Below, in pieces: positions 1 through 64,000 of a DNA stretch of 64,000 bases (positions within the stretch are counted from its first letter, which is position 1; the number at the start of each line of letters is the position of its first letter). Source of the DNA: Maritalea porphyrae. GTDB lineage: Bacteria; Pseudomonadota; Alphaproteobacteria; Rhizobiales; Devosiaceae. Position numbers and translations under genes: made by a program. The stretch spans positions 434,001-498,000 of the forward strand of contig NZ_JAPWGX010000001.1 in the NCBI RefSeq assembly GCF_027213965.1. Direction: 5' to 3'. The notes beneath the pieces are model-generated. The model did not search any database, was not told where the DNA came from, and saw only the letters and a program-made list of their open reading frames with translations.

Positions 1-869
1 AAGTCGACGATGAATTTGGCGCACAGGATTGGTGGTTCCAAGTTTGGGGGCCAGACGAACTTGTGGAAGAAGGTATTGGCGACCCACAGGATTGGGTACT
101 CAAGAGAACCGACGCCGAAGGGGTGCAAAAATCGGACGGCGAAGACTCTTGGCACGCATTTGGTGACATGGCGCGCGGCTTCAACATGCTGGACCCGATC
201 AAAGCGACATTGCTTACGCCTGGGCTAAACTTGGATGGCCGTTTTGAAGAAACCGGCATTCCCGCCTCTATCGTAACCAAATATCTGGTTGAGCATGGTG
301 TGGTCGTGGAAAAGACCGGGCTCTATAGCTTTTTCATCATGTTCACCATCGGCATTACCAAGGGCCGATGGAATACATTGCTGACGGAGCTGCAGCAGTT
401 CAAAGACGATTACGATAAAAACCAACCCATGTGGCGTATAATGCCTGAGTTCTGTGCAAAGCATCCGCGTTACGAGCGCATGGGATTGCGGGATCTTTGT
501 CAACACGTGCATGCTCTTTACGCAAAATATGACGTAGCCGTTTTGTCTACCGACATGTATTTGAGCGATCATACACCGGCCATGAAACCCAGCGACGCTT
601 TTGCCCATATTGCCCAACGCACTACACAACGTGTGCCGATTGACGAATTGGAGGGCCGCATTACAACGAGTTTGGTCACGCCCTACCCGCCTGGCATTCC
701 ACTGTTGATCCCAGGTGAAGTCTTTAATGAAAAGATTGTTAGCTATCTCAAATTCAACCGCGAATTTGCACGCGAGTGCCCCGGCTTTGAAACCGACATT
801 CATGGACTTGTGCAGCTGAGCGATGATGATGGTGTGATCAACTATTTTGCCGACTGCGTTGCGCTTTGA
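1..869 (+). CDS. Orn/Lys/Arg decarboxylase, C-terminal part (5' end outside window)
   Basis: This is the C-terminal portion of a PLP-dependent fold-type I basic amino-acid decarboxylase, which converts ornithine, lysine or arginine to the diamine plus CO2. The reading frame is open from base 3, so the gene begins upstream of the window. The stretch WHAFGDMARGFNMLDPIKAT followed by LLTPGL is the family hallmark before the C-terminal domain, and YPPGIPLLIPGE near the end is the conserved active-site loop of the OKR_DC C-terminal domain. The PLP lysine and the receiver-like wing domain would lie upstream and cannot be seen, so substrate preference among ornithine, lysine and arginine is unresolved. 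The frame ends at a TGA with no co-directional neighbour for about 200 bp. Confidence 0.9.
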   Translation, partial: VDDEFGAQDWWFQVWGPDELVEEGIGDPQDWVLKRTDAEGVQKSDGEDSWHAFGDMARGFNMLDPIKATLLTPGLNLDGRFEETGIPASIVTKYLVEHGVVVEKTGLYSFFIMFTIGITKGRWNTLLTELQQFKDDYDKNQPMWRIMPEFCAKHPRYERMGLRDLCQHVHALYAKYDVAVLSTDMYLSDHTPAMKPSDAFAHIAQRTTQRVPIDELEGRITTSLVTPYPPGIPLLIPGEVFNEKIVSYLKFNREFARECPGFETDIHGLVQLSDDDGVINYFADCVAL

Positions 870-1031
870 TTCTAAGCTTCGCTAATACCACTTGTTCCGG
901 CCTCACGCTGGGGCGAGTTTATCATGTCTAAATCAATCAATATCTAGCACGCGTTGCCTATGTCAAGCCAGGTGCCTCTGTGCAAACTGGGGAAAGTGAT
1001 TTCTTTCCTTCTCACCACCACAACATCAATG

Positions 1032-1046
1032 TTAATGTTTCATTAA
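1032..1046 (+). promoter_or_regulatory. CtrA-type binding box
   Basis: The sequence TTAA, seven bases, TTAA and then C matches the full CtrA consensus TTAA-N7-TTAAC without a mismatch. It lies 18 bp upstream of the preferred start of the receiver-domain gene. CtrA is the alphaproteobacterial cell-cycle and motility master regulator. Its control of this gene is inferred from the motif only. Confidence 0.55.
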
Positions 1047-1064
1047 CTAAAGAAGGTGATTTGG

Positions 1065-1601
1065 GTGCGTACATTAAAAGTAGTTGGTATTGTTGCACAA
1101 AATAGAGCTTTGAGCTCGATACTCGCCATGATGTTGCGCGATTGCCAAGATATGCGGGTGCGTGTGTTTGAAACCCACAAGGCGTTGCAAATCTATCTGC
1201 GTATTGCGCCCATCCATTTGCTGTTATGCGACTATCAGCTCAACGATATGAGCTGCCCACAGTTGGTGTCTTCGCTGAAATCCAATCCGCAAATGCATAC
1301 AGAAAACATGCAAATTGTTGCTTTAACCCGCAATATTGATCGAAATATGCAGCGCGAAATTGGCATCACAGGAATCGATGAAGTCATCGTCAAGCCTATG
1401 TCTCCCGCCTACATTCGCGAACGAGTGACCGCACGTTTGGCGTTGCCGGCAAAATTTAGACGCATTCCGGTGCGCAACAACTCGCTTGCCAAGCGAGTGG
1501 ACGCCTACATAGAGACTATACGTCCTGCGCAGGATACGCCCAGCAATGTGGTGCAGTTGTTTGCGCAGCGCCAACCAACCCGACATCCAGAGCACGTTTA
1601 G
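1065..1601 (+). CDS. response regulator receiver-domain protein
   Basis: A protein of about 178 residues with a CheY-like receiver fold in its first two thirds. The phosphoacceptor region reads LLLCDYQLND, giving the aspartate at the end of beta 3. ALTRN supplies the Thr of beta 4, and VIVKPMSP supplies the conserved Lys-Pro of beta 5. The N-terminal acidic pair is replaced (IVAQNRAL), so metal binding may be weak. The last 45 residues are a basic tail with no recognised output domain. The GTG at 1065 is preferred because AGAAGG at 1051-1056 sits 8 bp before it; an upstream GTG at 1056 overlaps that site. It is monocistronic and preceded by a CtrA box, so a role in cell cycle or motility is plausible but unproven. 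Confidence 0.75.
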   Translation: MRTLKVVGIVAQNRALSSILAMMLRDCQDMRVRVFETHKALQIYLRIAPIHLLLCDYQLNDMSCPQLVSSLKSNPQMHTENMQIVALTRNIDRNMQREIGITGIDEVIVKPMSPAYIRERVTARLALPAKFRRIPVRNNSLAKRVDAYIETIRPAQDTPSNVVQLFAQRQPTRHPEHV

Positions 1602-1620
1602 GAACGGTTTATTGCCGTTC
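1602..1620. terminator. short bidirectional hairpin between convergent genes
   Basis: GAACGG and CCGTTC form a 6-bp stem with a 7-base loop in the gap between the receiver-domain gene and the convergent hypothetical gene. The stem is short and the T tract is poor (TTAAT), so termination efficiency is doubtful. Confidence 0.35.
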
Positions 1621-2157
1621 TTAATCCAACAATTCGGACAGTTTTTCCCAGCCCTCTTTTGCCGAGCGTGCAAAAATCAGGCGTTCGGCGGCTTTGGGGC
1701 TACCGGCTGAAACGATTTCTTCCACGAAACCGCGCAACAGCAAAAACTCATCGCGGGGCGACAAGCAAACGAGTGGGCGATAACCTGACATAACCCAAAC
1801 TTTCAGATAACGTTCAAGGTCGGCAAATGCAGGCGGCATCACCCACATGTGGCCAATTTTGGCCAAACATATTTGTGTGGCGTCCTTTTCCACTTGAATG
1901 CATTCCGCCCCCACTGGCTTTGTAATGCCTTTGTGGTCAGGATCTGAATATACTTGCACCTCACCGCCTGTCGCCAAAGCGCCAGCGATCAAAGCCACCC
2001 CCACTTCACCGTTTGGTGCCGTGCAGATAATTTCTGATCCTTTGCCCGCCAAGAATTCACCACAGCTGTGCGCTTCTTCAACGTGAATCTTTTGGCTGGC
2101 TCGGCCAACAGGAGCGAGAAACCCGGCAGGCTTGCTGATAGATTCAAGCTTCGCCAT
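1621..2157 (-). CDS. conserved hypothetical protein
   Basis: A soluble protein of about 178 residues with no signal peptide or membrane segment. I do not recognise its family. The start at MAKLESISK is preferred over a frame extension nine codons longer because the extension would crowd the stop of the upstream gene. Visible features are an alternating Gly/Ala stretch near residues 55-65 (GVALIAGALATGG) and a leucine-rich C-terminal half. It lies 35 bp downstream of the HerA-like ATPase gene on the same strand, so the two are probably co-transcribed. No catalytic motif is evident and no function is assigned. Confidence 0.65.
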   Translation of the reverse strand: MAKLESISKPAGFLAPVGRASQKIHVEEAHSCGEFLAGKGSEIICTAPNGEVGVALIAGALATGGEVQVYSDPDHKGITKPVGAECIQVEKDATQICLAKIGHMWVMPPAFADLERYLKVWVMSGYRPLVCLSPRDEFLLLRGFVEEIVSAGSPKAAERLIFARSAKEGWEKLSELLD

Positions 2158-2192
2158 TTTGTTTTTTGAACGTCTTTTGAGCAATTTAAAAC

Positions 2193-3743
2193 CTACCGAC
2201 CGCGCTTGAGACTGCCAAGAATGCCACGCACCAACTGGTTGCCCAGCTGACGTGCAACTGTTCTTGCGAAACTGTTGATTGCTTTTTCTGTTGTCGTTTG
2301 CCGTGTAGATGGGCGCTTCTTTGACCGCGACCGCCTGGTTGGCCGATCATCGCGCACGCTGTCTTCATACCCCGAGCGAGAACGGCCCATACGACCATAG
2401 TCTTCGCGTTCGCGCTCTTCCCGCTCAAGCTGACGTTCTTCCTCACGCTGGCGCTGCTCTGCGCGCTCAGCGAGCACCTCAGCCGCTGATTCACGATCAA
2501 TGGTCTCGTTATAAAGGTCTCCCATTGGACTAAGGCGCAGAATTGCAGCGCGTTCCTTTGGGGTAATTGGTGCCATTCTAGAAGATGGGGGCCGCATCAT
2601 GGTGCGTCCAACGACGGAAGGCACACCCTTTTTTTCCAATGTGGAAACAAGCGCTTCGCCGACGCCCAATTGGGTGATAACTTCCTCAGTATCAAAATCT
2701 GGATTAGGACGGAATGTGTCTGCCGCCGTGCGCACAGCTTTTTGTTCGCGCGGCGTATAAGCGCGCAAAGCATGCTGCACCCGGTTGCCAAGTTGAGCCA
2801 AAACTGGATCGGGAATATCAAGCGGGTTCTGTGTCACAAAGTAAACGCCAACACCCTTTGAGCGCACCAATTTCACGACCTGCTCGACTTTATCAAGCAG
2901 AGCCTTTGGTGCATCATCAAACAACAGGTGAGCTTCGTCAAAAAAGAACACAAGATGCGGCTTTTCAGGGTTACCAACCTCGGGCAATTCCTCAAATAGC
3001 TCAGACAACAGCCACAGCAAGAATGTTGCATAAAGGCGCGGTGACTGCATCAATTCGTCTGCCGCCAGCACAGAAACGAAGCCGCGTCCGTCTTCATCCA
3101 CTTTCATCAAATCTTGTATATCAAGGGCACGCTCGCCAAAGAAGTTCTCAGCACCTTGCTGTTCAAGCACCAACAGCGAACGCTGAATGGCTCCAATAGA
3201 GGCACGTGAAACTCGACCATAGGTTTTTGAAATCTCGTCCGAGCGTTCGTCGATTTCAACGAGCAATGTGCGCAGATCTTTCAAGTCCAGCAGCAGCAAG
3301 CCTTCGTCGTCTGCCAGCGCAAAGGCGACATTCAACACACCCTCTTGTACGTCGGAAAGATCAAGCAAACGCGACAACAACAGCGGCCCCATGTCCGAAA
3401 TCGTTGCACGGATCGGGTGTCCTTGCTTGCCAAACAAATCCCAAAAGATGGTTGGAAAGCTTTCGTAGGTATAATCGCCAAACCCAATTTCAGTTGCTCG
3501 GCTTTCCAAGAAATCCTTGGTTTCGCCAGCCATTGCAATGCCGGAAAGGTCACCCTTAACGTCGGCACAAAAAACAGGAACACCCGCGCGCGAGAAACCT
3601 TCGGCCATAATTTGCAGGCTGACAGTCTTTCCTGTGCCTGTAGCGCCAGTAATCAACCCATGGCGGTTAGCCAGTTTTAGATTGAGATATTCGCCTTGGG
3701 TGCTGGTTCCCAAATAGACCGTGCCGTCAACAAACCGTTCCAT
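2193..3743 (-). CDS. HerA-like / DUF853 (YjgR-type) ATPase
   Basis: A 516-residue P-loop ATPase of the HerA/FtsK clade. Walker A is GATGTGKT at about residues 33-40, and a Walker B-like VFFFDEAHLLF lies near residues 265-275. The sequence FVTQNPLDIPDPVLAQLGNR is the sensor/arginine-finger region typical of the DUF853 (YjgR) family. The region from about residue 415 to 470 is extremely rich in Arg and Glu and probably disordered or coiled coil. No membrane segment is present. Family members are predicted DNA-translocating or nucleic-acid ATPases, but their physiological role is not established. It is followed on the same strand by a hypothetical gene and diverges from the YbjQ gene. Confidence 0.85.
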   Translation of the reverse strand: MERFVDGTVYLGTSTQGEYLNLKLANRHGLITGATGTGKTVSLQIMAEGFSRAGVPVFCADVKGDLSGIAMAGETKDFLESRATEIGFGDYTYESFPTIFWDLFGKQGHPIRATISDMGPLLLSRLLDLSDVQEGVLNVAFALADDEGLLLLDLKDLRTLLVEIDERSDEISKTYGRVSRASIGAIQRSLLVLEQQGAENFFGERALDIQDLMKVDEDGRGFVSVLAADELMQSPRLYATFLLWLLSELFEELPEVGNPEKPHLVFFFDEAHLLFDDAPKALLDKVEQVVKLVRSKGVGVYFVTQNPLDIPDPVLAQLGNRVQHALRAYTPREQKAVRTAADTFRPNPDFDTEEVITQLGVGEALVSTLEKKGVPSVVGRTMMRPPSSRMAPITPKERAAILRLSPMGDLYNETIDRESAAEVLAERAEQRQREEERQLEREEREREDYGRMGRSRSGYEDSVRDDRPTRRSRSKKRPSTRQTTTEKAINSFARTVARQLGNQLVRGILGSLKRGR

Positions 3744-3781
3744 TGTGGCCCTTCGTAGTTGCTATGCGGCTATATAAGACG

Positions 3782-3805
3782 CTCAATAGATCAATCTCAA
3801 TAGAT
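3782..3805. repeat. tandem 10-bp repeat in a divergent promoter region
   Basis: CTCAATAGAT occurs twice, at 3782-3791 and 3796-3805, a 14-bp period. The site lies between the start of the HerA-like gene on the minus strand and the ybjQ-like gene on the plus strand. It may be a regulator site; nothing else supports that. Confidence 0.4.
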
Positions 3806-3922
3806 TATGCGCATCTTGTGGCAGTAATAGTGGGTTTTTAACAGAACTAATTGAAGCCAAGGCTTGGATTATGTCTTGTTTATCCCTATCTGCGGATGAA
3901 TAAATTATATTTTGGGGGCAAC

Positions 3923-4249
3923 ATGCTAACAACAACCACTGACTCGCTGCAGGGATTTGAGGTCACTGAATACCTGGGTATCGTGATGGGCGAAACCATT
4001 CTGGGCGCAAACATTATCCGTGATTTTATGGCAACCGTGACGGACTATATTGGCGGCCGGTCCGGCGCATACGAAGAAACCTTGGCAAAATCCCGCAAGG
4101 CAGCCCTTGAAGAAATGACGGATCGCGCTCGTATGATGGGGGCTGATGCTGTTGTGGGTATTGATCTGGACTATGAAACTGTTGGCTCTCGCGGAGCAAT
4201 GCTTATGGTAACCTGTTCGGGCACCGCCGTGCGATTGCGCAAACTCTAA
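3923..4249 (+). CDS. YbjQ/UPF0145 family protein
   Basis: A 108-residue protein of the UPF0145 (YbjQ) family, a small fold that assembles into oligomers; its biochemical role is unknown. The family core is visible as [18 protein letters not shown], then an Ala/Arg-rich helix, then [13 protein letters not shown] and a C-terminal VTCSGTAV strand. The ATG at 3923 follows a purine-rich GGGGGC ribosome site. An in-frame ATG 72 bp upstream would add a poorly conserved N-terminus and is not preferred. It stands alone, diverging from the HerA-like gene and followed by the Tat-exported repeat protein. Confidence 0.8.
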
Positions 4250-4335
4250 ACCTTGGCATTAACGCCAACTCAAAGCTTTGATTGCGCCTTGAGACGTTTG
4301 ATGGTCAATAACTGGCAAAGATGGAGACCCAACGC

Positions 4336-5676
4336 ATGATTTCGCGACGCAGACTTTTGACATCAACGGGCATTGGAGCGAGCTCCGCACTGCTGAGCGG
4401 TGCAGGTGTTGTGGCACAGTTTGGTGCTTTGGATGCAGGGGCAAACGGGCTCGTTGCGAACTCTGGTAGCGATGTGGGTGAGCAGTTGAGGACATTGCTT
4501 GAACGCGCAAGCGCGCTTGGGCAACCTTTATTTCTTCCCGCCGGAGAATATGTGGTCGGCAATATCACCTTGCCTTCAAATATATCCATTATGGGGGTGC
4601 GTGGGCAAACAAAACTGCGCGCTTATGCCGACAAACCCATACTTAGCGGCCAAAATGCGCAAAACATCAGCATAGAAAACGTGACATTTATTGGCGTGGG
4701 CAGCGCCAGCACTTCGGGCGGCTTTGGCCTATTAGATTTGGTCAACTGCGCCGATGTTCTGGTCTCAGAGTGCCGGTTTGAAAAGTCGTCGTCAAACGGC
4801 ATTTCACTCTATGCGACCAGCGGATCGTTAGCACAAAACCAACTCACTGACATTGCCGGCGCTGCGATTGCATCAACTGACGCAACAGGGCTTTCCATCA
4901 TCAACAACACAATTGATGGATGCGAAAACAATGGCATATTGGTTTGGCGGAACGACAATGGCCACGATGGTTCAATCGTTACTGGAAATCACATTAAAAA
5001 CATCAATTGGCGCAACGGTGGCAACGGCCAATATGGCAATGGTATCAATGTTTTTCGTTCGGCGGACGTTATTGTTGCCAACAATGTCATTACGGATTGT
5101 GCCTTCTCAGCCATTCGAGCGAATGGCACCGTAAACTGCCAAATTATTGGCAACAACTGCCGTAATTTATCTGAAGTAGCGATCTTTTCTGAATTTGACT
5201 TTTCCGGCTCAATTGTCGCCCAAAATATCGTTGATGGGGCGGCCCAAGGCATATCCATTACCAACTGGAATGATGGTGGACACCTGGCAGTTTGCGCCAA
5301 TAATATCGTGCGCAACATTTGGAAAACCAGCCCCAACAACCCAGATACTGTGCCTGTTGGCATTGGCGTTGAAGCGGACATCGTGGTGGATGGCAATATT
5401 GTTGAAAATGTTCCAGGCAGCGGCATTGCTGCTGGTTGGGGACCCTATATGCGCAACATCTCGGTTACCGACAACTTAATCCGTGAAGTCGATTATGGGG
5501 TTTATGTATCACTGGCCAAAGGGATCGGTGCTGCTCAGGTAAAAAACAATCAGATAAGCGGTGTGAAAAAGGCAGCTATCGTTGGTGCCCTTTGGGATGA
5601 CATTGCTGAGTTGGACTTGCAAAAATCAGCGGACAAATATCCGCTGATCAGTGTTTCGGACAACCAATTCAACTAG
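4336..5676 (+). CDS. Tat-exported parallel beta-helix repeat protein (TIGR03808-like)
   Basis: A 446-residue exported protein. It opens with a twin-arginine signal (SRRRLLTSTG, then a hydrophobic segment ending near residue 35), followed by a pectate-lyase-like N-terminal segment (LFLPAGEYVVGNITLPSN). Then come many Asn-rich right-handed beta-helix coils such as SIINNTIDGCENNGI and VIVANNVITDCAFSAI. This matches an uncharacterised alphaproteobacterial family of Tat-translocated repeat proteins. The fold is typical of polysaccharide lyases, hydrolases or epimerases, but no catalytic residues can be assigned. The ATG at 4336 is preferred because TGGAGA lies 8 bp upstream; a start at 4321 would extend the Tat signal by five residues. 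It converges on the asparaginase gene with a gap of about 7 bp. Confidence 0.8.
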   Translation: MISRRRLLTSTGIGASSALLSGAGVVAQFGALDAGANGLVANSGSDVGEQLRTLLERASALGQPLFLPAGEYVVGNITLPSNISIMGVRGQTKLRAYADKPILSGQNAQNISIENVTFIGVGSASTSGGFGLLDLVNCADVLVSECRFEKSSSNGISLYATSGSLAQNQLTDIAGAAIASTDATGLSIINNTIDGCENNGILVWRNDNGHDGSIVTGNHIKNINWRNGGNGQYGNGINVFRSADVIVANNVITDCAFSAIRANGTVNCQIIGNNCRNLSEVAIFSEFDFSGSIVAQNIVDGAAQGISITNWNDGGHLAVCANNIVRNIWKTSPNNPDTVPVGIGVEADIVVDGNIVENVPGSGIAAGWGPYMRNISVTDNLIREVDYGVYVSLAKGIGAAQVKNNQISGVKKAAIVGALWDDIAELDLQKSADKYPLISVSDNQFN

Positions 5677-5683
5677 TTCGCGT

Positions 5684-6721
5684 TTAGAAGTAGCTGACAA
5701 TTTCGCCAGATGATTGCATGTGCCCAACCTCAAAACCACGCCAATTCTTGGTAATTTGAGCCTTTTGCGCGCTAAGCACCGCCTCGACTTTTTCTGAGTT
5801 TCCACCGATCGCGCTTAAAAGTCCGGCTACAATCGCGTGTGCTGCATCCATGTTGCCATCGTCGCACTTGAGGGCAAAACCCCAGTTGCGACTACGTAGT
5901 GCGCCACAAAACACACCATCCGCGCCCACCTTCAGCATCAAATCACCCGCAAATGCTTTCATCGCGTCTGTATCAAAGCCATTGGTGCCCGAAACCAGTT
6001 CTGCATTGCTGGCCGCTGCGTTGAATAGTCGATCTCCAGCAGCTGCATAAATGGCAGGAAGTGCATTGGACCCTGAAGACATTTTCGCAAATGCATGAGC
6101 AAAAGATTTGAGCGGTGCACCCCAAGTTGGAATTGAGCATCCGTCGCGCCCGCAATGGTCGGGTGTAAGGGGCACTTCCAACACCCTTTCAACACACTCG
6201 CGCACCAACACTTGTACTGGATGTTCGCGCTCAATGTACCCTTTTGGATCAACGCCAAGCGCTTTGGCTACCGCCAACATCCCGGTGTGTTTGCCCGAAC
6301 AATTATTGTGCAATGCTGTGGGCTGCTGACCCGAATTTCGAAGCAACTTTCGCGCTTCTTTGCCAAATGGGGCATGTGCGCCGCATTCCAAATCTGCTGC
6401 GGTCATGCCGATTTTTGCTAAGAATGTAGAGACACCCTGAACATGAAATTCCTCACCCTTGTGGGATGCACATGCCAAAGCTAGGTCTTGGTCTGAGAGT
6501 TCAAATTTCTCGACTGCGCCGCTTTGAAAAAGAGCCAATGCTTGCAATGACTTAATGGCAGATCGCGGATAAATCATTGCATCAACTTCGCCAGCGCTGG
6601 CAATCACTTTGCCATGTTCATCGACAACACAGAAGGCGCCACGGTGCTTGTTTTCAACCATATTGCCGCGCACGAATTCTGCAAGTATTGGATTTGCTGC
6701 CATGTTGGATTGCTCACTCAT
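5684..6721 (-). CDS. L-asparaginase II family (Rhizobium AnsA-type)
   Basis: A cytoplasmic asparaginase of the PF06089 family, which has a serine-lysine beta-lactamase-like active site and hydrolyses L-asparagine to aspartate and ammonia. The SxxK motif is in YPRSAIKSL near residue 60, CASHKGE follows, the catalytic and zinc-site Cys-Ser-Gly-Lys is in NNCSGKH, and a second cysteine is in HCGRDGCSIPT. Length (345 residues) is normal for the family. MSEQSN at 6721 is chosen over an upstream frame start at 6736. The gene lies about 60 bp downstream of the GH42 gene on the same strand and could be read through from the galactoside operon, though it has no pathway link to it. Confidence 0.88.
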   Translation of the reverse strand: MSEQSNMAANPILAEFVRGNMVENKHRGAFCVVDEHGKVIASAGEVDAMIYPRSAIKSLQALALFQSGAVEKFELSDQDLALACASHKGEEFHVQGVSTFLAKIGMTAADLECGAHAPFGKEARKLLRNSGQQPTALHNNCSGKHTGMLAVAKALGVDPKGYIEREHPVQVLVRECVERVLEVPLTPDHCGRDGCSIPTWGAPLKSFAHAFAKMSSGSNALPAIYAAAGDRLFNAAASNAELVSGTNGFDTDAMKAFAGDLMLKVGADGVFCGALRSRNWGFALKCDDGNMDAAHAIVAGLLSAIGGNSEKVEAVLSAQKAQITKNWRGFEVGHMQSSGEIVSYF

Positions 6722-6784
6722 CACGTTGATCCCCAATTTCGTTTCTTGCTCACTAGCAGAGAAACCATAAAGGGGAAATAGCTC

Positions 6785-8701
6785 TTAGGTTGATATGTGC
6801 TCGACCCAAATCACACCTGCTGGCTCAATCATGCGATCCGCGATGGTACGCTGTTGGTTGGCGTAGTTGAAATAGAAGCGATGATTCTTTGTGTCGCGAC
6901 GGCGAACGCTGTTTGGCATTTTCTCGGTCGCAACTTTGCGTTTTGCGCACATGTTTTCGAGCAAATACACCAATACTTCTTGATCCCCCCAACCAGCGAC
7001 ATATTGGATATTGCCGTGTTCAATGATCGCGGGCTCACCGTCGGTTGTGGTGGCCACAATTTGGCCAGTCGTTGCAAGCTGTTCGCGCCATTTTATGAAA
7101 TTGCCGGGTATAGTTAGTGGCACCTTAGCGGTTTGGCGCAAGCTTTCTACATACTCAATTGTTGCGTTTAAGCCCGGTAAATTTGGGGGTAATGGCAAAG
7201 GAATGGAGAATTCAGCTGTCTTTGCGTTCGTACGCGGCCCCGCCAGCACAAGCCCAACAAAACCTTCAATAGCTGCGCGCAATGGAGCGCTCAACGTCAT
7301 CAACCCCGGTATCATCAACAGCTCGTAGCCGCTCAAATCCGCACAAGTTGGCGAGATAATATCGATTGATAGGCCCAGTTTTCGGGCTGCACGATAGTGG
7401 TCAAACACCAAGTCGAAGTAGTGGCAATGTTTGCCTTGAGGCTGAATGTCTGTGGCCCAAGCGCTTTGATAATCAAACACCAAGGCCACTTTGGCTTGAA
7501 CATTGTCGTCTTCAGCCAAAGCCTCAAGCTCCGATGCAACTTGACTTGCTTCATCAAAGGCTGGGGCAACTTCACTATCAGGGCGCAACAGGCCCGAATG
7601 CATTTGCTCTTGCGCAAATGGGGCTTGCCGCCAGCGAAAATACATAACGTTTTCAGCGCCATGGGCAAAAGCCTCCCATGTCCAAAGCCGTACCATGCCG
7701 GGCAAAGGTGCTGGGTTATATGGTGCCCAGTTGACTGGACCTGGTTGTTGCTCCATCACCCACCAACGGCCCTTGCCGACGGCGCGGTAGAGATCGTGAT
7801 GAAAGGCCTGAAAATCGGGGTGACCCTGACGTGCGTGATCATGCTTGAAAGTTTCATCAGCATCTATGCGGTCTTCCAAAAAGCCGAGCGGGTAGCTGTC
7901 CCAGCTGGCGATTTCTAAGTCTTCGCCAACTTCAAAGTGATCAAATTCTGTTATACGCCCCATATAGTTATGAGCGATGGGCGCACCGCTGTAGCGCTTG
8001 ATCACTTCAGTTTGCAGTTGATTGAAGCTGACCACTTGATCAGACGAAAACCGCCGAAACGCCATGCAATGAACTGGATTAGCTTCGGTCACGGTTAGGT
8101 TGGGCAAGTCAATTTGTTCAAACGAACTATATTCCATCGACCAAAAGACGTTTCCCCAAGCCTCATTGAGCGCTTCAATCGTGCCGTAGCGTTCTTCGCA
8201 CCATTGCCAAAAAGCGTGCAATGCCGCTTCCGAATAGGAAATTGTTGTGTCGTGACAACCATATTCATTGTCGGTTTGCCATGCAGCAACGTGTGGATTT
8301 TGCCCGTAGCGTTTCGCCAAAAACTCGACGATGCGCTCACATTCCGCGCGATAGCCAAGGTGCGAAAAACAATAGTGGCGGCGTGAGCCGAACTTGCGTG
8401 GATTGCCGTTTTTATCTGCTGCATAAATGTCAGGATGACGGTCAATCATCCACCGAGGCGGGGTTGCTGTCGGCGTACCTAACACGACCTTCAAGTCATT
8501 TTGGCCCAATATTTCAATTACTTGATCAAGCCAATCCCATTCAAAAGAGCCATGCTCTGGCTCAATCCGGCTCCATGCAAATTCACCAATGCGCACCCAT
8601 TTTAGACCCAACTCTGCCATGCGTTTGGCGTCTTGTTCCCACTGTTCGCGGGGCCACTGTTCAGGGTAATAGCAAGTGCCGAGTGCGCGGTTTATGGTCA
8701 T
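6785..8701 (-). CDS. GH42 family beta-galactosidase
   Basis: A 638-residue glycoside hydrolase family 42 enzyme that releases galactose from beta-galactosides. The N-terminal TIM barrel starts with GTCYYPEQWP and VRIGEFAWSRIEP. The acid/base Glu is about residue 146 in WQTDNEYGC, and the nucleophile Glu is about residue 316 in WVMEQQPGPVNW. The trimerisation and C-terminal domains follow. There is no signal peptide, so it acts on imported substrate. It is the last sugar gene of the minus-strand island, abutting the SMP-30 lactonase (TAAATG junction). Together with the GH4 enzyme it would feed free galactose into the adjacent oxidative pathway. Confidence 0.93.
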   Translation of the reverse strand: MTINRALGTCYYPEQWPREQWEQDAKRMAELGLKWVRIGEFAWSRIEPEHGSFEWDWLDQVIEILGQNDLKVVLGTPTATPPRWMIDRHPDIYAADKNGNPRKFGSRRHYCFSHLGYRAECERIVEFLAKRYGQNPHVAAWQTDNEYGCHDTTISYSEAALHAFWQWCEERYGTIEALNEAWGNVFWSMEYSSFEQIDLPNLTVTEANPVHCMAFRRFSSDQVVSFNQLQTEVIKRYSGAPIAHNYMGRITEFDHFEVGEDLEIASWDSYPLGFLEDRIDADETFKHDHARQGHPDFQAFHHDLYRAVGKGRWWVMEQQPGPVNWAPYNPAPLPGMVRLWTWEAFAHGAENVMYFRWRQAPFAQEQMHSGLLRPDSEVAPAFDEASQVASELEALAEDDNVQAKVALVFDYQSAWATDIQPQGKHCHYFDLVFDHYRAARKLGLSIDIISPTCADLSGYELLMIPGLMTLSAPLRAAIEGFVGLVLAGPRTNAKTAEFSIPLPLPPNLPGLNATIEYVESLRQTAKVPLTIPGNFIKWREQLATTGQIVATTTDGEPAIIEHGNIQYVAGWGDQEVLVYLLENMCAKRKVATEKMPNSVRRRDTKNHRFYFNYANQQRTIADRMIEPAGVIWVEHIST

Positions 8702-9556
8702 TTAAAGCACCACTTGATGTTCGTTTTGGCCTTTGACGTTCAGACTAACGCTGAACGTGCAGCCTGCAAGTTCTTCTTTGTCGCCCAAACCGATTTTTGC
8801 GGATGTGACAATGAGTTGGTCCAGATTGTCACCGCCAAATGCGGGGCAAGTGATTTGGCTGGCAGGGAACTCAATGGCGCGCAAAAATGAACCATCTTTG
8901 GCATATTGTGCGACACGTCCCGCCCCCCACTGGGCATTCCAAAGGTTGCCATTTGCGTCGACAATCGAGCCATCTGGATTGAGGTTATCTCCGCTCAAAT
9001 CGGCAAACAACTCCGCCTCACCGACTGGCCAACCGTGTACTTTATCCAGCGCCTGGCGCATGATTTTTTTGGTCACAGTGTCCGTGAAATAGGCATATTC
9101 GCCATCTGGTGAAAAACAGATCGAGTTGGAAATACTAATCTTGTCAAATAGTTGGCGCACCTCACCACGGTAGTAGCGATAGATCGCACCTGATTCTGGT
9201 TCAGCATTTTTGCCCATGGTGCCAATCCAAAATCCTGCGAACGGATCAGCGCGCCCATCGTTTGAGCGGGTGATGGGATTGTCATTCTCTATGTCAGCAA
9301 TGCGTGTTTCTTCTTTGGTCAGATGATTAAACTGGAATAAGCCAAATTCGTCCGCAACCAGCAAATTTTGCTCATCTAGCCAGCCAGCGGCTGAAACATG
9401 CCGGTCAAACTGTATTTGTGCCGTGCTTGTGCCGGAACGTTTCAAAAGGAGTTTTTTGTCGATGTCGAACCAAAAGAAATCTCCGGTTTTGGGATGCCAA
9501 AGCGGCCCCTCCCCCAAAGAGCATTTGTGATCATCCAAAACCTCAATCTGCATCAC
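8702..9556 (-). CDS. SMP-30/gluconolactonase family lactonase (probable galactonolactonase)
   Basis: A 284-residue six-bladed beta-propeller lactonase of the SMP-30/regucalcin family. The metal-binding Glu is in CSLGEGPLWHP near residue 17, and further ligands lie in the SNDGRADPFAGFWIGTM blade and the LNPDGSIVDANGNLW blade. The family hydrolyses sugar lactones in the cytoplasm. Between an aldolase, kinase, dehydratase and sugar dehydrogenase of galactose catabolism, the likely substrate is D-galactono-lactone, giving galactonate. Its start overlaps the aldolase stop by 4 bp (ATGA), which indicates tight co-translation. Confidence 0.88.
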   Translation of the reverse strand: MMQIEVLDDHKCSLGEGPLWHPKTGDFFWFDIDKKLLLKRSGTSTAQIQFDRHVSAAGWLDEQNLLVADEFGLFQFNHLTKEETRIADIENDNPITRSNDGRADPFAGFWIGTMGKNAEPESGAIYRYYRGEVRQLFDKISISNSICFSPDGEYAYFTDTVTKKIMRQALDKVHGWPVGEAELFADLSGDNLNPDGSIVDANGNLWNAQWGAGRVAQYAKDGSFLRAIEFPASQITCPAFGGDNLDQLIVTSAKIGLGDKEELAGCTFSVSLNVKGQNEHQVVL

Positions 9557-10158
9557 CCATACACCTTGTCGTAGGCAGCAACAATCGCGTCGGCTTTTGC
9601 GCGTACCGTCGCCGCGTCATCACCAGGTTTATAAATTGCGGTGCCGATGCCAAAGCCGTTTGCGCCAGCTATGTGCCATTGGTCAAAATTGTCTGGCCCC
9701 GCCCCGCCAACTGCGTAAGCGTCAATGGTGGACGGCAAAACAGCGCGCAATGCTTTCAGGCCGCTTGTACCCAAAACGCTCGCGGGGAATAGTTTCAACC
9801 CATCTGCCCCCGCATGGATGGCCGCGAAGCATTCAGTAGCGGTGAAAACACCCGGGTATGAATTCATGCCGGCGGCTTTGGTGGCTTTGATGACCTCAAC
9901 ATTGCAATCAGGCGAAACGACAAATTGTCCGTTGGCGGCTTTAAGCGCGGCAACATCGGCCAAGGTGAGCACGGTCCCGGCGCCAATTTGTGCAACCCCA
10001 TCAAAAGCGTGGCGCATGGCACTTATGCTATCAAACGGTTGGGGAGAGTTGAGCGGCACTTCAATTAATGTGATGCCAGCATCAATGATTTCGCGCGTTA
10101 GTGCTACGGCTTCTTCGGGCTTAATGCCGCGCAAGATAGCGATGATTTTTCTGGCCAT
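9553..10158 (-). CDS. dgoA: 2-dehydro-3-deoxy-6-phosphogalactonate aldolase
   Basis: A 201-residue class I aldolase of the KDPG/KDPGal family. It cleaves 2-keto-3-deoxy-6-phosphogalactonate to pyruvate and glyceraldehyde 3-phosphate. The Schiff-base lysine is in GLKLFPAS, the general-base Glu in IEVPLNSP, and a phosphate-binding AVGGAGPDN loop follows. The LNSP motif, the partner kinase next door and the operon context point to the galacto- rather than the gluco-epimer. Its ATG overlaps the dgoK stop (TAATG). Confidence 0.9.
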   Translation of the reverse strand: MARKIIAILRGIKPEEAVALTREIIDAGITLIEVPLNSPQPFDSISAMRHAFDGVAQIGAGTVLTLADVAALKAANGQFVVSPDCNVEVIKATKAAGMNSYPGVFTATECFAAIHAGADGLKLFPASVLGTSGLKALRAVLPSTIDAYAVGGAGPDNFDQWHIAGANGFGIGTAIYKPGDDAATVRAKADAIVAAYDKVYG

Positions 10159-11078
10159 TAAGACGCCTGCTCCATGGCTGAAACAGCTGTTGCATGCAAG
10201 CCGCCAAGGGTCATCATATCACCATCAGCAATGGTCGCCTTACAATTGTAAAACTCGAGCGCTTTGTTGTAGTGCTCTGTAAGTTTTGGGTCCCCGATGA
10301 TGCAAACATCGCGAGATGACCACAAATGCTCTGTGGCGCGCAATTCTGCGCCGATCAATAGGCCTGAAAGTCTGGCCCGCGCTTCGTTGGCGGGCAGCCC
10401 GTGCAACATGGATTGTGGCCGGATGGCAAATAGTTCTTGGGCAGTTGATTCAGGCGTGTCCATGGACAGTTTGACGCCTGCGATAAATGCCGCATTGTCC
10501 CAGCCACGACCGGCCACAGAATGACGCAGCACAGATTTTTTGGACAAAAGGCCAAACATTTCGCCTGTCATAAAGGTGGTGAAATGCTTGACCACACCTT
10601 TAGAGATCGACACCCATTTGGAATGGGTGCCGGGCAAACAAGCCACCCCGTCAAAATTTGGCATGCTGGCCAAGAAGCCAGCGATTTGCGTTTCTTCGCC
10701 GCGCATAACATCAGCGGGTTTAAACTGTGAAAGGCCGGGGACAATGAACACTTGGATACGCGGATCTGAAATTGGCGCCTGAACCAATTGTTCGTTGCGC
10801 GGCGGTGCGCAAGGTGTCGCAATATATTCAGCTTCAATCCAGCCTTGTTTCGACCCCACCATACCGCAAGCAAAAGCACTGAGCGGATGAGTGCGCCCTT
10901 CAAGCCAAGGCTGCACGTGGGACAAAAAGATTGGTTCAAACTGGTCTTGCGTCAGGCTGCCCATGCCTTGATCTGATTTGACCTGATCAAGCACTTTGCC
11001 ACCAGCACCCATTGCCCAAGCCCGAAAATGGGTGGTGCCCCAATCCAATGCGATCCATTCAATTTTATTGTTCATCAT
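10158..11078 (-). CDS. dgoK: 2-dehydro-3-deoxygalactonokinase
   Basis: A 306-residue sugar kinase of the DgoK family that phosphorylates 2-keto-3-deoxygalactonate at C6 using ATP. The N-terminal phosphate loop is WIALDWGTTHFRAWA, followed by the family motifs FACGMVGSKQGWIEA and LPGTHSKWV. The start may be the first ATG or the adjacent one (MMNNK); both are 2-5 bp from the stop of the SDR gene, consistent with translational coupling. With the aldolase immediately downstream it forms the lower half of the De Ley-Doudoroff route. Confidence 0.92.
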   Translation of the reverse strand: MMNNKIEWIALDWGTTHFRAWAMGAGGKVLDQVKSDQGMGSLTQDQFEPIFLSHVQPWLEGRTHPLSAFACGMVGSKQGWIEAEYIATPCAPPRNEQLVQAPISDPRIQVFIVPGLSQFKPADVMRGEETQIAGFLASMPNFDGVACLPGTHSKWVSISKGVVKHFTTFMTGEMFGLLSKKSVLRHSVAGRGWDNAAFIAGVKLSMDTPESTAQELFAIRPQSMLHGLPANEARARLSGLLIGAELRATEHLWSSRDVCIIGDPKLTEHYNKALEFYNCKATIADGDMMTLGGLHATAVSAMEQAS

Positions 11079-11079
11079 C

Positions 11080-11850
11080 TTATCCTGTTACCACGACGCC
11101 GCCATCAACAACCATTGCTTGCCCGGTCATCATGCGGCTCGCTTTTGACGCCAAAAAAAGCGTTGCGTCGACAATATCGTCTGGCACTAAGTGTTCTTTA
11201 ATGCACTGTTTGGCCAAGTGAGAAGCCAAATCTTCAGGTGTGGCCCATTTGTCCAATTGTCGCTCAGTCAAAACCCAACCGGGCAACAAGGCATTCACCC
11301 GAATATTGTCTGGACCCAATTCGCGCGCCAGTGCCCGCGTAAGTCCCGTTATGCCTGCTTTGGATGTTACATAGGACGTGTAGCCAGCATTGCCCATCAT
11401 ATAGGAAATCGATGAGAAATTGATGATCGACCCGCCACCGGAATTGGCCATGTCTTTAGCAACCGCTTGGGCCGTAAAATAGTGCGGACGCAAATTGACG
11501 TCCATCGCCAAGTCCCATTCTTCAACCGTATAGCCTTCAAGACTATGCCGCTTGTCGTTCGCCGCATTGTTGACCATCACCGTGATTGGGCCAAATGCTT
11601 TTGCCGCCTCTTTCATTGCGTAGCGCAAAGAGGGAATATCGGTGATGTCACATTTGATAAACAAGGGCTTATTGTTGTATTTTTTGCCCATCTCGTCTGC
11701 AAATTCGCTTGCGTCTGAACGCTGTACAAAGGCCACATTCGCGCCTTGCTGCAGAAAACCTTCCGTCAAAGAAGCCCCAATGCCCGAACCACCGCCGGTG
11801 ATGAACACGCTTTGCCCCTTAAGGTCATGAAAAGTGACATTCTCACTCAT
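11080..11850 (-). CDS. SDR-family dehydrogenase (probable galactose dehydrogenase)
   Basis: A 256-residue classical short-chain dehydrogenase. The Rossmann glycine motif is TGGGSGIG near residue 17, NNAAND marks beta 4, the catalytic Ser is in NFSSISYM, and the Tyr-x3-Lys pair is in YVTSKAG. Placed between an IlvD/Edd dehydratase and dgoK, it is the only candidate for the first step, NAD(P)-dependent oxidation of D-galactose to galactonolactone. SDR specificity cannot be read from sequence, so L-arabinose or fucose activity remains possible. Its start overlaps the dehydratase stop (TAATG). Confidence 0.82.
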   Translation of the reverse strand: MSENVTFHDLKGQSVFITGGGSGIGASLTEGFLQQGANVAFVQRSDASEFADEMGKKYNNKPLFIKCDITDIPSLRYAMKEAAKAFGPITVMVNNAANDKRHSLEGYTVEEWDLAMDVNLRPHYFTAQAVAKDMANSGGGSIINFSSISYMMGNAGYTSYVTSKAGITGLTRALARELGPDNIRVNALLPGWVLTERQLDKWATPEDLASHLAKQCIKEHLVPDDIVDATLFLASKASRMMTGQAMVVDGGVVVTG

Positions 11851-13565
11851 TAGTGGCTTTCCCTTGTGACTGGACGTGTATCTTTGCCGACCAAGAAATC
11901 TAAATCCGCGCCTTTATCGGCCTGCAAAACATGATCGATATAGAGTTTTGCATAGCCACGATCATAGTGGGGTTGATCTGGTTGCCAAGCCGCGCGGCGC
12001 GTTTCCAGTTCTGCTTCGTCTACAAGCAGTTCCAGTTCACCTTTTGATGCGCTGACACGAATACGATCACCTGTTTGTACGAGTGCCAGTGTACCACCGG
12101 CTTGAGCTTCTGGGCTGACATGCAGGATGACGGTTCCAAACGCAGTACCGGACATGCGCGCATCTGAAATACGCACCATATCGCGCACGCCTTTTTCAAC
12201 CAAAACTTGCGGTATGGGCATATTGCCAACTTCGGGCATGCCCGGGTAGCCTTTTGGCCCACAGCCTTTTAGCACCAAAATCGTGTCTTTGGTCACCGGC
12301 AAATCTGGACGATCGATGTTGGCTTTCAAATCTTCAATGCTGTCAAAAACATAGGCTTCAGCCTCATGCTCCAACAAGGCGTCTGTTGCAGCTGATGGTT
12401 TTATGATCGCGCCATTGGGCGCGAGATTGCCGCGCAATACGCGCAGACCGGATGCCGGTTTTAGCGGTGCATCGTATGCATAAATGACGTCGCGGTTGAA
12501 GCACTCAGCGCCATCCGCAAACACTGATATATCTTTATTGAGCACCGTGTTGGCGGGGCGCAACTGATCACCCAGTTCCTTGAGCACAACGGGCATGCCG
12601 CCAGCATAGCAAAAATCTTCCATCAGGTATTTACCTGAAGGCATACAATTGACCAGAAGTGGTACATCGCTGCCCAGTTCGAAGTCCTTTAGGTTCAGAT
12701 CAACACCAACCCGTCCGGCCATCGCCAACAAATGCACCACGGCGTTGGTGGAGCCACCGACCGCCGCATTGGCCAAAATAGCATTTTCAAAGCTGTTTTT
12801 GGTGACCACTTTGGACATCACCAAATCTTCTTCGACCATTTCAACAATGCGCTTGCCCGTAAGATGCGCCAACGATGTGCGGCGCGCGTCAACTGCTGGC
12901 AAAGCCGCGTTTGTGGGCAAGCTCATGCCCATCGCCTCAACAATTGAAGCCATGGTGGAGGCGGTGCCCATCGTCATGCACACGCCTGCTGAGCGGGACA
13001 TGCCGCTTTCAGCGGCCATAAAGTCCTGCAAGGTCATATCACCAGCGCGAACAGCCTCTGAGAATTTCCAAACATCAGTGCCTGAGCCTATGTCTTCGCC
13101 TTTATATTTGCCATTGAGCATGGGGCCGGAACTAACCACAATGGTGGGTAGGTCGACAGAGGCCGCGCCCATCAATTGACCTGGGGTGGTTTTGTCGCAA
13201 CCGCCCAAAAGCACTACACCATCGATACCGTACGCTCGGATGCTTTCTTCAACATCCATCGCCAACAAGTTGCGGAACAACATGGCCGTTGGCTTCATTT
13301 GCGTTTCGCCAAGGCTCATGACGGGAAACTCGACGGGGAAGCCACCAGCCTCCCAAACGCCGCGTTTCACCGCCTCAGCCAACACCCGCAATCCCGAATT
13401 GCAGGGGGTTAGTTCGGACCAGGTATTGCAAATGCCAATGATCGGACGACCATCAAACACGTGATCTGGAAAGCCTTGATTTTTCATCCAAGAGCGATGG
13501 ATAAAGCCGTCTTTATCGAGTTTGCCATACCAAGCTTGGCTGCGACGGTTCTTTTTATCGGTCAC
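11850..13565 (-). CDS. IlvD/Edd family sugar-acid dehydratase (probable galactonate dehydratase)
   Basis: A 571-residue iron-sulfur dehydratase of the IlvD/Edd family, in the branch with L-arabinonate and D-galactonate/xylonate dehydratases. Cluster and metal ligands are visible in NTWSELTPCNSGL, LLGGCDKTTPG and AGVCMTMGTASTM. The catalytic serine region is SDARMSGTAFG near the C-terminus. It would convert galactonate to 2-keto-3-deoxygalactonate, the substrate of the adjacent kinase. The GTG start overlaps the melA-like stop by 4 bp (GTGA). The substrate is inferred from context. Confidence 0.88.
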   Translation of the reverse strand: MTDKKNRRSQAWYGKLDKDGFIHRSWMKNQGFPDHVFDGRPIIGICNTWSELTPCNSGLRVLAEAVKRGVWEAGGFPVEFPVMSLGETQMKPTAMLFRNLLAMDVEESIRAYGIDGVVLLGGCDKTTPGQLMGAASVDLPTIVVSSGPMLNGKYKGEDIGSGTDVWKFSEAVRAGDMTLQDFMAAESGMSRSAGVCMTMGTASTMASIVEAMGMSLPTNAALPAVDARRTSLAHLTGKRIVEMVEEDLVMSKVVTKNSFENAILANAAVGGSTNAVVHLLAMAGRVGVDLNLKDFELGSDVPLLVNCMPSGKYLMEDFCYAGGMPVVLKELGDQLRPANTVLNKDISVFADGAECFNRDVIYAYDAPLKPASGLRVLRGNLAPNGAIIKPSAATDALLEHEAEAYVFDSIEDLKANIDRPDLPVTKDTILVLKGCGPKGYPGMPEVGNMPIPQVLVEKGVRDMVRISDARMSGTAFGTVILHVSPEAQAGGTLALVQTGDRIRVSASKGELELLVDEAELETRRAAWQPDQPHYDRGYAKLYIDHVLQADKGADLDFLVGKDTRPVTRESH

Positions 13566-14935
13566 GCGGAATCTTTCTTTTTAAACTGTTCAGCAATCCA
13601 AGTTGGTAGCCAGTTTGCATGGGCTTCAAGCAATTCAGATGTCATGGCCCAAATAGTATCTAAATCAAGCTCTGCCGCTGTGTGCGGGTCCAACATGGCT
13701 GCATGATAAATATGGTCAATATCTTGATTGATTAAAGCGGCAACCGTCAATTCCTGCACATTGATATTGGTGCGCATCAGCGCAATCAGCTGTGGAGGAA
13801 TGTCGGTTACAACGGTTGGTTGGATGCCGTTGGCGTCCACCAGACATGGCACTTCAACCGCACAGCCGTCTGGCAATTGGGGAATAAAGCCATCATTTGC
13901 CACATTGCCGTAGATCACCGCGGGTTCCCCCGTGGCGATAGCATTCATAATGGTGGCGGCATATTCGTGTGATTTACACACCTCAATCTTGTCCGCATTT
14001 TTGAACGCTTCGGCTTGGGCTTTCCAGCCCTCAACCTGCTCCACGCAACGTTTGGGATATTCGTCCAGCGGAATGCCAAATCGCTCGATAAGATCATCAC
14101 GGCCATTCTTGATGAAGTACGGGGTGTATTCAGCAAAATGCTCTGAACTCTCGGTCACGAAGTAGCCGACGCGATTGAGCATTTCGTAGCGAACTAGGTT
14201 CGGGCACCGTGGCTGATCAGGATTTGTCTTTGGTTTTAGCGAACCATTGGCGTAGCCCTTACGCAATGCAGGGTAAAGGTCTTCATAGGTTCCGTTTGGC
14301 TGGCGTTGCTCAAAATTGAGGAAGTAGGCCATGTGGTTGATGCCTGCACAACGATAGCGCAAGCTTTCAGGGTCAATGCCCAAATCTGTGGCCAATTCCT
14401 TTGCCGTGCCTTGCACCGAATGGCAGAGCCCCACATGTTTAATGTCGGGATATTTTGCCGCAATCGCCCACATATTGATCGCCATCGGGTTTACATAATT
14501 GAGCATCAACGCATCCGGGCAAACAATACGCATATCCTCGCAAATCGCCCATAGATGAGGCACAGTGCGCAATCCACGCATGATGCCGCCAATGCCAAGC
14601 GTGTCAGCAATTGTTTGGCGCAAGCCGTGCTTTTTGGGGATCTCAAAATCCGTAATGGTACAAGGATCATAGCCGCCGATCTGGAACGCGACGACCACAA
14701 AATCTGCATCCATCAGCGCTTCACGTTGGTTTGTGTGGGTCGTAACGGTTGCACTTACGCCCAAAGATGAAATCATCTTGTTGGCCACCAGCGCAGATTC
14801 ATCCAATCGTGTTTGGTCGATATCCATCAGAGCGATATGCGCATCGCTGAGGGCAGCATAATGCAAGGCGTCACCAATGATATTTTTCATGAAAATGGTG
14901 GAGCCCGCACCAATGAAGGCAATTTTTTTCGTCAT
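13562..14935 (-). CDS. melA: GH4 alpha-galactosidase
   Basis: A 457-residue NAD- and metal-dependent glycoside hydrolase of family 4. The N-terminal Rossmann motif is FIGAGSTIF, LNYVNPMAI is conserved, and the metal-binding Cys-His lies in LCHSVQG. CHS at this position is typical of alpha-galactosidases, whereas alpha-glucosidases usually carry CHN. The second metal His is in GINHMAYF. It cleaves melibiose- or raffinose-type alpha-galactosides in the cytoplasm. It follows the two importer permeases within 10 bp, tying the ABC system to galactoside uptake. Confidence 0.9.
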   Translation of the reverse strand: MTKKIAFIGAGSTIFMKNIIGDALHYAALSDAHIALMDIDQTRLDESALVANKMISSLGVSATVTTHTNQREALMDADFVVVAFQIGGYDPCTITDFEIPKKHGLRQTIADTLGIGGIMRGLRTVPHLWAICEDMRIVCPDALMLNYVNPMAINMWAIAAKYPDIKHVGLCHSVQGTAKELATDLGIDPESLRYRCAGINHMAYFLNFEQRQPNGTYEDLYPALRKGYANGSLKPKTNPDQPRCPNLVRYEMLNRVGYFVTESSEHFAEYTPYFIKNGRDDLIERFGIPLDEYPKRCVEQVEGWKAQAEAFKNADKIEVCKSHEYAATIMNAIATGEPAVIYGNVANDGFIPQLPDGCAVEVPCLVDANGIQPTVVTDIPPQLIALMRTNINVQELTVAALINQDIDHIYHAAMLDPHTAAELDLDTIWAMTSELLEAHANWLPTWIAEQFKKKDSA

Positions 14936-14943
14936 GGTAAGTC

Positions 14944-15792
14944 CTACTTAACAGCGCCGAGCGTCAAGCCAGCGATGAAGTGTTTTTGCATCAAAAAGAA
15001 CATGGCAACCGGTGGCAGTGCCGCCACAATTGAGCCTGCAGACACAAGGTGCCAGGAGGAAACCCATTGGCCGTTGAGGGAGTATAGGCCGGCGGTGATG
15101 GGTTGATTGTCAGCACCTTGCGTCAACACCGTTGCCCAGAAATAGTCGTTCCAGATGAACGTAAAAATCAGCACAGCAAGTGCTGCGATCGCCGGTTTCA
15201 TCAGGGGTAGAACCACATACCAAAAGATACGAATTTCTGAGACGCCTTCTACACGCGCCGCCTCGATTAGCTCGAACGGCAACGCCTTGATGAAATTGCG
15301 CATAAACAAAGTGCAGAACCCGGTTTGGAACGCAATATGGAACAAGGCCAGCCCCTGCCAGGTGTTGTAGACGCCCATGTGCAGTGTCAAATCACGCACC
15401 GGCACCATCAAAATTTGGAACGGCACGAAGTTTCCAGCGACAAACAGAAAGAAAATCGGCAGGCTGCTTTTGAACTTATAAACAGCGAGGGCAAAGCCGG
15501 TCATGCACGACAGAGCGACAGCACCGATTACCGTGGGAATGGTTACCTTGAAGCTATTGAGCAGATATTGCCCAATTGGCGTGTTGGTGAAGATCGCCGT
15601 GTAGTTTTCAACGAGGTTGAACGAAGACGGCCATCCCCAATAGTTGCCCGCGTTAATATCGCCTGCCGATCGGATGGAAGTTAGCGCCACCGCAATAAGC
15701 GGCAAAAGCCACAAAATCAACGCGATGGGCAGAGCCACTTGATAGCCGATGCGCACTTTCGCAGAGGTTTTTTCAACGGGTGTTGGAAACAT
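14944..15792 (-). CDS. CUT1 sugar ABC permease (MalG-type)
   Basis: A 282-residue inner-membrane permease with six predicted helices. The EAA loop is ELIEAARVEGVSEIRIFWYVVLPLMKPA, which contacts the ATPase, and the C-terminus is GLTLGAVK, as usual for MalG-type subunits. It pairs with the MalF-type permease one base upstream. Operon position directly before the GH4 alpha-galactosidase indicates alpha- or beta-galactoside uptake. Confidence 0.92.
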   Translation of the reverse strand: MFPTPVEKTSAKVRIGYQVALPIALILWLLPLIAVALTSIRSAGDINAGNYWGWPSSFNLVENYTAIFTNTPIGQYLLNSFKVTIPTVIGAVALSCMTGFALAVYKFKSSLPIFFLFVAGNFVPFQILMVPVRDLTLHMGVYNTWQGLALFHIAFQTGFCTLFMRNFIKALPFELIEAARVEGVSEIRIFWYVVLPLMKPAIAALAVLIFTFIWNDYFWATVLTQGADNQPITAGLYSLNGQWVSSWHLVSAGSIVAALPPVAMFFLMQKHFIAGLTLGAVK

Positions 15793-15793
15793 C

Positions 15794-16681
15794 TTAGTGC
15801 CCTCTCTCGTCGCGGTACATTTTGTATAAGAACCCGGAAATATAAACCATCATGATCATGAACAGCACCACAGCAATTGCTGCGCCATAGCCCATGCGGA
15901 AGCCATATTCTGAGAAGGCTTGCTCGTACATAAAGAAGGCAAGCACGCGAGATGATCCCCATGGGCCACCATCAGTCATGATGGAAACCAAATCGAAAGA
16001 GCGCAGCGCCCCAATGATGGTTACGACCATCGCGATAAATGTCGCCGGACGCAGTTGAGGCAAAATGATGTACCAGAGCATTTTCCAGCCCTTCGCATTG
16101 TCTAGCCGCGCGGCTTCAATCTGTTCAGGGTCAACAGCATTTAAACCGGTTAAATACAGGATCATGCAATAGGCGGTTTGTGGCCAAAGGCCAGCGACGA
16201 TGATGCCGTAGGTCACAAAACGTTCGTCAGCAAGGACAGCAATGGGTTCAAGCCCAATCGCGCCAAGCGCAACGTTCAAGAGACCAAAGTTTGGATCGTA
16301 AAACCAAGAAAAAACAAGGCCGACCACCACTTGAGAAATCACGAAAGGGAAGAAAAACAAAGACTTATAAATTCGAATGCCGCGCACTGTTTGATTGAGG
16401 AACAGCGCAACAAACAGGCCCGCTGGAATGGCCAAAAGGTACAGCACTAGCCACAGGATGTTGTTTTTCAGCGAGGTATAGAACGCTTCATCATCGAGCA
16501 GTTCAACATAGTTGCCCATGCCCACCCAGGTTTTTTCGCCCAAGCCGTCCCAATCGAAAAAGCTGATCTGAATGGACCCAAAGATTGGGTAAACGACGTA
16601 GAGTAGAAACATCGCAATGCCGGGCAATAAAAACAGCCAAGGGGCAATAGATTGTTGGTTTTTCTTCCAGAAAGCTTGCAT
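15794..16681 (-). CDS. CUT1 sugar ABC permease (MalF-type)
   Basis: A 295-residue permease. An N-terminal helix (LFLLPGIAMFLLYVVYP) is followed by the conserved ISFFDWDGLGEKTWVGMGNY segment and the EAA loop EQIEAARLDNAKGWKMLWYIILPQLRPA. It is the upstream partner of the MalG-type subunit. It follows the binding-protein gene after a gap of about 77 bp that contains a GC-rich hairpin, likely limiting permease expression relative to binding protein. Confidence 0.92.
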   Translation of the reverse strand: MQAFWKKNQQSIAPWLFLLPGIAMFLLYVVYPIFGSIQISFFDWDGLGEKTWVGMGNYVELLDDEAFYTSLKNNILWLVLYLLAIPAGLFVALFLNQTVRGIRIYKSLFFFPFVISQVVVGLVFSWFYDPNFGLLNVALGAIGLEPIAVLADERFVTYGIIVAGLWPQTAYCMILYLTGLNAVDPEQIEAARLDNAKGWKMLWYIILPQLRPATFIAMVVTIIGALRSFDLVSIMTDGGPWGSSRVLAFFMYEQAFSEYGFRMGYGAAIAVVLFMIMMVYISGFLYKMYRDERGH

Positions 16682-16714
16682 GGCGACACGTCCAGTAAAT
16701 GGGGTGAGCTGAGG

Positions 16715-16741
16715 TTCCCGCGCACCTATGGCGCGCGGGAA
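16715..16741 (-). promoter_or_regulatory. intercistronic hairpin between SBP and permease genes
   Basis: TTCCCGCGC at 16715-16723 pairs with GCGCGGGAA at 16733-16741, with a 9-base loop. There is no U tract, so it is more likely a 3'-end stabilising or partially terminating element that raises the binding-protein to permease ratio. This is inference. Confidence 0.6.
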
Positions 16742-16758
16742 ATGATTAGCATCTAAGC

Positions 16759-17997
16759 TTATTTATATACGCGTCCGCGTACTTTTTCGAGACGCTCTAG
16801 GATTGCGTCCAAACGTTCAGGTTTCACCATGAACTCTTGGAAACCTTCCATGCCCGCTTTTGCCATTTCCGCTGGTGCATCACGGTCGAAGAATTGCGCG
16901 ATTCCGCCAGTTGTTGAAGAAAGCATTTTGTTGCCCGCTTGCAAGAACTTGTCGTCGCCAACTTGAGATTGGTTGTTCACTGGCAACTGACCTAGGGTCT
17001 TGTTGATTTCGGTTTGAACGTCCGCACGGGCAAGATAGGCGAGGAATTTCTTCGCATCTTCTTTGTTTTTTGCGTTTGATGGAATGTGCACGGTGTCCGT
17101 TGGCGCTTCTTCTGCCAAAGGTACATCTGGGTTGATCACTGGGAATTGGAAGAACCCGATTTGATCATCTGTCAAACCTGCTTCACGCAAGGGTGCAACC
17201 GCGAAGTTACCCATAACATACATGGCCGCATCACCCTGCACCATTGGTGCAAGTGCTTCTTGCCATGAATATGCTGCGTGGTTCTCAAGGAAGAAGTTTG
17301 CATCAAGCAATTCTTTCCAATTGGCCATAGTTGCGCGAACACGCTCATCAGTCCAAGCCACTTCACCTTTTGTGAGTGCCATATGGAAATCATAACCGTT
17401 TGTGCGCAGGTTCAAATAGTCAAACACACCGCCAGCAGTCCAAAGGTATTTGGTGCCGATTGTAATTGGTGTGATACCTGCCGCATTGAGAGTTGCGCCC
17501 GCAGCTTTGAACTCTTCCCAATTTGTTGGAACAGCGATGTTGTTCGCTTCAAAGATATCTTTGCGGTAGTAAACGCCCCACTGATAATAAGTGTATGGAA
17601 CACCCCATTTTTTACCATCAATGGTCATGGAACCGGCAGCGGATGCCAAAGTTTCATTTAGACCGTTTTCTTCCCAAACGTCGTCAACAGCTTCAAAAAG
17701 CCCTGCATTTACGTATGGCAACATGCGATTGCCCGCATACCAGTTCGCCAAATCAGGTGCATCAGCCGTCAAGAAATTGCGGATCGATGTTTTGTAACCC
17801 TCGTGGTCAAACAAGTTCCACGTAACGGTTACATCTGGGTTTTCAGCCTTAAAGCCGTCAATGACCGCTTGAAATGCCGCTTTAGGGGCCGGATCCGAAG
17901 TATCCGTGTTGATGACTAGCTCACCTGCGAATGCTGTTGTCGACATAAGCGCCGCTGCAAGCATCACGGATACACCGCGTCCTAGTAGATGTTTCAT
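16759..17997 (-). CDS. CUT1 sugar ABC substrate-binding protein
   Basis: A 412-residue periplasmic binding protein of family 1. A Sec signal peptide spans about residues 1-24 (cleavage after TTAFA). The mature part starts ELVINTDTSDPAPKAAF and contains GVPYTYYQWGVYYRKDIFEANNI and GDAAMYVMGNFA, both typical of oligosaccharide binders. It is first in the minus-strand galactoside operon, just divergent from the IclR gene. Ligand is inferred as a galactose-containing oligosaccharide from the downstream GH4 and GH42 genes. Confidence 0.92.
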   Translation of the reverse strand: MKHLLGRGVSVMLAAALMSTTAFAGELVINTDTSDPAPKAAFQAVIDGFKAENPDVTVTWNLFDHEGYKTSIRNFLTADAPDLANWYAGNRMLPYVNAGLFEAVDDVWEENGLNETLASAAGSMTIDGKKWGVPYTYYQWGVYYRKDIFEANNIAVPTNWEEFKAAGATLNAAGITPITIGTKYLWTAGGVFDYLNLRTNGYDFHMALTKGEVAWTDERVRATMANWKELLDANFFLENHAAYSWQEALAPMVQGDAAMYVMGNFAVAPLREAGLTDDQIGFFQFPVINPDVPLAEEAPTDTVHIPSNAKNKEDAKKFLAYLARADVQTEINKTLGQLPVNNQSQVGDDKFLQAGNKMLSSTTGGIAQFFDRDAPAEMAKAGMEGFQEFMVKPERLDAILERLEKVRGRVYK

Positions 17998-18125
17998 TGG
18001 TTTTACCTCCCGATTGGTTCCAACATATGAAACTTAGTTTTAACTATTGAAATTATTGTTCGTTAATCCTATTGTTGTCAACAGGGTCGTTGAGTAAAAG
18101 TCATAAAAAAATGACGGGGAACAAA
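17998..18125. promoter_or_regulatory. divergent promoter region of the galactoside operon and IclR gene
   Basis: This AT-rich interval separates the binding-protein start from the IclR start. It must hold promoters in both directions. A short AGTT-TT-AACT palindrome lies near 18034-18043, but no convincing extended IclR operator could be identified by eye. Confidence 0.5.
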
Positions 18126-18908
18126 ATGAGCAGCCAATCAAACAAAGACGGCACAGTCGGCAAAGCATTGGAAATATTGGATGATGTGGCGGCCTTTGGC
18201 CGCCCAGTGCGGTTCAATGACCTATTGGCGCAGTCAAAACACCCAAAGGCGACTTTGTATCGATTGATGCAAACGCTCACCAATCAAGGGATGCTGGACT
18301 ATAATCCGGACCATCAAACATATGCGCCAGGTGTAAGGCTTGTGCGTTTAGCGCATGCTGCATGGCAGCAGTCTTCGCTCGCCCCTATCGCAAAGCCAGC
18401 TATTGACCGACTGTCAGAAGAGCTTGGCCAAACTATTCACTTAGCACAGCTTGATAACGGGCAAGTGCTTTATGTGGACAAACGTGATGCCAACCGACCG
18501 ATTGAAATGTTCTCTCAGGCAGGAAAAGTAGGGCCGGGCTATTGCACTGGCGTCGGCAAAGCAATGCTGGCCTTTCTTGACGACGAACAACGCGCCAAAG
18601 CCCTTGCGCAGCAGGCGTTTTATGCTTTCACAGAAAACACGATCACCGATTGCGAGAAGCTTTCACAAGAGCTGTTGAGCATTCGCAAAACGGGTGTGTC
18701 GTTCGACAAAGAAGAACATGAGCCTAGCATTATTTGTGTTGCCGTGCCGATTCTGGCCAATTCTGGCCGCGTTTTAGGTGGTCTTTCAATCACCAGCTCC
18801 ACCAACCGCACCACCCTTGACGAACTAAAGAATTTTGCGCCGCAAATGAAAGCCGCTGCAAAAGAAATCGCAACTGCCTCTGAGAATTGGCAGTTTCCAA
18901 ACCACTAA
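18126..18908 (+). CDS. IclR family transcriptional regulator
   Basis: A 260-residue IclR-type regulator. The N-terminal winged helix covers roughly residues 10-75 (KALEILDDVAAFGRPVRF, HPKATLYRLMQTLTNQGML). The GAF-like effector domain contains VLYVDKRDANRPIEMFS, GPGYCTGVGKAMLAF and SIICVAVPILANSGRVLGGLSIT. The ATG at 18126 follows a GGGGAA site and is preferred over upstream frame starts. It diverges from the galactoside operon and precedes the importer ATPase, so it probably senses a galactose-pathway intermediate and controls both. Confidence 0.9.
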   Translation: MSSQSNKDGTVGKALEILDDVAAFGRPVRFNDLLAQSKHPKATLYRLMQTLTNQGMLDYNPDHQTYAPGVRLVRLAHAAWQQSSLAPIAKPAIDRLSEELGQTIHLAQLDNGQVLYVDKRDANRPIEMFSQAGKVGPGYCTGVGKAMLAFLDDEQRAKALAQQAFYAFTENTITDCEKLSQELLSIRKTGVSFDKEEHEPSIICVAVPILANSGRVLGGLSITSSTNRTTLDELKNFAPQMKAAAKEIATASENWQFPNH

Positions 18909-18934
18909 CCAATCAAGATCCATCGGGAGGATTT

Positions 18935-19999
18935 ATGTCTGGTGTAAAAATTTCTAATGCCATCAAAAAGTACGAAACCGTACAGGTTATTCATGGCGTT
19001 GATTTAGAAGTAGAACATGGCGAGTTCTGCGTTTTTGTTGGCCCATCAGGTTGTGGCAAGTCCACCCTGTTGCGCATGATCGCAGGGCTAGAAGAAACCA
19101 CATCAGGCACGATCCAAATCGGGGATCGCGATGTAACAACAGCGGACCCCGCAGATCGTGGCGTTGCGATGGTTTTTCAAACCTACGCACTTTATCCACA
19201 TATGACTGTCGCTGAAAACATGGGCTTTGGGCTCAAAATGAATGGGGTTCCAAAGGCTGAAGTAAAAAGAAAAGTCAACGAAGCATCACAAATTCTCAAA
19301 TTGGACGACTATCTTGGTCGCAAACCCAAGGCGCTTTCTGGCGGGCAACGTCAACGGGTTGCGATTGGCCGCGCAATTGTGCGTGGGCCTGAAGTGTTTT
19401 TGTTTGACGAACCGCTTTCAAATTTGGACGCTGAATTGCGTGTGGAGATGCGGGTTGAACTAGCCCGGTTGCACAAAGAAATTGGCGCCACCATGATTTA
19501 TGTGACACACGATCAGGTGGAAGCCATGACCTTGGCTGACAAAATTGTGGTGTTGCGCGCGGGCAATGTGGAACAGGTGGGTTCGCCCATGCAGCTCTAT
19601 AAGAACCCAGATAACAAATTTGTTGCCGGCTTCATTGGTTCGCCGGGCATGAATTTTGTTGAAGGCTTTGCCAAAGACGGATCTGTTGATTGTGCTGCAT
19701 TTGGCAATGGCAGCATCAACACATCTGTGTCTCTGCCAGCGATGGGCGGTGCTGTAACCGTTGGCGTCCGACCTCAGCATTTGACAATCGACCCTAATGG
19801 CGACGGACTAATCGTAGATTTGGTCGAGCATTTGGGCGGGGTAACATATATCTATCTCAACGCGACAAATGGCGAACGAATAATCGTTGAAGCAAGCGCT
19901 GAAGTTGAAGCGCCCGCTTTGGGCAGCAAAGTTAGTGTGGCATTTGATCCGGAAAACATGATGCTGTTTGACGCAAAAACTGAAAAGCGCTTGCGCTAG
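18935..19999 (+). CDS. CUT1 sugar ABC ATP-binding protein (UgpC/MsmX type)
   Basis: A 354-residue ATPase with Walker A GPSGCGKST, Q-loop FQTYALYPHMT, signature LSGGQRQRVA, Walker B VFLFDEPLSNLD, and a C-terminal TOBE/MalK-type regulatory domain. The ATG at 18935 has a strong GGGAGG site 6-7 bp upstream. It is 26 bp downstream of the iclR stop. The minus-strand galactoside importer has no ATPase of its own, so this subunit almost certainly energises it. Confidence 0.93.
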   Translation: MSGVKISNAIKKYETVQVIHGVDLEVEHGEFCVFVGPSGCGKSTLLRMIAGLEETTSGTIQIGDRDVTTADPADRGVAMVFQTYALYPHMTVAENMGFGLKMNGVPKAEVKRKVNEASQILKLDDYLGRKPKALSGGQRQRVAIGRAIVRGPEVFLFDEPLSNLDAELRVEMRVELARLHKEIGATMIYVTHDQVEAMTLADKIVVLRAGNVEQVGSPMQLYKNPDNKFVAGFIGSPGMNFVEGFAKDGSVDCAAFGNGSINTSVSLPAMGGAVTVGVRPQHLTIDPNGDGLIVDLVEHLGGVTYIYLNATNGERIIVEASAEVEAPALGSKVSVAFDPENMMLFDAKTEKRLR

Positions 20000-20013
20000 G
20001 TTTTACGTTAGAT

Positions 20014-20451
20014 CTAGTTCGCCAGAAACCGGTCCAGCGCTTGCAAAAAGTTGGACCGGTCTGCTTTCGTGAAACCGGGGTTGTAACCTTTGATTTCACC
20101 GCTTTCGCGCAGGTCCTGCTTCAACCCCCGCATGGCAATTGCCATACCGATGTTTTCGTCCGTAAATGGTTTGCCCGTTGGCCCAAGTACCCTTGCCTTC
20201 TTGTCAAGGCAGCGTTGGGCCAATGGGATATCTGCTGTCACAGCAACATCACCATCACCAATGTTCTCTGCAATCCAATCATCCGCCACATCGGCGCCGT
20301 GGGGCACGATAACATGTTGGATCATCGGATCTCGAGACGGGCGTAGCCCGCCGTTTGACACGATAACCACAGGCACGCCGTAGCGCTCGGCTACCCGGAT
20401 GATTTCGTCTTTCACTGGGCAAGCATCGCCGTCAACATAGATTTTTGTCAT
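20014..20451 (-). CDS. YaiI/YqxD family protein (UPF0178, DUF188)
   Basis: A 145-residue cytoplasmic protein of the DUF188 family, related to NYN/PIN-like nuclease folds. Visible motifs are IYVDGDACPVKDEI at the N-terminus, VTADIPLA in the middle and a final DRSNFLQALDRFL helix. No function is established for the family; a metal-dependent nuclease has been predicted. It converges on the ATPase gene with a 14-bp gap and follows the HlyD gene on the same strand, separated by about 40 bp. Confidence 0.9.
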   Translation of the reverse strand: MTKIYVDGDACPVKDEIIRVAERYGVPVVIVSNGGLRPSRDPMIQHVIVPHGADVADDWIAENIGDGDVAVTADIPLAQRCLDKKARVLGPTGKPFTDENIGMAIAMRGLKQDLRESGEIKGYNPGFTKADRSNFLQALDRFLAN

Positions 20452-20491
20452 GGCGATCTTTTATCCATTCGATCAGGTGTTGGCCAGTTCC

Positions 20492-21715
20492 CTATTGCAC
20501 AATTCTTTGCTCAACCGCTGCGCCTTCCACTAAGTTGGCGCCAGGGTACAGAACGATCACTTCTTGTTCAGCCAGCCCCTCAAGCACTTGAGCTTGCAGG
20601 CCGTTGTTTTGCCCAATTTTGACGTTGCGTTTGCTGGCTTTGCCATCTTCAACGGTAAATACCGCCCAGTCGTTGGCTTCCCGGAACAAAGCGCTGGACG
20701 GCACAACCAGGGCGTTTTGATCTTCCCACACCACAATCTTAACTTCCACTCGGAACCCATGCCCTAGGCTTTGTCGCTGTTCCCACGGGTCAGTAAATTC
20801 AATGATCGCCCCTACCCTTTGCTCCTCTACGCCAAGCGCAGAGTATTTTGTGTAACCCCAAGGGTCCACTCGGGTTACAGTGCCGCCCAGTTGTTTGGGG
20901 CCGCCCCAATTGTCAACAATCACTCTATCGCCAACACCCACTTTGACCGCGTCGCTAGAAAGGAGTTCGACGATAATCTCCATGCCATTGGAAATATCGC
21001 CAATCTCTAAAATGGGTGTCCCTGCGGGCAGAGTTGTTTCACTGACTTGCTTAACCTGCAGCACACGGCCGGAAACAGGTGCGCGAAGTGGTATAGAAGC
21101 TGCGCCACGGCTAACTGAAGGATTGCCTTGATCGTCAAAACTGATCAGCTGAGCGCGAGCAATTTCCAAATCGGCCCCGCGCATCGAAATGGCTGCCGCC
21201 GTTGTGTCCAAAACCGCAGCCGCCGAACGTGCAACGCTTTGCGCACGGTCAAGGGTAGCACGAGAAACGACTTCTTTTTCAAACAGTTGAGTGGTTCGTT
21301 GCAAGTCTATTTCGGACAATTCTTTATCAGCCACGGCCCGTTCGTGTTCGGCACGCGCCAATTGCAAAGCAGCTTCTGCAGCTTTTGTTGTAGCCAGCGC
21401 CTGTTCTCGGGAGCGAACGTCTAGCGCCGCAGGATTTGTTGGCAACATACTGGCGACGATCGATGTGCCGCCAATCACCATATCGCCCGGCTCAACTTCA
21501 ACGCGCTGCAATCGTCCAGCCACAGGCGTTGAAACCGTATAGACATCTTGCACACGGGTTTTCGCATCCTCATCGATGGTGACAACCATAGGCGCGCGTT
21601 CGACCACTCCCAGATCGACAGATATAGGTTTTGGCCAAAATGCATAGGTTAGCGCACCAACCACACCGATGATCACCACCAAGATAATCCAATTGCGAGA
21701 CGTTCTTTTTGCCAT
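20492..21715 (-). CDS. HlyD/MacA-type periplasmic adaptor
   Basis: A 407-residue membrane-fusion protein with an N-terminal membrane anchor (WIILVVIIGVVGALTYAFW). A biotinyl-lipoyl half motif follows (VSTPVAGRLQRVEVEPGDMV), then a long alpha-helical hairpin around residues 95-175 rich in Ala, Glu and Arg. The second lipoyl half is RAPVSGRVLQVKQVSETTLP, followed by a beta-barrel domain. It is downstream of an FtsX-type permease and a LolD/MacB-type ATPase, so the three form a MacAB-like exporter. Substrate is unknown. Confidence 0.9.
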   Translation of the reverse strand: MAKRTSRNWIILVVIIGVVGALTYAFWPKPISVDLGVVERAPMVVTIDEDAKTRVQDVYTVSTPVAGRLQRVEVEPGDMVIGGTSIVASMLPTNPAALDVRSREQALATTKAAEAALQLARAEHERAVADKELSEIDLQRTTQLFEKEVVSRATLDRAQSVARSAAAVLDTTAAAISMRGADLEIARAQLISFDDQGNPSVSRGAASIPLRAPVSGRVLQVKQVSETTLPAGTPILEIGDISNGMEIIVELLSSDAVKVGVGDRVIVDNWGGPKQLGGTVTRVDPWGYTKYSALGVEEQRVGAIIEFTDPWEQRQSLGHGFRVEVKIVVWEDQNALVVPSSALFREANDWAVFTVEDGKASKRNVKIGQNNGLQAQVLEGLAEQEVIVLYPGANLVEGAAVEQRIVQ

Positions 21716-21718
21716 GTC

Positions 21719-24085
21719 CTACTCCCTGGTTTTAAGGGCTGAGACGAGATTGAGCCCGTCCATATTGCGTTTTACCATCCAGCCAGAAAATATCGAAGAC
21801 ACCAGCACAGCAATTCCTGCTGTACCAAAAGCTTCGGGCTGAAGTTGGTTTGGAATTTGATAGAGGTCAGTCGAAAAACCTTCAACGATTGCAACGTTCA
21901 ATCCGATGCCAAAAGCAATGCCAATCGGAACGGCCAAAATGACCATAATGGCAAGTTCACCAAGCAAAACGAAGGCGGTTTCGCCTTTTGTAAAACCGAT
22001 TACACGTAAACTAGCTAGGTCACGTGCGCGTTCTGCGAATGCAATGCGTGCACTGTTGTAAACGATGCCAAATGTGATGATCGCTGCAATAAAGCTCATC
22101 ACATAGCGCATGGAACCAGCGCTTTGATCCATAAGTGTTTCAAACGCTTCTCGCGAAGTAGATTTTAAACTCGCGCCAGCGATGAATGGCATTGCCTTGA
22201 GCGATTCATATAATTCGGACTGATATTTTTCGTCGATTTGCAAATAAGCACCACTGATCTGGTTTGGCTGTTTCAATGCGCGATTTAGGGCTCCAATTTG
22301 CAAATAGGCGGGCGCACCGGACAAGGTTTCTGCAATACCCACTATGGGCATGGATAGGATGGGTCGTTCACCCTCTTGCACCTCAATTGTCATCGTTTGC
22401 CCGGGCGCAATTGCCAACTTCTTCGCCAAGGACTTGGCGATAATAATGCCATCGTCGCGTAATCTGATAGGATTCAAGTTCTTATCAACGGCGCGGAATT
22501 GTTGCGGATTGGCAATCAGCCCCGTCAAAGCCCCTTTATGTGAATGCAATCCATTGCGCATAATCACAGGGACCACCCGGAACGGTTCAACTTGTGCAAC
22601 CCCTTCAAGAGCGTTCAGTTCATATAGCGTTTTGTCAGATCGCAATGCGGCAAAAACAACCGTCATGTCTGAACGATCCACATAGTCAAATGTTTGATCG
22701 ACAACGGTGGTGAACGTCATCATCAAACCGATCGAGGCGGCGGATAGCCCCATGCCGGCGCCGACCCCAAGTGCTGCGCCAAATGCGCGCCCCGGATGGC
22801 GCGCGACCCGACGCAACACCATGCGCGTTGGTTGATCAAACAGGCGATTGACCACCGCCAGAAAGCCCCCCGCTGTTGAATAATCAGCGGGTGCGGGCGG
22901 GCGCATGGCAACGGCGGGTGTCAGGGCAAAAACATTTCTCAAAACGAACAAAGCGCCGGCCGAGGCGGTGAAAACGCTAACGAGAATGCCGATGATGAAA
23001 GCCTGCGGGTCCACACGAAAAACAAGAAATGGGAACTTATAGTACTGCTGGAATAGGTCCGCGTAGCTGCGCCCAACCATAACGCCAATCAGACAGCCAA
23101 CCAAAGCCCCACCAATGGCGATTGCTAGAACAAATTTGAAGTAATGGGCACTCACTTCAAAAGAAGAGTAGCCAAAAGCTTTAAGTAGGCCGATTTGTTC
23201 ACGCTCCGACTGGATCATCCTTGAAATCACGATGTTGAGCAAAAAAGCGGCGATTGCTAAAAATATCGGTGGCAGGATTTTACTCTGCGTGGCCAGGCCT
23301 TTGATTTCTTCGGTCAAGAAGCGATTGGAAGCTTGATCTTCGATGCCGTAAGCACCGGTGCCACCATAGTTTGCCAACACCTGATCAACTCGGTCCAATA
23401 CTTGAGGCAATTTTGCGTCGCGTGTGAGCGAAAACAGCGCTTCAGAGAAAGCGCCTCTAAGATCAAATGCTGCGCCCAAACTGGTTTCGCTCATCCAAAG
23501 GACGGCAAACCGCTTATCGTCAGGAGCAAGTTCCCCCGGCGCCATGGAGATCAAAAACTCTGGGGATTGGGCCAGTCCGGCAATCTCTAATTTCCTTCGA
23601 GCACCATTGATGGTTGCTGAAATCGTGTCGCCGGGCGAAATGCCATGCGCATTTGCGAACGAGCGCAGCAGAATGGCCTGATTTTCCCTGCTGGGATCCA
23701 ACTGATTTCCCTCGGCCAAATAGATGTCATTTAGGCGTGGCACGCCATGGTCAGGCAATGACAGGACCGCCGCACTTATGGGCACATCTTCTTGTGGCAA
23801 ATCGATCAGTCCGCCGCCTCGCATACGACCCATCACACTATCGACACCGGGGATGGCGGCAAGGTTGTTGAGAAGGTATTTGGGTGCCCTCACCGCAGGT
23901 GCATAGGCTTGGGCAAGGCGATAACGATCATAATAGGTGTCTTTTGTCTGACTAAGCGAATGAAACAAGCCATCCATCATTACCAGCACCACAACGCCAA
24001 CAGCGATCACCAACCCAATGGCTATCGCCTGCATTTTCATGCGACCAAGGTCTCTGAGCAGTTTTTTGTCGAGAGCTGAAAGCAT
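21719..24085 (-). CDS. FtsX-domain ABC permease (MacB/LolE-like, two FtsX modules)
   Basis: A roughly 788-residue permease with an N-terminal helix (AIAIGLVIAVGVVVLVMMDGL), a large periplasmic domain, three helices near residues 280-400, a second periplasmic domain and a final helix group. This is the duplicated-FtsX architecture of predicted lipoprotein, peptide or antimicrobial exporters. The start is uncertain: ATG at 24085 or a GTG at 24094 that would overlap the upstream ATPase stop. It is translationally coupled to its neighbours on both sides. Confidence 0.88.
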   Translation of the reverse strand: MLSALDKKLLRDLGRMKMQAIAIGLVIAVGVVVLVMMDGLFHSLSQTKDTYYDRYRLAQAYAPAVRAPKYLLNNLAAIPGVDSVMGRMRGGGLIDLPQEDVPISAAVLSLPDHGVPRLNDIYLAEGNQLDPSRENQAILLRSFANAHGISPGDTISATINGARRKLEIAGLAQSPEFLISMAPGELAPDDKRFAVLWMSETSLGAAFDLRGAFSEALFSLTRDAKLPQVLDRVDQVLANYGGTGAYGIEDQASNRFLTEEIKGLATQSKILPPIFLAIAAFLLNIVISRMIQSEREQIGLLKAFGYSSFEVSAHYFKFVLAIAIGGALVGCLIGVMVGRSYADLFQQYYKFPFLVFRVDPQAFIIGILVSVFTASAGALFVLRNVFALTPAVAMRPPAPADYSTAGGFLAVVNRLFDQPTRMVLRRVARHPGRAFGAALGVGAGMGLSAASIGLMMTFTTVVDQTFDYVDRSDMTVVFAALRSDKTLYELNALEGVAQVEPFRVVPVIMRNGLHSHKGALTGLIANPQQFRAVDKNLNPIRLRDDGIIIAKSLAKKLAIAPGQTMTIEVQEGERPILSMPIVGIAETLSGAPAYLQIGALNRALKQPNQISGAYLQIDEKYQSELYESLKAMPFIAGASLKSTSREAFETLMDQSAGSMRYVMSFIAAIITFGIVYNSARIAFAERARDLASLRVIGFTKGETAFVLLGELAIMVILAVPIGIAFGIGLNVAIVEGFSTDLYQIPNQLQPEAFGTAGIAVLVSSIFSGWMVKRNMDGLNLVSALKTRE

Positions 24086-24087
24086 TC

Positions 24088-24828
24088 CTACCACTCGATC
24101 TCATCGGCGGTGAGCTTGGTTGTGTTTTCAATAACTTCACGAACGCCGCCATCGGCAAAATGGATGACCCTATCTGCCATAGCCGCTGTTGCCGCGGCAT
24201 GGGTCACAATCATCACGGTGGTGCCAAGTTCTTGGTTGACGGTTTGCAAAACATTTAGAACTGATCGCCCTGTTTTGCTGTCCAGCGCGCCAGTGGGTTC
24301 ATCGCAAAACATCACCGTTGGTTGCTTGGCCACCGCACGAGCGATCGCAACTCGCTGTTGTTCTCCACCTGAAAGTTGAGCGGGAAAGTGGTTGATCCGT
24401 TCGGTCAAGCCGACCAAAGACAGCGCATGTTCTGCGTCCATCGGGTCATCTGCAATTTCTGTGACCAGTTCGACGTTTTCTTTGGCGGTCAGGCTGGGCA
24501 TTAAATTGTAGAACTGAAATACAAATCCAACATGTTCACGTCGGTAAAGTGTGAGCGCACGCTCACCCATTGTGGTTAGTTCACGGTCAAAAAAGTGAGC
24601 GGTACCATTGGTGGCATCATCCAGCCCACCCAATATGTTAAGCAGAGTGGATTTGCCACTGCCTGATGGCCCCAAAAGCACCACCATTTCGCCGGTCGGA
24701 ATGGCAATATCAACCCCACGCAATGCATGCACGGCAGCAGCGCCTTCGCCATAAGTCTTTGTAAGACCTTGGGTGCGAAAAGCTGTATCGCCGTTCAATT
24801 TATGCATATTCATCCCCATCCGATTGCA
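24088..24828 (-). CDS. ABC ATP-binding protein (LolD/MacB-N type)
   Basis: An ATPase of about 246 residues with Walker [11 protein letters not shown]-loop [17 protein letters not shown], signature [10 protein letters not shown] and Walker [14 protein letters not shown], then the H-loop [10 protein letters not shown]. This is the pattern of LolD/MacB/FtsE ATPases that partner FtsX permeases. Several ATG codons near 24822-24828 could be the start; the frame extends further to 24861 but with weaker support. It is the first gene of the minus-strand ATPase-permease-adaptor operon. Confidence 0.9.
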
Positions 24829-24920
24829 TTGTGCCAGATTAGGGGAGAAGTATCGCTGCACAATTGATGGAAATCAAATATCGGACTTCCTTTTGTGCGC
24901 AATCCGTTATGTATGAACCC

Positions 24921-24955
24921 AAAAAAGCCGAGCAGGTTGGAGGAACCCGCTCGGC
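24921..24955 (-). terminator. strong intrinsic terminator of the Gts-like ABC operon
   Basis: Read on the minus strand, a 12-bp stem with one mismatch (24944-24955 with 24927-24938) and a 5-base loop is followed at once by six T (24926 down to 24921). It lies about 30 bp past the stop of the ATPase gene, the last gene of the importer operon, and insulates the following efflux operon. Confidence 0.92.
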
Positions 24956-24983
24956 CATACGTCTTGGGAGATGACGTTTGGTT

Positions 24984-26108
24984 TTAGGCTATGCGCGCAC
25001 CACTTTCGGGTTCAAACACTGACGCTTTGGACAAGTCAAAGGCAAGTGATGCATTTTGACCTGCGACAACTTCAGCGTCAGCCCGCAAACGGGCAGTGAC
25101 TTGTTTGCCACCCAAGCTTGTCACCACGAATGTATCGGACCCGGCGGGTTCGACCACATCAATGTGACAATCTGCAAGCTGACCATTTTGCGCAACGATG
25201 GAAAGTGGATCCGTGATATTTTCGGGTCGAAGTCCCAAAATCACTTCTTTTGCGCCACTTCCATTCATGCCCGCGATTTCGCGGTCAAAACTAAGGGTCA
25301 GGTATTCGCCACCCGTTCGAGCAATGGAAATCTTGGTCCCGTCACCTGAAGAGGTAGCTTGTGCGGGAATGAGGTTCATAGAAGGTGACCCCATAAAATC
25401 CGCAACAAACATATTTGCCGGATGATTGTAGATTTCATTCGGGGTGCCAACTTGTTGGATTACACCATCTTTCATGACCACGATCTTTGTAGCCAATGTC
25501 ATAGCTTCGATTTGATCGTGCGTCACATAGACAATGGATGCGCCAAGTGTTTGGTGCAAACGTTTGATTTCTGTACGCATTTCGACACGCAGCTTGGCAT
25601 CCAAGTTCGACAATGGTTCATCAAACAAGAACAGCTGCGGATCACGGACTAGTGCCCGGCCCATCGCAACCCGCTGGCGTTGACCACCTGAAAGTTGTGA
25701 GGGTTTGCGATCGAGCAAATGATCGATTTGCAAAAGCCCGGCAACCTCAGCAAGCTTTGCTTGTTGCTCTTCTTCTGGAATGCCGCGCACTTTCATCCCG
25801 AAGGTGATGTTTTTGCCAACCGTCATGGTTGGATAAAGTGCGTAGGACTGAAACACCATTGCGATGTCGCGGTCTTTTGGCGAAACGCCGATCATCGAGC
25901 GCCCACCGATGTTGATATCGCCCGCAGTCGACTCTTCAAGTCCAGCAATGCAGTTCAACAGTGTTGATTTACCGCAACCCGAGGGGCCGACCAAAACCAA
26001 GAATTCGCCTGGTTCGATGGAGACATTGATGTTTTTTAAGATTTTGACCGTGCCGTATGCTTTATCGAGATTCTCGATCGACAAAATCTGTTGTGTGGTT
26101 TCTGTCAT
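24984..26108 (-). CDS. CUT1 sugar ABC ATP-binding protein (MalK/UgpC type)
   Basis: A 374-residue ATPase with Walker A GPSGCGKST, Q-loop FQSYALYPTMTV, signature LSGGQRQRVA, Walker B LFLFDEPLSNLD and a long C-terminal TOBE-containing regulatory domain ending in FEPESGARIA. It is the fourth gene of the importer operon, 4 bp after the MalG-type permease. Substrate follows the binding protein, probably a monosaccharide such as glucose or mannose. Confidence 0.93.
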   Translation of the reverse strand: MTETTQQILSIENLDKAYGTVKILKNINVSIEPGEFLVLVGPSGCGKSTLLNCIAGLEESTAGDINIGGRSMIGVSPKDRDIAMVFQSYALYPTMTVGKNITFGMKVRGIPEEEQQAKLAEVAGLLQIDHLLDRKPSQLSGGQRQRVAMGRALVRDPQLFLFDEPLSNLDAKLRVEMRTEIKRLHQTLGASIVYVTHDQIEAMTLATKIVVMKDGVIQQVGTPNEIYNHPANMFVADFMGSPSMNLIPAQATSSGDGTKISIARTGGEYLTLSFDREIAGMNGSGAKEVILGLRPENITDPLSIVAQNGQLADCHIDVVEPAGSDTFVVTSLGGKQVTARLRADAEVVAGQNASLAFDLSKASVFEPESGARIA

Positions 26109-26112
26109 CTGA

Positions 26113-27024
26113 TTATCCCTTCACAGAACCGGCGGTTAAACCGCGGATAAAATATTTTCCGGCAACGACGTACACAAAGAGTGTTGGTAGGGCAGCAATG
26201 ATGGCTGCGGCCATGTCGACGTTGTATTCTTTGACGCCAGTTGTTGAGTTCACGATGTTGTTCAGCGCTACGGTAATTGGTTGCGTGCCTGCTTGGCTAA
26301 ATGACACACCGAAAAGGAAATCATTCCAAATTTGGGTGAACTGCCAAATGACCGTCACAACAATAATCGGTGGCGAGATCGGCAGGAAGATCGAGAAAAA
26401 GATCCTAAAGAACCCTGCCCCATCAACTTTTGCAGCCTTCACCAACTCTTGTGGCACAGTGACGTAATAGTTTCGGAAGAACAAAGTTGTGAACCCGATA
26501 CCATAGACCACGTGAACAAACACAAGGCCGCCGATTGTGCCAGCAATCTTGAGCACACCGAGGGTCATCGCCATTGGCAAAATCACCACTTGGAAGGGAA
26601 TGAAGCAGCCAAACAACATGAGCGCGAACAACACGTTGGAGCCCTTAAAGCGCCATTGAGCGAGCACATAACCGTTTACTGCACCCAACAAAGTGGACAA
26701 AAAGACAGCTGGAACAGACAAGAGCACAGAGTTCCAGAAAAAGGGGCGCAAGCCTTCACATTGAATGCCCGTACATGCGCTGGACCAAGCAGTGGCCCAG
26801 GACGAGAAATCTAGTTCTCGGGGAAGCGAAAGCAAAGAACCTGTGCGGATTTCATCAAGACTTTTCAATGAGGTTGTGACCATCACAAAAAGTGGCATCA
26901 GATAATAAAGTGCGAACACGATAAGCAAGGCGTATAGACCAAACCGCAAAGCGATACGTTGGGCAAGTCTAACGCGCGCGGCGCTTTTTTCTGACTGAGC
27001 GTTATTCATCGACATATCAGTCAT
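26113..27024 (-). CDS. CUT1 sugar ABC permease (MalG/GtsC-like)
   Basis: A 303-residue permease with six helices. An N-terminal helix (LYALLIVFALYYLMPLFVMV) precedes a periplasmic loop containing an unusual Cys pair (SACTGIQCEG), then the EAA loop ELVKAAKVDGAGFFRIFFSIFLPISPP. The C-terminus is GLTAGSVKG. The Cys-bearing loop resembles glucose (GtsC) permeases, which supports a Gts-type assignment. It overlaps the upstream permease by 8 bp. Confidence 0.9.
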   Translation of the reverse strand: MTDMSMNNAQSEKSAARVRLAQRIALRFGLYALLIVFALYYLMPLFVMVTTSLKSLDEIRTGSLLSLPRELDFSSWATAWSSACTGIQCEGLRPFFWNSVLLSVPAVFLSTLLGAVNGYVLAQWRFKGSNVLFALMLFGCFIPFQVVILPMAMTLGVLKIAGTIGGLVFVHVVYGIGFTTLFFRNYYVTVPQELVKAAKVDGAGFFRIFFSIFLPISPPIIVVTVIWQFTQIWNDFLFGVSFSQAGTQPITVALNNIVNSTTGVKEYNVDMAAAIIAALPTLFVYVVAGKYFIRGLTAGSVKG

Positions 27025-27889
27025 GGCGTGGTCTCAGTTCTGAATAGAGATATGGAACGATGATCGCAGTAACAATGATCATCATGACTGTTGCTGAAGA
27101 TGCAGCTTGGCCAATATCGCCGCGAGAGAACGCCATGGCATACATGAATGTTGCCGGCATATCGGTAGCATAGCCCGGCCCACCGCCTGTTAGAGCGATA
27201 ACTAGATCGAAGCTCTTAATAGCGAGGTGAGACAAAACGATAAAAGCGGATAGGAAAATCGGTGCCATCGACGGAATGATGATGCTCATATAGATGCGTG
27301 GTGTGGAAACACCATCCACCATTGCGGCACGGATGACTTCGTTATCTACTGAGCGCAACCCTGCCAGGAAGAGCGCCATGACAAAACCAGACGACTGCCA
27401 AACCCCGGCGATCACGATCGTGTAAATCGCTAGTTTTGGATCAACGAGCCAATTGAAGGCGAAGTCAGTCCAACCCAAATCATGCATGACAGATTCAATG
27501 CCAAGGCCTGGGTTCAAAATCCACTTCCATGCGGTACCTGTAACAATGAAGCTGAGCGCCATTGGATACAGATAAATGGTGCGTAAGGGGCCTTCAGTGC
27601 GGATCTTTTGATCCAGCAAAATGGCCAGTGCCAAACCAATAACTGTGGCAAAAAGGATGAACAAAATGCCGAAAATGGCAAGATTTGTTAGCGCGACCTC
27701 AAAACGGGGAGAGTCTGCTAGCCGTTCATATTGGATGGTGCCTTTTAGGTCATATTTTGGCAAAAGCTTTGAGCGGGTGAAGGACACATAAGCGGTCCAT
27801 CCGATAAACCCATAAACAAAGACGAAAATTGCTATGAAGCTTGGGGCTAGCACCATCTTGGGCACGTGTTTTTCAAGCCATTCGGTCAT
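27017..27889 (-). CDS. CUT1 sugar ABC permease (MalF/GtsB-like)
   Basis: A 290-residue permease with six helices. It contains VYGFIGWTAYVSFTRSKLLPKYDLKG (read as two segments) near the N-terminus, SFIVTGTAWKWILNPGLGIE, and the EAA loop NEVIRAAMVDGVSTPRIYMSIIIPSMAP. The ATG at 27889 is chosen because TTGGAGC lies about 7 bp upstream; the longer frame start at 27910 falls inside a hairpin. It follows the binding-protein gene after a gap of about 70 bp. Confidence 0.92.
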   Translation of the reverse strand: MTEWLEKHVPKMVLAPSFIAIFVFVYGFIGWTAYVSFTRSKLLPKYDLKGTIQYERLADSPRFEVALTNLAIFGILFILFATVIGLALAILLDQKIRTEGPLRTIYLYPMALSFIVTGTAWKWILNPGLGIESVMHDLGWTDFAFNWLVDPKLAIYTIVIAGVWQSSGFVMALFLAGLRSVDNEVIRAAMVDGVSTPRIYMSIIIPSMAPIFLSAFIVLSHLAIKSFDLVIALTGGGPGYATDMPATFMYAMAFSRGDIGQAASSATVMMIIVTAIIVPYLYSELRPRHD

Positions 27890-27907
27890 TAGATTGCTCC
27901 AAGAGAC

Positions 27908-27939
27908 CATCCACGCGACACTTAGAAGTCGCGTGGATG
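27908..27939 (-). promoter_or_regulatory. intercistronic hairpin between SBP and permease genes
   Basis: A perfect 12-bp inverted repeat (27908-27919 with 27928-27939, arms beginning CATCCACG and GTCGCGTG) with an 8-base loop. It lies between the stop of the binding-protein gene and the permease start, and has no U tract. Such elements commonly protect the upstream SBP message from 3' decay; that role is inferred here. Confidence 0.7.
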
Positions 27940-27960
27940 AGCGGTTTGTTGTGAACTAGA

Positions 27961-29205
27961 TTACAGTGAGTTTGCCACTGCTTGGGCCAATGCTGCAACT
28001 GCGTCTTCTGAACTCATATCTGAGTTGAAGTGTGCTGTAACAACATCAGTGATCGCACCAGCTTGTGCACCACGGATCGCCATGCCGTGCGCATAGCTTG
28101 GTAGCAAGAAACCTTGATCAATCGCTGTGTTCAAATCTGCATTTGACTGGCGACCACAGAATTCAAACTCATCCATAGAAACGTCCAAACGCGCTGGAAC
28201 AGAACCTTTGTTCAAGTTGAAGACTTTTTGGAAGTTGCCGCCCATAACCAATTTAGCAAGCAATTTTTGGCCCGCTACAGCGTCATCGCCATCAACATTG
28301 AAGAACGCAAAGCTGTCTACGTTGTAAAGGTATGCACCGCCAGAAGGAGAAGTACATGTGAAGTCTTTGCCTGGAACTTTGCCCGCTGCAATGAATTCAC
28401 CCTTTGCCCAGTCGCCCATGATTTGGAAAGCGGCTTCGCCATTGATGACCATTGCTGTGGCAAGGTTCCAATCGCGACCTGAGAAGTTGTCATCAACATA
28501 GCCGCGCATTGTGCGCATCTGGTCAAAAACAGCTTTCATTTGGTCAGATTTTAGCGTGTCCATATCAAGCTCAACGAAAGCCTTACGGAAGAATTCTGGT
28601 CCACCAAGACCAACTGCAACAGCTTCAAACACAGTTGCATCTTGCCAGGCTTGACCACCGTGGGCCAATGGCGTGATGCCCATGCCTTTGAGTTTTTCAG
28701 CTGCTGCGTTGAACTCATCCCAAGTTGTTGGGGCGTCAATGCCCGCGTCAGCTAGGACCTTTGAGTTGCCCCAAATCCAGTCGATCCGGTGCACGTTCAC
28801 CGGTGCAGCACAATATGCGCCATCACACTTCATGTGGTCCGCAATGGCTGCTGGTAGGAGTTCATCCCATCCCTCAGCTTTAGCGACGTCATCAATATTG
28901 CCGATTGCGCCTTCTTCGTACCATTCTTGAATTGAAGGGCCTTTGAGCTGCACTGCAGTTGGTGCGTTGCCTGAAAGAACACGTGCACGCAATGCTGTCA
29001 TTGCAGCATCGCCACCGCCACCAGCAACTGGCATGTCAGTCCAAACACCGCCATTTGCGGCGAATTCGTCTTTCAACACTTTAACAGAAGCGGCTTCGCC
29101 GCCTGAAGTCCACCAGTGAAGCACTTCGGCTTTTGGCTCAGCCATTGCAGCTGTTGCCGTCAAGCTAAGTGCCAAAGCACTGGTCAAAAGAACTGATTTT
29201 TTCAT
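27961..29205 (-). CDS. sugar ABC substrate-binding protein (GtsA-like)
   Basis: A 414-residue periplasmic binding protein with a Sec signal peptide (MKKSVLLTSALALSL, cleavage after AAMA). The mature start EPKAEVLHWWTSGGEAASVK and the following GGGGDAAMTALRARVLSGNAPTAVQLKG are characteristic of the glucose/mannose (GtsA) branch of family 1 binding proteins. The ATG at 29205 has an excellent GGGAGGGG site. A longer frame to 29313 lies in the promoter region and is rejected. It is divergent from an OmpR-type two-component system, as in pseudomonad gts/gltR loci. Confidence 0.92.
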   Translation of the reverse strand: MKKSVLLTSALALSLTATAAMAEPKAEVLHWWTSGGEAASVKVLKDEFAANGGVWTDMPVAGGGGDAAMTALRARVLSGNAPTAVQLKGPSIQEWYEEGAIGNIDDVAKAEGWDELLPAAIADHMKCDGAYCAAPVNVHRIDWIWGNSKVLADAGIDAPTTWDEFNAAAEKLKGMGITPLAHGGQAWQDATVFEAVAVGLGGPEFFRKAFVELDMDTLKSDQMKAVFDQMRTMRGYVDDNFSGRDWNLATAMVINGEAAFQIMGDWAKGEFIAAGKVPGKDFTCTSPSGGAYLYNVDSFAFFNVDGDDAVAGQKLLAKLVMGGNFQKVFNLNKGSVPARLDVSMDEFEFCGRQSNADLNTAIDQGFLLPSYAHGMAIRGAQAGAITDVVTAHFNSDMSSEDAVAALAQAVANSL

Positions 29206-29347
29206 TACATTCCCCTCCCGAGAGAAATTGAATTGTACCCCGCTAACCCCTGTCAGCGAAGTTGAAATGAAAAGAGAATTATCCAGGACAAAGTGCAATA
29301 AGGATTCGTACACACCTTGGGCCAGATCAGCTAATATTCAACCCAAA

Positions 29348-29393
29348 TGTTACGCCCTGTTACATTGGGGCTTGGCTTGTTACAGTTTGTTAC
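29348..29393 (+). repeat. four phased TGTTAC direct repeats (putative response-regulator operator)
   Basis: TGTTAC begins at 29348, 29358, 29378 and 29388, i.e. spacings of 10, 20 and 10 bp, all whole helical turns. An inverted copy (GTAACA) lies at 29414-29419, just before the ribosome site of the response-regulator gene. The array is in the divergent intergenic region between the importer and the two-component genes. Tandem 10-bp-spaced half-sites are the standard operator form of OmpR/PhoB regulators. Confidence 0.75.
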
Positions 29394-29432
29394 TCAATAT
29401 CTGCGCAAATCGCGTAACACCCGGGAGCATAC

Positions 29433-30170
29433 ATGGCTATTCGCCGCATTCTTGTAATTGATGACGATCCTGATGTGTGCGCTATGCTCAAGCAATACCT
29501 CACGCGGGAAGGCTATGCGGTGGAGAGCGCACACACCACCCAAGCTGCAATGAGTATTGTTGCACAACGTCGCGTCGATTTGGTTTTCCTTGACGTCATG
29601 TTAGGTGAGGAATCTGGATTTGATGTGTGCAAAAAGCTACGCGCGGACAATGCTGTGCCGATCATATTTTTATCTGCCCTTTCAGCCGATCACCATCGCC
29701 TCACGGGATACCAAATGGGTGGAGACGACTATATCGCGAAACCTTTTAATCCCGGGCTTTTGCTCGCACGTGTGCGGGCTGTTTTTAGGCGCACCCACCG
29801 CGCCTCGTCGCTCGCTTACCGGCGAGACGCTAGAACCTATCGGTTTGAAAAGTGGACGTTTCACGGTGACCGTGAGGAGTTGATTGGATCGGATGGGGTG
29901 GAAACTATTCTCTCAAAGCGCGAAACAGCCCTGCTGAAGGTGTTGCTTGCCAACCCACAAATTCCTTTGACCAGAGAAGAGATTGCCAGCGCATTAAATG
30001 GGGAAGAAACTGAAAACAAAGAGCTGGACGCTCAACAAAGCAGGGCAATTGATGTGTTGGTGGGGCGACTGCGCCAAAAGATTGAGGTGAGTGCAAAAGC
30101 GCCCAAGTTGATCAAAACAATGCGGGGCACGGGGTATCAACTCTGCTGTGCAGTAAACGCTGATGATTGA
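29433..30170 (+). CDS. OmpR family response regulator
   Basis: A 245-residue response regulator. The receiver domain has the acidic pair in VIDDDPDV, the phosphoacceptor Asp in LVFLDVMLGEESG, Ser in IIFLSALSA and Lys in YIAKPFNP. The OmpR-type winged helix follows (LSKRETALLKVLLANP, RAIDVLVGRLRQKIE, IKTMRGTGYQL). A GGGAG site precedes the ATG. Its stop overlaps the kinase start by 8 bp. Context beside a GtsA-like importer suggests a GltR-like role in sugar-uptake control. Confidence 0.93.
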   Translation: MAIRRILVIDDDPDVCAMLKQYLTREGYAVESAHTTQAAMSIVAQRRVDLVFLDVMLGEESGFDVCKKLRADNAVPIIFLSALSADHHRLTGYQMGGDDYIAKPFNPGLLLARVRAVFRRTHRASSLAYRRDARTYRFEKWTFHGDREELIGSDGVETILSKRETALLKVLLANPQIPLTREEIASALNGEETENKELDAQQSRAIDVLVGRLRQKIEVSAKAPKLIKTMRGTGYQLCCAVNADD

Positions 30171-31668
30171 AGAGCGGTGCACGCAAACGAATTGGTCGAG
30201 TTGGCTGTTTTCGGCAACAACAATATCGATCACCATGTTGGGTTTTGCGTTTGTATGTGGGCTGACATCAGCACTAATGTGGGAGCGGTCCAATAGCTCT
30301 TGGCAAACACATTTGGATCGCGCGTTCAATGCGGGTGTCGCATTGTTCGGCACGGTGTCCGAACTACGCTCACAACCTAGCAGACCAGTTGATTCAGACA
30401 TTTTCGTTTATCAAATTACCCAGCCCAAACGAATAACCAGTGAAAATGTCACCCAGTTGTATTTTGGTGTGCCATCTAATGCGGTTTATGAAACCAGCTT
30501 GACGCTACACCCCCCCAGTGCGGCAATCACGTCGGCTGGTGATCGCATTGCAGTTCGCGTGTACTCGCCGCAATTCCGCTATTCGGTGGCGTCCATCCAA
30601 ACCACAAACAACGGCCTCGCCTTTCAGTTTGGCGAGCTGTCACGCGGCATAGCAAAGCTTTGCTCAGACGCAACAATGTTTGTCGAGCTGGATCAGGACA
30701 GCTGGCTGAGGTTAAACGCGCCCGTAATTTGGTCTTGCAGCGCAAGGCCCTCAGATTTGCGGCTTCCCGCTTTGTTGTTGGCCGGACTGACACTAGGAAT
30801 TCTATTCAGCGTTGCAAATGGGTTCTCGCAGATGTTGGAACGCTTGGCAGCGGACGTACGAAAAGCCGCCACAAGCGGCTCCATTGAGGAAATCCCAGAG
30901 CGAGGCGCAAACGAGGTCAAAAGCCTTACTTCGGCCGTGAATACCTTTTTCGCCAGTGAGCGGCAAAGGCTGGAAAAACGGGCATTGCTGCTGTCAGGTA
31001 TTTCCCACGATTTGGGCACACCAGCAACGCGCCTTAAACTGCGCACGGCATTGATTGAAGACAAAGTCCTGCGTGAGAAGTTAGACCGCGACATTGATCA
31101 AATGACCGACATGATAGATGGCGTTTTAAGCTATACACGCCACGAGATGGACCTTGAAACACCACGCAAGATTTCGATGCGTTCATTGGTTGAATCGATA
31201 GTTGATGATTATGAAGATCTTGGCAAACCCGTAACCCTATCGGCGCCCCAACAGGTGAATTTTGAGCGATTGGGGAATGTATTCAGCCAATCTAGCGAAA
31301 GTACAAGAGTGCTCATTCGCGACCATCAACGGGTTTTGTGTAAATGTCGACCAAATGCCATTCGCCGGGCCCTGACAAACTTGATCGAAAATGCGCTTAA
31401 ATATGGTGAGAGCGCTCACGTTACGCTTAGCGCCACTGCTGAGGAATTCAAAATTGTCGTTTCTGATAATGGCTCCCATACCACGTTTGACGACCCGGAA
31501 AAATTGCTCGAACCCTTTGTAAGGGGTGATAACGCAACACTTCAACGCGGCGCTGGCCTAGGCCTCACCATTACAGACTCCGTGGTCAAAAACCATGGCG
31601 GCATATTGCGTTTTGAACAGCGCTCAGACGGTCTTGACGTCATTATGGAATTACCGCGCTGGATTTAG
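30163..31668 (+). CDS. sensor histidine kinase (EnvZ/GtrS-like)
   Basis: A 501-residue membrane kinase. The first helix is about residues 14-38, a periplasmic sensor of roughly 160 residues follows, then a second helix (LPALLLAGLTLGILFSVANGF), a HAMP region and the H-box SGISHDLGTPATRL, with Gly where Arg is usual. The N-box is RRALTNLIENALKYG. The G1 box reads SDNGSHTTFDD, keeping Asp-Asn-Gly but lacking the usual PGI, and the G2 box GAGLGLTI is intact. It is probably active, with an atypical ATP lid. It is translationally coupled to the response regulator. Confidence 0.9.
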   Translation: MIEERCTQTNWSSWLFSATTISITMLGFAFVCGLTSALMWERSNSSWQTHLDRAFNAGVALFGTVSELRSQPSRPVDSDIFVYQITQPKRITSENVTQLYFGVPSNAVYETSLTLHPPSAAITSAGDRIAVRVYSPQFRYSVASIQTTNNGLAFQFGELSRGIAKLCSDATMFVELDQDSWLRLNAPVIWSCSARPSDLRLPALLLAGLTLGILFSVANGFSQMLERLAADVRKAATSGSIEEIPERGANEVKSLTSAVNTFFASERQRLEKRALLLSGISHDLGTPATRLKLRTALIEDKVLREKLDRDIDQMTDMIDGVLSYTRHEMDLETPRKISMRSLVESIVDDYEDLGKPVTLSAPQQVNFERLGNVFSQSSESTRVLIRDHQRVLCKCRPNAIRRALTNLIENALKYGESAHVTLSATAEEFKIVVSDNGSHTTFDDPEKLLEPFVRGDNATLQRGAGLGLTITDSVVKNHGGILRFEQRSDGLDVIMELPRWI

Positions 31669-31670
31669 TT

Positions 31671-32018
31671 TCAAAGTCTATCCAGATAGGCTCGAACTGC
31701 CGTTTGAACGTGCCGAAAACGATCGCCGCCGAGGTGTTTACCCCCGTACCAGCGCGTAACCACGACAATTTGATTTTGTACTTCTTCGCGCTCCAGCATG
31801 CGCAAGATAATCATGCCTGCGCCACTTTCACCATCGTCGTTCTTAATCGCCCCATCCGCGCAGATCAATCCCCATGTGTTGTGGGTCGCTTTCGCATATT
31901 TTTTGGCGCGTTTCAGCTCTTTAAGAAAAGCTTTTGCCTCCTTAGCCGAGTGGCATGGTCCGCCGGAAACTGCGTATTTCGAGCCACGGTCGGTAACAAT
32001 GTTTTCCAGTGTAAGCAT
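31671..32018 (-). CDS. IMPACT/YigZ (UPF0029) N-terminal domain protein
   Basis: A 115-residue protein comprising the IMPACT/YigZ N-terminal fold alone. Family hallmarks are ATHNTWGLIC, DDGESGAGMIILRML and VVVTRWYGGKHLGGDRFRHV, corresponding to the usual His-Asn, Asp-Asp-Gly-Glu and Arg-Tyr-x-Gly-Gly motifs. The C-terminal ferredoxin-like half of YigZ is absent, but short versions are common. Biochemical function is not established. It converges on the kinase gene with a 2-bp gap. Confidence 0.82.
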   Translation of the reverse strand: MLTLENIVTDRGSKYAVSGGPCHSAKEAKAFLKELKRAKKYAKATHNTWGLICADGAIKNDDGESGAGMIILRMLEREEVQNQIVVVTRWYGGKHLGGDRFRHVQTAVRAYLDRL

Positions 32019-32147
32019 TTTGGATGTTTAGGGAAAACAAGCACGATTGGCAAGTCAGCGTGTTGTTCGTGAACGCATCAGAATTTGGATTTCAGTGAAA
32101 ATTTATCCCCGCAACCTTTGGAAAAGCTATTCTGTTTCTAAACAACA

Positions 32148-32429
32148 ATGAACAGGAAAGAACTCATGCAAGATCGCTTTGAAGGCCGTGCGCCAAGTTT
32201 TGATGCCCCTGCCCTGGACGCATTCACAATCACACCGAGTGACGTTACCGATTTTCCCGAACTCATCCGCGCAATTTATGCCGGTGGGCCGGGTCAGATA
32301 ACTCTGAAAACACCCTCAGGAACGAACGTAACTTTTGAAGGAATTTCTGCTGGCACCATTTTGCCCGTGCGGGCTCGTGCGGTGTTGGCGACGGGCACAA
32401 CGGCTGTTTCACTCGTCGGTATTGTATAG
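32148..32429 (+). CDS. GTA-type spike-base protein homologue (RCAP_rcc01079 family)
   Basis: A 93-residue protein resembling the head-spike base protein of the Rhodobacter capsulatus gene transfer agent. Matching elements are DRFEGRAPSFDAPALDAF, then ITPSD, the RAIYAGGPGQITLKTPSGT beta segment and the ending RARAVLATGTTAVSLVGIV. The start may be the ATG at 32148 or the ATG at 32166 (MQDRF), which matches the usual family N-terminus better. No other GTA or phage gene is nearby. RcGTA keeps its spike genes away from the main cluster, so an orphan copy is consistent with a dispersed GTA genome. Functional GTA production cannot be judged from here. Confidence 0.65.
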   Translation: MNRKELMQDRFEGRAPSFDAPALDAFTITPSDVTDFPELIRAIYAGGPGQITLKTPSGTNVTFEGISAGTILPVRARAVLATGTTAVSLVGIV

Positions 32430-32537
32430 CGGATTGCCCCCCCCTTTCGCCGACTCATAATGGACAAAATGCACGCCAAAGCCGCCATTGACGGCCGACT
32501 GAGTTGATAGTGAGCAATTTTGCTTGTGCGTTCGGCT

Positions 32538-32569
32538 TAAATTACATATGATTTTTAATATGTAATTTA
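32538..32569. promoter_or_regulatory. perfect 12-bp inverted repeat upstream of the MBL gene (candidate SoxR operator)
   Basis: TAAATTACATAT and ATATGTAATTTA are exact inverted repeats separated by 8 bp, immediately before the ribosome site of the MBL-fold gene. Related repeats with the same ACATAT-N8-ATAT core precede soxV and soxC. The spacing and AT-rich core suit an ArsR-family dimer such as SoxR; binding is inferred. Confidence 0.7.
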
Positions 32570-32579
32570 GGGGTGGAAA

Positions 32580-33497
32580 ATGATAACGAGACGCAAATTC
32601 GTCAAATTGGGCATAGCTGTTGGCGCGATCGCTGGCTTTCCTAGCTTAGCACGCGCGCAACAAGTGACAAGCATTGATCAGGGCACGTCAAAATTACACA
32701 TCATCAACGACGGCTTTATGAAGTTGCCGATGGGGTTTGTTTTTGGCGACGTCCCTGAGGCCGAGCGTGAGCAATTGTTGCTTACCAATAACTTACCACT
32801 TGATCAGGTTTCACCGCCTTGTAACGTCACCGTGCTAGAAACCCAAGCTGGGCTTGTTGTCTTTGATGTGGGTGGCGGCACCAACTTCATGCCAACGCTA
32901 GGCGGTTTCTTTGACGCCTTTTTGGAAGCGGGATTTGATCCGGAACGGGTAACTGACGTTGTTTTTACCCATGCCCACCCAGATCACCTGTGGGGTATTA
33001 TAGACGATTTTGACGAAGTCATTTTCCCCAATGCGAACATGCACATTGCCCAATCTGAATTCGACTTTTGGATGGCGGAGGACACAATTTCCAAGATGAA
33101 CCCAGAACGCCAATCGTTCGCTGTTGGGGCCAAAAACAGGTTGAGCGAATTGGCAGATATGTTCTCGTTCTTCCAGTTTGGTGATGAAATTCTGCCCGGT
33201 GTCGAAGCGGTAGATACGAGTGGACACACAATTGGGCACGCATCATTCAACGTGCATCAAGGAACCACGTCCACCATGATTATAGGTGACGCACTCACAC
33301 ACCCCATCATCTCGTTTGAAAGACCGGATTGGCCAACTGGATCAGATCATGATCCCATTGCTGGAATTGCAACAAGGCAGAAATTGCTCGACAGACTCGC
33401 AAGTGAAAAGACCCAATTGATTGGATATCATCTCAACAATGCGGGCGTTGGTTATGCCGAGCGTCACAAAAACGCATATAAATTTGTTGCAGCTTAA
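32580..33497 (+). CDS. Tat-exported MBL-fold metallo-hydrolase (Sox-associated)
   Basis: A 305-residue metallo-beta-lactamase-fold hydrolase with a twin-arginine signal (TRRKFVKLGIAVG, cleavage near ARAQQ), so periplasmic. The dinuclear metal motif HxHxDH is in THAHPDHLWG. Further ligands lie in TSGHTIGHASF, in the Asp of IIGDALTH, and in the final His of LIGYHLNN. Such genes accompany alphaproteobacterial sox clusters, and SoxH is one example; I do not claim orthology. It faces soxT convergently with a 5-bp gap and has its own palindromic operator candidate. Confidence 0.85.
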   Translation: MITRRKFVKLGIAVGAIAGFPSLARAQQVTSIDQGTSKLHIINDGFMKLPMGFVFGDVPEAEREQLLLTNNLPLDQVSPPCNVTVLETQAGLVVFDVGGGTNFMPTLGGFFDAFLEAGFDPERVTDVVFTHAHPDHLWGIIDDFDEVIFPNANMHIAQSEFDFWMAEDTISKMNPERQSFAVGAKNRLSELADMFSFFQFGDEILPGVEAVDTSGHTIGHASFNVHQGTTSTMIIGDALTHPIISFERPDWPTGSDHDPIAGIATRQKLLDRLASEKTQLIGYHLNNAGVGYAERHKNAYKFVAA

Positions 33498-33502
33498 TCC
33501 AA

Positions 33503-34564
33503 TCAAGAAAACATGAATGCGCGATCACCGAGCAAGTAAGCTAAGCCAATTCGAGCGCCGATCGCGATCGAACAAATGACAATCGGTGCACTGAACGTGA
33601 GCAGTGAGGCTGCGCTGAGCCCCTGACCGATTGTGCAACCGAGCGCTAAAACGCCGCCAAAGCCCATTAGAGCAGCGCCCAAGATGTGACGCCCCAATTC
33701 ACGGGCATCATCACATGCTTCCCAGTGCACTGATTTTTGCCGCACAGCCCCAATAGACGCACCAACGATTGTGCCAAGAACCAACCCCACCCCATAGTCA
33801 GGTCCGACGCCTGTATTGGCGACGAATTGCAATATTCCGTCGCCCAGTGGCAACACAAAACTAGCTGATTCAAGCTGAATTGGATCAAAAGAGACCTGTT
33901 GGAAATAGTAGGTCACTCCCCAGCCTATAAAAATTGCGACACCTATCAGCGCGCCCGTCAGCATCGCTTTAGAGTTACGGCGATAGGATTGCGATTTGAA
34001 GATCCAAAATGCCGCGAGCGCAAGGATGATCAAGACAATAATCAGGTGGGTCCAAGCCCCCAGAAAGCTCGACAGGAGCGTTGGAATGGATTGGTTCGCG
34101 GCAAAACTAAGGTCCAGACTGGCATTGTCTTCTATGAAGGTGCGGACAGGAGAAAGAGCACCGCGACTTGTGGCAAGGGCGACAATGCCAATCACAAGGA
34201 ACGCCACAAAGCCTTTTAGACTGCCGCCACCCAACCTGATTAACGCGCCAAAGCCGCATGTGCCGACAAGTGCCATGCCCACACCAAATAACCCACCACC
34301 AAGAGTATATGCGCCGAGTGCAAAGTCTGTTGTTAGATAGAAACTAGAAGATAGATCAACGACCCCAATCGCTATCAGGAATTGGGTTAAAGCTGCAGCA
34401 ATCAGTGCCGCCAAAGCCCAGGTCCGCAGTCCGTCAAAGTCGTCCAAATACCAAGCTTTTTCAAAAGCAGACAGTGTGCAAAAAGCGTTTACGCGCGCCA
34501 CGTAACCTAATGCCAGTCCAACCAAAACACCCGCGAGTGGCAACGCATATAGCGATTCCAACAT
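33503..34564 (-). CDS. soxT: YeeE/YedE family sulfur-compound transporter (SoxT-like)
   Basis: A 353-residue inner-membrane protein with about 9-10 helices and the two repeats of the YeeE/YedE (DUF395) family. The conserved cysteine motifs are VGTCGFGALIRLGGG in the first half and LGCTIGQGLSAAS in the second, which in YeeE homologues relay thiosulfate. Located next to soxR and soxS, it is the SoxT-type gene that imports a sulfur compound, possibly for sensing by SoxR. It is 100 bp downstream of soxR on the same strand. Confidence 0.85.
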   Translation of the reverse strand: MLESLYALPLAGVLVGLALGYVARVNAFCTLSAFEKAWYLDDFDGLRTWALAALIAAALTQFLIAIGVVDLSSSFYLTTDFALGAYTLGGGLFGVGMALVGTCGFGALIRLGGGSLKGFVAFLVIGIVALATSRGALSPVRTFIEDNASLDLSFAANQSIPTLLSSFLGAWTHLIIVLIILALAAFWIFKSQSYRRNSKAMLTGALIGVAIFIGWGVTYYFQQVSFDPIQLESASFVLPLGDGILQFVANTGVGPDYGVGLVLGTIVGASIGAVRQKSVHWEACDDARELGRHILGAALMGFGGVLALGCTIGQGLSAASLLTFSAPIVICSIAIGARIGLAYLLGDRAFMFS

Positions 34565-34665
34565 TCATCCCTCCTTAGATCCCCAAGGGCACAATAGGAC
34601 GATATATGAGAAAAAGACAATATATACTGGAACTGTGGAGAACTGTTTGGCTATCCGAAGGGAGA

Positions 34666-35013
34666 CTACTTTTCTTCTTTATCGTCCGCGCAAAACAATT
34701 CGTAAAGCTGTGCGATAATGGCAGAGACTTCTTCACTGGCAATAGAATAATAGATGGTGCGACCCTCGCGCCGTGTATTCACCAACTTGTCGAAACGCAA
34801 ACGCGCCAATAATTGGGACACAGATGCCTGAGGCATCGACATTATCCGCTCAAGGTCGGAAACTGATTTCTCGCCATCAGAAAGAATACACAATATCAAC
34901 ATGCGTGACTCATGTGATAGCGCTTTAAGCAAATCACTTGCTTTGCGGGCCTGTTCTATCAACTTGCGCAGTTCTTCGGGGGAAGATTTTTCGCTGAGTG
35001 TGGGCAAGGCCAT
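34666..35013 (-). CDS. soxR: ArsR-family repressor SoxR
   Basis: A 115-residue ArsR/SmtB regulator. The winged helix reads LKALSHESRMLILCILSDGEKSVSDLE, then MPQASVSQLLARLR as recognition helix, then NTRREGRTIYYSI as wing. Two cysteines are present, one in LCILSDG and one near the C-terminus (LFCADD), in keeping with thiol-based sensing known for SoxR of sox loci. Start at MALPTLS is preferred over MIIM. In Paracoccus and relatives SoxR represses sox promoters in the soxS-soxV and soxW-soxX gaps. It lies 58 bp downstream of soxS. Confidence 0.88.
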   Translation of the reverse strand: MALPTLSEKSSPEELRKLIEQARKASDLLKALSHESRMLILCILSDGEKSVSDLERIMSMPQASVSQLLARLRFDKLVNTRREGRTIYYSIASEEVSAIIAQLYELFCADDKEEK

Positions 35014-35071
35014 GATGATCACATTCGTATTATTTGGATTGTTCCCCGTCTAAATGTCAAATAACGGGCAA

Positions 35072-35431
35072 TTATTCAAGTTTTTCGATCAGTTCATCAA
35101 TGAGGAACCAAAAAAACTCGTCTCCACTGTATCCTCTTAGACGGCCCACCTCTTGACCTTTATCAATAAGAACAAAGGTGGGCGTAAAAACTTCCGGTCG
35201 AATCTGGGCGAGATCTGCGGGCCAAACTTCGTGAATATCCACTCTGCGCAACGGAAACCGTTTGCCCTCCCAAGTCTTGGGATAAATGTCGCCAATTTCC
35301 TCGTGCCATTGCTCGCAATAGGCGCAACCCTCTTGTTCCAACATAAGCAATTGTTGCGCATTTGCGGCACTTATCAACACCTGAGTTATGATTGATAGCG
35401 CAAATAAGGTTTTGAAAAATAACAATTTCAC
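35072..35431 (-). CDS. soxS: periplasmic thioredoxin-like protein SoxS
   Basis: A 119-residue secreted thioredoxin-fold protein with a signal peptide (FFKTLFALSIITQVLISAANA). The active site is Cys-Ala-Tyr-Cys in EQEGCAYCEQWHEEI, followed by VDIHEVWP and the cis-Pro loop FTPTFVLID. SoxS reactivates SoxYZ by reduction in Paracoccus and is delivered electrons by SoxV. It is divergent from soxV across a 107-120 bp regulatory gap. Confidence 0.88.
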   Translation of the reverse strand: MKLLFFKTLFALSIITQVLISAANAQQLLMLEQEGCAYCEQWHEEIGDIYPKTWEGKRFPLRRVDIHEVWPADLAQIRPEVFTPTFVLIDKGQEVGRLRGYSGDEFFWFLIDELIEKLE

Positions 35432-35513
35432 AGCTTGCCTCGATCGTTGTGTACTGAGAACTATAGCCCAGAAAAATATATAGTGAAATTCAAATATAAT
35501 TCAGCTAGAGTGC

Positions 35514-35541
35514 CAAAAGATATTAAAAATGATATGTAATG
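35514..35541. promoter_or_regulatory. imperfect inverted repeat in the soxS-soxV gap (candidate SoxR operator)
   Basis: The right half ATATGTAATG and the left half ending in GATAT are separated by 8 bp (7 of 10 positions complementary). The right half matches the perfect palindrome before the MBL gene. SoxR is known to bind the soxS-soxV region in other alphaproteobacteria; this exact site is inferred. Confidence 0.5.
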
Positions 35542-35550
35542 GGGATGGAC

Positions 35551-36285
35551 ATGTTGGACGTCAGTTTATGGGGCGCACTGATCGCGGGTGTCTTGTCGTT
35601 TTTCTCCCCATGTGTGTTGCCAATTGTGCCGCCTTATTTGGCCTATTTGGCGGGCGTGAGTTTTGAGCAACTCAGCGACGAGGAAATGGATGACAGTGCG
35701 GCAAAACAAATTCTTTTTGCCTCAATCGCATTCGTTCTGGGCTTCTCGACAGTCTTCATCGCACTTGGCGCTACAGCCAACATCATTGGGCAGACGATAG
35801 CCCAATATTACGGCGTTCTGTCGAGCATCGCGGGCATCATCATTATTCTAATGGGCCTGCATTTTGTTGGCATATTGCGACTTTCCATGCTGTACCGCGA
35901 AGCGCGGGTTCAAGTGAATGCAAAACCCGTTGGTCTTCTTGGCGCATACGTGATGGGGCTTGCCTTTGCGTTTGGTTGGACGCCCTGCGTTGGTCCAGTT
36001 TTGGCGACGATTTTGTTTGTCGCGGGAACCGAAGACACGGCATGGCGCGGCATGAGCTTGCTTTTGGCCTATTCGGTTGGCATCGGCGCACCCTTTATTT
36101 TGGCCGGGGCATTTGCTGCACGCTTTATCAAGCTCGCTGGTCGGCTGAAAAAACATATGCGCAAGATTGAGATCGCAATGGGCCTATTGTTGATCGTTAC
36201 AGGGATACTGTTTCTAACCGGGAGCATGAGCGCTATTGCACAATGGCTGCTCGACACGTTTCCAGCGTTTGGGACAGTAGGATAG
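35551..36285 (+). CDS. soxV: CcdA-family thiol-disulfide transporter SoxV
   Basis: A 244-residue inner-membrane protein with six helices that carries reductant from cytoplasmic thioredoxin to the periplasm. The redox cysteines are in FFSPCVLPIVPPYLAYL of the first helix and GWTPCVGPVLATI of the fourth. It supplies SoxW and SoxS. The ATG at 35551 has GGGGA 5 bp upstream and matches family N-termini; upstream ATGs at 35539 and 35545 overlap the operator candidate. It is the first gene of the plus-strand sox operon. Confidence 0.9.
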   Translation: MLDVSLWGALIAGVLSFFSPCVLPIVPPYLAYLAGVSFEQLSDEEMDDSAAKQILFASIAFVLGFSTVFIALGATANIIGQTIAQYYGVLSSIAGIIIILMGLHFVGILRLSMLYREARVQVNAKPVGLLGAYVMGLAFAFGWTPCVGPVLATILFVAGTEDTAWRGMSLLLAYSVGIGAPFILAGAFAARFIKLAGRLKKHMRKIEIAMGLLLIVTGILFLTGSMSAIAQWLLDTFPAFGTVG

Positions 36286-36293
36286 GAGATGAT

Positions 36294-36872
36294 ATGCTAC
36301 GGATTTTGACATTTTTGCTTGCTTTTGTTGTTCTTTCAAGCGCGGCGCAAGCAGGAAAAATTGGTGACGACGGATTGCACAAGCAGGACTGGTTTGCACT
36401 CACATTCCGCGACATTGCTGAAGATATTGAAACTGCGGCCGCCGATGGAAAGCGGCTCGTTCTAATCTTCGAACAACGCGGCTGCATCTATTGCGCCAAA
36501 ATGCATGAGGAACTGCTGTCAGATCCTGAAGTCGCTGACTACATCAAAGAAAACTACGTTGTGGTTCAGTACAATATGTTTGGCGATGAAGAAGTGACGG
36601 ACCTTGATGGCGAGGTGTTGACCGAAAAGTCAGCTGCCCGCAAATGGGGCTATGTCTTTACACCAACCATGGTGTTTCTACCCGATGTCGTTCCAGCCGA
36701 ACAAACGAGTGTTTCACGAGCAGCGGTTGCCACAATGCCTGGCGCTTTTGGCAAATGGACATTCTTGAATATGTTCAAATGGGTCAAAGAACGTGGTTAT
36801 GAAGGTGACGAACACTTCCAAAAATACCATGCGCGTGTGATTGCAGAACTAAGAGAAGCCGGGCGACTTTGA
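36294..36872 (+). CDS. soxW: periplasmic thioredoxin SoxW
   Basis: A 192-residue exported thioredoxin-fold protein with a signal peptide ending SSAAQA. The active site Cys-Ile-Tyr-Cys is in FEQRGCIYCAKMHEEL, with the cis-Pro loop in YVFTPTMVFLP. SoxW receives electrons from SoxV. The ATG at 36294 has a GGAG site and follows the soxV stop by 8 bp; a longer overlapping frame is rejected because it would lack the signal peptide at its N-terminus. Confidence 0.9.
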   Translation: MLRILTFLLAFVVLSSAAQAGKIGDDGLHKQDWFALTFRDIAEDIETAAADGKRLVLIFEQRGCIYCAKMHEELLSDPEVADYIKENYVVVQYNMFGDEEVTDLDGEVLTEKSAARKWGYVFTPTMVFLPDVVPAEQTSVSRAAVATMPGAFGKWTFLNMFKWVKERGYEGDEHFQKYHARVIAELREAGRL

Positions 36873-36890
36873 CACTCTTTATCGTTTATA

Positions 36891-36927
36891 TTCATAGCCT
36901 TAGATATGAAACATATGAACATTTGAA
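36891..36927. promoter_or_regulatory. soxW-soxX intergenic repeats
   Basis: TTCATA at 36891 and TATGAA at 36905 form an inverted repeat with an 8-bp spacer; TATGAA recurs at 36914 and TTTGAA follows at 36922. The region is the expected soxX promoter/operator, but its half-sites differ from the ACATAT type found at the other sox promoters. Confidence 0.45.
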
Positions 36928-37015
36928 TTAATATATTGATTGTGAGGTTGTTTGGACTTAAGCTTGTGTTGAAGCTAATGAGATCAGACGATCCATCTCT
37001 GGGAGGGGGACTGGC

Positions 37016-37477
37016 ATGAGAAAACTGATTGTCGCTGCAACAGCAGCGATATTGTGTAGCACAGCGATAGCGCTAGCAGACACAGTTGGACCAAATGAGG
37101 TTAAGATTGTAGATGCAGCAGTCGAAGGCTCGCTGAGCGGACAGGCAGGCGACGCAGCCGCTGGCCGCGACATTATGATTAATCGCAAGCTTGGCAATTG
37201 CCTCGCCTGCCACCAAAATTCAGAAATTCCAGAACAGCCATTCCATGGTGAAGTCGGCCCTCCACTAGATGGAGTTGCTGATCGTTGGAGTGAGGGCGAA
37301 CTGCGGGCCATATTGGTTGATGTCAAAACTGCCATGAACCCAGATTCCATTATGCCGTCTTTTTACAGCTTGAATTTGGGTGTGCGCGTTGCTGAGAGTT
37401 TCGCAGGCAAGACAATCCTTCAGGCACAACAGGTTGAAGACGTTCTTGCCTATTTGATGACGCTTAAAGAGGAATAA
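37016..37477 (+). CDS. soxX: sulfur oxidation cytochrome c SoxX
   Basis: A 153-residue periplasmic monoheme cytochrome c with a signal peptide (KLIVAATAAILCSTAIALA). The heme motif is CLACH in GNCLACHQNSEIP, with the distal Met in DSIMPSFYSLN. It pairs with SoxA to attach the sulfur substrate to the SoxY cysteine. A GGGAGGGG site precedes the ATG. It starts the structural sox genes after a 143-bp gap containing repeats, so it likely has its own promoter. Confidence 0.94.
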   Translation: MRKLIVAATAAILCSTAIALADTVGPNEVKIVDAAVEGSLSGQAGDAAAGRDIMINRKLGNCLACHQNSEIPEQPFHGEVGPPLDGVADRWSEGELRAILVDVKTAMNPDSIMPSFYSLNLGVRVAESFAGKTILQAQQVEDVLAYLMTLKEE

Positions 37478-37502
37478 CACCAGCATGAACAAGGAGACAC
37501 GA

Positions 37503-37958
37503 ATGAACATTTCCAGACGCAAAGTGCTGGCGTTAGGCGCCGGCCTTGGCGCTGTTGTTTTGACAGGTTTCAAAGCAAACATTGCATTTGCTGACGAGGC
37601 AAAAACACAAGCGGCGATTGATGCCTTTGCAAATGGTGCAACTGTTGAGAGTGGCAAAATCACCCTTACAGCACCTGAAATTGCTGAGAACGGGAACACA
37701 GTGCCCATTTCAATTGAAGTTGAAAGCCCAATGACCGCGGATGACTATGTTCAATCCGTTATGATTTTGGCAGAAGGCAATCCAAATCCGGGTGTGGCCA
37801 CGCTCCATTTCACGCCAATGAGCGGCGTCGCAGCGGCGACGACTAGGATGCGTTTGGCGAAAACACAGAACGTCATCGCGATTGCGAAAATGAGTGATGG
37901 TTCTGTCGTGATGGACAAGAAACTTGTCAAAGTCACCATTGGCGGATGCGGCGGCTAG
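37503..37958 (+). CDS. soxY: sulfur carrier subunit SoxY
   Basis: A 151-residue carrier protein with a twin-arginine signal (SRRKVLALGAGLGAVVL). The swinging arm at the extreme C-terminus is VTIGGCGG; its cysteine carries the sulfur chain through the Sox cycle. An in-frame ATG six codons upstream is less likely because the chosen one follows a better GGAGA site. SoxY associates with SoxZ, encoded 25 bp downstream. Confidence 0.95.
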   Translation: MNISRRKVLALGAGLGAVVLTGFKANIAFADEAKTQAAIDAFANGATVESGKITLTAPEIAENGNTVPISIEVESPMTADDYVQSVMILAEGNPNPGVATLHFTPMSGVAAATTRMRLAKTQNVIAIAKMSDGSVVMDKKLVKVTIGGCGG

Positions 37959-37983
37959 TCAGCTGCGATAAAGGAGAACAAAC

Positions 37984-38307
37984 ATGGCTTCAAAACCACG
38001 CGTAAAAGTGCCCAAGAAGGCCGCAGCTGGCGATATCATAACCATTAAGACTCTCATCAGTCATGCAATGGAAAGTGGTCAACGCAAAGGCAAAGACGGC
38101 AATCTAATTCCACGCAAAATCATCAACAAGTTCACTGCTGACTTCAACGGAACGACCGTTTTTTCAGCAGACTTGGAACCTGGTATCGCTGCGAACCCTT
38201 TCATTGAGTTCAATGTGAAAGTGATGGAAAGCGGAACATTCAATTTTGTTTGGCTAGATGATGATGGAACACAATATTCTTCCAGCAATGAGATTGCGGT
38301 CGAGTAA
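37984..38307 (+). CDS. soxZ: sulfur carrier subunit SoxZ
   Basis: A 107-residue immunoglobulin-like protein without signal peptide, exported by hitch-hiking with Tat-targeted SoxY. The family start KPRVKVPKKAAAGDIITIKTLI and the VWLDDDGTQYSS end are well conserved. An AAGGAGA site precedes the ATG. Confidence 0.95.
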   Translation: MASKPRVKVPKKAAAGDIITIKTLISHAMESGQRKGKDGNLIPRKIINKFTADFNGTTVFSADLEPGIAANPFIEFNVKVMESGTFNFVWLDDDGTQYSSSNEIAVE

Positions 38308-38355
38308 CCAACAGCCAGCATAGAACTCTTTGGAGTTGCTTAGAGGAGGAGACTT

Positions 38356-39210
38356 ATGATCAATCGAGGGGGGATAGTTGCTGCGCTTGGCTTGAGTGCA
38401 CTGATGGCGATGATAGTCGCGCCTGCACATGCCGATCCAGACAACAATCAACTGATCATTGATGGCGAGGTCATTATTACAGATGTGGCCGCGCCGGATG
38501 ATTCACCGTTGGATCGCATTTACTCTGGTTGGCGTTTTCGCTCACCAGAAACACAATCGCTACAGATGGATGATTTTGAGAATCCGGGTTTTGTAGCGGT
38601 TGATGACGCTATTGAAAGCTGGGACACAGCTGAGGGGAGCGAAGGTAAGTCTTGTGCTTCTTGTCACAGCGACCCATCCAGCCTTGCAGGGCTTCGCACG
38701 ACACTGCCCAAATGGGATGAAGCCACAAATAAACCTGCAACAATGGAAAATCTGATCAACCGCTGTCGCACCGACAGAATGGGTGCTGAAGCCTGGGGTT
38801 GGGAGCAAAAAGAAATGGTCAATATGACCGCGCTCGTCAGCCTTCAATCCCGCGGCATGCCGGTCAATGTTCAGACAGATGGGCCAATGGCAGAGTGGAT
38901 CGAAAAAGGAAAAGACCTTTACTACACTCGTGTTGGTCAGCTCAATATGTCCTGCTCGAATTGCCACGAAGACAATTATGGCAATCAAATTCGGTCGGAC
39001 CATCTCAGTCAGGGCCAGGTCAATGGCTTCCCCGTTTACCGCTTAAAATGGGCTGGTTTGGGTTCAATCCACCGCAGGTTTAAGGGGTGTATGGAGAATA
39101 TCCGAGCAACACCATTTAAGCGCGGATCTGATGAATTCATCGCACTAGAAGCTTATGTGGCTTCTCGCGGTGCCGGGCTTGCAGTGGAAACTCCGTCTGT
39201 TCGCAATTAA
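38356..39210 (+). CDS. soxA: diheme L-cysteine S-thiosulfotransferase subunit SoxA
   Basis: A 284-residue periplasmic cytochrome with a signal peptide ending near APAHA. Two heme motifs are present, CASCH near residue 95 and CSNCH near residue 196, so this is the diheme SoxA form. The active-site cysteine, which becomes a persulfide ligand, is in RRFKGCMENIR. With SoxX it forms the enzyme that conjugates thiosulfate to SoxY. It is followed by an intrinsic terminator before soxB. Confidence 0.94.
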   Translation: MINRGGIVAALGLSALMAMIVAPAHADPDNNQLIIDGEVIITDVAAPDDSPLDRIYSGWRFRSPETQSLQMDDFENPGFVAVDDAIESWDTAEGSEGKSCASCHSDPSSLAGLRTTLPKWDEATNKPATMENLINRCRTDRMGAEAWGWEQKEMVNMTALVSLQSRGMPVNVQTDGPMAEWIEKGKDLYYTRVGQLNMSCSNCHEDNYGNQIRSDHLSQGQVNGFPVYRLKWAGLGSIHRRFKGCMENIRATPFKRGSDEFIALEAYVASRGAGLAVETPSVRN

Positions 39211-39222
39211 TTCAAACAAGCT

Positions 39223-39260
39223 GGGGCCGCACGTTTTTTAACCTGTGCGGCCCCATTTTT
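39223..39260 (+). terminator. intrinsic terminator between soxA and soxB
   Basis: GGGGCCGCAC (39223-39232) and GTGCGGCCCC (39245-39254) form a perfect 10-bp GC-rich stem with a 12-base loop, followed by ATTTTTATTTT. It begins 13 bp after the soxA stop and ends about 40 bp before the soxB start. It would cut the sox operon into two expression levels. Confidence 0.88.
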
Positions 39261-39299
39261 ATTTTGGCCGCTTTGAGAAGGTCATGAAAGAGGTTGATT

Positions 39300-40994
39300 A
39301 TGCTTTCACGTCGTGAGTTTTTGATGGCTGCTGTTGCAACGTCTGCAATTGGCGGCATTGGCATGTCAGGTCAGTGGGCGCGTGCGGCCGCCCGTCAAGA
39401 ACTGTCAGAAGCCGACTTGTTGGACATGGACGGTTACGGCAATGTGACACTTGTGCACATCACAGACTTGCATGCTCAATTAAAGCCTGTGTATTTCCGT
39501 GAACCTTCAATCAATTTGGGTGTCGGTGATGTCAATGGTCAACCACCGCACGTCACAGGCAAAGACTTTCTCGACCTCTACAATATTGAACCCGGCTCCG
39601 CTGACGCCTATGCGCTTACGTCTGACGACTTTGTTGGGCTCGCGCAAGGTTACGGCAAAATGGGTGGTATGGACCGAATTGCGCGCATCGTAAAATCAAT
39701 CCGCGCAGAGCGCGACGCGAACACACTTTTGCTAGACGGTGGCGACACCTGGCAAGGCAGTTACACGTCTAACATGACGCAAGGCGCGGACATGATTGAG
39801 GTGATGAACGCCCTAAAACCTGATGCGATGACCGGGCACTGGGAATTTACTTATGGTGCTGATCGGGTCACCGAAATCGTTGATGAGCTTCCGTTTTCCT
39901 TCCTTGGATCAAACATTTATGATGCTGAGTGGAATGAACCAGCTTTTGAAGCTTTTAAGATTTTTGAACGCGGTGGCGTAAAAATTGGCGTAGTTGGACA
40001 AGCGTTCCCCTACACGCCCATTGCCAATCCGCGTTGGATGTTCCCGAATTGGTCATTTGGCATTCGCGAGGAGGACATTGTTCGTAATGTTCAAGCGGCG
40101 CGTGATGCTGGTGCTGAGCTGATTGTATTGCTGTCCCACAATGGATTTGATGTTGATCGCGCGCTCGCGAAACGGGTCAGCGGTATCGATGTGATCTTGT
40201 GCGGACATACACATGACGCCCTGCCCGAGCCTTTGTTGGTAAATGGAACGCTGTTGGTGGCTACCGGATCGCACGGCAAATTTGTCTCTCGACTAGACCT
40301 TGATGTGCGCGAAGGCGAGATCAAGGGATTTAAGTACCGTCTGGTACCTGTGTTCTCTGACGTGATCACACCAGATGCGGATATGACGGCACTGGTGGAC
40401 AAAGTGCGGGCACCGTACGAAGACGAGTTGGCACGGGTTATTGGCAAAACCGACAGTCTTTTGTACAGGCGCGGCAATTTTAACGGCACATTTGACGATC
40501 TTATTTGCCAAGCACTACTTGAAGAACGTGAGGCGGAGATTTCGCTATCTCCCGGTTTCAGGTGGGGCACCAGCATATTACCGGGACAGGACATCACTGT
40601 AGAAGACCTGCACAATGCATGTGCGATGACCTACCCTTCAGCATACCGCAGCGAAATGAGCGGCAAAACCATCCATGATATTCTAGAAGATGTGGCGGAC
40701 AATCTGTTCAACACTGACCCTTACTACCAGCAAGGCGGTGATATGGTTCGTGTTGGCGGCATGGGATATACCATTGATCCAAACAAGACGATCGGCAACC
40801 GCATTTCCAACATGACCATGTTGGAAACCGGCGAGAGCATAAACCCAGAGCAAAACTACACAGTGGCGGGATGGGCATCAATTAGTGAAGATGTTGAAGG
40901 GCCGGCAATTTGGGATGTGGTTGAAGATCATCTCAAAAAGAATCCAGTAGTGGCGCTTGAACCCAATCGATCTGTGAACGTAATCAGCAACTAA
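39300..40994 (+). CDS. soxB: thiosulfohydrolase SoxB
   Basis: A 564-residue periplasmic dimanganese hydrolase of the 5'-nucleotidase superfamily that releases sulfate from SoxY-bound thiosulfonate. The Tat signal is SRREFLMAAVATSAIG. Metal motifs are HITDLHAQLKP, LLDGGDTWQGS, GHWEFTYG, LLSHNGFD and CGHTHDALPEP. Length is normal. AAAGAGG lies 6 bp before the ATG at 39300. It follows a terminator, so its transcription must come from readthrough or a promoter within about 45 bp. Confidence 0.95.
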   Translation: MLSRREFLMAAVATSAIGGIGMSGQWARAAARQELSEADLLDMDGYGNVTLVHITDLHAQLKPVYFREPSINLGVGDVNGQPPHVTGKDFLDLYNIEPGSADAYALTSDDFVGLAQGYGKMGGMDRIARIVKSIRAERDANTLLLDGGDTWQGSYTSNMTQGADMIEVMNALKPDAMTGHWEFTYGADRVTEIVDELPFSFLGSNIYDAEWNEPAFEAFKIFERGGVKIGVVGQAFPYTPIANPRWMFPNWSFGIREEDIVRNVQAARDAGAELIVLLSHNGFDVDRALAKRVSGIDVILCGHTHDALPEPLLVNGTLLVATGSHGKFVSRLDLDVREGEIKGFKYRLVPVFSDVITPDADMTALVDKVRAPYEDELARVIGKTDSLLYRRGNFNGTFDDLICQALLEEREAEISLSPGFRWGTSILPGQDITVEDLHNACAMTYPSAYRSEMSGKTIHDILEDVADNLFNTDPYYQQGGDMVRVGGMGYTIDPNKTIGNRISNMTMLETGESINPEQNYTVAGWASISEDVEGPAIWDVVEDHLKKNPVVALEPNRSVNVISN

Positions 40995-41040
40995 TTCAAC
41001 AGGTTAAATTGTTCTTTGACTTTGAGGGATTCCTCTGCTC

Positions 41041-41068
41041 AAATACATATGAAAAACCATATACATTT
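41041..41068. promoter_or_regulatory. imperfect inverted repeat upstream of soxC (candidate SoxR operator)
   Basis: AAATACATAT and ATATACATTT are inverted with 8 of 10 positions complementary and an 8-bp spacer, the same geometry as the perfect repeat before the MBL gene. It ends 16 bp before the preferred soxC start and overlaps the longer frame start at 41049. Confidence 0.6.
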
Positions 41069-41084
41069 AGAAAGGTGTTCAAAG

Positions 41085-42392
41085 GTGAATGAGAAAGCAA
41101 AAGCCAAATCGATGGCGAATGCACAGATTCAATTGAACGCTGGGCGGCGATCATTTCTGAAAAACAGCGTTCTGGTGGGCGGAGCAGCGGCAATAGGCGC
41201 GATAAGTGCAACGCCTGCATCGGCCAGCGGCGAAGATGTGATTTTGCAAAAGCAAGACTGGCGCACTGATCTTGGAGACGGCGTTGGCACACGACCTTAT
41301 GGCACCCCCTCCTCTCATGAAGCGCATGTCATTCGTCGAAATGTTGAATGGCTAACCGCTGATCCAGTCAGTTCTGTCAGCTTCACGCCGCTGCACGAAC
41401 TTGACGGCATCATAACCCCCAACGGGGTGTGCTTTGAACGACACCACGGCGGTATTGCAGAAATTGACCCAGCAGCCCACAGATTGATGATCCACGGGCT
41501 TGTGGATACGCCACTGGTGTTCACCCTTGAAGACTTGAAACGTTTCCCGCGCGAGAACAGAGTTCATTTTCTTGAATGCGCAGCGAACTCGGGTATGGAG
41601 TGGCGCGGAGCGCAGCTCAATGGGGTTCAGTTTACACACGGCATGATCCACAACGTGATGTATACGGGCGTCAAGCTACGCGACGTGCTTAACGAGGCTG
41701 GCATTAAACCAACCGCAAAATGGCTGCTGGTCGAAGGCGGTGACGCTTCGGCGATGACCCGATCAATCCCCATGGAAAAGGCGCTAGACGATTGTCTGAT
41801 CGCCTTCAAAATGAATGGTGAAGCATTGCGCCCCGAGCAAGGTTATCCGATGCGTCTTGTTGTGCCCGGCTGGGAAGGCAATATGTGGATCAAGTGGCTT
41901 CGCCGTATTGAAGTTGGCGACATGCCTTGGCAACAACGCGAAGAGACTTCAAAATACACTGACCTCATGCCCGATGGGCGCGCCCGGCGCTTCACGTGGC
42001 AGATGGATGTAAAATCAGTGATCACCAGCCCAAGTCCGCAAGCACCCGTGCTGCATGGCAAGGGCCGCTTGGTGATTTCTGGTTTAGCGTGGTCTGGTGC
42101 GGGTAAAGTATCCCGCGTCGATGTTTCGATAGACGGTGGACGCAACTGGCAACCAGCGCGGATTGACGGACCCAGTTTTACGCGCTCAGTACATCGTTTT
42201 TACCTCGACATCGATTGGAATGGCGAACCGCTCTACCTGCAATCGCGGGCAATCGACGAGGAAAACAATGTGCAACCCACAAAGGATGCGTTGCGCGCCG
42301 TGCGCGGTGTGAATTCGATCTATCACAATAACGGCATTCAAACCTGGTATGTGGCCAAAGATGGAGTGACAGAGAATGTCGAAGTTTCTTAA
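41085..42392 (+). CDS. soxC: sulfane dehydrogenase molybdenum subunit SoxC
   Basis: A protein of about 435 residues in the sulfite oxidase family that carries the molybdenum cofactor and oxidises SoxY-bound sulfane sulfur together with SoxD. The Tat signal is RRSFLKNSVLVGGAA. The Mo-binding cysteine lies in HFLECAANSGMEW, followed by the dimerisation domain with DVSIDGGRNW. The start is uncertain: GTG at 41085 with a GAAAGG site 9 bp upstream is favoured; ATG at 41049 or 41112 is possible. Its stop overlaps soxD by 17 bp. Confidence 0.93.
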   Translation: MNEKAKAKSMANAQIQLNAGRRSFLKNSVLVGGAAAIGAISATPASASGEDVILQKQDWRTDLGDGVGTRPYGTPSSHEAHVIRRNVEWLTADPVSSVSFTPLHELDGIITPNGVCFERHHGGIAEIDPAAHRLMIHGLVDTPLVFTLEDLKRFPRENRVHFLECAANSGMEWRGAQLNGVQFTHGMIHNVMYTGVKLRDVLNEAGIKPTAKWLLVEGGDASAMTRSIPMEKALDDCLIAFKMNGEALRPEQGYPMRLVVPGWEGNMWIKWLRRIEVGDMPWQQREETSKYTDLMPDGRARRFTWQMDVKSVITSPSPQAPVLHGKGRLVISGLAWSGAGKVSRVDVSIDGGRNWQPARIDGPSFTRSVHRFYLDIDWNGEPLYLQSRAIDEENNVQPTKDALRAVRGVNSIYHNNGIQTWYVAKDGVTENVEVS

Positions 42393-43446
42393 AACCATTG
42401 CTCTGGCACTTGTCGCCGCAACTCTGAGCGGCAGCGCTGCACTGGCCAACGGCGACGTGGATCAGGGCGAAAAAGTGTTTAAAAAGTGCAAGGCCTGCCA
42501 CGCAGTGGGTGAAGGTGCAAAAAACAAAATTGGGCCGCAACTGAACGACCTTTTTGGACGAGTTGCCGGCTCAATCGATGGCTTTAAATATTCCAAAGCA
42601 ATGATTGCGAAAGGTGAAGAAGGCACCCAATGGGACCAAGAAAGTCTCGCTGCTTTCTTGAGCAAACCAAAGTCATTCGTAAAAGGCACAAAAATGTCTT
42701 TTGCAGGGATAAAAAAGCAAAAAGACATCGACAATTTGCTCGCCTATCTTGGCACTTTTTCTGCCACTGGTGATACTGAGCCAACCACATCCGAAACAAG
42801 CGATCAGACCGCCACAACGGAGCCGGTAGAAAAAGCGGCTCCCCTAAAAAATGCAGAACTGCCGACGCATGGGACTTATCATCTTGGACGCATGGCGTCA
42901 GAAGCGGAAATCGCTGCATGGAACCACGACGTAAGACCGGACGGTGAAGGCCTGCCTGACGGGCGCGGAACGGTTTTGCAAGGCGAAGAGGTCTACGTTG
43001 AATATTGTGCATCTTGTCATGGTGATTTTGGCGAAGGCGCGGGGCGCTGGCCAGTGCTGGCAGGCGGTCAAGGCAGCCTGCAAAATGAGCGCCCAGTGAA
43101 GACCATTGGCTCTTATTGGCCTTATCTCTCAACGGTTTATGATTATGTCCAGCGCGCTATGCCATTTGGCCAAGCAACGGTGCTTTCTGACGATGAAGTC
43201 TATGCAGTCACTGCGTATCTGCTTTATTTGAACGATATCGTTACGGATGAAGAGTTTGAGCTTTCAAACGAGAACTTCAATTCAATAGAAATGCCAAATG
43301 CGGCCAATTTCTATGCGGATGATCGCGCGAACGAGCCACAGTATAATGCAAGCGCGGAACCATGTATGGTTGACTGCAAGGCGGGCCCTGTTGAAATTAC
43401 CAAGCGTGCGCAAGTGCTTGATGTAACGCCGGATCAAAGCAACTGA
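42376..43446 (+). CDS. soxD: sulfane dehydrogenase cytochrome subunit SoxD (diheme)
   Basis: A 356-residue periplasmic cytochrome with a signal peptide (KFLKTIALALVAATLSGSAALA) and two cytochrome c domains. The first has CKACH and the methionine of GTKMSFAGI. The second, after a Thr/Glu-rich linker near residues 130-155, has CASCH and AMPFGQA. It shuttles electrons from SoxC to the respiratory chain. It overlaps soxC, consistent with equimolar SoxCD. Confidence 0.93.
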   Translation: MSKFLKTIALALVAATLSGSAALANGDVDQGEKVFKKCKACHAVGEGAKNKIGPQLNDLFGRVAGSIDGFKYSKAMIAKGEEGTQWDQESLAAFLSKPKSFVKGTKMSFAGIKKQKDIDNLLAYLGTFSATGDTEPTTSETSDQTATTEPVEKAAPLKNAELPTHGTYHLGRMASEAEIAAWNHDVRPDGEGLPDGRGTVLQGEEVYVEYCASCHGDFGEGAGRWPVLAGGQGSLQNERPVKTIGSYWPYLSTVYDYVQRAMPFGQATVLSDDEVYAVTAYLLYLNDIVTDEEFELSNENFNSIEMPNAANFYADDRANEPQYNASAEPCMVDCKAGPVEITKRAQVLDVTPDQSN

Positions 43447-43462
43447 TCTAGCTAACCTTAAA

Positions 43463-44749
43463 ATGAAGGACAACGAATTGAGCTTAAGCAGGAGGACATT
43501 TGGAGCTCTAATGGGCGCAGCGGCGTCGGGCTTAGCGATGCCGTCAATTGTCCAAGCGATAGGTCGACCAAGGGTGGTTGTGATTGGCGGTGGCACTGGC
43601 GGTGCCACAGCAGCCCGGCACATTGCCCAAGACGCAGATGGTGCCATAGATGTCACATTAATTGAGCCGAAAACGCATTACACGACCTGTTTCTTTTCTA
43701 ACTTCTATCTAGGTGGCTTGCGCAGCTTTGACTCTTTGACATTTGACTATGCAACCCTTGCGCAATCACATGGCATATCGATGATCCATGATTTCGCGGT
43801 AGAGGTGGATCGCGACAATAGGACTGTGCGTGTGGCTCAAGGAGGTCTTATCGCCTATGATCGGCTGGTCGTTTCGCCGGGCATTGACTTTGACTATCTT
43901 TCCACCCCAGGCTACACGGCAAAAGATATGGATATCGCTCCTTCAGCTTGGCATGGTGGCGAACAAACGCATGCGCTAAAGGCAAAATTGGACGCAATTG
44001 AGGACGGTCAACAAATCCTGATTGTGCCCCCAACAAATCCCTATCGATGCCCGCCTGGTCCATATGAGCGGGTTTCCATGATGGCGCATTTGCTCAAACA
44101 AAAGGGCCACAAGAACACCCATATTATCATTCTGGACCCCAAGCCTAAGTTTTCAAAGCAAGGCTTGTTTCAAGCCGGTTGGGAACAATATTACCCTGGA
44201 ATGATTGAATGGCTAGGGCCGGATATTCACGGCGGGATATCAAACATTGATGCGTCAGCGGGCTTAGTCGAAACCGATTTTGATGATTTTAGCGGCCACT
44301 TGCTGAATATTATTCCAGCACAAAAAGCTGGTAAAATCGCGGAACTTGCAGGTCTGACAAATGAGAGCGGGTTTTGTGAAATCGACCCCTCCTCCATGCG
44401 ATCAAAAGCTGACAATAATATCTATGTCATAGGCGACAGCTGCATTGCTGGGGACATGCCTAAATCAGGCTACGCGGCAAATAGCCAAGCCAAGGTTTGC
44501 GCGACAAACGTACGGGCAGACCTTTTAGGCACTGATCGCTTGCCCGCAAAGTTTCGCAATACCTGCTGGAGCCTGATCGCCCCAAATGACGGGGTAAAAG
44601 TTGGCGCAGACTATCAATCGGTTGATGGAAGGATTGAACGGACATCAAGCTTTATTTCTCAGAACGATGAAACTGCCGATGTCAGGAAAGCGACGTTTGA
44701 TGAGTCAACGAATTGGTATGCTGAGGTTACACAAGACATGTTCGGATAG
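43463..44749 (+). CDS. soxF: FCSD-type sulfide dehydrogenase flavoprotein SoxF
   Basis: A 428-residue periplasmic flavoprotein related to the flavocytochrome c sulfide dehydrogenase flavin subunit. The Tat signal is SRRTFGALMGAAASG. The FAD dinucleotide motif is VVIGGGTGGATAARHI, and redox cysteines are in TTCFFSNFYLGG and NPYRCPPGPYER. It ends with the FCSD C-terminal domain (GDSCIAGDMPKSGYAAN). No soxE cytochrome partner is adjacent. The ATG at 43463 has a weak ribosome site; a TTG at 43478 sits 7 bp after GAAGGA and is a plausible alternative start. Confidence 0.9.
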   Translation: MKDNELSLSRRTFGALMGAAASGLAMPSIVQAIGRPRVVVIGGGTGGATAARHIAQDADGAIDVTLIEPKTHYTTCFFSNFYLGGLRSFDSLTFDYATLAQSHGISMIHDFAVEVDRDNRTVRVAQGGLIAYDRLVVSPGIDFDYLSTPGYTAKDMDIAPSAWHGGEQTHALKAKLDAIEDGQQILIVPPTNPYRCPPGPYERVSMMAHLLKQKGHKNTHIIILDPKPKFSKQGLFQAGWEQYYPGMIEWLGPDIHGGISNIDASAGLVETDFDDFSGHLLNIIPAQKAGKIAELAGLTNESGFCEIDPSSMRSKADNNIYVIGDSCIAGDMPKSGYAANSQAKVCATNVRADLLGTDRLPAKFRNTCWSLIAPNDGVKVGADYQSVDGRIERTSSFISQNDETADVRKATFDESTNWYAEVTQDMFG

Positions 44750-44893
44750 ATGAGCGCAAAGTTGCTAGTCACTCTGTTTCAGAGGCGGCAAATATGGGCA
44801 TCAGTAATCGTTGCCCAAAACAAATAGATTGCAATTTGGCATTGGTGTACAAGGACCCAAATCACCTTTCCTCCAAGCTCTATGTGATCAAAT

Positions 44894-46714
44894 ATGTCTC
44901 AATCAAATCCACTTTCGATCCTGAATGAATATTATGGCTACGACGCCTTCAGGGGATCGCAAGAGGAAATTATTGAACATGTGATTGGCGGCGGCGATGC
45001 ATTTGTTCTTATGCCTACGGGCAGCGGAAAGTCCCTCTGTTATCAGATCCCAGCAATGTGTCGAGAAGGCGTGGCAATAGTCGTTTCTCCGCTGATTGCT
45101 TTGATGCAAGATCAGATTTCCGCCCTTGAAGTCATGAACATCAAAGCAGCCGCAATCAACTCCACGATGAGCGCTGCAGAGGTGTCCGCGACAAGTGAAC
45201 TGGCACGAGCGGGCAAATTGGACATGCTTTATGTCGCACCAGAGCGGCTTCTTATGCCCGACTTTTTGCGCCTGCTTGATCAATGCAATCTAGCGCTTTT
45301 TGCGATTGACGAAGCTCATTGTGTATCACAATGGGGCCACGATTTCCGACCAGATTATGCAGCTCTTAGTCTTCTCGCGGACAGATTTCCACAAGTGCCG
45401 CGCATCGCGCTAACAGCTACAGCTGACGCGCCGACACGCAAGGACATAGTGGAACGGTTGGCACTGAAAAGTGGGCGCACATTTGTTAGTGGGTTTGATC
45501 GACCAAACATTCACTACTCAATTGCTCTTCGCAATTCACCGCGGAAGCAGGTCTGGAAATTCATTCAGGACAAACACCCAAACGACGCCGGCATTATCTA
45601 TTGTATATCGCGCAAAAAGGTCGAAGAAATGGCCGCATGGCTGTGCGAGCAAGGTGTTGATGCACGCCCCTATCATGCGGGGCTTTCAAGTGAGGTGCGC
45701 GCTGAAAACCAACGACAGTTCCTACAAGGTGAGCAAGTCGTCATGGTGGCCACGATCGCTTTTGGCATGGGGATCGACAAACCAGATGTGCGCTTTGTTG
45801 TGCATATGAATATCCCAAAAAACATAGAAGCATATTATCAAGAAACGGGCCGAGCGGGCCGCGATGGTTTACCCTCTAATGCTTTGATGATTTATGGCAT
45901 GGAAGATGCCGCGATGCAGCGCCAGTGGATTGATAATTCCGACGCTCCAATGGAACAAAAGCAAATTCAGCACCAAAAACTGGGCGCTTTGTTGGGATTA
46001 TGTGAAACGGCCAATTGTCGTCGGCAAGTGCTTTTGAACTATTTTGATGACGATTGCTCACCTTGCAACTATTGCGATAATTGCGAAGAACCTCCCGAAA
46101 CCTTTGACGCGTCAATTCCAGCGCAAAAGGCAATTTCTTGCGTCTATCGCACCGGCGAAATGTTTGGAGTTTCATATTTGATCGATGTATTGCGTGGCGA
46201 AAGCAACGATCGTATTGCCAATTTTCGACATGATCAGATTTCAACCTATGGAATAGGCACTGACCTCTCCAAACCCGAATGGCAAAATATCTATCGCCAA
46301 CTTGTTGCCAGCAACCTTCTTGCGCCCACTCCTGAAGGACATGGCGGGTTACAGATCACCGACAACGGGCGCATATTCCTCAAGGAAAAACCAAATCTTC
46401 CAATGCGGCATCATCAAAAGACCCTTACGACTGAGCGGTTAAAGCAAAGCATCGGCAAACGACCTGCCTCTCTGGCATCGCCAACTGATCAAGCGCTTTA
46501 TGAAAACCTTAAGAGCACGCGTGGCGAAATGGCAAAAACGCAAAAAGTGCCGGCCTACTTGATTTTTCACGATAAAACGCTGATTGAACTGGCCGTACAA
46601 AAGCCATCTTCGCTAGAGGCCATGTTGAATATCAACGGTATCGGCGAAACAAAATTGGAACGATACGGCAAACCCCTGCTCGACGTCATAATGCGACATG
46701 ATCAAAGCGCATAG
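44894..46714 (+). CDS. recQ: ATP-dependent DNA helicase RecQ
   Basis: A 606-residue superfamily 2 helicase. Motif I is PTGSGKSLCYQIPA, motif II DEAHCVSQWGHDFRPDY, motif III ALTATAD, and motif VI QETGRAGRDG. The RQC zinc ligands are in CETANCRRQ and CSPCNYCDNC, and a C-terminal HRDC domain covers roughly residues 525-600. The domain set and length are standard. It stands alone downstream of the sox cluster and upstream of tamA. Confidence 0.95.
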   Translation: MSQSNPLSILNEYYGYDAFRGSQEEIIEHVIGGGDAFVLMPTGSGKSLCYQIPAMCREGVAIVVSPLIALMQDQISALEVMNIKAAAINSTMSAAEVSATSELARAGKLDMLYVAPERLLMPDFLRLLDQCNLALFAIDEAHCVSQWGHDFRPDYAALSLLADRFPQVPRIALTATADAPTRKDIVERLALKSGRTFVSGFDRPNIHYSIALRNSPRKQVWKFIQDKHPNDAGIIYCISRKKVEEMAAWLCEQGVDARPYHAGLSSEVRAENQRQFLQGEQVVMVATIAFGMGIDKPDVRFVVHMNIPKNIEAYYQETGRAGRDGLPSNALMIYGMEDAAMQRQWIDNSDAPMEQKQIQHQKLGALLGLCETANCRRQVLLNYFDDDCSPCNYCDNCEEPPETFDASIPAQKAISCVYRTGEMFGVSYLIDVLRGESNDRIANFRHDQISTYGIGTDLSKPEWQNIYRQLVASNLLAPTPEGHGGLQITDNGRIFLKEKPNLPMRHHQKTLTTERLKQSIGKRPASLASPTDQALYENLKSTRGEMAKTQKVPAYLIFHDKTLIELAVQKPSSLEAMLNINGIGETKLERYGKPLLDVIMRHDQSA

Positions 46715-46847
46715 CACCAGTTGAAAAATTGCATTAGCATGTCCAACTCATGGTGATATAATTATCTAATTGGGGCTTAACTTGTCGTGTGCTATACTTG
46801 GGTAAAGATGGCCCGCGATTTTGCTTAAGTATGGAGTAGCAACCGCA

Positions 46848-48734
46848 GTGCATATATACGGTTCAAAACTGGTCAGTATCTCGTTTCTCGTCGCAATTAG
46901 CTTTTGCGCGACTGCGCCTGCGCGAGCATTTGACCTTTTTGGACTATTTAAAAAGCAAGAAGCTGTGACCGCGTCCAATGCTGCTGACGTGGTAAATCCG
47001 GTCAATTATTCGGCCAGCATCCAATCCGGCAATGCCGTTCTAGATGAATTATTGACGCCTAATTCGGTCCTGATTAAGGAGCAAACAACACCTGCTTCGG
47101 GCACAACGGGTTTGGTTACAAGGGCTCGAATTGACCAAAAACGACTTCTTGGTGCGCTTTACAGTGAAGCTTATTACGGGGGCACTGTTGATATCGAGGT
47201 CAACGGGCAAAACATCGATAATATTTCGCTTGATACCGACCTATCAGGAAAATTTGTAAACGTCGCAATCAAGGTTTCAGCTGGCCCGAGCTTCACGTTT
47301 GGCCGCCCATTCGCTCAGTCGAATGCAGGTGCAATTGACCTTGCTGAATTCGGCATTGTTGAGGGCGCCACGGCCAAATCGTCTCTGATCCTAAGCGCTG
47401 AGGCCAAACTGATCAAAAAGTGGAAGTCTGAAGGCTACCCCTTTGTGCGCATTATTGACCGTACAATCGAGGCTGATCACACCACCAACAAGCTCGATGT
47501 GTCCATACAACTCGAAACTGGCAATAAGGCAGCGTTTGGCGCTATCACCGTTGTTGGAAACACCGATGTAAACGCGTCTTTTATTGCTGAGCAAGCTGAC
47601 ATTTTGGTTGGCCAGCTATACAGTCCTAATCTGGTTTCGCGCGCAACCCGCCGTCTGCAAGAAGTTGGCGTTTTTGACAGTGTGGTGGTCAGCACTGCAG
47701 AACAACCATCCGCTGATGGCAGCGTCGAAGTCAATATCGAGGTGAGCGAACGCAAGCCGCGCACAATAGGCATTGGTCTTACTGCTGGCAATTTTGAAGG
47801 ATTTGGTGTTGAGGGTTTTTGGAAACATCGCAACCTATTTGGCAATGCCGAAAGCTTGCGCGCTGAAGCATCTATTGGCCGTATTGGGCAAGGTGGTATT
47901 AGCGACTTAGATGCGCATACGGGTCTTGTGTTTGTGAAGCCAAACGCCATCGGTCCGGCGACAAGCTTTGAAGCCAAAACATCATTCGACATTATCAACT
48001 CAAATGCGTTTTCTAAGCAATCAGGCAAATTGGAAGTTAGCCTTTCAAACGACCTGCGAGATGACTTAACGGTAAAGGGTGGCATAGCAACTGAGTATGC
48101 GGTTGTTGACAATGGCATCACCACCACCAACACCTCCTTCTTGTATGCGCCATTTGCTCTGACCTACGACACACGCGACAGCACATTGGACCCGACCAAC
48201 GGCTGGTATGCCTCTTTGTTGGCGGAGCCCACCTTTGCTTACCCCTCACATGCGACGTTTGTAAAAACGTCCTTTAATGCAAGCACTTACTATACTGTTG
48301 ATCCAGACAATCGCTTGGTTTTGGCAGGACGTGTTGGCGCTGGCACAATATTTGGCACCGATATTTCAAACGTGCCTACTGATCGACGGTTTTTCTCTGG
48401 CGGTAGTGGGTCCATTCGCGGTTACGGATTTCAAATGGCGGGTCCGCTGACCGCTGGCGGCAAACCACAGGGTGGCCTCTCGTTCATGGAGGCGTCTGTG
48501 GAAGCGCGCTATAAGGTGACCGATGATATCGGCGTTGTGGCCTTTGTCGACACTGGCGGTGCATTTACTTCCAATATGCCCGGCCAAGGCGGGTCTATTT
48601 ACACCGGCTACGGCCTAGGTGTGCGCTATCTCACACCCATTGGCCCTATTCGAGCAGACATTGCGTTTCCTCTAAATAAAATCCCAGGGCAACCACAATA
48701 TGGCTTATATTTGGGTATAGGTCAGGCATTCTGA
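46848..48734 (+). CDS. tamA: translocation and assembly module outer-membrane protein TamA
   Basis: An outer-membrane Omp85-family protein of about 628 residues. A signal peptide ends near APARA. Three POTRA-like domains span roughly residues 90-300 (VDIEVNGQNIDNISL, FGAITVVGNTDVNASF). A 16-strand beta-barrel follows, with GGSGSIRGYGFQMAG as the conserved Omp85 motif and a C-terminal phenylalanine after YLGIGQA. The GTG at 46848 follows GGAG by 11 bp; a TTG at 46821 is the alternative. It is followed immediately by tamB. Confidence 0.9.
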   Translation: MHIYGSKLVSISFLVAISFCATAPARAFDLFGLFKKQEAVTASNAADVVNPVNYSASIQSGNAVLDELLTPNSVLIKEQTTPASGTTGLVTRARIDQKRLLGALYSEAYYGGTVDIEVNGQNIDNISLDTDLSGKFVNVAIKVSAGPSFTFGRPFAQSNAGAIDLAEFGIVEGATAKSSLILSAEAKLIKKWKSEGYPFVRIIDRTIEADHTTNKLDVSIQLETGNKAAFGAITVVGNTDVNASFIAEQADILVGQLYSPNLVSRATRRLQEVGVFDSVVVSTAEQPSADGSVEVNIEVSERKPRTIGIGLTAGNFEGFGVEGFWKHRNLFGNAESLRAEASIGRIGQGGISDLDAHTGLVFVKPNAIGPATSFEAKTSFDIINSNAFSKQSGKLEVSLSNDLRDDLTVKGGIATEYAVVDNGITTTNTSFLYAPFALTYDTRDSTLDPTNGWYASLLAEPTFAYPSHATFVKTSFNASTYYTVDPDNRLVLAGRVGAGTIFGTDISNVPTDRRFFSGGSGSIRGYGFQMAGPLTAGGKPQGGLSFMEASVEARYKVTDDIGVVAFVDTGGAFTSNMPGQGGSIYTGYGLGVRYLTPIGPIRADIAFPLNKIPGQPQYGLYLGIGQAF

Positions 48735-48765
48735 TTCAATTGCGGTACGACGGAATAGCCCATAA

Positions 48766-51700
48766 ATGCAAAGATCTCTGTCAATGATAAAGCGTTTCGC
48801 TTTGTTTCTTGTTGCGCTCATTTTGTTGGGCAGCGCAATTGTGTTCGCATTGCTGGGGACCAGTGGTGGACGGAACATTACGGCTGGCTTGATTGGCAGC
48901 ATCGCCAGTTCGAATGACCTCAAAGTCGAAATAATTGGGCTCAACTCAGTTTTAGGCAACAGGATTGAAATCGAGCAACTCGCAATAGCAGATCGTGACG
49001 GCGTTTGGGCGACAGCTAACAGTCTGAAAGTTGATTACCGCCTTACTGATCTAATGTTTGGCAAGATTATCGTTGACGACGCGCGGATTGAGACGGTCAG
49101 TATCGATCGCTTACCCCTATCGCCCCAAAATTCAGCCCCATCTAAACCGCTCGCTTGGCCAACACAGCTTTTGCCAGCGCCGTTTAAATCGTTGGACCTT
49201 TCAGGGTTCGCTATCAATAACATCAGTCTTGCAACCGCTGTAGCGGGAAAACCGGCAACGCTTTCATTGAGTGGGCACGCGCAGGCAAACAACACTCCTC
49301 TGGGAACCAGTGGCACCCTCGCAATCCAACAAGTAGACAATGCAGAAAGCTCGGCCAATGGTTCAGTTTTAGCAACTTGGAATGTGGATCCAGCCAAACA
49401 AGCCGCAGACATTTCGTTGGAAGTTGCGGAAGATAGCGACGGCTTGATCGCCAATTTGCTTAACGTCCCAGATCGACCCGCGATAAAAGCCACACTTGCG
49501 GGTAGTGGACCACTTTCTAACTGGTCGTCAAAACTTGCCGTTGCCTTTAATGACAGGCCCGTTGTTTCGGGCGAAGCTATAGTTGCGCTGACAAGCGAAC
49601 GCCAATCCATCGATGCCACATTGAGCGGTCAATTGGCGTCGCTTCTGCCCAAATCCATATTGCCACTTGTTGCGGGCAACACAGATATCAGGTTGAACGC
49701 GAGCAGAGACGCCACAGGCAACATCCAGATTGATGCTGCAACGCTCAAGTCGGCGTTGGCGCAAGTGCAGTCGCGTGGGATATACAGCCCTACACAAAAT
49801 CGTGTCGACATGACGGCGAATATAGAAATTGGGAATGAGGGCGAAATCGTTTCGTTCGAGCGGCAACCCGGCGTTATCACCCGACTGGGTCGGGTCAATT
49901 TCACATCCAAAATCAATGGGACCGTCAATGATGCCACATTGAGCCTTAGCGGTGACATGGCGTCCTTTGAGGAAGGGCAAATAAGGCTTGCTGATGCACG
50001 CGTGGACGCGACCAGTGAGCATCTGGATCTTGCCAATATGCGCGGCGGCGCTGTTCTGAACCTTTACGTTGCCGAACTGGCAACAGGATCGGAACCAGCT
50101 GATCAACTTGTCGCGGGTGGTCTTGCCATCGCGAGTGAGGTCAAGCTTGCCAAACAAGTTATCGACATTACAAGTTTGAGCATAAAGAGCGCTGCACTTT
50201 CAAGCCTTACAATTGGGCGGCACGACCTTGCCGCCGGCAACACTCAGCTTGCGAGCAAAACCAGCATCACCGGGCATAAAAGTTCAATAGTGGGTCAGTT
50301 GTTCGGCGATCAAACAGGCATAATTGAAGCAGAAATCGGTATTTCGAATGACGGCCAAATTGACGCAAAGGCCATCAGCGTTAAAAGCGCAAACCTGAAC
50401 GCTAGCGGCTCTGGAACGTTGAATGCAACCGATCTTAAGTTTGATGGCAACCTGGTTCTTGCAAATCTTGCCAATTTCAACCCCGAGCTAGCTGGCGCAC
50501 TTGAACTTACTGCCGCCGCGAGCGGGTCAACAAGTTCCCCCAGCATAAGTTTAGAGCTTTTGGGGGATAAATTGGCTGTTGCAGGGCGACCAATTGACGG
50601 GCTTAGCGGCACGATCAGTGGGTCGTTGCAAGACGCTATCGCCGTTCAACTCGATGCGGTTTATGAAGATGCACCGATCACGGCATCTGCAAACATTGTT
50701 TCGCCTAGTGATGGCCCGCGCAAGATTGACGCACTCAAGATCGTTGTCCCCGGCGGCGAGATCTCGGGCGCAGTTACCGTTGGCAACAATGGGCTCATGG
50801 CGGGTTTTGCGGACTTGCGTTTCTCTGATTTCGCCAAATTGGCACCGCTGATCTTGCAGACTGGATTAGACGGCTCTGCAAACGGACGCGTTGAACTGTT
50901 CGTTGAAAATGGCGCACAAGGTGTTGTTGCAAACATAAGCGCACCCGCTCTGAACTACGACGACGCAAAACTGACGAACTTAGAAATGCGAGCATCGGCA
51001 AGCGATCTTTTTGGCAACATGGCGCCAAAGGTCAACGTTCAAATCGGTGCCTTATCCGTCGCAGGTGAAACATTCAGCAATACAGCGGTCGACGTTTCAA
51101 GCAACTTGGGTGTGTGGCCGATAACGCTCACTTCTGAGTTGAGTGGAAAGCCTTTATCTGTTTCTGCTGTGGTTGACCCGCGAGATGAAAAACTCGCGCT
51201 GAACGTCGAACAGCTCGATCTTAATTATCGCTCGATACCCATTTCATTGTCCAAACCTATTGTTGCAATGCTTGATGGCGGAGTGACCACTCTTAGCGCA
51301 CCGAGCATAAATCTGTCGGGTGGCCAAATGGCGATTTCCGGCAAGGTTTCCGATCAGTTTGATGTGGATGTGCAAGTTAGCAACCTTTCCATGTCCGCGA
51401 TTGAGGGTATCGCCAAAACTGGCTTTGCGCCGATCGGAACGATTTATGCAAGTGCAAAGGTAAGTGGACCAATTGCTGCACCAGACGTTGCATATCGTTT
51501 TGAGGGGCGAAACCTTTCTGGTGCGCCAATTCGGGAAGCTGGCTTGGTGTCACTGAACGTGAATGGCTCGGGCAATTTAAAAAACAACCAACTAAGCACC
51601 AGCCTAGCTGTTTCAGGCGGTGGGCTTGATATTGCAGTTTCAGGCACGACAGACCTAAAGGCGCAGTCTTTAGACTTTGCGGTAAAAGGCGTCGCTCCCT

Positions 51701-52965
51701 TCGCTTATGCCGCACGCCCCCTCACCCAGTCTGGTGTTGTGTTAAGCGGTTCGGTAAATATCGATGCAACAGCAACAGGTTCATTTGCAAAACCAAATGT
51801 TCACGGTCAAATCAGCACGTATGGTGCGCGTTTCACAGAGATCGCTTCGCGCATTCGCGTAACAGATCTATCCGGCACATTGATGTTTAACGGGGATAGT
51901 GCCAATCTGTCTCAACTCACCGGTCGCTTGGGAAAGAACGGCAAGCTTTCTGCCAGCGGCAATGTTTCCTTGCGTCCTGCTGACAAATTATTGTCCGAAC
52001 TTTCGCTTAGCGTTCGAAATGCTGAGTACGATGATGGCAGCATGATTTCGACGATTTTTGATGCGGACTTGTCACTAAATGGTCGATTGGCAGAAACAGG
52101 CAGCATTACGGGAACGATCAGCGTTGATCGAACGGACATCACAATACCTGAAAGCTTGCCAAATGTGATTTCACCCGTGGCAGTAACGCACAAAAATGCA
52201 AGTGCAGCGATAAATGAGCAATCAAGAGCGCTCAACCCAACGAATACTGGTGGCGCAGGTCCATCGATGTCGTTGAATATTTTGGTGAATGCCCCCAACA
52301 GGATTTTTGTGCGCGGCAGAGGACTGGATGCAGAATTGGGTGGCAATCTCAAAATTGAAGGCACGGCGGCCGCCCCCATTGCAAAGGGTGCGATCAGCAT
52401 GAGCCGAGGGCGCATGGACATTTTGACCAAACGATTTGACTTTGACACGGGGCGTTTGGTGTTTGCTGGCCCATTGGACCCAACGTTAGATTTTGTGGCA
52501 AGCACCCGCGATGGTGGCAGCACCTATTCAATATTTGTGCGCGGTCCTGCATCAGCACCAGAGTTCTCTTTTGGGTCATCTCCGAGTTTGCCCCAAGATC
52601 AGATTGTCGCCAAACTGTTCTTTGGCCGCTCCCTGTCCGACCTTTCGGCGCTGCAACTCGTGCAACTCGCCAACGCAATTGGCACCTTAAATGGCTCAAA
52701 CTCCGGCCCAGGACTGCTTGACCGGCTGCGCGCAGCTTCTGGCCTTGATGATGTGGACATCAAAACCAATGAGAAGGGTGAAACAACAGTTGGCGTTGGC
52801 GCCTATTTGAATGATCGCACCTACATCAATGTTGAAAAAGGCGCTGGCGCAGGGTCTGGCAAAGTCACAATCGACTTAAATATCACCGACAATATAACGG
52901 CGCGGGGCGAAACTTCAGAAGACGGCAAAACCAAAGCCGGTGTTTTCTTCGAACAAGACTATTAG
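48766..52965 (+). CDS. tamB: translocation and assembly module inner-membrane protein TamB
   Basis: A 1399-residue AsmA-like protein with one N-terminal membrane anchor (RFALFLVALILLGSAIVFAL). It then has a very long, repetitive periplasmic beta-taco region with many hydrophobic-lined strands, and the DUF490 (TamB) domain at the C-terminus (GGNLKIEGTAAAPIAKGAISM, RMDILTKRFDFDTGRLVF, QLANAIGTLNG). It bridges the envelope and transports phospholipid or assists outer-membrane protein assembly with TamA. It starts 31 bp after tamA, so the pair is an operon. Confidence 0.93.
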   Translation: MQRSLSMIKRFALFLVALILLGSAIVFALLGTSGGRNITAGLIGSIASSNDLKVEIIGLNSVLGNRIEIEQLAIADRDGVWATANSLKVDYRLTDLMFGKIIVDDARIETVSIDRLPLSPQNSAPSKPLAWPTQLLPAPFKSLDLSGFAINNISLATAVAGKPATLSLSGHAQANNTPLGTSGTLAIQQVDNAESSANGSVLATWNVDPAKQAADISLEVAEDSDGLIANLLNVPDRPAIKATLAGSGPLSNWSSKLAVAFNDRPVVSGEAIVALTSERQSIDATLSGQLASLLPKSILPLVAGNTDIRLNASRDATGNIQIDAATLKSALAQVQSRGIYSPTQNRVDMTANIEIGNEGEIVSFERQPGVITRLGRVNFTSKINGTVNDATLSLSGDMASFEEGQIRLADARVDATSEHLDLANMRGGAVLNLYVAELATGSEPADQLVAGGLAIASEVKLAKQVIDITSLSIKSAALSSLTIGRHDLAAGNTQLASKTSITGHKSSIVGQLFGDQTGIIEAEIGISNDGQIDAKAISVKSANLNASGSGTLNATDLKFDGNLVLANLANFNPELAGALELTAAASGSTSSPSISLELLGDKLAVAGRPIDGLSGTISGSLQDAIAVQLDAVYEDAPITASANIVSPSDGPRKIDALKIVVPGGEISGAVTVGNNGLMAGFADLRFSDFAKLAPLILQTGLDGSANGRVELFVENGAQGVVANISAPALNYDDAKLTNLEMRASASDLFGNMAPKVNVQIGALSVAGETFSNTAVDVSSNLGVWPITLTSELSGKPLSVSAVVDPRDEKLALNVEQLDLNYRSIPISLSKPIVAMLDGGVTTLSAPSINLSGGQMAISGKVSDQFDVDVQVSNLSMSAIEGIAKTGFAPIGTIYASAKVSGPIAAPDVAYRFEGRNLSGAPIREAGLVSLNVNGSGNLKNNQLSTSLAVSGGGLDIAVSGTTDLKAQSLDFAVKGVAPFAYAARPLTQSGVVLSGSVNIDATATGSFAKPNVHGQISTYGARFTEIASRIRVTDLSGTLMFNGDSANLSQLTGRLGKNGKLSASGNVSLRPADKLLSELSLSVRNAEYDDGSMISTIFDADLSLNGRLAETGSITGTISVDRTDITIPESLPNVISPVAVTHKNASAAINEQSRALNPTNTGGAGPSMSLNILVNAPNRIFVRGRGLDAELGGNLKIEGTAAAPIAKGAISMSRGRMDILTKRFDFDTGRLVFAGPLDPTLDFVASTRDGGSTYSIFVRGPASAPEFSFGSSPSLPQDQIVAKLFFGRSLSDLSALQLVQLANAIGTLNGSNSGPGLLDRLRAASGLDDVDIKTNEKGETTVGVGAYLNDRTYINVEKGAGAGSGKVTIDLNITDNITARGETSEDGKTKAGVFFEQDY

Positions 52966-52982
52966 GCGCGCATCCGTTCTCG

Positions 52983-53835
52983 CTAAAGAACACTGACCCA
53001 TGCTGCAGTGGCCACGAAGAGCACCACTTTAACCGACGCCAAATGATCGCGATGCAAATATTGCAGCGTGCTTGAGGTGCTATTGGCCACCCGTTTCGCA
53101 TCTGAATGGATGTGAATGGTGTAGGTGCCAGACGGGTCAATTTCACGCTTCTTTTCACCGCATCTTCGCGAGCGCAAAAGTCATGCAACTTTTGCTGAAA
53201 ATGCTGAGTGATCCCAAATACAAAGTTGTATCTATGCCTGAGTCAAAATTGACGACTTTCTTTAACCGAGCGCCGTCTGGTCCATAAGTGTAATTGACCG
53301 TGCCAGCGTAATTAACAACCGAGATCGGACGGTTTTCGCCATCATAGGTGATGGTACGCATTGGCCCCATTTCATCCGACTTGGTCAGTTGGTTGCCGTT
53401 ATCGTCGTAGGTATATGTGTAAAGACCCGCTTCAAGCACAGCATGAGGCCGTACAGCGCCCCAATATTGACCACCATAGGTGTAGGTGCCCAAAGCCGAG
53501 TTTGAAAGCATATTGCCGCCAAAGTCATAAGTGAAACTTTGGTCTAAACCGCCCTTGTCCAGCTTGGCATTTGTGGCGCTGAGCAGTTGATCAATATCGT
53601 TATAGGCGCAGGTCCAATCCTCTGGACCTACATCCCGTTCCATACGGGTAATGCGGCCTGCGGCATCACGCGTGTAGGTGTAGGTTTCGTTGGTCATTTG
53701 CACAACCAACTCATCATTTTGCGCACCATTGATCAGTACTTGATCAAAGCTTGCTGCCCCATTTTGGGTGAGAATGTCCCATTCAGAGTTTTGGCTCCAA
53801 TAGGCCAAGCCACTTGGGTCAACTGAGGTGGGTCA
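52983..53835 (-). pseudogene. RHS-repeat protein remnant, YD-repeat half (frameshifted, truncated)
   Basis: Part of an RHS protein read in two frames. The first segment (about 53835 to 53155) begins near TSVDPSGLAYWSQNSEWD and carries YD repeats such as TYTRDAAGRITRMERD, LYTYTYDDNGNQLTKSD and VNYTYGPDGARLKKV. After TTLYLGS the frame runs into unrelated sequence and a stop. The homology resumes in another frame with EIDPSGTYTIHIHSDAKR and YLHRDHLASVK, then degenerates to a stop near 52983. The RHS core motif that should follow is found instead about 2 kb away at 55024. There is no start region, signal or complete shell, so it is non-functional. Confidence 0.8.
53170..53200. repeat. perfect 8-bp inverted repeat inside the RHS break
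   Basis: GCAAAAGT and ACTTTTGC flank a 6-base centre (CATGCA), within the stretch that interrupts the RHS reading frame between the YLGS and EIDPSG motifs. It may be a small palindromic insertion that caused the break; no matching copy was seen elsewhere in the window. Confidence 0.4.
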
Positions 53836-54145
53836 CCACAGATGAGCCCACAACTTTGTAAAGCCGGGTGGTGTTGCACCTTCGATTGAAATCATTCCAT
53901 TCAATCAGCACCTCTATGCCATCAGACCGTGTTTCAAATGACAATACCTCACCATCTTCAAAGTGCATAAGGTCAAAGTCATTTTCGGTTTCTAGCACTT
54001 CCTGATCAATTTTTAATTCAGAAGTCTGCAACACAAAAATTGTCACAAACTTGTTACCCTCGGCGCTACTTCCTGCAAGTTCCAAGTGAATGGTTGTTTT
54101 ACGCCCAACTATGCCAAACTTTACTACTGTTGCTTCGTGAAACAT
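53819..54145 (-). CDS. putative immunity protein of the RHS toxin
   Basis: A small acidic cytoplasmic protein of 108 residues that I do not recognise by family. It begins 36 bp after the toxin-bearing RHS fragment on the same strand, and its ATG at 54145 has a strong GAGGAG site. That is the standard position of an immunity gene in polymorphic toxin loci. The sequence is beta-rich (TTIHLELAGSS, FVTIFVLQTSELKID) with an acidic run (ETENDFDLMHFEDGE), typical of nuclease inhibitors. Function is inferred from position alone. Confidence 0.55.
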   Translation of the reverse strand: MFHEATVVKFGIVGRKTTIHLELAGSSAEGNKFVTIFVLQTSELKIDQEVLETENDFDLMHFEDGEVLSFETRSDGIEVLIEWNDFNRRCNTTRLYKVVGSSVVTHLS

Positions 54146-54181
54146 ATTTCTCCTCTCAATCAAGCCATTATTCGTCTGGTA

Positions 54182-55024
54182 TTAAATGCGAGGGTCCACA
54201 ACCGCGAGCACAAGGTCGACCATTTTTATCAAGGTATTGATCGTTCTTATTTTTGTATTGGGGTTCTTTCGGTGGTAGTGATCTATACCCTCAAATCCGC
54301 TTTCTCCAGGTTTGCCAGCGTCAAACCTTAATTCGTCTCCATTTTTCCCATTTACGAAAGTTCTGTGACCGCGTTTGCGTGCCTCTGGATGTGAAATCTC
54401 CTTATACCCCAATCCCAAAAGATCGTCAGGATCGACCGGTAGGTTTTTCAATATTCCTTTTACAAACTTCCCACCTGGCATAATCGCAGCGGCTACGATG
54501 CCGTAATCCGCAATCGAGTTGGCATCTACAAGCCCCTTCACATCTCCTACGGGAGTTGCTAATTCCACCACATCCGCACCGCTAGCTAGATATTCCGTGC
54601 CAATGGTCCTCATTGCCTCTCCGGCGTGTCCCAGCATTTGTTTTTGAGACACGTTCCCAGATCTGGCTTGCTCCATCGCACGCGCTTCGATCGCGGCGGG
54701 CGACATGGCATTTGCAAAATTTCTAAAACAATCTCCAAATCCTTCACCTTGACAGAAATGCCCACTCGGATCACTCTTATTCACCGGATCATTCAGCGAA
54801 TATGCATAGCGGTTGGTGCCAACCGCAGGGTCAGCAGGGTTCCACCAGTCGGGTTGAATGAAGCGGGCCAGTTCTGGGTCGTAGTAACGGGCATTGAGAT
54901 AGGTTAGACCTGTTTCAACATCGTGACGTTCACCGATATAGCTTTTGGTGCGCTCTGGGGTGAAGGTTTGGGCGAGGATTTCATTGATGCCACCAAAGGG
55001 TTGGTACTTCGATCTGCGCCGCAT
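54182..55024 (-). pseudogene. RHS core C-terminal fragment with toxin tip
   Basis: A 280-residue open frame beginning inside the RHS core ([10 protein letters not shown], then [29 protein letters not shown] and [17 protein letters not shown]). It has no YD repeats or N-terminus, so it is an orphan C-terminal module. After DPSGH comes a variable tip of about 190 residues containing an Ala/Gly-rich pretoxin helix ([20 protein letters not shown]). The end holds [22 protein letters not shown] followed by [11 protein letters not shown], a His-rich pattern seen in polymorphic nuclease-type toxins. The toxin family is not assigned with certainty. An ATG exists at 55024 but I see no clear ribosome site, so expression is doubtful without recombination to a full RHS. 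Confidence 0.7.
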
Positions 55025-55060
55025 TAGCAGACAAAAAGTGCCTGAAACAAGTCAACTAGA

Positions 55061-55954
55061 CTATTTCTCAACCGCGCATTGTTGCTTTACCCAGTTCGCG
55101 AAGGCTGTAATTCGTTTGTCGCCCCGCAGTTTATGTGGGCAGGCAAAATAATAGGCTTCCTCACATTTCATGCGCGCGTGTATGGGCACCACCAGGTCCC
55201 CACGCAGCACCTCCTTGCGCACCAAAAAATCAGGGATTAGGGCAAATCCAATCCCATTCACCGCAGCTTGAATGACATGGGCATAATGCTCAAACCGAGG
55301 CCCCGATTTGATGCGATTTGTGGCGAGGCCAAAGTTATCGCACCACATATTCCACAGTTTCGGGCGGGTTGTGTGGTGAACAAGAGGATAGTCCAAAATT
55401 GCATTGATATCGGCGGGACGCTGCTTTTCAATCAGACTAGGTGCACAAACGGGAATAACATGTTCAGGCATCAAGAAATCTAACCGCGCGCCCTGCCAGT
55501 CATTCATTCCAAAATGGATGGCAATATCAATATCTTCTGTGTCGAAATTGAACGGCTTTATTTTTGAAACCAGATTGAGGTCCAGTCCATGGTGGCTGGC
55601 AATAAACTCGTTCAATTTTGGCACCAACCAACGTGATCCAAAGGTTGGCGGCACCGCAACGGTGAGCAAGCCGATCGACTGATTGTGTGAAATAAACCGA
55701 GCCGTTGAGGCTTCGATTTCGCTGAGAATTTGCGACATATCTTGTCCATAACGCTCTGCTGCAGGCTCAAGAAACAGCCGTTTTCGCTCGCGTCTAAAAA
55801 GCTGAAGGCCAAGTTGTGCCTCCATAGATTGGATACGCCGGCTCACCGCGCTTTGCGTCATGTTCAACTCTTCGGCCGCCTGTGTGATGCTGCCAAGACG
55901 ATAAACTGCCTCAAAGCAAACCAACGAATTCATGGATGGTAACGTACGGCGCAT
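55061..55954 (-). CDS. LysR family transcriptional regulator (GcvA-like)
   Basis: A 297-residue LysR-type regulator. The N-terminal winged helix is MNSLVCFEAVYRLGSITQAA with TQSAVSRRIQSMEAQLG as recognition helix, and the effector domain follows (VAVPPTFGSRWLVPKL, IDIAIHFGMNDW, GIGFALIPDFLV). The YD-type hinge and LFRRERKRLFLEPA linker are typical of the GcvA/AmpR group. It diverges from the peptide importer operon across a 156-bp gap with a LysR-type palindrome, so it likely controls that operon and itself. Confidence 0.92.
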   Translation of the reverse strand: MRRTLPSMNSLVCFEAVYRLGSITQAAEELNMTQSAVSRRIQSMEAQLGLQLFRRERKRLFLEPAAERYGQDMSQILSEIEASTARFISHNQSIGLLTVAVPPTFGSRWLVPKLNEFIASHHGLDLNLVSKIKPFNFDTEDIDIAIHFGMNDWQGARLDFLMPEHVIPVCAPSLIEKQRPADINAILDYPLVHHTTRPKLWNMWCDNFGLATNRIKSGPRFEHYAHVIQAAVNGIGFALIPDFLVRKEVLRGDLVVPIHARMKCEEAYYFACPHKLRGDKRITAFANWVKQQCAVEK

Positions 55955-55967
55955 TTTCTACCCTTAT

Positions 55968-56036
55968 ATTCCATTTTGGAATGATGTTTGCGCATTAACT
56001 CGTTTTACACAAGCCCTTTTTCACCACAAAATTCCA
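55968..56036. promoter_or_regulatory. LysR-type operator candidate
   Basis: ATTCCA-TTT-TGGAAT at 55968-55982 is a perfect interrupted palindrome of the T-N11-A class, 14 bp before the LysR start. A further half-site ATTCCA lies at 56031-56036, 63 bp (six helical turns) from the first. This two-site layout fits LysR autoregulation and activation of the divergent operon; binding is inferred. Confidence 0.6.
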
Positions 56037-56110
56037 TCTGTAATTCACCCATACGCCAGCAAAAGGCATGTGGGATTTTTCAGCCGACAATGATCGGCAA
56101 GGGAGGAAAA

Positions 56111-57721
56111 ATGAAAAAGCAACTCTTACCATTGGCTGCCCTATTGCTCTGCTCAACATCTTTGAGCGCACTTGCGGGTGGCGAAAAAGTGCCTGACGTC
56201 AATTTTCTGACATGGCCAGCGGCCAAGTATCAACATTATTATGAAACGAGCAATTACGTCGCAGAAGGTTGGCGCGAGCTTGGACTAACGGTTAATCTGA
56301 ACCCACAACCGTTTCCCAACCCAATGCTCGGCAAATGGTTTTCAGAGCATGACTTTGATGCCGTTTTGTCTGTGCTCTCGGGCGCACCTTACCGCATGGA
56401 GCCGGATTTTTTCACTAACGCGCAGTTTAACTCTGCCAACTCCAGCCCAGGCGACTGGAACGTAGGCGAGTTCTCTGATCCAGAAGTGGATCGTTTGGGT
56501 CTAAAACAGCTCGGCTTATATGATCCAGAAGAACGCCGCGCCGTGATTTATGATTTGCAGGCAGCGTTGCACCGCGCCCAACCTGAGTTGGTGGTTGCGG
56601 CGGTAATTTCCACCACAGGCATTAATACTGAGAATGTAGAAATTCCAGGATTTGAAGCCGCACCAGATGGATTACGCTCCATTTGGAACTTGACCAAAAT
56701 GACGTCAAAAACAGGTGAAGCTGTGAAAATGGGTCAAACGATTGACCAGGCTTCATTCAATCCGCTAGCGGCCAATACGGCTGAAGATTTTATCAATCTC
56801 AGCTTAATCTATGATCGTTTGATTGAACTTGGTGCGGATGGGAAGCCCCGCAACCGCTTGGCAGAGAGCTACAATGTTGTTGACGACACAACGATTGATG
56901 TAAAACTGCGCGAGGGGCACACATTTGCCGACGGCAAGCCTGTCACCGCGGCTGACGTCAAGTTCTCATATGATTACTTCAAAGAATGGGAAGCGGCTTA
57001 CTACAAGAAATATTTGGAACGGTTGGAGAGCGTTACCATTCTTGATGATGGCACGCTCCGCTTCAAACTCACCGAGGCCTATGCGCCGTTCATCTTGCAT
57101 ACGTTGGGTCAAGTGTTCGTGTTGCCAGAACATATTTGGGGCAGTGTGATTGAAGATACAGGCATTTCCAAACCGCAAGAATATCGCAACACAGATCCTG
57201 TTGGCAGCGGGCCGTATAGTTTGAAATATTGGAAAGAGGGTCAAGAGCTCTATTTGGCCAAACGTGACGACCATTTCATGAAGCCTGCCGCCGACCTACT
57301 CTATGTGGTTTTTGGATCGGCTGAAGTTGTTGGTGCGGCACTTAAAAAGGGCGAAATTGACATTTCCTTGCAGCCCCTCGTGCCAACTGTAGTTGAAGAG
57401 TTTGCGGCTGAGCCGAACATCAAATTGTATCGCACAAATTCAAACGGCTATATGTCTGCGCGCTACAAGACAACTGGGCCTGTATTCTCGAATGAGGCCT
57501 TGCGTCAAGCTGCGGCATGGGCGGTTCCATATGATCAAATCATCGAGGAAGTTCTTGGTGGCGACGCCACGCGAAGCGCGTCTTCAATTGTTCCGATCAA
57601 TGGGTATTGGCACAGTGCAACACTTGAGTTGCCACAATACGACATCGAAAAAGCGCGAAAAATGCTTGCCGATGCTGGTTTCACCTGGGACGCAGATGGT
57701 GCGTTGCATTTCCCTGAGTAA
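56111..57721 (+). CDS. SBP_bac_5 peptide-binding protein with circularly permuted domain order
   Basis: A 536-residue periplasmic binding protein with a Sec signal peptide (residues 1-22). In the canonical family the order is N-terminal lobe, then C-terminal lobe. Here residues about 25-198 match the usual C-terminal lobe: ETSNYVAEGWRELGLTVNLN, SDPEVDRLGLKQL, then DPEERRAVIYDLQAALHRAQP. Residues about 205-536 match the usual N-terminal part: TIDQASFNPLAAN, LIYDRLIELGADGKPRNRLA, FADGKPVTAADVKFSYDYF, DPVGSGPYSLKYW, ALKKGEIDI, and finally YDIEKARKMLADAGFTWD. The protein ends exactly where a normal member would enter its C-terminal lobe. The ATG at 56111 has a GGGAGG site. It heads a dipeptide-type ABC operon. 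Confidence 0.85.
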   Translation: MKKQLLPLAALLLCSTSLSALAGGEKVPDVNFLTWPAAKYQHYYETSNYVAEGWRELGLTVNLNPQPFPNPMLGKWFSEHDFDAVLSVLSGAPYRMEPDFFTNAQFNSANSSPGDWNVGEFSDPEVDRLGLKQLGLYDPEERRAVIYDLQAALHRAQPELVVAAVISTTGINTENVEIPGFEAAPDGLRSIWNLTKMTSKTGEAVKMGQTIDQASFNPLAANTAEDFINLSLIYDRLIELGADGKPRNRLAESYNVVDDTTIDVKLREGHTFADGKPVTAADVKFSYDYFKEWEAAYYKKYLERLESVTILDDGTLRFKLTEAYAPFILHTLGQVFVLPEHIWGSVIEDTGISKPQEYRNTDPVGSGPYSLKYWKEGQELYLAKRDDHFMKPAADLLYVVFGSAEVVGAALKKGEIDISLQPLVPTVVEEFAAEPNIKLYRTNSNGYMSARYKTTGPVFSNEALRQAAAWAVPYDQIIEEVLGGDATRSASSIVPINGYWHSATLELPQYDIEKARKMLADAGFTWDADGALHFPE

Positions 57722-57746
57722 CATCCTTTAGGATCGTCGTTCAATT

Positions 57747-58751
57747 ATGATGCTTCAAGTAAAAAACCTCGCCAAGCGCTATGTGCTTGGCGAGAGCCTT
57801 TCGACGCTCTTGGGCCTGACCCAAGCTCAATCAATTCGCGCCGTAGACGGGATAAATCTGTCTGTCCAGCCCGGCGAAGTGTTGGGCCTTGTCGGTGAAA
57901 GTGGCTGCGGAAAATCAACCCTTGCCCGCTTGTTGGTTGGTCTGGAAGAGCCAAGCGAAGGCGAAATCTCGTTCGGTGGCGACGACATGGCACAATTGCG
58001 CCAAGACGATCGCCGCGCATTCCACCGGCAAGTGCAAATGGTGTTTCAAGACCCCTATGGGTCATTGAATCCACAACACACCGTTGAAGAGATTGTCAGC
58101 CGCCCGTTGATTTATCAAAAGGCGGGGCTGGATAAAAAAGGTCTACGCGAGCGCGCAATTGAAGCGTTGAGCGAGGCAGAACTGCTGCCGCCAGAACGCT
58201 ATCTGGCGAAGTTCCCGCATGAGTTGAGCGGCGGGCAACGTCAACGTGTGTGCATTGCGCGTGCGCTTGTGCTCAAGCCAGATTTAATTGTCGCTGACGA
58301 GCCGATTTCCATGCTCGATGTCTCGATCAAGTGGGGCATAGTGCGTTTGCTTAAACGGCTGGTCCAAAAGCGAAAAATCGGCTTGATATATATTACGCAT
58401 GATCTCTCGTCTGTACCTGCTGTTTGTGACAAATTGGCGATTATGTATTTAGGGCGGATTGTTGAAAGCGGTCCGTGTCGTGAGGTTTTTGCAAACCCCG
58501 AGCATCCCTACACTCAGGCCCTATTGGCCGCCACACCAAATCCCAACCCAGATGTTGTGCGCAAGCGGCCAAATATTTCTGGCGCGATACCAAGCGCAGC
58601 CGCCATCCCCGCGGGTTGCCGTTTTCACCCTCGTTGCCCGGTGGCGAAACCGGTTTGCGCTACAGATTTTCCCGAAGGTCTTTGCAGGGGCTACCACCGT
58701 GCTGAGTGCCACTTCGCATTCGAAAATGCCCAAACGCTGGAGGCCGGTTGA
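57747..58751 (+). CDS. peptide ABC ATP-binding protein (DppF/OppF-like)
   Basis: A 334-residue ATPase with Walker A GESGCGKSTLARLL, Q-loop FQDPYGSLNPQHTVEE, signature LSGGQRQRVCIARAL, Walker B LIVADEPISMLD and the C-terminal oligopeptide/dipeptide extension (CRFHPRCPVAKPVCA), whose cysteines may bind a cluster. It is 26 bp after the binding-protein stop and overlaps the permease start (TGATG). Confidence 0.92.
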   Translation: MMLQVKNLAKRYVLGESLSTLLGLTQAQSIRAVDGINLSVQPGEVLGLVGESGCGKSTLARLLVGLEEPSEGEISFGGDDMAQLRQDDRRAFHRQVQMVFQDPYGSLNPQHTVEEIVSRPLIYQKAGLDKKGLRERAIEALSEAELLPPERYLAKFPHELSGGQRQRVCIARALVLKPDLIVADEPISMLDVSIKWGIVRLLKRLVQKRKIGLIYITHDLSSVPAVCDKLAIMYLGRIVESGPCREVFANPEHPYTQALLAATPNPNPDVVRKRPNISGAIPSAAAIPAGCRFHPRCPVAKPVCATDFPEGLCRGYHRAECHFAFENAQTLEAG

Positions 58752-59722
58752 TGCGACAGTTTTTGATTAAGCGCATTTGGCATGCGCTTCTAACCCTTTT
58801 TGTAATGGTCAGCGTGATGTTTTTCATGTTCCGCATGCTGCCCGGTGATCCAACCGCCACGGTGATCAGCCCCGCACTTTACCCAAAGGCGCAAGAAGCA
58901 CTAAAAGCACAGTTCGGGCTCGATCGACCTTTGCACGAACAATATTTCATTTACCTGCGCAATTTGCTGGTTTTTGACTTTGGCATTTCCTTCCACACCT
59001 TGCGCCCTGTCGCAGGGGAAATTGGCAACCGACTAATCAATACGCTCGTCTTGATCTTGCCATCTATGGTTGTTGCTTACGCAATTGGTGCATTTGCTGG
59101 TGCCATGGTTGCATGGAAACGTGGCAGCAAAGTTGAAGGCTTTTTGGTGCTGCTTGCAACGGCATTACAATCTACGCCTGTGTTTTGGTTGGGTATGTTG
59201 GCGATCCTGTTTTTCTCCATCCGCCTTGATATGTTCCCCGTGGGGCACATTGTTTCACCGGGAAAATTCCCTGAAGCAAACCTGCAAATGTATCTGTCGC
59301 TCGATTTTCTGCACCACTTGGCCCTGCCGTTCATGGTCAATGTGGCCTACCAGTTTTGCTTTCCGTTTTTGCTCATGCGCTCAACGATGTTGTCAACAAT
59401 TGGCGAGGATTACATCGAGTTGGCCCGCATGAAAGGCGTGCCCGAAAATCGCATTCTTTACCATCACGCCATGCGCAATTCTATGCTGCCATTGGCCACA
59501 ACTTTGCCAATGATATTGGGCTGGGCAGTTGCTGGATCGGTGGTGATTGAGACTGTTTTTTCATGGCCCGGCCTCGGCCTCTTGATGGTCGAAGCTGTGG
59601 GGAGGTCGGACTACCCCGTGGTGCAGGCCGCGTTCCTTTTAATCGCTGTTCTAACAGTTGGCGGCACATTGTTGGCCGACCTCATGTACGGGATTTTAGA
59701 CCCCCGTATCACCTATAAGTAG
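58751..59722 (+). CDS. peptide ABC permease (DppB-like)
   Basis: A 323-residue inner-membrane permease of the DppB type with six helices. The N-terminal helix is ALLTLFVMVSVMFFMFRMLPGDPT and the ATPase-contact loop is DYIELARMKGVPENRILYHHAMRNSMLP. The C-terminus LADLMYGILDPRITY is conserved. The ATG shares a base with the preceding TGA, so translation is coupled; a longer frame into the ATPase gene is rejected. Confidence 0.93.
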   Translation: MRQFLIKRIWHALLTLFVMVSVMFFMFRMLPGDPTATVISPALYPKAQEALKAQFGLDRPLHEQYFIYLRNLLVFDFGISFHTLRPVAGEIGNRLINTLVLILPSMVVAYAIGAFAGAMVAWKRGSKVEGFLVLLATALQSTPVFWLGMLAILFFSIRLDMFPVGHIVSPGKFPEANLQMYLSLDFLHHLALPFMVNVAYQFCFPFLLMRSTMLSTIGEDYIELARMKGVPENRILYHHAMRNSMLPLATTLPMILGWAVAGSVVIETVFSWPGLGLLMVEAVGRSDYPVVQAAFLLIAVLTVGGTLLADLMYGILDPRITYK

Positions 59723-59731
59723 GAGAGCTAG

Positions 59732-60598
59732 ATGTTCCGCACTATATCGCGTTTCCTTGCCATTATTTGGAGTTCTCCCGCTGGGCGCATCAGCTTATCC
59801 ATCTTCTGTCTTTGCGTGGCCATTGCGACCTTGGGGCCATTGGTTGCCCCTTATGGGCCGACCGAACGCATCTATGACGAAGCGGGTAAGCTGGTGCGTC
59901 TTTCCCCGCCCACGTGGAAGCACTGGTTGGGTACAACCTTGCTTGGCCGCGATGTCATGAGCCAAATGCTTTGGGGCGCACGCCCCGCGCTTACCATTGG
60001 CGTTTTGACCGCTCTGGGCACCGTGCTGATTGGGGTGAATGTTGGGCTATTGGCGGGCTACCTTGGTGGCCGCGTGGACAGCATACTCATGCGCATAACT
60101 GACATTTTCTTAGGGCTGCCATTCCTGCCCTTTATCATCGTTTTGCTGTCCTTAACGGGGCAAAACATTTGGACCATCATTTTCGCGATGATGATTGTGA
60201 TGTGGCGCTCAACGGCACGGATTGTGCGGGCGGAAGTGCTCTCCTTACGCGAACGCCAATTCATTGCGGCGGCGCGCACCACCGGTGCGAGTGATTTTGA
60301 CATTATTTACAAAGAAATCGCCCCCAACATCATGCCGTTTGCGCTTGTTGGCGTCACATTTGCACTGGCTTGGGCAATCATTACTGAGGCCAGCATTGGG
60401 TTCTTGGGCTTTGGTGATCCAAATGTCGTGAGTTGGGGATCGATCATCTACGACGCCTACGCATCGCAAATGATGTATCGCGCACCCTGGTGGGTGGTGC
60501 CGCCCGGCATTGCCATCATGGTGCTTGTGACCTCGGTTTATTTCATTGGCCGCGCATATGAAGAAGTTGTCAATCCACGCATAAAGCAGGCGGGTTAA
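59732..60598 (+). CDS. peptide ABC permease (DppC-like)
   Basis: A 288-residue permease with the DppC start (SIFCLCVAIATLGPLVAPYGPT), the LGTTLLGRDVMSQMLWGAR motif, and the coupling loop RERQFIAAARTTGASDFDIIYKEIAPNIMP (two segments of one loop). The C-terminal RAYEEVVNPRIKQAG is standard. It begins 9 bp after the DppB-like stop and forms the heterodimeric channel with it. Confidence 0.93.
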   Translation: MFRTISRFLAIIWSSPAGRISLSIFCLCVAIATLGPLVAPYGPTERIYDEAGKLVRLSPPTWKHWLGTTLLGRDVMSQMLWGARPALTIGVLTALGTVLIGVNVGLLAGYLGGRVDSILMRITDIFLGLPFLPFIIVLLSLTGQNIWTIIFAMMIVMWRSTARIVRAEVLSLRERQFIAAARTTGASDFDIIYKEIAPNIMPFALVGVTFALAWAIITEASIGFLGFGDPNVVSWGSIIYDAYASQMMYRAPWWVVPPGIAIMVLVTSVYFIGRAYEEVVNPRIKQAG

Positions 60599-60600
60599 TC

Positions 60601-61650
60601 ATGGACAAAACACATCAGTTCACCCCGGCGCTTTCCATCAAAGACCTGGACGTAGATTACAACGCTGGCGAACATCCTGTTGCCGCTTTGCGAGAGATTA
60701 ATTTGGATCTTTTCAAAGGTGATCGAATTGGGTTGGTTGGAGAAAGTGGCTGTGGAAAATCGACTTTGCTCAAAGCCATCATGGGGGTGCTGCCCAAAAA
60801 TGCGCGGACCCCAAATGGCCAAATATTATTGGATAAAACTGACCTATTGACCACTGACGGTGAAACGCGCCGAAAAGCACGATGGGCGCGTATCTCAATG
60901 ATTACGCAGAGCGCGCTTAATGCTCTCAATCCGGTCCACAAGATCGGCGCGCAGATTGAAGAGGCGATCCTATCACACAAAGACATTCCCAAAGAAAAGG
61001 CTCGCGAACGCGCGAAAGAATTGTTCGATTTGGTCGGCGTGTCATCGGAACGATTGGATGACTATCCGCACCAGTTTTCGGGCGGCATGCGTCAACGTGC
61101 TGTCATTGCCATGGCGCTGGCACTTGAACCTGAAATCGTGCTGGCGGACGAACCAACAACTGCTCTGGATGTGATCGTCCAAGACCAAATTTTTGACCGC
61201 CTTTACAGCCTACAAGCTGAACAAGGCTTTTCAATTGTTTTGGTCACGCACGACTTGGCGTTGGTCGTTGAAAGCTGCGAGCGCATTGTGGTGATGTATG
61301 CAGGCATGATTGTTGAGACCGGGAATACAAAGTCCATCACACGCACCCCATTGCATCCCTATACCGCTGGCTTGAGATATGCGATCCCCGACCTGACGCT
61401 TGATCACGACCCCATATCCATCCCCGGTGCGCCGCCTGACCTGTCACAACCATTTCAGGGCTGTCGTTTTGCCCCCCGATGTCCAATGGCGATTGATGCG
61501 TGTTGGCAAGACATGCCTTCCCTTGAACCTGTTGGCCAAGCAGAAGGCGAGCGCTTGGTGCGCTGTCATCGGGCAAACGAGATGAACGATTTTCGCGACA
61601 GGTTAAGCCAACAAGACTTTTGGTTCAGCGAAACAAAGACAAACGAATAA
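60601..61650 (+). CDS. peptide ABC ATP-binding protein (DppD/OppD-like)
   Basis: A 349-residue ATPase with Walker A GESGCGKSTLLKAI, Q-loop ITQSALNALNPVHKIG, signature FSGGMRQRAVIAMAL, Walker B IVLADEPTTALD, and the C-terminal CRFAPRCPMAIDAC extension. It starts 2 bp after the DppC-like stop. Together with the DppF-like subunit it gives the two non-identical ATPases of the importer. Confidence 0.93.
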   Translation: MDKTHQFTPALSIKDLDVDYNAGEHPVAALREINLDLFKGDRIGLVGESGCGKSTLLKAIMGVLPKNARTPNGQILLDKTDLLTTDGETRRKARWARISMITQSALNALNPVHKIGAQIEEAILSHKDIPKEKARERAKELFDLVGVSSERLDDYPHQFSGGMRQRAVIAMALALEPEIVLADEPTTALDVIVQDQIFDRLYSLQAEQGFSIVLVTHDLALVVESCERIVVMYAGMIVETGNTKSITRTPLHPYTAGLRYAIPDLTLDHDPISIPGAPPDLSQPFQGCRFAPRCPMAIDACWQDMPSLEPVGQAEGERLVRCHRANEMNDFRDRLSQQDFWFSETKTNE

Positions 61651-61672
61651 TCGAAAACACGGAGAGACTAAA

Positions 61673-62122
61673 ATGCATTATTTTGCTTATGGCACCCTTT
61701 TGGTTGAAGAGAGCATGCGCGGCGTGTGCCCAAGCGCAAAGAACGTGGGCTACATGCGGCTAGACGGCTATGAAATGGCGTTTGGAAATTGCTCTAGGGA
61801 AGGCCTTGCAGGTTGCACACTCGTCGCCAAAGAAGGCGCGGTTACCTATGGCATTCAATATGAATTGACCGACGAAGATATGGCCAAAATGGACGATGCA
61901 GCCGAGGTCTCGACCAAACAATGGGTACATACCCCAATAACGTTGATAGATGCATCTGGCAACAAAGTGCCCTCGTCCACATACATTATTCCAGGTGAAC
62001 TGAATGAGTGGGCACCCACAGAGAAATACGTCTCGCCAATCCTAAAAGGGTTGGAAACAGCTGACTTTCCAATCGACTATAAGACATTTATGAACGCCAT
62101 GATCGACAGAGTCGTTTGCTGA
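61673..62122 (+). CDS. gamma-glutamylcyclotransferase-like protein
   Basis: A 149-residue cytoplasmic protein of the GGCT/AIG2 fold. The substrate-binding loop is YFAYGTLL at the N-terminus, followed by LDGYEMAFGNCSREGLAGCTLV and a GIQYELTDEDMAKMDDA segment that carries the acidic position of the active site. The catalytic Glu is hard to place: an Asp-Asp-Ala-Ala-Glu stretch occupies the site. It lies 22 bp after the last ABC gene with a CGGAGAG ribosome site, so it is probably the final gene of the operon. This suggests that the importer supplies a gamma-glutamyl compound. Confidence 0.78.
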   Translation: MHYFAYGTLLVEESMRGVCPSAKNVGYMRLDGYEMAFGNCSREGLAGCTLVAKEGAVTYGIQYELTDEDMAKMDDAAEVSTKQWVHTPITLIDASGNKVPSSTYIIPGELNEWAPTEKYVSPILKGLETADFPIDYKTFMNAMIDRVVC

Positions 62123-62156
62123 AATAGGTAGTTAGCGGCTACACATTAATTGAAAA

Positions 62157-62178
62157 GCCTGTCGCCACGGCGGCAGGC
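62157..62178. terminator. GC-rich hairpin after the peptide-import operon
   Basis: A 10-bp stem with one G-T pair and a 2-4 base loop (GCCTGTCG with its partner CGGCAGGC). No T tract follows on the plus strand; four T follow on the minus strand. It may help end either transcript. Confidence 0.4.
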
Positions 62179-62278
62179 GCAAATATGGATTGGGCGGCCT
62201 GTGGCAATATTAGAGTAGTCGCCCTGCCCGAACGGTTCCACTTTCAAAGCGATTGATATCATAAACACCTAAAAGAAG

Positions 62279-62313
62279 AGGAGCTCTGTTTCCAAACGAG
62301 AGCTCCTCAAAGA
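62279..62313. terminator. bidirectional terminator between the peptide and liv operons
   Basis: GAGGAGCTCT (62279-62288) and AGAGCTCCTC (62300-62309) form a perfect 10-bp stem, extended by GTTT/AAAC pairing in the loop. A T-rich tract lies on the minus-strand side (CTTCTTTTA), 57-87 bp past the livH stop, and a weaker GTGTTTT on the plus side. Confidence 0.75.
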
Positions 62314-62365
62314 GTGTTTTCAATTCTGGCAATTTACTTTCCAAAAAAACGGATCGCGCACCACA

Positions 62366-63253
62366 TCACCGCATTGGTTCAGCATTTGTTGCGATGATCC
62401 CATTTGGACGCATCATCAAGAATGCAATCAGGGTCAACAGAACCGCTGCGTCGCGATAAATCACATATTGATCGGGCAGAATATAGAGGAAACTGGCTTC
62501 CAATAGTCCCAGCAAGAAACCGCCATAAAGAGCGCCCTTTGGGTTAGATAACCCACCTATAATCACTGCAATTAGCGCTTTGACCATAGGGGTTAGACCC
62601 ATCGCTGGAAAAACAGCGCCGCGCTGTGCAATCCACATGACGGCGGCGACGCCAGCAAGTACGCCCGACAAGCCAAAAGCCAACATGATCATTTTATTGG
62701 CGTTTATTCCCATTGATCTGGCAACGGTAAAATCCGATGCAGCAGCACGTAGCGCAATGCCAATCCGAGTTTTGGTGATGAATGCATTTAGTCCAAACAG
62801 TGTCGCAAAAGAGATGATGATGGACATGACTTGCGCTTTGGAAATGAAGACATCTCCAAAGGTCATGTAGCCGGAAAAATAGCTAGGGATAGGAATTGGC
62901 TTGGATTTCGGGCTAATGAAAATCTGGAAACTCACGTGCAGCGCCAAAGAGATAGCGAATGAGGTGATGAGCAGCGACATTGGGCTGCGTCCACGCAATG
63001 GCCTGAAGGCAATGCGCTCCATAGCAACGGCCGCAAGCCCCGCTAGAGCGACTGCGAACAAGACCGCTACTGGAAATGGCACACCTGCCGCGAGCATAAA
63101 GAACAAGCCATAGCCGCAAACGGTCATTAGATCGCCATGGGCAAAATTTAGAAAACCAAGCAGTCCAAATACGGTGGCAAGGCCCAAAGCCAGCAATGCG
63201 TAGGTTCCCCCAAGGCTCAAAACGGATATAGCAAATTGGATTAATTGTTCCAT
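62366..63253 (-). CDS. livH: branched-chain amino-acid-type ABC permease LivH
   Basis: A 295-residue permease of the HAAT family with about eight helices. The N-terminus is GGTYALLALGLATVFGLLGFLNFAHGDLM, where the FAHGD motif is diagnostic. The coupling region is RAAASDFTVARSMGINANKM, followed by the C-terminal MMRPNGIIATN. It is normally paired with LivM, LivG, LivF and a binding protein. Here it follows livF by 9 bp. Substrate may be branched-chain amino acids, urea or an aromatic compound and cannot be decided here. Confidence 0.92.
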   Translation of the reverse strand: MEQLIQFAISVLSLGGTYALLALGLATVFGLLGFLNFAHGDLMTVCGYGLFFMLAAGVPFPVAVLFAVALAGLAAVAMERIAFRPLRGRSPMSLLITSFAISLALHVSFQIFISPKSKPIPIPSYFSGYMTFGDVFISKAQVMSIIISFATLFGLNAFITKTRIGIALRAAASDFTVARSMGINANKMIMLAFGLSGVLAGVAAVMWIAQRGAVFPAMGLTPMVKALIAVIIGGLSNPKGALYGGFLLGLLEASFLYILPDQYVIYRDAAVLLTLIAFLMMRPNGIIATNAEPMR

Positions 63254-63262
63254 GGTTAGTTC

Positions 63263-63979
63263 CTACGCCGCGCCCAAATAGGCTTCGTGAATTTTTTTGT
63301 CTTGCGAAAGGTCTGCGGCTCTGCCTTCGCGCACAATATGCCCCAGTTCCATCACATAGGCCCTGTCGGCAACCGCCAGGCTTTTTTTGACGTTTTGCTC
63401 CACCAACAAAATGGTCACGCCTTCTTGGTGCAATTCACTGATCAATTCGAATACTTGGGTAACGATTTTTGGTGCAAGACCCAATGAAGGCTCATCAAGT
63501 ATGAGGAATTTGGGACCAATCATTAGGGCGCGCGCTATGGCAAGCATTTGCTGCTCACCACCAGAGAGCGTGCCAGCCTCTTGGTTGACCCGCTCGCCTA
63601 AAATAGGGAAGCGTTTGACCATTTCGTCCAATCGCACATCACATTTAGCTTTTGGCAATGTAATGCCACCAGCGATCAGGTTTTCTTTCACTGTCAAATC
63701 TGCAAAAACCCTTCGCCCTTCAGGCGACATGACAATGCCCAGTTTTGGTTTTGCTTCTACAGAGGATTTGGCCAAATCGTTGCCATTGAATTCCACCTTG
63801 CCAGCGGAAATGTCCGTTAACCCCATAATGGCGTTTAGCGTGGATGTTTTTCCCGCGCCATTCGCGCCAATGATGGTCACCAACTCGCCTTCATTGACTT
63901 GAAATGAGATGTTTTGCACGGCTTTCACCGGCCCATAGCTCACTTCCAACTGATCAACATTGAGTAGTGTGTTTTTCAT
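63263..63979 (-). CDS. livF: branched-chain amino-acid-type ABC ATP-binding protein LivF
   Basis: A 238-residue ATPase with Walker A GANGAGKTSTLNAI, signature LSGGEQQMLAIARAL and Walker B FLILDEPSLGLAPKIV, all typical of LivF. It uses VVMSPEGRRVFADLTVKENL-like LivF sequence (here IVMSPEGRRVF). The start is 21 bp from the window edge, so the other liv genes (livG, livM, binding protein) probably lie just outside. Confidence 0.93.
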   Translation of the reverse strand: MKNTLLNVDQLEVSYGPVKAVQNISFQVNEGELVTIIGANGAGKTSTLNAIMGLTDISAGKVEFNGNDLAKSSVEAKPKLGIVMSPEGRRVFADLTVKENLIAGGITLPKAKCDVRLDEMVKRFPILGERVNQEAGTLSGGEQQMLAIARALMIGPKFLILDEPSLGLAPKIVTQVFELISELHQEGVTILLVEQNVKKSLAVADRAYVMELGHIVREGRAADLSQDKKIHEAYLGAA

Positions 63980-64000
63980 CTATCCACTTTCAAAGTGGGG

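Follow-up and report, generated by a model that had tools for sequence, protein, structure and literature searches.

The window, as we call the whole stretch of 64,000 nucleotides from Maritalea porphyrae that was analysed, carries on its forward strand an open reading frame at 56111–57721 that runs unbroken from an ATG at 56111 to a stop codon at 57721 and encodes 536 amino acids. On the evidence of the frame and of Pfam and profile tests of segment order, the gene encodes a circularly permuted SBP_bac_5 substrate-binding protein (SBP). A ribosome-binding-like GGGAGG, matched to consensus by eye, lies 5' of the ATG at 56101–56106 on the same strand, and residues ~1–23 (56111–56179) form a probable Sec signal peptide, likewise recognized by eye. 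The signal peptide is followed by the relocated C-terminal piece (residues 26–196, 56186–56698), which aligns with DppA 383–523 and, by its match to DppA, corresponds to the rear of lobe 2 and to the chain's last crossing back into lobe 1. A short linker (residues ~197–204, 56699–56722), with limits set by eye on alignment A2, connects the old C- and N-termini. The canonical N-terminal piece (residues 205–536, 56723–57718) aligns with DppA 19–367, covers lobe 1 together with the opening part of lobe 2, and its last residue is the new C-terminus. As read by eye in A2, a full-length alignment of 16 members, the linker is short throughout, and the new C-terminus comes directly after a stretch resembling AG(Y/F)...G.L..P, beyond which 7 of the 16 members extend. 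Between the window protein and five orthologues, residues 1–24 are 17–62% identical and the C- and N-parts 55–78%.

The genes that follow on the forward strand encode the other parts of an importer: a DppF/OppF-like ATPase (57747–58751), a DppB-like permease (58751–59722), a DppC-like permease (59732–60598), and a DppD/OppD-like ATPase (60601–61650). All four are conserved neighbours whose family matches are strong and lie under the curated equivalog cut-offs. The last conserved gene of the cluster (61673–62122, forward) encodes a gamma-glutamylcyclotransferase-like protein of the GGACT/AIG2 type (PF06094, 31.1 bits against a cut-off of 22.8), for which no NCBIfam match was obtained at 1e-5. 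A divergent LysR-type regulator is encoded at 55061–55954 on the reverse strand; its closest model is GcvA (274 bits against a cut-off of 288). At 54182–55024 on the reverse strand, a 280-residue open reading frame shows by eye, near its start, a stretch that we take to be RHS-repeat-core-like; it may form the terminal portion of a larger gene of RHS type, and no Pfam match was obtained for it at E<=0.01.

Relatives of the SBP were collected by full-length match and comprise seven loci from the species-genome collection and twelve plasmid loci. The seven species-genome loci encode orthologues with 51–86% identity in the same segment order. Six of them align from query residue 1, 2 or 6 to residue 535 or 536, and the seventh aligns from residue 41, where its contig starts. 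The four transporter genes and a GGACT relative (38–76% identity) adjoin the SBP gene in 8/8 close loci (L023–L030), with the gene block inverted in one of them, from Microvirga. A LysR relative is present in six of the eight; it is absent in L029, and the contig of L023 begins inside the SBP gene. The preliminary description, made from the sequence of the window, had proposed that the protein is circularly permuted and that its intact gene heads a complete permease/ATPase operon, and had suggested a search for orthologues of the same order; the two permeases and two ATPases at 57747–61650 bear out the operon, and the seven orthologues beside the same gene types have that order.

The evidence for the swapped order comes from searches with each piece separately. 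Residues 246–530 match positions 2–284 of the Pfam model PF00496 (E 6e-60), and the N-terminal piece searched alone (residues 25–198) matches positions 290–366 (E 0.0055, 16.3 bits, cut-off 32.4). The two ranges are complementary, which indicates that the order is swapped and that little of the family model is missing. PF00496 is the sole Pfam family of the window protein in a scan up to E 1. With NCBIfam, the second piece agrees with Pfam and the first gives a weak match to GsiB positions 416–501 (E 0.14). A phmmer search of solved structures gave strong matches of the second piece to Lmo0135, AppA and NikZ, and weak matches of the first piece to NikZ and GbpA in their C-terminal part (E 0.003). 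Profiles make the first piece strong. Alignment A3, which contains the N-terminal piece and the junction of 16 members, matched 67 distinct PDB sequences at E<=0.001, and the best among the 60 of these 67 that were listed are dipeptide-binding proteins, matched in their C-terminal part. Against the same chain of Escherichia coli DppA (8z1y_F), A3 aligns with residues 383–523 (E 1.3e-20) and A2 with residues 19–367 (E 1.7e-75). PF00496 is matched by every one of the 16 A2 members at E<=0.01 and by every one of the 16 A3 pieces at E<=0.1. The window protein is thus homologous across the SBP_bac_5 family model, and the canonical order of the model along the chain is absent from it.

Segment order was also classed in 136 open reading frames of at least 350 residues with a strong N-part match, taken from 135 loci. 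The N-part came first in 83 (76 distinct) and the C-part first in 46 (37 distinct), proportions that are not natural frequencies because the loci were chosen by similarity to the permuted protein. Seven of the 136 (5 distinct) gave no C-part match, and the C-part E value exceeded 1e-3 in 4 of the 83 N-first frames. Profiles built only from canonical proteins (72 of them) placed the C-part before the N-part in all 37 distinct frames that had been classed permuted beforehand by permuted-family profiles, with C-part E values from 6.5e-8 to 2.7e-26; this test is partly non-independent, since it was the permuted C-part profile that set the limits of the canonical C-parts. That permuted C-part profile matched none of 2000 shuffled canonical proteins. 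Within the genome of the window, 14 genes match PF00496 and the one at 56111–57721 is the only permuted one. Its 13 paralogues span the model from position 1–4 to position 346–367, and the match of the permuted gene ends at 288, at its stop codon. With both strands examined, the N-part precedes the C-part in 11 of the 13 paralogues and a C-part match is absent in the other two; all 12 other matches to the window protein in its genome start at query residue 200 or later. The proposed circular permutation is confirmed by the Pfam model, by the A2 and A3 alignments with DppA and by the canonical-only profiles, the first piece aligning where the C-terminal positions of the family model lie.

The position of the break differs from that first proposed. 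Together the two segments cover DppA from 19 to 523 except for 15 residues (368–382), and the break falls among these; on OppA (1b05) it falls within 358–374. In MppA the hinge crossings are at 286–287 and 507–508 (PMC6022919), and comparison with these positions places the break well inside lobe 2 and excludes the hinge. Lobe 2 is therefore, by alignment, split between both ends of the permuted chain. The preliminary description had put the break at the hinge and had the second part stop where the C-terminal lobe begins; both statements have to be given up, as the second part includes the first part of lobe 2. In canonical structures of oligopeptide-binding proteins the old termini lie close together in domain I, as stated in PMC10924461.

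The proposed explanation is a permuted cluster C SBP acting for the ABC importer whose genes follow, and we consider it very probable. The old C-terminus would be joined to the old N-terminus by the short linker in lobe 1, where the two are normally adjacent. The new opening of the chain would lie in lobe 2, directly past the stretch ending in AGFTWDADG and probably within a loop at the surface, so that both new termini would lie on lobe 2. Once mature, the protein would adopt the two-lobed flytrap fold usual for such proteins, capture its ligand in the periplasm and pass it to the DppBC-like permease pair, with the two ATPases supplying the power. An AlphaFold2 model made from eight sequences only gave middling confidence: the pLDDT was 66.1 for the precursor, and the mature protein reached 72.8 with a pTM of 0.68. 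Foldseek, whose comparison follows the order of the chain, matched this middling-confidence model to cluster C proteins with probability 1.00 over 339–405 columns and a TM by query of 0.37–0.49 in the 50 matches listed. A partial match in chain order is expected if the remainder is out of order, and the predicted model fits a permuted cluster C fold, short of proof.

The permuted protein probably still serves as an ordinary transporter subunit. An alternative, which we regard as unlikely, is that it works by domain swapping, or by altered tethering or docking to the permease, instead of ordinary monomeric binding. The new termini would lie on lobe 2, and several haloarchaeal members show by eye what are presumably lipobox-like or twin-arginine-like signals, which would put the tether on lobe 2 and not on lobe 1. 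A tethering advantage has been raised by the authors of the work on the permuted protein TpMglB-2 (PMC4990184). Against this, the operon of the window protein is of the ordinary importer type, and the protein, though permuted, carries no lipobox evident by eye, so that the TpMglB-2 tethering idea is not generally transferable.

Conservation of the gene bears on whether the protein is functional at all. Between Maritalea mobilis (L024) and Maritalea myrionectae (L030), the C-part has a dN/dS of 0.058 and the N-part one of 0.074, and the junction shows zero amino-acid replacements at a dS of 0.30. These selection figures come from one pair, as synonymous change was saturated in both parts of the six further pairs that were compared. 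A functionless chance fusion or decaying remnant, in which a C-terminal fragment of one SBP gene became attached to an N-terminal one from a second, could draw on the neighbouring canonical SBP genes that do exist, with C-part matches ~1.6–3.9 kb apart on one contig (e.g., in G289 and G347), and on the relative L034, which appears frameshifted. It is very improbable in view of the 37 distinct frames that agree in order and, approximately, in breakpoint, the frames that are intact in all except L034 and the contig-cut L023, the conserved gene cluster, and the conserved junction with dN/dS below 0.1 in both pieces of the single unsaturated pair. Purifying selection, the conserved operon and the orthologues likewise favour the functional reordering first suggested over decay, the function itself being read from sequence, and the unbroken frame agrees with an intact gene under selection. 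Still less credible is an SBP of standard order whose N-terminal domain is unrelated and whose C-terminal lobe is truncated: the single-sequence Pfam match of the N-terminal piece, at E 0.0055 and under the curated cut-off, would leave room for it, but the E of 1.3e-20 with which the profile matches DppA in its C-terminal part, the recovery of the C-part by canonical-only profiles in 37/37 and the complementary model positions 290–366 and 2–284 speak against it. A sequencing or assembly artefact is a negligible prospect, since nothing was found in its favour, though several relatives are metagenome-assembled, and independent records agree, including the isolates Maritalea mobilis and Microvirga pudoricolor and the complete M. 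myrionectae plasmid.

The permuted cluster C protein preferred here has relatives well beyond the genus. All twelve plasmid loci examined (12 of the 30 matches listed) encode permuted proteins, six of them haloarchaeal, with ~24–77% identity to the window protein, and relatives of both permeases and both ATPases are present in 12/12. The distant permuted relatives, at ~24–33% identity, occur on alphaproteobacterial and haloarchaeal plasmids, in importer operons in 11/11 examined, and no GGACT relative was found in these 11 distant plasmid loci (L031–L041). Besides the seven orthologue loci, bacterial carriers whose permuted order was tested are Nitratireductor (two copies, L031 and L141), Roseomonas, Neorhizobium, Microvirga ossetica, Ketogulonicigenium and Salipiger. 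The haloarchaeal carriers so tested are Halalkalicoccus, Haladaptatus (two species), Natrinema, Natrialba, Halobaculum, Halarchaeum and Haloarcula. The permuted proteins of Haloarcula marina (L139) and Salipiger (L140) are still more distant and stand outside the trees described below, which implies that the permuted family is deeper than the trees show. In Neorhizobium galegae VafX2 (L034, CP090555.1, 568298–583852) the permuted SBP gene is apparently frameshifted and is annotated as two genes.

Genome counts were made with A3 matches that extend across the junction (to position 213–216). Such matches occur in at least 2 of 397 Pseudomonadota genomes among the matches listed (threshold 1e-10), at least 12 of 386 class-level genomes (threshold 1e-28) and at least 8 of 297 order-level genomes (threshold 1e-28), with the genome of the window as one in each count. 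These are lower bounds, because at most 7, 7 and 10 candidates were scored per genome and distant members such as L140 would miss the thresholds. A2 is unfit for counting in the 397 Pseudomonadota genomes, where the canonical N-part dominates and scoring covers only 3 candidates per genome, and A3 was used instead. A thirteenth class-level match (G681) covers only 4–163 and is canonical by the order test. In tblastn searches of plasmid records, 48 of 3060 and 52 of 3475 matching records covered at least 80% of the query, counts that mix permuted and canonical proteins: four of the seven records fetched from the 3475-record search were permuted and three canonical. The three canonical ones, from Meiothermus, Deinococcus and Streptomyces, gave two-piece tblastn matches and are canonical by the order test, as is the one locus from an IMG/VR scan. 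Phage records searched with the N-terminal piece gave zero matches. Overall, the permuted SBP_bac_5 proteins are, as judged from their sequences, a little-noticed widespread family common to alphaproteobacteria and haloarchaea. Permuted proteins in the annotated records examined are labelled merely "ABC transporter substrate-binding protein". This points to a blind spot in annotation, in which homology models built in chain order and predictions of ligand sites could be wrong.

Trees were built from the 136 classed frames, reduced to 109 distinct rows by leaving out duplicates, frames without a C-part match and the four with a C-part E value above 1e-3. For the joint tree, 33 near-duplicate or gappy rows were removed by hand to give 76 rows, and 75 remained after removal of L003, a row with a long branch. 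In the N-part tree, 36 of the 37 permuted rows fall into one group (SH-aLRT 97), and the remaining one, L038, stands beside the long-branch canonical L003. The permuted label requires 4 changes in the C-part tree and 2 in both the N-part tree and the 76-row joint tree. With L003 removed, the permuted rows form one side of a branch (SH-aLRT 96); with it included, a one-clade tree scored 10.5 log units above the free-search result (p-AU 0.7). A single origin of the permuted form is the simplest and most likely reading and is compatible with these trees, which are unrooted quick searches that exclude L139–L142 and whose canonical rows are almost only from Pseudomonadota. The canonical order is far commoner and may be taken as ancestral, so that the arrangement would most likely have arisen once from a canonical protein and then spread between lineages. 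The usual route to circular permutation is gene duplication followed by loss of the outer parts. A tandem-duplication origin, as the preliminary description had suggested, is plausible. No open reading frame at the examined loci had C-part matches above 10 bits on both sides of an N-part, the C-N-C arrangement that was sought. Several canonical-type SBP C-part matches lie close together on one contig in G289, G313, G347, G256 and G185, and such arrays of canonical-type genes are of the sort from which a permutation could arise.

Within the genus, matches were found in 2 of 5 other same-genus genomes (G004 and G005). In M. myrionectae (L030, NZ_CP021331.1, 139053–156591) the cluster from the LysR gene through the transporter genes to the GGACT gene lies on a plasmid typed as mobilizable. 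The mobilizable plasmid together with the 2/5 distribution suggests that the permuted SBP cluster has been transferred.

The substrate can be approached through the binding site and the neighbouring genes. In DppA, R383 and D436 hold the dipeptide, according to PMC12136057. Counted along the alignment and the model map, the window protein has Ala37 and Tyr94 at the aligned positions, the equivalence of Ala37 being weak as R383 is the first aligned residue. Among 16 family members, Arg occurs at the first position in 1 and Asp or Glu at the second in 5. With Ala37 and Tyr94 in place of R383 and D436, plain dipeptide binding in the manner of DppA is unlikely for the window protein. Near other permuted branches stand genes for hydantoinase/oxoprolinase, M20, M28 and M81 peptidases, D-aminoacylase, dipeptide epimerase, creatininase and racemase. 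The gene neighbourhood, with the GGACT-like partner and these genes, points to modified amino-acid or gamma-glutamyl substrates, and the ligand of the window protein may be an amino-acid derivative of the gamma-glutamyl or a related type.

A broader reading, which we put forward tentatively and hold at somewhat less than an even chance, is that the permuted proteins are an old subclass of cluster C ("cluster Cc"). It would have had one origin, by joined termini and a reopened lobe 2, would be kept by selection, and would have travelled, often by plasmid, among alphaproteobacteria, haloarchaea and a Desulfobacteraceae relative. Termini on lobe 2 would alter export, tethering or docking, and the group of the window protein would import gamma-glutamyl or related modified amino acids and not plain dipeptides. 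The finding that the GGACT partner was not met with in the distant loci lowers the odds of this reading. Canonical and permuted forms occur in one genome, dozens of permuted relatives are already sequenced, and they share about one breakpoint. Such natural pairs make the effects of chain order on flytrap folding, export, tethering and docking, a long-standing question, directly testable.

The preliminary description knew of no described case in this family. Among the matches listed from the open-licence PMC literature, a body that leaves subscription papers and bioRxiv preprints as such outside, no permuted cluster C binding protein was found. Within that literature the statement stands for cluster C; it has to be qualified by the broad family that exists and by a precedent in cluster B, Tp0684/TpMglB-2 of Treponema pallidum, a naturally permuted ABC-importer binding protein for which the authors propose the term "Type Ic/Cluster Bc" (PMC4990184). 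Compared with the canonical cluster C SBPs DppA, AppA and NikZ (PF00496), the window protein is homologous in both pieces, of similar length and accompanied by the same permease and ATPase types. It differs from DppA in its permuted chain, broken between DppA 368 and 382, and in having no aligned Arg and Asp at R383 and D436. YejA, as described in PMC10924461, is likewise a cluster C protein that departs from the others at its N-terminus, and its lobe 2 tolerates an extra loop; it has an unusual N-terminal extension, yet keeps the canonical chain topology. TpMglB-2 and the window protein alike are importer binding proteins with a natural circular permutation, here recognized by sequence, and occur in a set of related organisms. 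According to PMC4990184, TpMglB-2 is a glucose-binding cluster B protein whose permutation moves strands of the N-terminal lobe, whereas the window protein matches only PF00496 in the Pfam scan, which gave no homology to type I/cluster B, and is a cluster C protein opened in lobe 2.
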